Positions 1 to 7,909 of a stretch of 7,909 bases of DNA are shown here, piece by piece. Numbering within the stretch: the first letter of the stretch is position 1; every line of letters starts with the position of its first letter. Below the pieces are notes generated by a model. That model ran no database searches, was not told the origin of the DNA, and was given only the letters and a program-made list of their open reading frames with translations. Both the position numbers and the translations under genes were made by a program. Source of the DNA: Clostridia bacterium (GTDB taxonomy: Bacteria; Bacillota_A; Clostridia; Christensenellales; Borkfalkiaceae); assembly GCA_017504735.1 (NCBI GenBank), contig JAFVQP010000202.1, positions 1 through 7,909 on the forward strand, in the 5' to 3' direction.

Positions 1-657
1 ACATATATAAAAAGTGTGGAAATTCCTGACAGTGTGACTTCGATTGGTGACTATGCGTTCTATTATTGCGATAGCTTGACGAGTGTGGCAATTCCTGACG
101 GCGTGACGACGATTGGTGATTATGTATTCTATTATTGCGATAGCTTGACGAGTGTGGCAATTCCTGACGGCGTGACGACGATTGGTGAACAGGCGTTCAC
201 TGGTTGCGATAGTTTGAGAAGCGTGGTAATCGGAGACAGCGTGACTTCGATTGGTTATTATGCGTTCGCTTCTTGCGGTAGTTTGACGAGCGTGGTAATC
301 CCCGACAGCGTGATAAAGATTGGTGTTGGGGCGTTCCAATATTGCAGAAGATTGACGAGTGTGGTAATCCCTGACAGCGTAACTTCGATTGGTGATTATG
401 CGTTCTATTATTGCGATAGCTTGACGAGCGTGGTAATCGGTGACAGTGTGACCACGATTGGTGATTATGCGTTCTATGATTGCAGTAGCTTGAAGACGGT
501 ATATTATAAAGGCACGGCAAGCGATTGGGAGAATATGTCGATTGATGATGATCACTCTAAATTAACCTCTGCGGCGAGATATTACTACGATGAGAGTGAA
601 AGCGTGGAAATGTGGTGGCACTATGACGCCGCAGGAAACATCGTTTCCTGCGCGTAG
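1..657 (+). CDS. BspA-type leucine-rich-repeat protein, 3' part (5' end outside window)
   Basis: The reading frame is open from base 1, so the gene begins upstream; the GTG at 16 lies inside a repeat and is not a credible start. 218 residues are visible. They hold seven 23-residue repeats of the BspA/TpLRR (LRR_5) type, pattern S-V-x-I-P-D-S-V-T-x-I-G-x-x-A-F-x-x-C-x-S-L-T. A C-terminal tail follows (YYKGTASDWENM, later RYYYDE and WHYDAAGNIV) of a kind common at the ends of such proteins in gut Clostridia. The family is usually secreted or surface-attached and is linked to binding of host or bacterial ligands; any signal peptide would lie upstream. It ends with tandem stops TAG TGA. The last codons form a 10-bp hairpin and the stop lies at the first linker of the adjoining hairpin array, so the C-terminus may have been reshaped by the array. 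The family call is secure; the ligand is unknown. Confidence 0.9.
   Translation, partial: TYIKSVEIPDSVTSIGDYAFYYCDSLTSVAIPDGVTTIGDYVFYYCDSLTSVAIPDGVTTIGEQAFTGCDSLRSVVIGDSVTSIGYYAFASCGSLTSVVIPDSVIKIGVGAFQYCRRLTSVVIPDSVTSIGDYAFYYCDSLTSVVIGDSVTTIGDYAFYDCSSLKTVYYKGTASDWENMSIDDDHSKLTSAARYYYDESESVEMWWHYDAAGNIVSCA
13..495 (+). repeat. Seven tandem 69-bp repeats encoding LRR units
   Basis: Units start at 13, 82, 151, 220, 289, 358 and 427, exactly 69 bp apart, each encoding one 23-residue LRR. Bases 58-119 and 127-188 are identical over 62 bp, indicating recent duplication or gene conversion; units 4 and 5 are more diverged. Confidence 0.9.
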
Positions 658-861
658 TGAAGTTGTGGCAAAGCCACAGTGAAGTTATGCCTACGGCATA
701 GTGAAGTTGCGCTTTCAGCGCAGTGAAGTTTGCCCCTTGGGCGAGTTATTGCCATTATTTATATCAGCCACAACTTTTTGCGGAACGCAAAAAACTTCAC
801 TTTGAGCGGAGCGAAAAACTTCACTTGGAACAAACTTCACTTTGCGCCAGCAAAACTTCAC
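630..861. repeat. Hairpin array 1: palindromic 15-nt units with GTGAAGT / ACTTCAC linkers
   Basis: The left half has linker GTGAAGT at 657, 679, 701 and 723, exactly 22 bp apart. Each linker is followed by a 15-nt hairpin with a 6-bp stem and 3-nt loop: TGTGGC/GCCACA (664-678), TATGCC/GGCATA (686-700), TGCGCT/AGCGCA (708-722), TTGCCC/GGGCGA (730-744, one G-T pair). A 10-bp stem at 630-652 precedes the first linker. The right half carries the linker in reverse complement, ACTTCAC, at 794, 818, 834 and 855. Between these are an 8-bp stem (775-793), a decayed unit (801-817), a 3-bp stem (825-833) and a 5-bp stem (841-854). Bases 745-774 in the centre show no clear unit. The array fills most of the gap between the LRR gene and the yqzL-like gene. 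No coding capacity or transposase is visible. Confidence 0.85.
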
Positions 862-910
862 GGATAAATTCCCTGTTTTCCCCACACACTATCCTCGTGG
901 GAGGGATCGT

Positions 911-1024
911 ATGCGGGATAAACGGGAAGAAAACGGCGCTGCGCAAATGGCTTGGCAACTCTTTGAAAAAACGGGCAATATCAGCTACTATATGCTCTAC
1001 TACGATATTTTACGGAAGAAATAA
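911..1024 (+). CDS. yqzL: YqzL-like small protein upstream of recO
   Basis: This 37-residue ORF starts at ATG 911 with a strong ribosome binding site GGGAGGG (899-905) five bases upstream. Its C-terminal part, AWQLFEKTGNISYYMLYYDI, matches what I recall of the YqzL family (Bacillus YqzL contains W-x-V-F-x-x-T-G-N followed by Y-L-L). In Bacillota that family is encoded directly before recO, as here, with 18 bp between the genes. An in-frame upstream start at 842 would run through the hairpin array and has no ribosome binding site, so 911 is preferred. CCCAC (881-885) can pair with GTGGG (897-901), which would partly cover the ribosome binding site. The function of YqzL is unknown. Family assignment rests on the short motif plus gene context. 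Confidence 0.72.
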   Translation: MRDKREENGAAQMAWQLFEKTGNISYYMLYYDILRKK

Positions 1025-1042
1025 ACAACAGGAAACGAAGGT

Positions 1043-1768
1043 ATGGAAATTAAGACGGAAGCAATTGTGTTGCAATCAATCGACTATAAAGACAACGATA
1101 AATTGCTGACCTTGTTTTCCCCCTCTTTGGGTAGAATTACGGCAGGGATCAGGGGTGTGAAAAAGCCGAAGGCAAAGCTCGCCTTTTCCGCACAGCCCTT
1201 TTGCTTTGCCGAGTATATCCTTGCCGAAAAAGGGGGACGGTACACCGTCACCAATGCCTATCTGCACGAGAGTTTTTTTGCACTCCGTTACGATATCGTG
1301 CGTTTTTATGCCGCTTGCGCAATGGCGGAAATTTGCCTTGCCATTCTGTATGAAAACGAAACGTATGAAGGGTTGTTCGTGGCGCTTATCGAGGGGTTAA
1401 AAGCCCTTGCGTTAGACAACGGCGACCCTGCGGAGGCGGTGCTGGGCTTTACCCTTGTCGCTTTGCGGGAAAGCGGATACCCCCTAGACCTCAGCTTTTT
1501 TGAGGAGTGCGGTGGGGATATCGGGGAAAGGCTGTGGTTCGATTTTGCGGACGGGAAATTTACCACCTTCGATCGTTGCACCCAGGGGGAGCGCGCCAGC
1601 GTTTCCACCTATCATACCTTGCGCAAATGCGCGGGTTTAACCTATGAGGAGGAGGCTTTATCAGGGGGCAGAAAACGCGCCCTGCGCCTTGTGAAGGCTT
1701 ACCTGCTCGAAAAAACCGAAAACAAGCTGGAAAACTTTGGCGAATTTATTCGGTTGTACGAAGAATAA
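1043..1768 (+). CDS. recO: DNA repair protein RecO
   Basis: 241 residues, normal length for RecO. RecO acts with RecR and RecF to displace SSB and load RecA in recombinational gap repair. The N-terminus (MEIKTEAIVLQSIDYKDNDKL, then LFSPSLGRITAGIRGVKKPK) is the family's OB-fold signature, covering about residues 1-80. A helical domain follows (about 85-235). Many RecO proteins have two CxxC pairs here for zinc. This one keeps only the second Cys of each pair (C156 in FEEC, C179 in FDRC), with F153 and F176 at the first positions, so canonical four-Cys zinc binding is unlikely. An AGGA at 1030-1033 lies 9 nt before the ATG. The YqzL-like gene precedes it and the HARE/Mrr-like gene starts 19 bp downstream, suggesting co-transcription. 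Confidence 0.9.
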   Translation: MEIKTEAIVLQSIDYKDNDKLLTLFSPSLGRITAGIRGVKKPKAKLAFSAQPFCFAEYILAEKGGRYTVTNAYLHESFFALRYDIVRFYAACAMAEICLAILYENETYEGLFVALIEGLKALALDNGDPAEAVLGFTLVALRESGYPLDLSFFEECGGDIGERLWFDFADGKFTTFDRCTQGERASVSTYHTLRKCAGLTYEEEALSGGRKRALRLVKAYLLEKTENKLENFGEFIRLYEE

Positions 1769-1787
1769 TTTAATAAGGAGCCAAAAA

Positions 1788-3392
1788 ATGGCAAGAACGA
1801 AAAAGCAAGAGCCGGCAAAAGAAACGGCAATGGTTGTGACCCGTGCGGAAAAAAAGGACGCAACCAAAAATTTAATCAAGGAATGTTTGGCGGTAAAACC
1901 GTTGAAACATAACGAACTGTTGGACGAAGTTGCAAAACTCTACAAAGAACGCTTTGGCGGTGAAGAAACGGAAAATATCAACGACGTAAAGGGTAGGATT
2001 GGGTCTGTCCTGGACATTATGAAAAAGGACAGCGAAGTGATGTACGATGGGGGCATGTATGCGTTGAAAGCGCGTGAAATCCCCGAAAAGCCCGTAGAAA
2101 AAGCGGAAAAGAAAGCCGTCAAGGCAGAACCTGCCAAAAAGACGGCAAAGAAAACCGCAAAAAAGGCGGTAGAAGAAAAGGCGGATACTGTACAAGAGGT
2201 CAAGACGGAAGAAAAAGCGGAAAAGAAAACGGTGAAAAAGGCAAAGACGACGAAGAAAACCGAGCCGTTGCCCCCTGCGCCCATTCAACCGATTGCACCC
2301 GTTGCGCCCGTAACCCCTGAGGTTGCGCCTGAACCCATTCCTGAAGAAAAAGAGGAAAAACCTGCGCCTAAAAAGCGTGGCAGAAAGGCGAAGGCGGAAG
2401 AAAAGCCTGCGGAACAGCCCGTAGAAGAACCTAAGCAAGCGGAACTTGCCCCCGTAGCAGTAAAAACGGAAGAAAAACCGAGGGAAACGCCTGCGGTGGA
2501 GAGTGTGAAAGAGGAAACCCCGAAAGCGGAAACGAGCTTGGTGGTTAAGGAAAAGGCGCCGATTGCGAAAAAGGAAGTGATTGACGTCAGCTTTTTCTTG
2601 GGGAACGCAAATCCTGCGAAAACCCCTGCAAAAGCACCTGTAAAAGAGGAAAAACAGCCTGAAAAGTCTGAAGAAAAAGCGGAAAAGGCTGAAAAACAGG
2701 AAGAAAAGCCCGCCCCTAAAACGGAGAAAAAGCCTGAACCCAAGCCTGAGGCAAAGCCTGTACAAAAACCGCAGGCGCACAACGTAAGAAAGCTGTCGGA
2801 AAGCACTTTACGCAACGTGAAAAAGCCCATACAAAAGCCCCAAACGGCGGATGAAAGACTGTGCGAAGCGTTCTTGAAGCGTATGCGTTCGCTTGGCGGG
2901 GATTATTTCGAGTATTATTCCATTTATCTTTTGGAAAGATATTCGATGAAAAACGGCAGACGTTTGGAAGGGTTACGCATCAACGGCGGTGACCGTGACG
3001 GCGGTATTGACGGTGAAATTGAATTGACGGACAAAATGGGCTTTAAGGAAACCATCTACATACAGTCGAAGAACTGGAACCCTGAAAAGGGGGATGAAAA
3101 GCTGTGGGTGGTTGGTGAAACCTTGTTACAGCAATTCATCGGCGCGTGCGCTTGCCGTCAGGCGAGAGAGGGCAAACAACATTGCCGCGGTATTTTCATT
3201 ACCACCTCTCGTTTCACCCCTGAAGCGAAACGTATTTTGGACACGATGTCGGACAAAATCGTGGGTTACGACGGTAACGATTTGTACGAAGCCGCAAAGG
3301 AATGCGCGTTTGGCTTGGTGGAAAAGAACGGTGTTTGGGCGTTGGATGAAAAGCTGCTGTCGGGCAGTAAAGCCTTCTTTCATTTATACTAA
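1788..3392 (+). CDS. HARE-like winged helix, Lys/Ala/Glu/Pro linker and Mrr-like restriction endonuclease domain
   Basis: 534 residues from ATG 1788, chosen because AAGGAG (1775-1780) sits 7 nt upstream; a longer in-frame start at 1737 would overlap recO. Residues 24-94 look like a HARE/RpoE-delta-type winged helix (helices, then IGSVLDIMKKDSEVMYDGGMYALK as helix and wing). Residues about 95-350 are a low-complexity, probably disordered K/A/E/P linker with H1-like PAKKTAKKTAKKA, an AT-hook-like KKRGRK (195-200) and one hydrophobic island, VIDVSFFLG (264-272). Residues about 353-534 match the Mrr-like PD-(D/E)xK fold: GGDRDGGIDG with candidate catalytic D408, then Q426-S427-K428 (QxK form), then GIFITTSRFT (468-477). 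Mrr-like enzymes cleave DNA, often modified DNA; HARE domains are proposed to sense DNA modification. No methyltransferase is adjacent. The nuclease call is fairly firm; its target is inferred, and a housekeeping role in DNA processing is possible. Confidence 0.78.
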   Translation: MARTKKQEPAKETAMVVTRAEKKDATKNLIKECLAVKPLKHNELLDEVAKLYKERFGGEETENINDVKGRIGSVLDIMKKDSEVMYDGGMYALKAREIPEKPVEKAEKKAVKAEPAKKTAKKTAKKAVEEKADTVQEVKTEEKAEKKTVKKAKTTKKTEPLPPAPIQPIAPVAPVTPEVAPEPIPEEKEEKPAPKKRGRKAKAEEKPAEQPVEEPKQAELAPVAVKTEEKPRETPAVESVKEETPKAETSLVVKEKAPIAKKEVIDVSFFLGNANPAKTPAKAPVKEEKQPEKSEEKAEKAEKQEEKPAPKTEKKPEPKPEAKPVQKPQAHNVRKLSESTLRNVKKPIQKPQTADERLCEAFLKRMRSLGGDYFEYYSIYLLERYSMKNGRRLEGLRINGGDRDGGIDGEIELTDKMGFKETIYIQSKNWNPEKGDEKLWVVGETLLQQFIGACACRQAREGKQHCRGIFITTSRFTPEAKRILDTMSDKIVGYDGNDLYEAAKECAFGLVEKNGVWALDEKLLSGSKAFFHLY

Positions 3393-3402
3393 ACGATAAA
3401 GC

Positions 3403-3448
3403 TATACGCATATGCGTGCGCGCCCATGCGTACATACGCGTATATATA
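3403..3448. other. Alternating pyrimidine-purine tract (Z-DNA-prone), with embedded palindromes
   Basis: Bases 3403-3423 (21 nt) and 3425-3448 (24 nt) alternate strictly pyrimidine-purine, broken only by the extra C at 3424. The first part contains the 12-bp palindrome ACGCATATGCGT (3406-3417) and a GTGCGCGC run. TATACGC (3403-3409) is complementary to GCGTATA (3438-3444), so the tract could also extrude as a cruciform or fold as RNA. It fills most of the 87-bp gap between the nuclease-like gene and the DUF975 gene. Confidence 0.8.
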
Positions 3449-3475
3449 ATAATGGAAAGCTTTTCCTTTGGAGGG
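3445..3475 (+). promoter_or_regulatory. Possible -10 element and leader hairpin before the DUF975 gene
   Basis: A perfect TATAAT lies at 3445-3450 at the end of the alternating tract, but no TTGACA-like box is found 16-18 bp upstream and there is no TG extension. A 5-bp hairpin GGAAA/TTTCC (3454-3466) precedes the ribosome binding site GGAGGG (3470-3475). An internal promoter is possible but weakly supported. Confidence 0.3.
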
Positions 3476-3479
3476 AAAA

Positions 3480-4121
3480 ATGTTAGGGAATTATCAATTG
3501 CGTTATAATGCAAGACAACAGTTAGGCGGGGGGATTTTTCAATCCGCTTGGCTGAATATGCTGTGCGTTTGTTTTATCTCCTCACTTGTCTCTGCGGCGT
3601 GTGCGTCAACGGGGATAGGGGTATTGTTGGTGTTTGTGGCAACGGGTGCGTTGCAATATGGACTTGCGCGCGTTACGACCAACTGCGGCAGGAACCGTCC
3701 TTGGGATATCGGGCAACTTTTTTCGGCATTTTCCGAAGGATTTGGCAAGACCGTGATTCTTCATTTGGTGCAATCGATTTTTCTGTTTTTATGGACGTTG
3801 CTGTTTTTCATCCCTGGGATGGTAAAATCCTACTCCTACGCGCTTACGTACTACTTACAGCAAGAACCTGAAAACGTACATAAAGAACCGACTGATTTAA
3901 TCACGGAAAGCCGTAACTGGATGCGTGGGCATAAATGGCAGTTGTTTTGCCTGGATTTTAGCTTTATCGGCTGGTATATTTTAGGCGCGCTGTGTTTTGG
4001 CGTCGGAACGTTGTTTGTCGTACCTTATCATCAAATGGCACGTGCGAATTTCTATCTCGATTTACGTGCGGAAAGAAAAGGTTATTACGTACAGCAAGAA
4101 TTAGGAGTAAAAGATGTATAA
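3480..4121 (+). CDS. DUF975 family integral membrane protein
   Basis: 213 residues from ATG 3480, with GGAGG (3470-3474) five bases upstream; an upstream TTG at 3468 overlaps that site and is less likely. The family signature is clear: IPGMVKSYSYALTYYL (from residue 111), then MRGHKWQLFCLDFSFIGWYIL, then VPYHQMARANFYLDL. Hydrophobic segments lie at about residues 24-62 (probably two crossings), 91-112 and 151-182. The first segment is followed by RNRPWDIGQLFSAF, which fits the family's short loop. DUF975 proteins are polytopic inner-membrane proteins of unknown function common in Clostridia and Bacilli. The 3' end overlaps the aminotransferase start by 8 nt, so translation of the two is probably coupled. 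No lipoprotein or signal-peptidase site is seen. Confidence 0.85.
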   Translation: MLGNYQLRYNARQQLGGGIFQSAWLNMLCVCFISSLVSAACASTGIGVLLVFVATGALQYGLARVTTNCGRNRPWDIGQLFSAFSEGFGKTVILHLVQSIFLFLWTLLFFIPGMVKSYSYALTYYLQQEPENVHKEPTDLITESRNWMRGHKWQLFCLDFSFIGWYILGALCFGVGTLFVVPYHQMARANFYLDLRAERKGYYVQQELGVKDV

Positions 4122-5301
4122 CGAAGAAGCCTATCGATTGGGGAGCAAGCGTTCCGCAATCCGTGAAATTTTTGAATATGCGAAAAAGCGTGGCGCGGAA
4201 ATCGGCGAAGAAAACGTGTTTGATTTTTCCATCGGTAACCCGTCCGTGCCTGCGCCTGATGCAGTCAACGAAGCAATCGTCCGTATTGTAAACGAAACGC
4301 CTGCGGTGGCGTTACACGGTTATACTTCCGCGCAAGGCGACAAGGCAGTACGCGATAAAATCGCATCGAACTACACAAAACGCTTTGGCGTAGCCATTTC
4401 GGGCGAGGATTTGTATATGACCTGCGGGGCGGCGGCATCTTTGACGATTACCTTAAAGGCTTTAACCTGTGAAGGGGACGAATTTATCGTCTTTGCGCCG
4501 TATTTTCCCGAATATGCAGTATTTGCGCAGGGCGCAGGGGCAAAGTTGAGGGTGGTACCTTCCGACCCCGATACGCTTTTACCTGATTTTCAGGCTTTGG
4601 AAAAAGCGTTGACCGCCAAAGTAAAAGGTGTGCTGATAAACTCCCCCAACAATCCGTCGGGTGTAGTGTATGGGGAAGAAACGATGGAACAGCTCGCCAA
4701 TCTTTTGAAGAAAAAATCCGAGGACTACGGTGCGCCCATTTACCTGATTTCGGACGAGCCTTACCGTGAATTGATTTACGATCAGGAAACGGTTGTACCC
4801 TGCCCGATGGCGTATTACGAGGATACGGTGGTGTGTTATTCGTACTCGAAGTCCTTGTCTATGCCAGGGGAGAGAATCGGCTATATTGCGGTCAACCCTA
4901 GGGCAGCGGATGCGCGCGAAGTGTATGCGGCGGTGTGCGGTGCAGGGCGAGTGCTTGGGTTTGTGTGCGCCCCCTCTTTATTCCAACGCGTGGCGGCGGA
5001 ATGTGACGGTTTGACGGCGGATTTAAGTGTGTATAAGCGCAACCGCGATTTACTGTATAACGGCTTGACGGAGTGTGGTTTTACCTGTGTGTATCCCGAC
5101 GGAGCATTTTACTTGTTTATGAAAGCGGTAGGGGATGGCGCGGAGTTTTGCGAAAAGGCGAAGAAGTACGAATTGTTGCTTGTCAACGGTGCGGACTTTG
5201 GTGCGGACGGCTGGGTGCGTATTGCGTACTGTGTACCGACGGAGAAGATAGAAAAGGCGTTGCCCTTGTTTGAAAAGTTGGCAAAAGACTGCGGGTTGTG
5301 A
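4114..5301 (+). CDS. PLP-dependent class I/II aminotransferase
   Basis: 395 residues, normal for fold-type I aminotransferases of the aspartate aminotransferase subgroup Ia. Start ATG 4114 lies 6 nt after AGGAG (4103-4107) and overlaps the DUF975 stop. Visible signatures: FSIGNPSVPAP near the N-terminus; HGYTSAQGDKAVRDKIA; NSPNNPSG, with N180 as the family Asn that contacts PLP; DEPYREL, with D214 pairing with the pyridine nitrogen and Y217; SYSKSLSMPGERIGY, with K246 as the Schiff-base Lys; and WVRIAYCVP, with R369 as the substrate alpha-carboxylate Arg. All expected catalytic residues are present, so it should be active in cytosolic amino-group transfer. The amino donor and acceptor cannot be read from the sequence; aspartate or an aromatic/branched amino acid are the usual options. 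The stop codon lies within GTGAAGG (5298-5304), which resembles the array 1 linker. Confidence 0.9.
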   Translation: MYNEEAYRLGSKRSAIREIFEYAKKRGAEIGEENVFDFSIGNPSVPAPDAVNEAIVRIVNETPAVALHGYTSAQGDKAVRDKIASNYTKRFGVAISGEDLYMTCGAAASLTITLKALTCEGDEFIVFAPYFPEYAVFAQGAGAKLRVVPSDPDTLLPDFQALEKALTAKVKGVLINSPNNPSGVVYGEETMEQLANLLKKKSEDYGAPIYLISDEPYRELIYDQETVVPCPMAYYEDTVVCYSYSKSLSMPGERIGYIAVNPRAADAREVYAAVCGAGRVLGFVCAPSLFQRVAAECDGLTADLSVYKRNRDLLYNGLTECGFTCVYPDGAFYLFMKAVGDGAEFCEKAKKYELLLVNGADFGADGWVRIAYCVPTEKIEKALPLFEKLAKDCGL

Positions 5302-5307
5302 AGGTAA

Positions 5308-5446
5308 ACGCATATATGGCGAAATGGCGTAGTGAATTGACGGCGGTGCCGTCGTGAATTGCGCCGTTGGCGCGTGAATTGAAAACTTCGTTTTCGTGAA
5401 TTGACAGCTATGCTGTCGTTGTGGGCAAGATAATCTTGCAGCTAGA
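5308..5446. repeat. Hairpin array 2: palindromic units with GTGAATT linkers
   Basis: Linker GTGAATT occurs at 5332, 5354, 5374 and 5396, with the variant GTTGTGG in register at 5418. Between them are perfect hairpins with 3-nt loops: GACGGC/GCCGTC (5339-5353), GCGCC/GGCGC (5361-5373), GAAAAC/GTTTTC (5381-5395), GACAGC/GCTGTC (5403-5417), GCAAGA/TCTTGC (5425-5439). The period is 22 bp, or 20 where the stem is 5 bp. An imperfect hairpin, ACGC/GCGT (5308-5330), heads the array, which starts within 10 bp of the aminotransferase stop. The next 22-bp register (5440 on) is decayed. This has the same design as the array at 630-861 but a different linker and different stem-closing base pair. Confidence 0.87.
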
Positions 5447-5500
5447 CTTAGTGTCTTTGCCTACGTTTTAGGGTAGATGGCTTCGCGCTTTCACTACATT

Positions 5501-5522
5501 GTCTGCTATGCTGTCGTTGTGG
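5501..5522. repeat. Decayed second copy of an array 2 unit
   Basis: Bases 5505-5522 (GCTATGCTGTCGTTGTGG) are identical to 5407-5424. In the 5403 copy the stem is perfect; here the left arm reads GTCTGC instead of GACAGC, giving two T-T mismatches. The linker GTTGTGG is retained. The stretch 5447-5500 between the two copies shows only a weak CTAC/GTAG pairing (5461-5476). Confidence 0.7.
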
Positions 5523-5533
5523 TAAATATTTAT

Positions 5534-5642
5534 AATGACAATACTGTCATTCCGACTGGAATGAGCATAGCGAATGGAATGGAGCGTATCTCAAGGCTCC
5601 CCTGTGCAAGGGGAGCTCCGCTGAAAGCGGTGAGGGGTTGTC
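5534..5642. repeat. Composite palindromic intergenic repeat
   Basis: Several hairpins run in series: AATGACA/TGTCATT (5534-5551, loop ATAC); CATTCC/GGAATG (5548-5563, loop GACT), where a second GGAATG at 5576-5581 competes for the same arm; GCTCCCCT/AGGGGAGC (5596-5616); and CCGCT/AGCGG (5618-5630, loop GAA), followed by TGAGGGGTTGT. From memory, CATTCC...GGAATGG and GGCTCCCC...GGGGAGCT modules like these recur between genes in many gut Clostridia, which fits a dispersed repeat; copy number cannot be seen from this window. Confidence 0.65.
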
Positions 5643-5811
5643 GCTTCATCCGTTACTCGGTTTATTACATTACAACTCGTGACACCTTCCCTTTGAATGG
5701 TGCAGGCTTGCGCCGTTTGCGCAGCTTCACCAGCATTTTTACCTTAAAAAATAGGGAGAAAAAGATTTTTATAAAAAAATAAAAAAAATTACAAAACCCT
5801 TTCAAAAAAGA
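5643..5811. other. Non-coding stretch: array-like hairpin and A-rich promoter upstream region
   Basis: I see no gene here. A hairpin TGCGC/GCGCA (5709-5723, loop CGTTT) is followed by GCTTCAC (5724-5730), one base different from the reversed array 1 linker, so it may be an isolated array unit. From about 5745 the sequence is very A-rich with phased A-tracts up to the -35 box, as in UP-element regions of strong ribosomal promoters. No convincing intrinsic terminator is present. Confidence 0.5.
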
Positions 5812-5840
5812 TTGACAACATTTTAAAAGTATGTTAAACT
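5812..5840 (+). promoter_or_regulatory. Sigma-A-type promoter for rpmG-secE-nusG
   Basis: A perfect -35 TTGACA (5812-5817) and a -10 TAAACT (5835-5840) are separated by 17 bp, with an extended -10 TG at 5832-5833. The upstream 60 bp is A-tract rich. Transcription would start near 5847, about 45 nt before rpmG. Confidence 0.8.
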
Positions 5841-5848
5841 TACTACAC

Positions 5849-5875
5849 GCACCCGTATGAGGGGTGTAATTTTTT
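5849..5875 (+). promoter_or_regulatory. Leader hairpin followed by T6 at the predicted 5' end of the rpmG transcript
   Basis: GCACCC-type left arm 5849-5854 pairs with GGGTGT (5862-5867, one G-T closing pair) around a 7-nt loop, followed by AA and six T (5870-5875). It lies between the predicted transcription start and the rpmG ribosome binding site. It could be an attenuator-like terminator or a 5'-end stabilising hairpin; the sequence does not decide. Confidence 0.5.
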
Positions 5876-5891
5876 GTATGGAGTTTTTATT

Positions 5892-6056
5892 ATGGCAGTT
5901 AAAACCGCTAGAGCGAAAATCACGTTTGAATGTACGGAATGCAAGCATAGAAACTACGACAGTATTAAGAACAAAAAGAACGATCCTGACAGATTGGTTC
6001 TTTCCAAGTACTGCCCTTTCTGCAAGAAGCACACCGAACACAAAGAAGCTAAATAA
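5892..6056 (+). CDS. rpmG: 50S ribosomal protein L33, zinc-binding form
   Basis: 54 residues, starting [22 protein letters not shown] and containing [19 protein letters not shown]. The two zinc-ribbon pairs C14-x2-C17 and C41-x2-C44 are intact, so this is the zinc-containing form of L33, a late-assembling 50S protein near the E site. ATG 5892 is chosen because GGAG (5880-5883) is 8 nt upstream; an in-frame TTG at 5874 would fall in the leader T-run and add non-conserved residues. It heads the rpmG-secE-nusG order standard in Bacillota. No tRNA-Trp gene follows it, although one is found at this point in some relatives. Zinc-free paralogues that replace it under zinc limitation would be elsewhere. 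Confidence 0.96.
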
Positions 6057-6078
6057 TAGCTAGATAATTTAGTTAAAA

Positions 6079-6115
6079 GCGCCCCAAAAAGGACGAGCCT
6101 TTTTCGTGCAGGCGC
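6079..6115 (+). promoter_or_regulatory. Two-layer hairpin between rpmG and secE
   Basis: An outer stem GCGCC (6079-6083) / GGCGC (6111-6115) encloses an inner stem AAAAAGG (6086-6092) / CCTTTTT (6098-6104) with loop ACGAG. The inner stem ends in five T, a weak terminator-like form. It could tune readthrough or mark an RNA processing site. The secE ribosome binding site GAGG (6120-6123) is just outside the structure. Confidence 0.45.
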
Positions 6116-6129
6116 AATTGAGGTAAAAA

Positions 6130-6351
6130 ATGGCAAACGCTACTAAGACAAAGAACAAGAAACCCAGCTGGTTCCGTCGCGTAGGGGCTAAGATTAAGGA
6201 AACTTTCTCCGAGCTTAAGAGGGTGACCTGGCCTAAGCTTCCCACCGTATTCAAAACGACGGGCCTCGTTCTCGTTGTCGTTGCCGCTTTCTTGGCGGTT
6301 GTAACGGGCGTGGACGCGCTTTTGGGTTGGCTTTTGGGTCTTATCTCGTAA
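6130..6351 (+). CDS. secE: Preprotein translocase subunit SecE
   Basis: 73 residues, the short single-span SecE typical of Gram-positive bacteria. A basic N-terminus (residues 1-24) leads into the conserved amphipathic helix and the signature FSELKRVTWPKL (26-37), with the family's W-P pair at W34-P35. One transmembrane segment follows at about 45-72 (VLVVVAAFLAVV). SecE clamps the two halves of SecY in the SecYEG channel. Start ATG 6130 has GAGG 6 nt upstream. nusG begins 17 bp after the stop, the conserved secE-nusG pairing. Nothing unusual is seen. Confidence 0.95.
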   Translation: MANATKTKNKKPSWFRRVGAKIKETFSELKRVTWPKLPTVFKTTGLVLVVVAAFLAVVTGVDALLGWLLGLIS

Positions 6352-6368
6352 TTTCGGAGGGGTACATT

Positions 6369-6926
6369 ATGCCGATGAACGAAGAACCCAAATGGTATAT
6401 CCTTCATACCTATTCCGGTTATGAAGCGATGGTAAAAGACAGCCTTGAGAAGTTGATTGAAAACAACAATCTCGGCGATTATATCGTGGATTTGAAGATC
6501 CCTATGGAACAGGTCGTTGAAGAAAAGAACGGCAAGCTTAAGGTGGTAGAAAGAAAGCTTCTCCCTTGCTACGTTTTCATCAAGATGATCTACACCAACC
6601 AAATTTGGTACTATGTTACCAGCACCCGTGGTGTAACGGGCTTTTGCGGACCTCAAGGCAGACCCAAGCCTATGAGCCAGGAAGAAATCCGTAAAATGCG
6701 CTTAGAAGAATACACGACGGATGAAATTTTTGCAATCGGTGACAACGTTTCCATCGAAGACGGTCCTTTGAAGGGCTTCTTCGGTACGATTAAGGAATTG
6801 AACACCGCTGCGCAAAAGGCAAAGGTTTCCACGACGATGTTCGGTAGAACGACGGACGTAGAAGTAGAGTTCATTCAAATCAAGAAAGTAGAGGGTGAAA
6901 TCCCTGCTACGACCAGCGAGGAATAA
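6369..6926 (+). CDS. nusG: Transcription termination/antitermination factor NusG
   Basis: 185 residues from ATG 6369, which has GGAGGGG (6356-6362) 6 nt upstream; an alternative ATG at 6375 would remove two residues, and starts further upstream would overlap secE. The NGN domain covers about residues 6-110: PKWYILHTYSGYE at the start, then ERKLLPCYVFIKM, then GVTGFCGP, which includes the surface that binds the RNA polymerase clamp helices. A linker (KPMSQEEIRKM) leads to the C-terminal KOW domain, about 120-172: FAIGDNVSIEDGPLKGFFGTI and VEVEFIQIKKV. NusG modulates pausing and termination and links transcription to translation through its KOW domain. Length and domain order are normal. The glycine usual in the R-K-L-x-P-G-Y-V motif is Cys here, a minor variation. 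Confidence 0.95.
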   Translation: MPMNEEPKWYILHTYSGYEAMVKDSLEKLIENNNLGDYIVDLKIPMEQVVEEKNGKLKVVERKLLPCYVFIKMIYTNQIWYYVTSTRGVTGFCGPQGRPKPMSQEEIRKMRLEEYTTDEIFAIGDNVSIEDGPLKGFFGTIKELNTAAQKAKVSTTMFGRTTDVEVEFIQIKKVEGEIPATTSEE

Positions 6927-6935
6927 TCCCCGCTC

Positions 6936-6955
6936 GCGCGTGTATACGCGCCTTT
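6936..6955 (+). terminator. Weak terminator-like hairpin after nusG
   Basis: A perfect GC-rich stem GCGCGT (6936-6941) / ACGCGC (6946-6951), loop GTAT, is followed by CTTTCATTT, an interrupted T-rich tract. It lies 9 nt after the nusG stop. It may cause partial termination between nusG and rplK; the poor T-tract makes full termination unlikely. Confidence 0.45.
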
Positions 6956-6968
6956 CATTTGTTAAATA

Positions 6969-7014
6969 AGTGGGAGAGGCGTCAAATTTTTGAGGGCGTC
7001 TTGTAATAACCACT
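6969..7014 (+). promoter_or_regulatory. Probable L1-binding leader of the rplK-rplA operon
   Basis: AGTGG (6969-6973), continuing as GAGAGG, pairs with CCACT (7010-7014), which immediately precedes the rplK ribosome binding site AAGGAG (7015-7020). A GTGGGAG...ACCAC leader before rplK is, from memory, a recurring feature in Bacillota and resembles the L1 site of 23S rRNA. Repression of the L11-L1 operon by L1 is established in E. coli. A small inner stem TCAA/TTGA (6982-6993) is also possible. Function here is inferred. Confidence 0.55.
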
Positions 7015-7030
7015 AAGGAGAAAAATATTT

Positions 7031-7456
7031 ATGGCTAAGAAAATCACAGCAGTCGTAAAATTGCAGCTTCCTGCAGGTAAAGCAACTCCGGCTCCTCCCG
7101 TAGGTTCGACCCTTGGTCCCTTCGGTATCAACTTGCCCGGCTTTACGAAGGAATTCAACGCAAAAACGGCAGACAAACCCGGTCTTATCATCCCCGTTGT
7201 AGTAACGATTTATCAAGATCGTTCCTTCACGTTCATTCTTAAGACCCCTCCCGCACCCGTTCTTATCAAGAAAGCTCTTGGTATCGAAACGGCAAGCGCA
7301 AAACCCAACAAGGAAAAAGTTGGTAAGTTGACGAAAGCACAGGTAGAAGAAATCGCTAAGATGAAGATGCCTGACTTGAACTGCACGTCGCTTGAAAGCG
7401 CAATGAGCATGGTTGCTGGTACTGCACGCAGTATGGGCGTAACCGTCGAAGAATAA
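7031..7456 (+). CDS. rplK: 50S ribosomal protein L11
   Basis: 141 residues, the standard length. The N-terminal domain ([25 protein letters not shown], about 1-70) carries the proline-rich loop, and the C-terminal domain (about 75-141) binds the GTPase-associated centre of 23S rRNA, with [17 protein letters not shown] and the closing [13 protein letters not shown] intact. L11 supports EF-G and EF-Tu function and RelA signalling and forms part of the thiostrepton site. The segment usually GPALGQ-x-GVNIM reads [12 protein letters not shown] (residues 25-36), unusually diverged at a normally conserved stretch. Start ATG 7031 lies 10 nt after AAGGAG. rplA follows after 15 bp. Confidence 0.96.
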
Positions 7457-7471
7457 TAGGAGGCGGTAAAG

Positions 7472-7909
7472 ATGAAACACGGCAAAAAATATCAAGACAG
7501 CGTAAAAGCATTTGATTTGGCAAAACAATACGAAGCAAGCGAAGCAATCAACGTATTGCTTGAAACTGCAAAAGCAAAGTTCGACGAAACCATCGAATTG
7601 CACGTTCGTTTGGGCGTTGACCCCCGTCAGGCTGACCAACAGGTACGTGGCGTACTCGTACTTCCCCACGGTACCGGTAAAACCAAGAGAGTTTTGGTTA
7701 TCGCAAAGGGTGCAAAGGCTGACGCAGCAGTTGCAGCAGGCGCAGAATACGTAGGCGCAGAAGAATTGATCGCTAAGATTCAAAACGAAAACTGGTTCGA
7801 CTTCGACGTAATGATCACCACCCCTGACATGATGGGTATGGTTGGTCGTATCGGTCGTGTCCTTGGTCCTAAGGGCTTGATGCCTAACCCTAAGTCGGGT
7901 ACGGTTACC
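7472..7909 (+). CDS. rplA: 50S ribosomal protein L1, 5' part (runs off the window)
   Basis: ATG 7472 follows TAGGAGG (7457-7463) by 8 nt, and the frame is open to the window end, giving 146 of the roughly 230 residues expected. Diagnostic features: the start [47 protein letters not shown] (59-70); and [18 protein letters not shown], the L1 domain II signature, close to the end. L1 binds the mobile L1 stalk of 23S rRNA and acts as translational repressor of its own operon. The gene is missing only its 3' end here, with no sign of frameshift. The pairing with rplK is universal in bacteria. Confidence 0.96.

Follow-up and report, generated by a model that had tools for sequence, protein, structure and literature searches.

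The 7,909-nucleotide stretch of DNA analysed here (the window), from a gut Clostridia genome, carries a symmetric element of 205 bp at positions 657–861, which on direct reading consists of four units of a 7-nt word and a hairpin, a core, and four inverted units. Hairpin arrays of this kind are confirmed to be real, general and beyond chance, and the short words from which they are built, with or without hairpins between them, are associated with genes of the S23 (or IVP) family of four-helix-bundle proteins, PF05635. The array in the window is probably a MITE-like member, itself non-autonomous, of a family of mobile or once-mobile elements linked to S23/IVP, whose hairpins would act as collapsible spacers between words read by S23; binding of the words by S23, and movement of the element, are the parts of this reading that we infer.

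The left arm of the element (657–744, forward strand, by sequence reading and parser) contains the word GTGAAGT at 657–663, 679–685, 701–707 and 723–729, each followed by one hairpin (664–678, 686–700, 708–722 and 730–744). Its units have a period of 22 bp with hairpins of 15 nt and loops of 3 nt, exactly as originally predicted, and the stems and loops are, in order, TGTGGC-AAA, TATGCC-TAC, TGCGCT-TTC and TTGCCC-CTT. The core (GTTATTGCCATTATTTATATCAGCCACAAC, 745–774, forward strand, by the same means) has at its ends GTTATTG and CCACAAC, the 7-mers that adjoin the innermost hairpin of each arm. In the inverted right arm (775–861, minus strand, likewise), hairpins at 775–793, 801–817, 825–833 and 841–854 alternate with the word ACTTCAC at 794–800, 818–824, 834–840 and 855–861; because these hairpins vary in length from 9 to 19 nt, the arm has no 22-bp period. 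The original prediction called all hairpins perfectly palindromic, which is true of six of the eight; the fourth left-arm hairpin has one T.G pair and that at 801–817 a tandem mismatch. It also began the array at 630, which must be corrected to 657, since the hairpin at 630–652 (CGCAGGAAACATCGTTTCCTGCG) lies inside the upstream LRR_5 open reading frame, lacks the linker and stands apart from the element. Folded as single-stranded DNA, the left arm forms its four hairpins and no others, at −19.6 kcal/mol and with a z of −4.42; the right arm folds less well, its two strands giving z −1.25 and −1.80. The covariance model of Gut-1 RNA (RF01706) aligns to the left arm at 677–754 with a score of 35.0 bits (E 2.1e-5 for 301 bases searched) and weakly to the right arm at 813–875 on the minus strand with 20.8 bits, both below the gathering score of 50; at gathering scores no Rfam family matches anywhere in the window, and the Rfam search finds LSU rRNA absent from it.

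The element sits between a gene for a BspA-type LRR_5 protein, cut off at its 5' end (1–657, forward strand; ORF and Pfam), whose TAG stop at 655–657 shares one base with the start of the element, and yqzL-recO. The latter consists of a YqzL-like ORF (911–1024, forward strand; Pfam match on the longer frame 842–1024) and, downstream, recO (1043–1768, forward strand), whose product has its three best matches, 88–90% identical, in metagenome-assembled genomes that are all from ruminant gut. The product of 1788–3392 combines a long low-complexity middle rich in K, E, P and A with a C-terminal Mrr_cat restriction-endonuclease domain. A second, lone arm lies at 5332–5417 (forward strand, sequence and parser), with the word GTGAATT starting at 5332, 5354, 5374 and 5396, the hairpins GACGGC/GCCGTC, GCGCC/GGCGC, GAAAAC/GTTTTC and GACAGC/GCTGTC, and the conserved inner end GTTGTGG at 5418–5424 (forward strand). 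Both arrays of the window are gene-less, with an S23 gene in neither. After the lone arm, 5332–5424 with its inner end, comes a different repeat (GCAAGATAATCTTGC...), which also follows an arm in locus L215; beside the lone arm, at 5530–5640, are REP-type palindromic repeats (GTCATTCC...GGAATG; CTCCCCT...AGGGGAGC). Lone arms followed by another repeat (GAGATTGC...CGCAATGAC), like composites of two families, also occur in L190 (genome G012) and in L172 and L183 (genome G017).

The pattern is widespread among relatives. Twenty-two genomes reached via RecO loci were searched for pairs of the word around a spacer, a search that had been proposed with the original prediction and that returned many loci. 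GTGAATT-N(9-25)-GTGAATT occurs in nine of the 22, with a maximum of 149 matches in G002, where the reversed pattern has none and of which there is a single match across all 22 genomes; GTGAAGT pairs occur in seven, with a maximum of 51 in G017, compared with four matches in three genomes for the reversed control. In a sample of 396 genomes from the order, 190 have at least one GTGAAKT pair, in most cases just one or two, a level also seen in the control, and 10–155 matches occur in 23; twenty of these are taken here as array-rich, G402 and G119 being excluded because a simple ATGAATT repeat was matched and G229 because of a high reversed control. Self-complementarity of the spacers far exceeds chance, as the shuffle test suggested alongside the prediction makes plain: among 283 word-bounded spacers, which come from stretches of related gut Clostridia chosen by the linker only and include copies that are partly non-independent, 202 are perfect palindromes. 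Shuffling the letters 500 times yields 2.0 on average and never more than 8, and exchanging 3' halves between spacers of the same length yields 30.6.

In the stretches read, a parser recognised 45 full elements (41 distinct) and 79 lone arms (78 distinct), and before de-duplication the modal number of words per arm is four (58 of 90 arms of full elements, 43 of 79 lone arms). Within arms of the 41 distinct full elements, 297 of 391 word pairs are identical, and not one of 391 hairpin pairs is; across arms the corresponding counts are 312 and 0 of 501. These counts, with the palindrome excess, bear out the central claim of the original prediction, that linker and self-complementarity are kept as stems vary. 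The two arms carry different words in eight of the 41 elements, each arm still being largely uniform, and the family includes further words (ATATMAC etc.) beside GTGAAGT and GTGAATT. The closing base pair of the hairpin follows the word, being G-C in 123 of 140 cases for GTGAATT and T-A in 79 of 87 for GTGAAGT. In 79 of 97 arms the 7-mer after the innermost hairpin reads GTNNNNG, so the heptamers of an arm may number five, a count that is suggestive only. According to a crude gene caller, gene neighbours are co-directional at 35 of 42 elements versus 534 of 817 gaps overall, the median distance is 20 nt to a stop codon and 69 nt to a start codon, and 15 of the 42 elements overlap an ORF call. 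Outside the 41 elements, one arm of the S23 element of G002 has two hairpins that repeat; at L165 (4254–4458) one arm of the S23-bearing element of G002 has grown to ten words with two hairpin units alternating.

The link with S23 is seen in three gene-bearing copies (G002, G003 and G247), in which arms of the family stand around one S23 gene. The arm pairs of G002 and G003 enclose a core of 384–385 nt with one gene, whose start codon comes after the inner arm end, and the enclosed protein matches 23S_rRNA_IVP PF05635 (9e-27) and TIGR02436 in profile searches. PF05635 is present in 26 of the 56 genomes first tested and in 106 of the 396 in the order sample, where it is found in 15 of the 20 array-rich genomes versus 91 of the 376 others (p 5e-6), the latter including G402, G119 and G229, all PF05635-positive. 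It has no match in five of the 20 array-rich genomes, nor in G008, G017 and G022, genomes that may be incomplete.

Flanks were compared for 133 S23 genes from 135 loci (two without a recognised gene), which represent part of the PF05635 matches listed, taken best-scoring first and with some loci at contig ends omitted. A strict detector, which accepts perfect hairpins between near-identical 7-nt words at most 450 nt from a gene, finds hairpin arrays beside 38 of the 133, of which 35 are upstream, 14–185 nt before the ATG. Control frames in recO loci score six times upstream and six downstream in 1767; frames used as controls include spurious frames and coding flanks, and the test was redone on called genes with an upstream gap, with arrays at 4 of 300 such genes from recO loci and at 15 of 258 from the array-rich G002 and G022. 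Other frames in the S23 loci also score (49 of 465 upstream, 42 of 460 downstream) because an S23 gene and its neighbours have flanks in common. A smaller early count gave arrays at 16 of 27 S23 loci versus 32 of 400 ORFs from array-rich stretches. Another 38 of the 133 S23 genes, with no overlap with the first set, have pure tandem heptamers beside them (at least four copies, at most 300 nt away), and tandem repeats of at least four copies with periods of 5, 6 or 8–12 are found beside none of the 133. The cut-off of four was used because three or more copies proved noisy, period 5 then also scoring at 21 of 133. Among controls, period-7 repeats occur at 1 of 500 frames and at 0 of 300 and 1 of 258 called genes. 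Where heptamers of at least three copies stand on both sides they are inverted across the S23 gene in 26 of 27 cases. With these strict detectors, neither type of array is found beside 57 of the 133 genes; arrays of one type or the other thus flank over half of the S23 genes examined in the order.

Heptamers accompany S23 well beyond the order. When the 30 S23 loci with the highest scores in a phylum-wide set are taken, heptamers flank 15 of them, with no other period and, by the strict detector, no hairpin arrays at any of the 30. Of 27 named records found, 18 were compared (17 plasmids and one phage; 13 cyanobacterial), and in 12 of these 18 heptamers of at least four and at most 37 copies flank S23, again with no other period. 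Nine of the 12 are cyanobacterial and one each belongs to Bacteroidota, Spirochaetota and Chloroflexota; a run of four heptamers is missing in Monoglobus, the single phage record and four cyanobacterial records. Other coding sequences in 50-kb stretches of three of these plasmids have heptamers at 2 of 35, 4 of 58 and 0 of 43, one of these plasmids having a further S23 fragment with heptamers there too. Very long arrays, of 37, 15 and 13 copies, are on Nostoc, Bernardetia and Euhalothece plasmids (L431, L425 and L435), with a possible tie to cyanobacterial 7-bp repeats. On other plasmids a reversed S23 gene lies between cas2 and cas1 or beside cas1 (L436, L437 and L440; the former arrangement in Nostoc sp. 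TCL26-01 and Anabaena cylindrica, the latter in Pseudanabaena); elsewhere an S23 gene lies between HsdS and HsdR (L427) or between drmD and pglX (L434).

The word also follows the protein. For 34 of the 38 S23 genes with hairpin arrays (four near-copies being dropped), protein distance correlates with word distance (Mantel r 0.548), a value reached in none of 20,000 permutations, the largest of which gave 0.227. Nearest S23 neighbours differ at 0.91 of the seven word positions versus 2.49 overall, and where one genome has two S23 clades (G141, G279 and G125) these have two different words. This shows that an S23 gene and its arms go together, but taken alone it is no demonstration of binding, since such a correlation would also be expected under mere co-inheritance.

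As described in the text of PMC4990558, the S23 protein of Xanthomonas is a homopentameric toroid, and that of the Coxiella intervening sequence (IVS) is argued not to be made in vivo. The modelled closest database homologue of the G002 protein (pLDDT 96) resembles the S23 structures 2rld (TM 0.90) and 2gsc (TM 0.84). Each subunit of a pentameric S23 ring could read one heptamer, successive words being recognised around the ring; a hairpin between two words would fold out and leave them adjacent, as they are in pure heptamer arrays, making the two kinds of array equivalent. Selection would then be left only on self-complementarity and the closing pair, with stem letters and lengths free to drift and the word fixed. 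Such a ring-reading model would account for the fixed word, the fixed closing pair, the free stems and the small number of units, and by binding both arms S23 would shield the element's ends, bring them together or present them. The linker looks like a conserved functional word because heptamer arrays flank S23 genes in the absence of hairpins too. The original prediction, partly supported overall, lacked this likely role of the linker, as well as the symmetric pair of arms and the S23 partner.

How the hairpins change bears on what is folded. Among arms from the same genome, ten pairs with an identity of 70% or more contain nine stem pairs changed on both sides and still paired, and 11 changed on one side; loops changed most of all parts, at 33 of 135 positions. 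Hairpins at the same position are thus related, with compensated changes, and stems drift and are not redrawn each time, which amends the original prediction of unrelated hairpins. C-G closes 226 of the 268 triloops, and loops read in the GTGAA orientation are strongly directional (TTC 54 versus GAA 1, TAC 31 versus GTA 1, TGC 19 versus GCA 1), with a weaker bias for TTT (37) over AAA (9). Read on the opposite strand, they become triloops of the forms c(GNA)g and c(ANA)g and tetraloops that are mostly c(GNNA)g. Loops of these three kinds form exceptionally stable DNA hairpins. Arrays with other words beside S23 have purine-N-A in 50 and T-N-pyrimidine in 10 of 79 triloops. The bias is fixed per arm, so that one half of an element shows it on one strand and the other half on the other. 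Stem mismatches include 40 G.T and 43 A.C, with no excess of G.T, and an RNA strand signature in the form of a G.U excess was accordingly rejected. Together, the loop bias and the absent G.T excess suggest folding as DNA, either single-stranded or extruded into a cruciform, rather than as a transcript. Where the original prediction allowed for selection on RNA or DNA structure, the DNA half is thus the one favoured. A recurring hairpin, TTCGCTNNCGCTCA, retains, in arrays of different words and genomes, a tandem mismatch that is TC/TC on one strand and GA/AG on its complement, and its recurrence, at 801–817 and in several relatives, means that perfect pairing is not always demanded.

An alternative is that the arrays are structured non-coding RNA or UTR elements, as in the Gut-1 reading, selected as RNA and with S23 as one of several regulated genes. 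The matching plan of hairpin, 7-mer and hairpin in the Rfam family, the compensated stem changes in close copies, and the position of many elements near a start codon, that of the S23-linked arrays before their ATG included, would all suit this explanation. It is nonetheless unlikely, since the mismatches have no G.U preference, the loop bias goes with the arm and so switches strand within an element, GNYA loops (34) are at least as common as GNRA loops (23) in the list of four-base loops for the loop-favoured strand, and heptamer arrays with no hairpins occupy the equivalent place beside S23. More improbable still is hairpin-templated copying, that is, template switching at quasipalindromes that creates and repairs palindromes with no selection on the fold. 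The near equality of double compensated and single changes in close copies and the high rate of change in loops are what it would give, but template-switch inversion should mix loop orientations that are in fact kept, the mismatch of the recurring hairpin persists across words and genomes, and the S23 link would go unexplained; copying of this kind is not needed.

The dispersed copies, many and mostly intergenic, point instead to the S23-linked mobile element. An element upstream of yqzL in L045 is missing in L015, L025, L013 and L008, where both flanks align, and that of L002 is missing in L008, although these alignments are diverged and loss of the element is possible instead; for the two arrays of the window, no convincing empty site was found among the loci compared. 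One element with near-identical hairpins has three copies in G009 (one beside S23 and one a lone arm), one in G010 (beside S23) and one in G016 (without S23), and two of the G009 copies share a flanking stretch with the G010 copy. No target-site duplication was seen in 18 elements, with no excess over shuffled flanks, and no catalytic partner for movement was found. On this comparison of copies the family appears to be mobile or once mobile, which is short of proof. Movement by a Y1/HUH transposase (RAYT), as for REP and REPIN elements, is a very remote prospect: REPs do have a tag and hairpin, paired inverted units and an intergenic position, as described in PMC3733652, but the words here are not GTAG/CGTC and the stems are unconserved, PF01797 occurs in seven of the 22 genomes and is missing from the array-bearing G003, G008, G014, G015 and G017, and its copies in G002 and G022 read as IS200-like, with the nearest arms found at least 1.6 kb off. 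The transposase link was rejected because PF01797 does not track the arrays. Equally improbable is a ladder of four-way junctions formed by left–right pairing of linkers, which the inverted arms with mostly the same word would permit, and which was rejected as a selected feature because the pairing is broken in the eight elements with different words in their two arms and because lone arms are common.

A wider proposal, which we hold tentatively and at somewhat less than even chance, is that S23/IVP proteins serve, as dedicated partners, a single and very widespread class of mobile elements whose hallmark is inverted sets of about four to five 7-nt words read by a pentameric ring, with hairpins as collapsible spacers that free the stem sequence. 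Gut-1 and the other hairpin arrays of gut Clostridia would belong to this class, as would 23S rRNA intervening sequences and perhaps the cyanobacterial 7-bp repeats. The family is large (7992 of 8000 candidates scored were homologues) and its function is unassigned in the title of 2rld, in 2gsc ('conserved hypothetical') and in the text of PMC4990558. A period-7 DNA signature beside S23 genes in several phyla offers a testable ligand for the protein, which can be studied together with the hairpin arrays. Gut-1, an orphan RNA family, gains a genomic setting, one explanation is offered for 23S rRNA intervening sequences, and the arrays display an unusual mode of evolution in which foldable stems with drifting letters stand between fixed words. 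Among the titles and abstract openings listed in searches of an open-licence library, none links S23 to palindromes or to heptamers, and no text was found there that brings Gut-1 and the IVS together; heptamers and inverted repeats at S23p are reported in the Coxiella IVS paper (PMC4990558).

Several known systems resemble these arrays in part. REP/REPIN-BIME elements with RAYT have in common with them a short word and hairpin, inverted pairs, a mostly intergenic and dispersed distribution and one linked gene family, which made them a fair, if loose, analogue in the original prediction; the arrays differ in unconserved stem letters, about four units per arm and an associated protein that is S23 (PF05635) and not a tyrosine transposase such as RAYT, and the GTAG/CGTC tag, conserved stem and linked tyrosine transposase that define REPs are all absent. 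Avd of diversity-generating retroelements, which works with a reverse transcriptase, has an S23-like fold by TM score (0.79 between 4dwl and the modelled homologue, but with E 0.13). Cyanobacterial STRRs are 7-bp short tandem repeats forming period-7 arrays like the heptamer arrays, and TRAP is a ring protein that reads tandem short words, in its case RNA triplets; we know of no link of either to S23.

One known relative of the window's array is Gut-1 RNA, with the same plan of hairpins joined by a 7-nt word, GUGAAAU; covariance-model alignment finds a constant 7-nt word between hairpins in both, and the S23-linked arrays L247, L256 and L270 pass the Gut-1 gathering score that the window does not. 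In the text of PMC2864571, Gut-1 is rated as certain to be an RNA, not cis-regulatory and restricted to the human gut. It was described as a non-coding RNA, whereas here the same plan makes up a single arm of a DNA element that is symmetric, uses many different words and also exists in a form with an S23 gene. The 23S rRNA IVS has the same protein family, with an S23 ORF between inverted repeats as in the G002, G003 and G247 copies; that of Coxiella, as presented in PMC4990558, carries GACAGAT heptamers ahead of the start codon (ATG) of S23p and a terminal stem of 28 bp, and a mobile origin of IVS was proposed by older authors cited there. The arrays described here differ in being outside rRNA genes, often hairpin-spaced and in many copies gene-less: LSU rRNA is absent at 10 order-level S23 loci, and of 10 phylum-wide loci only L295 is inside it. 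With MITEs they share small size, inverted repeats, a place between genes and gene-bearing relatives; terminal inverted repeats and dispersed copies are both present, but no target duplication was seen, and the ends are arrays and not simple terminal repeats. What sets the proposed S23/IVP-heptamer class apart is found directly at S23 genes, namely flanks with a period of seven that are inverted when two-sided.
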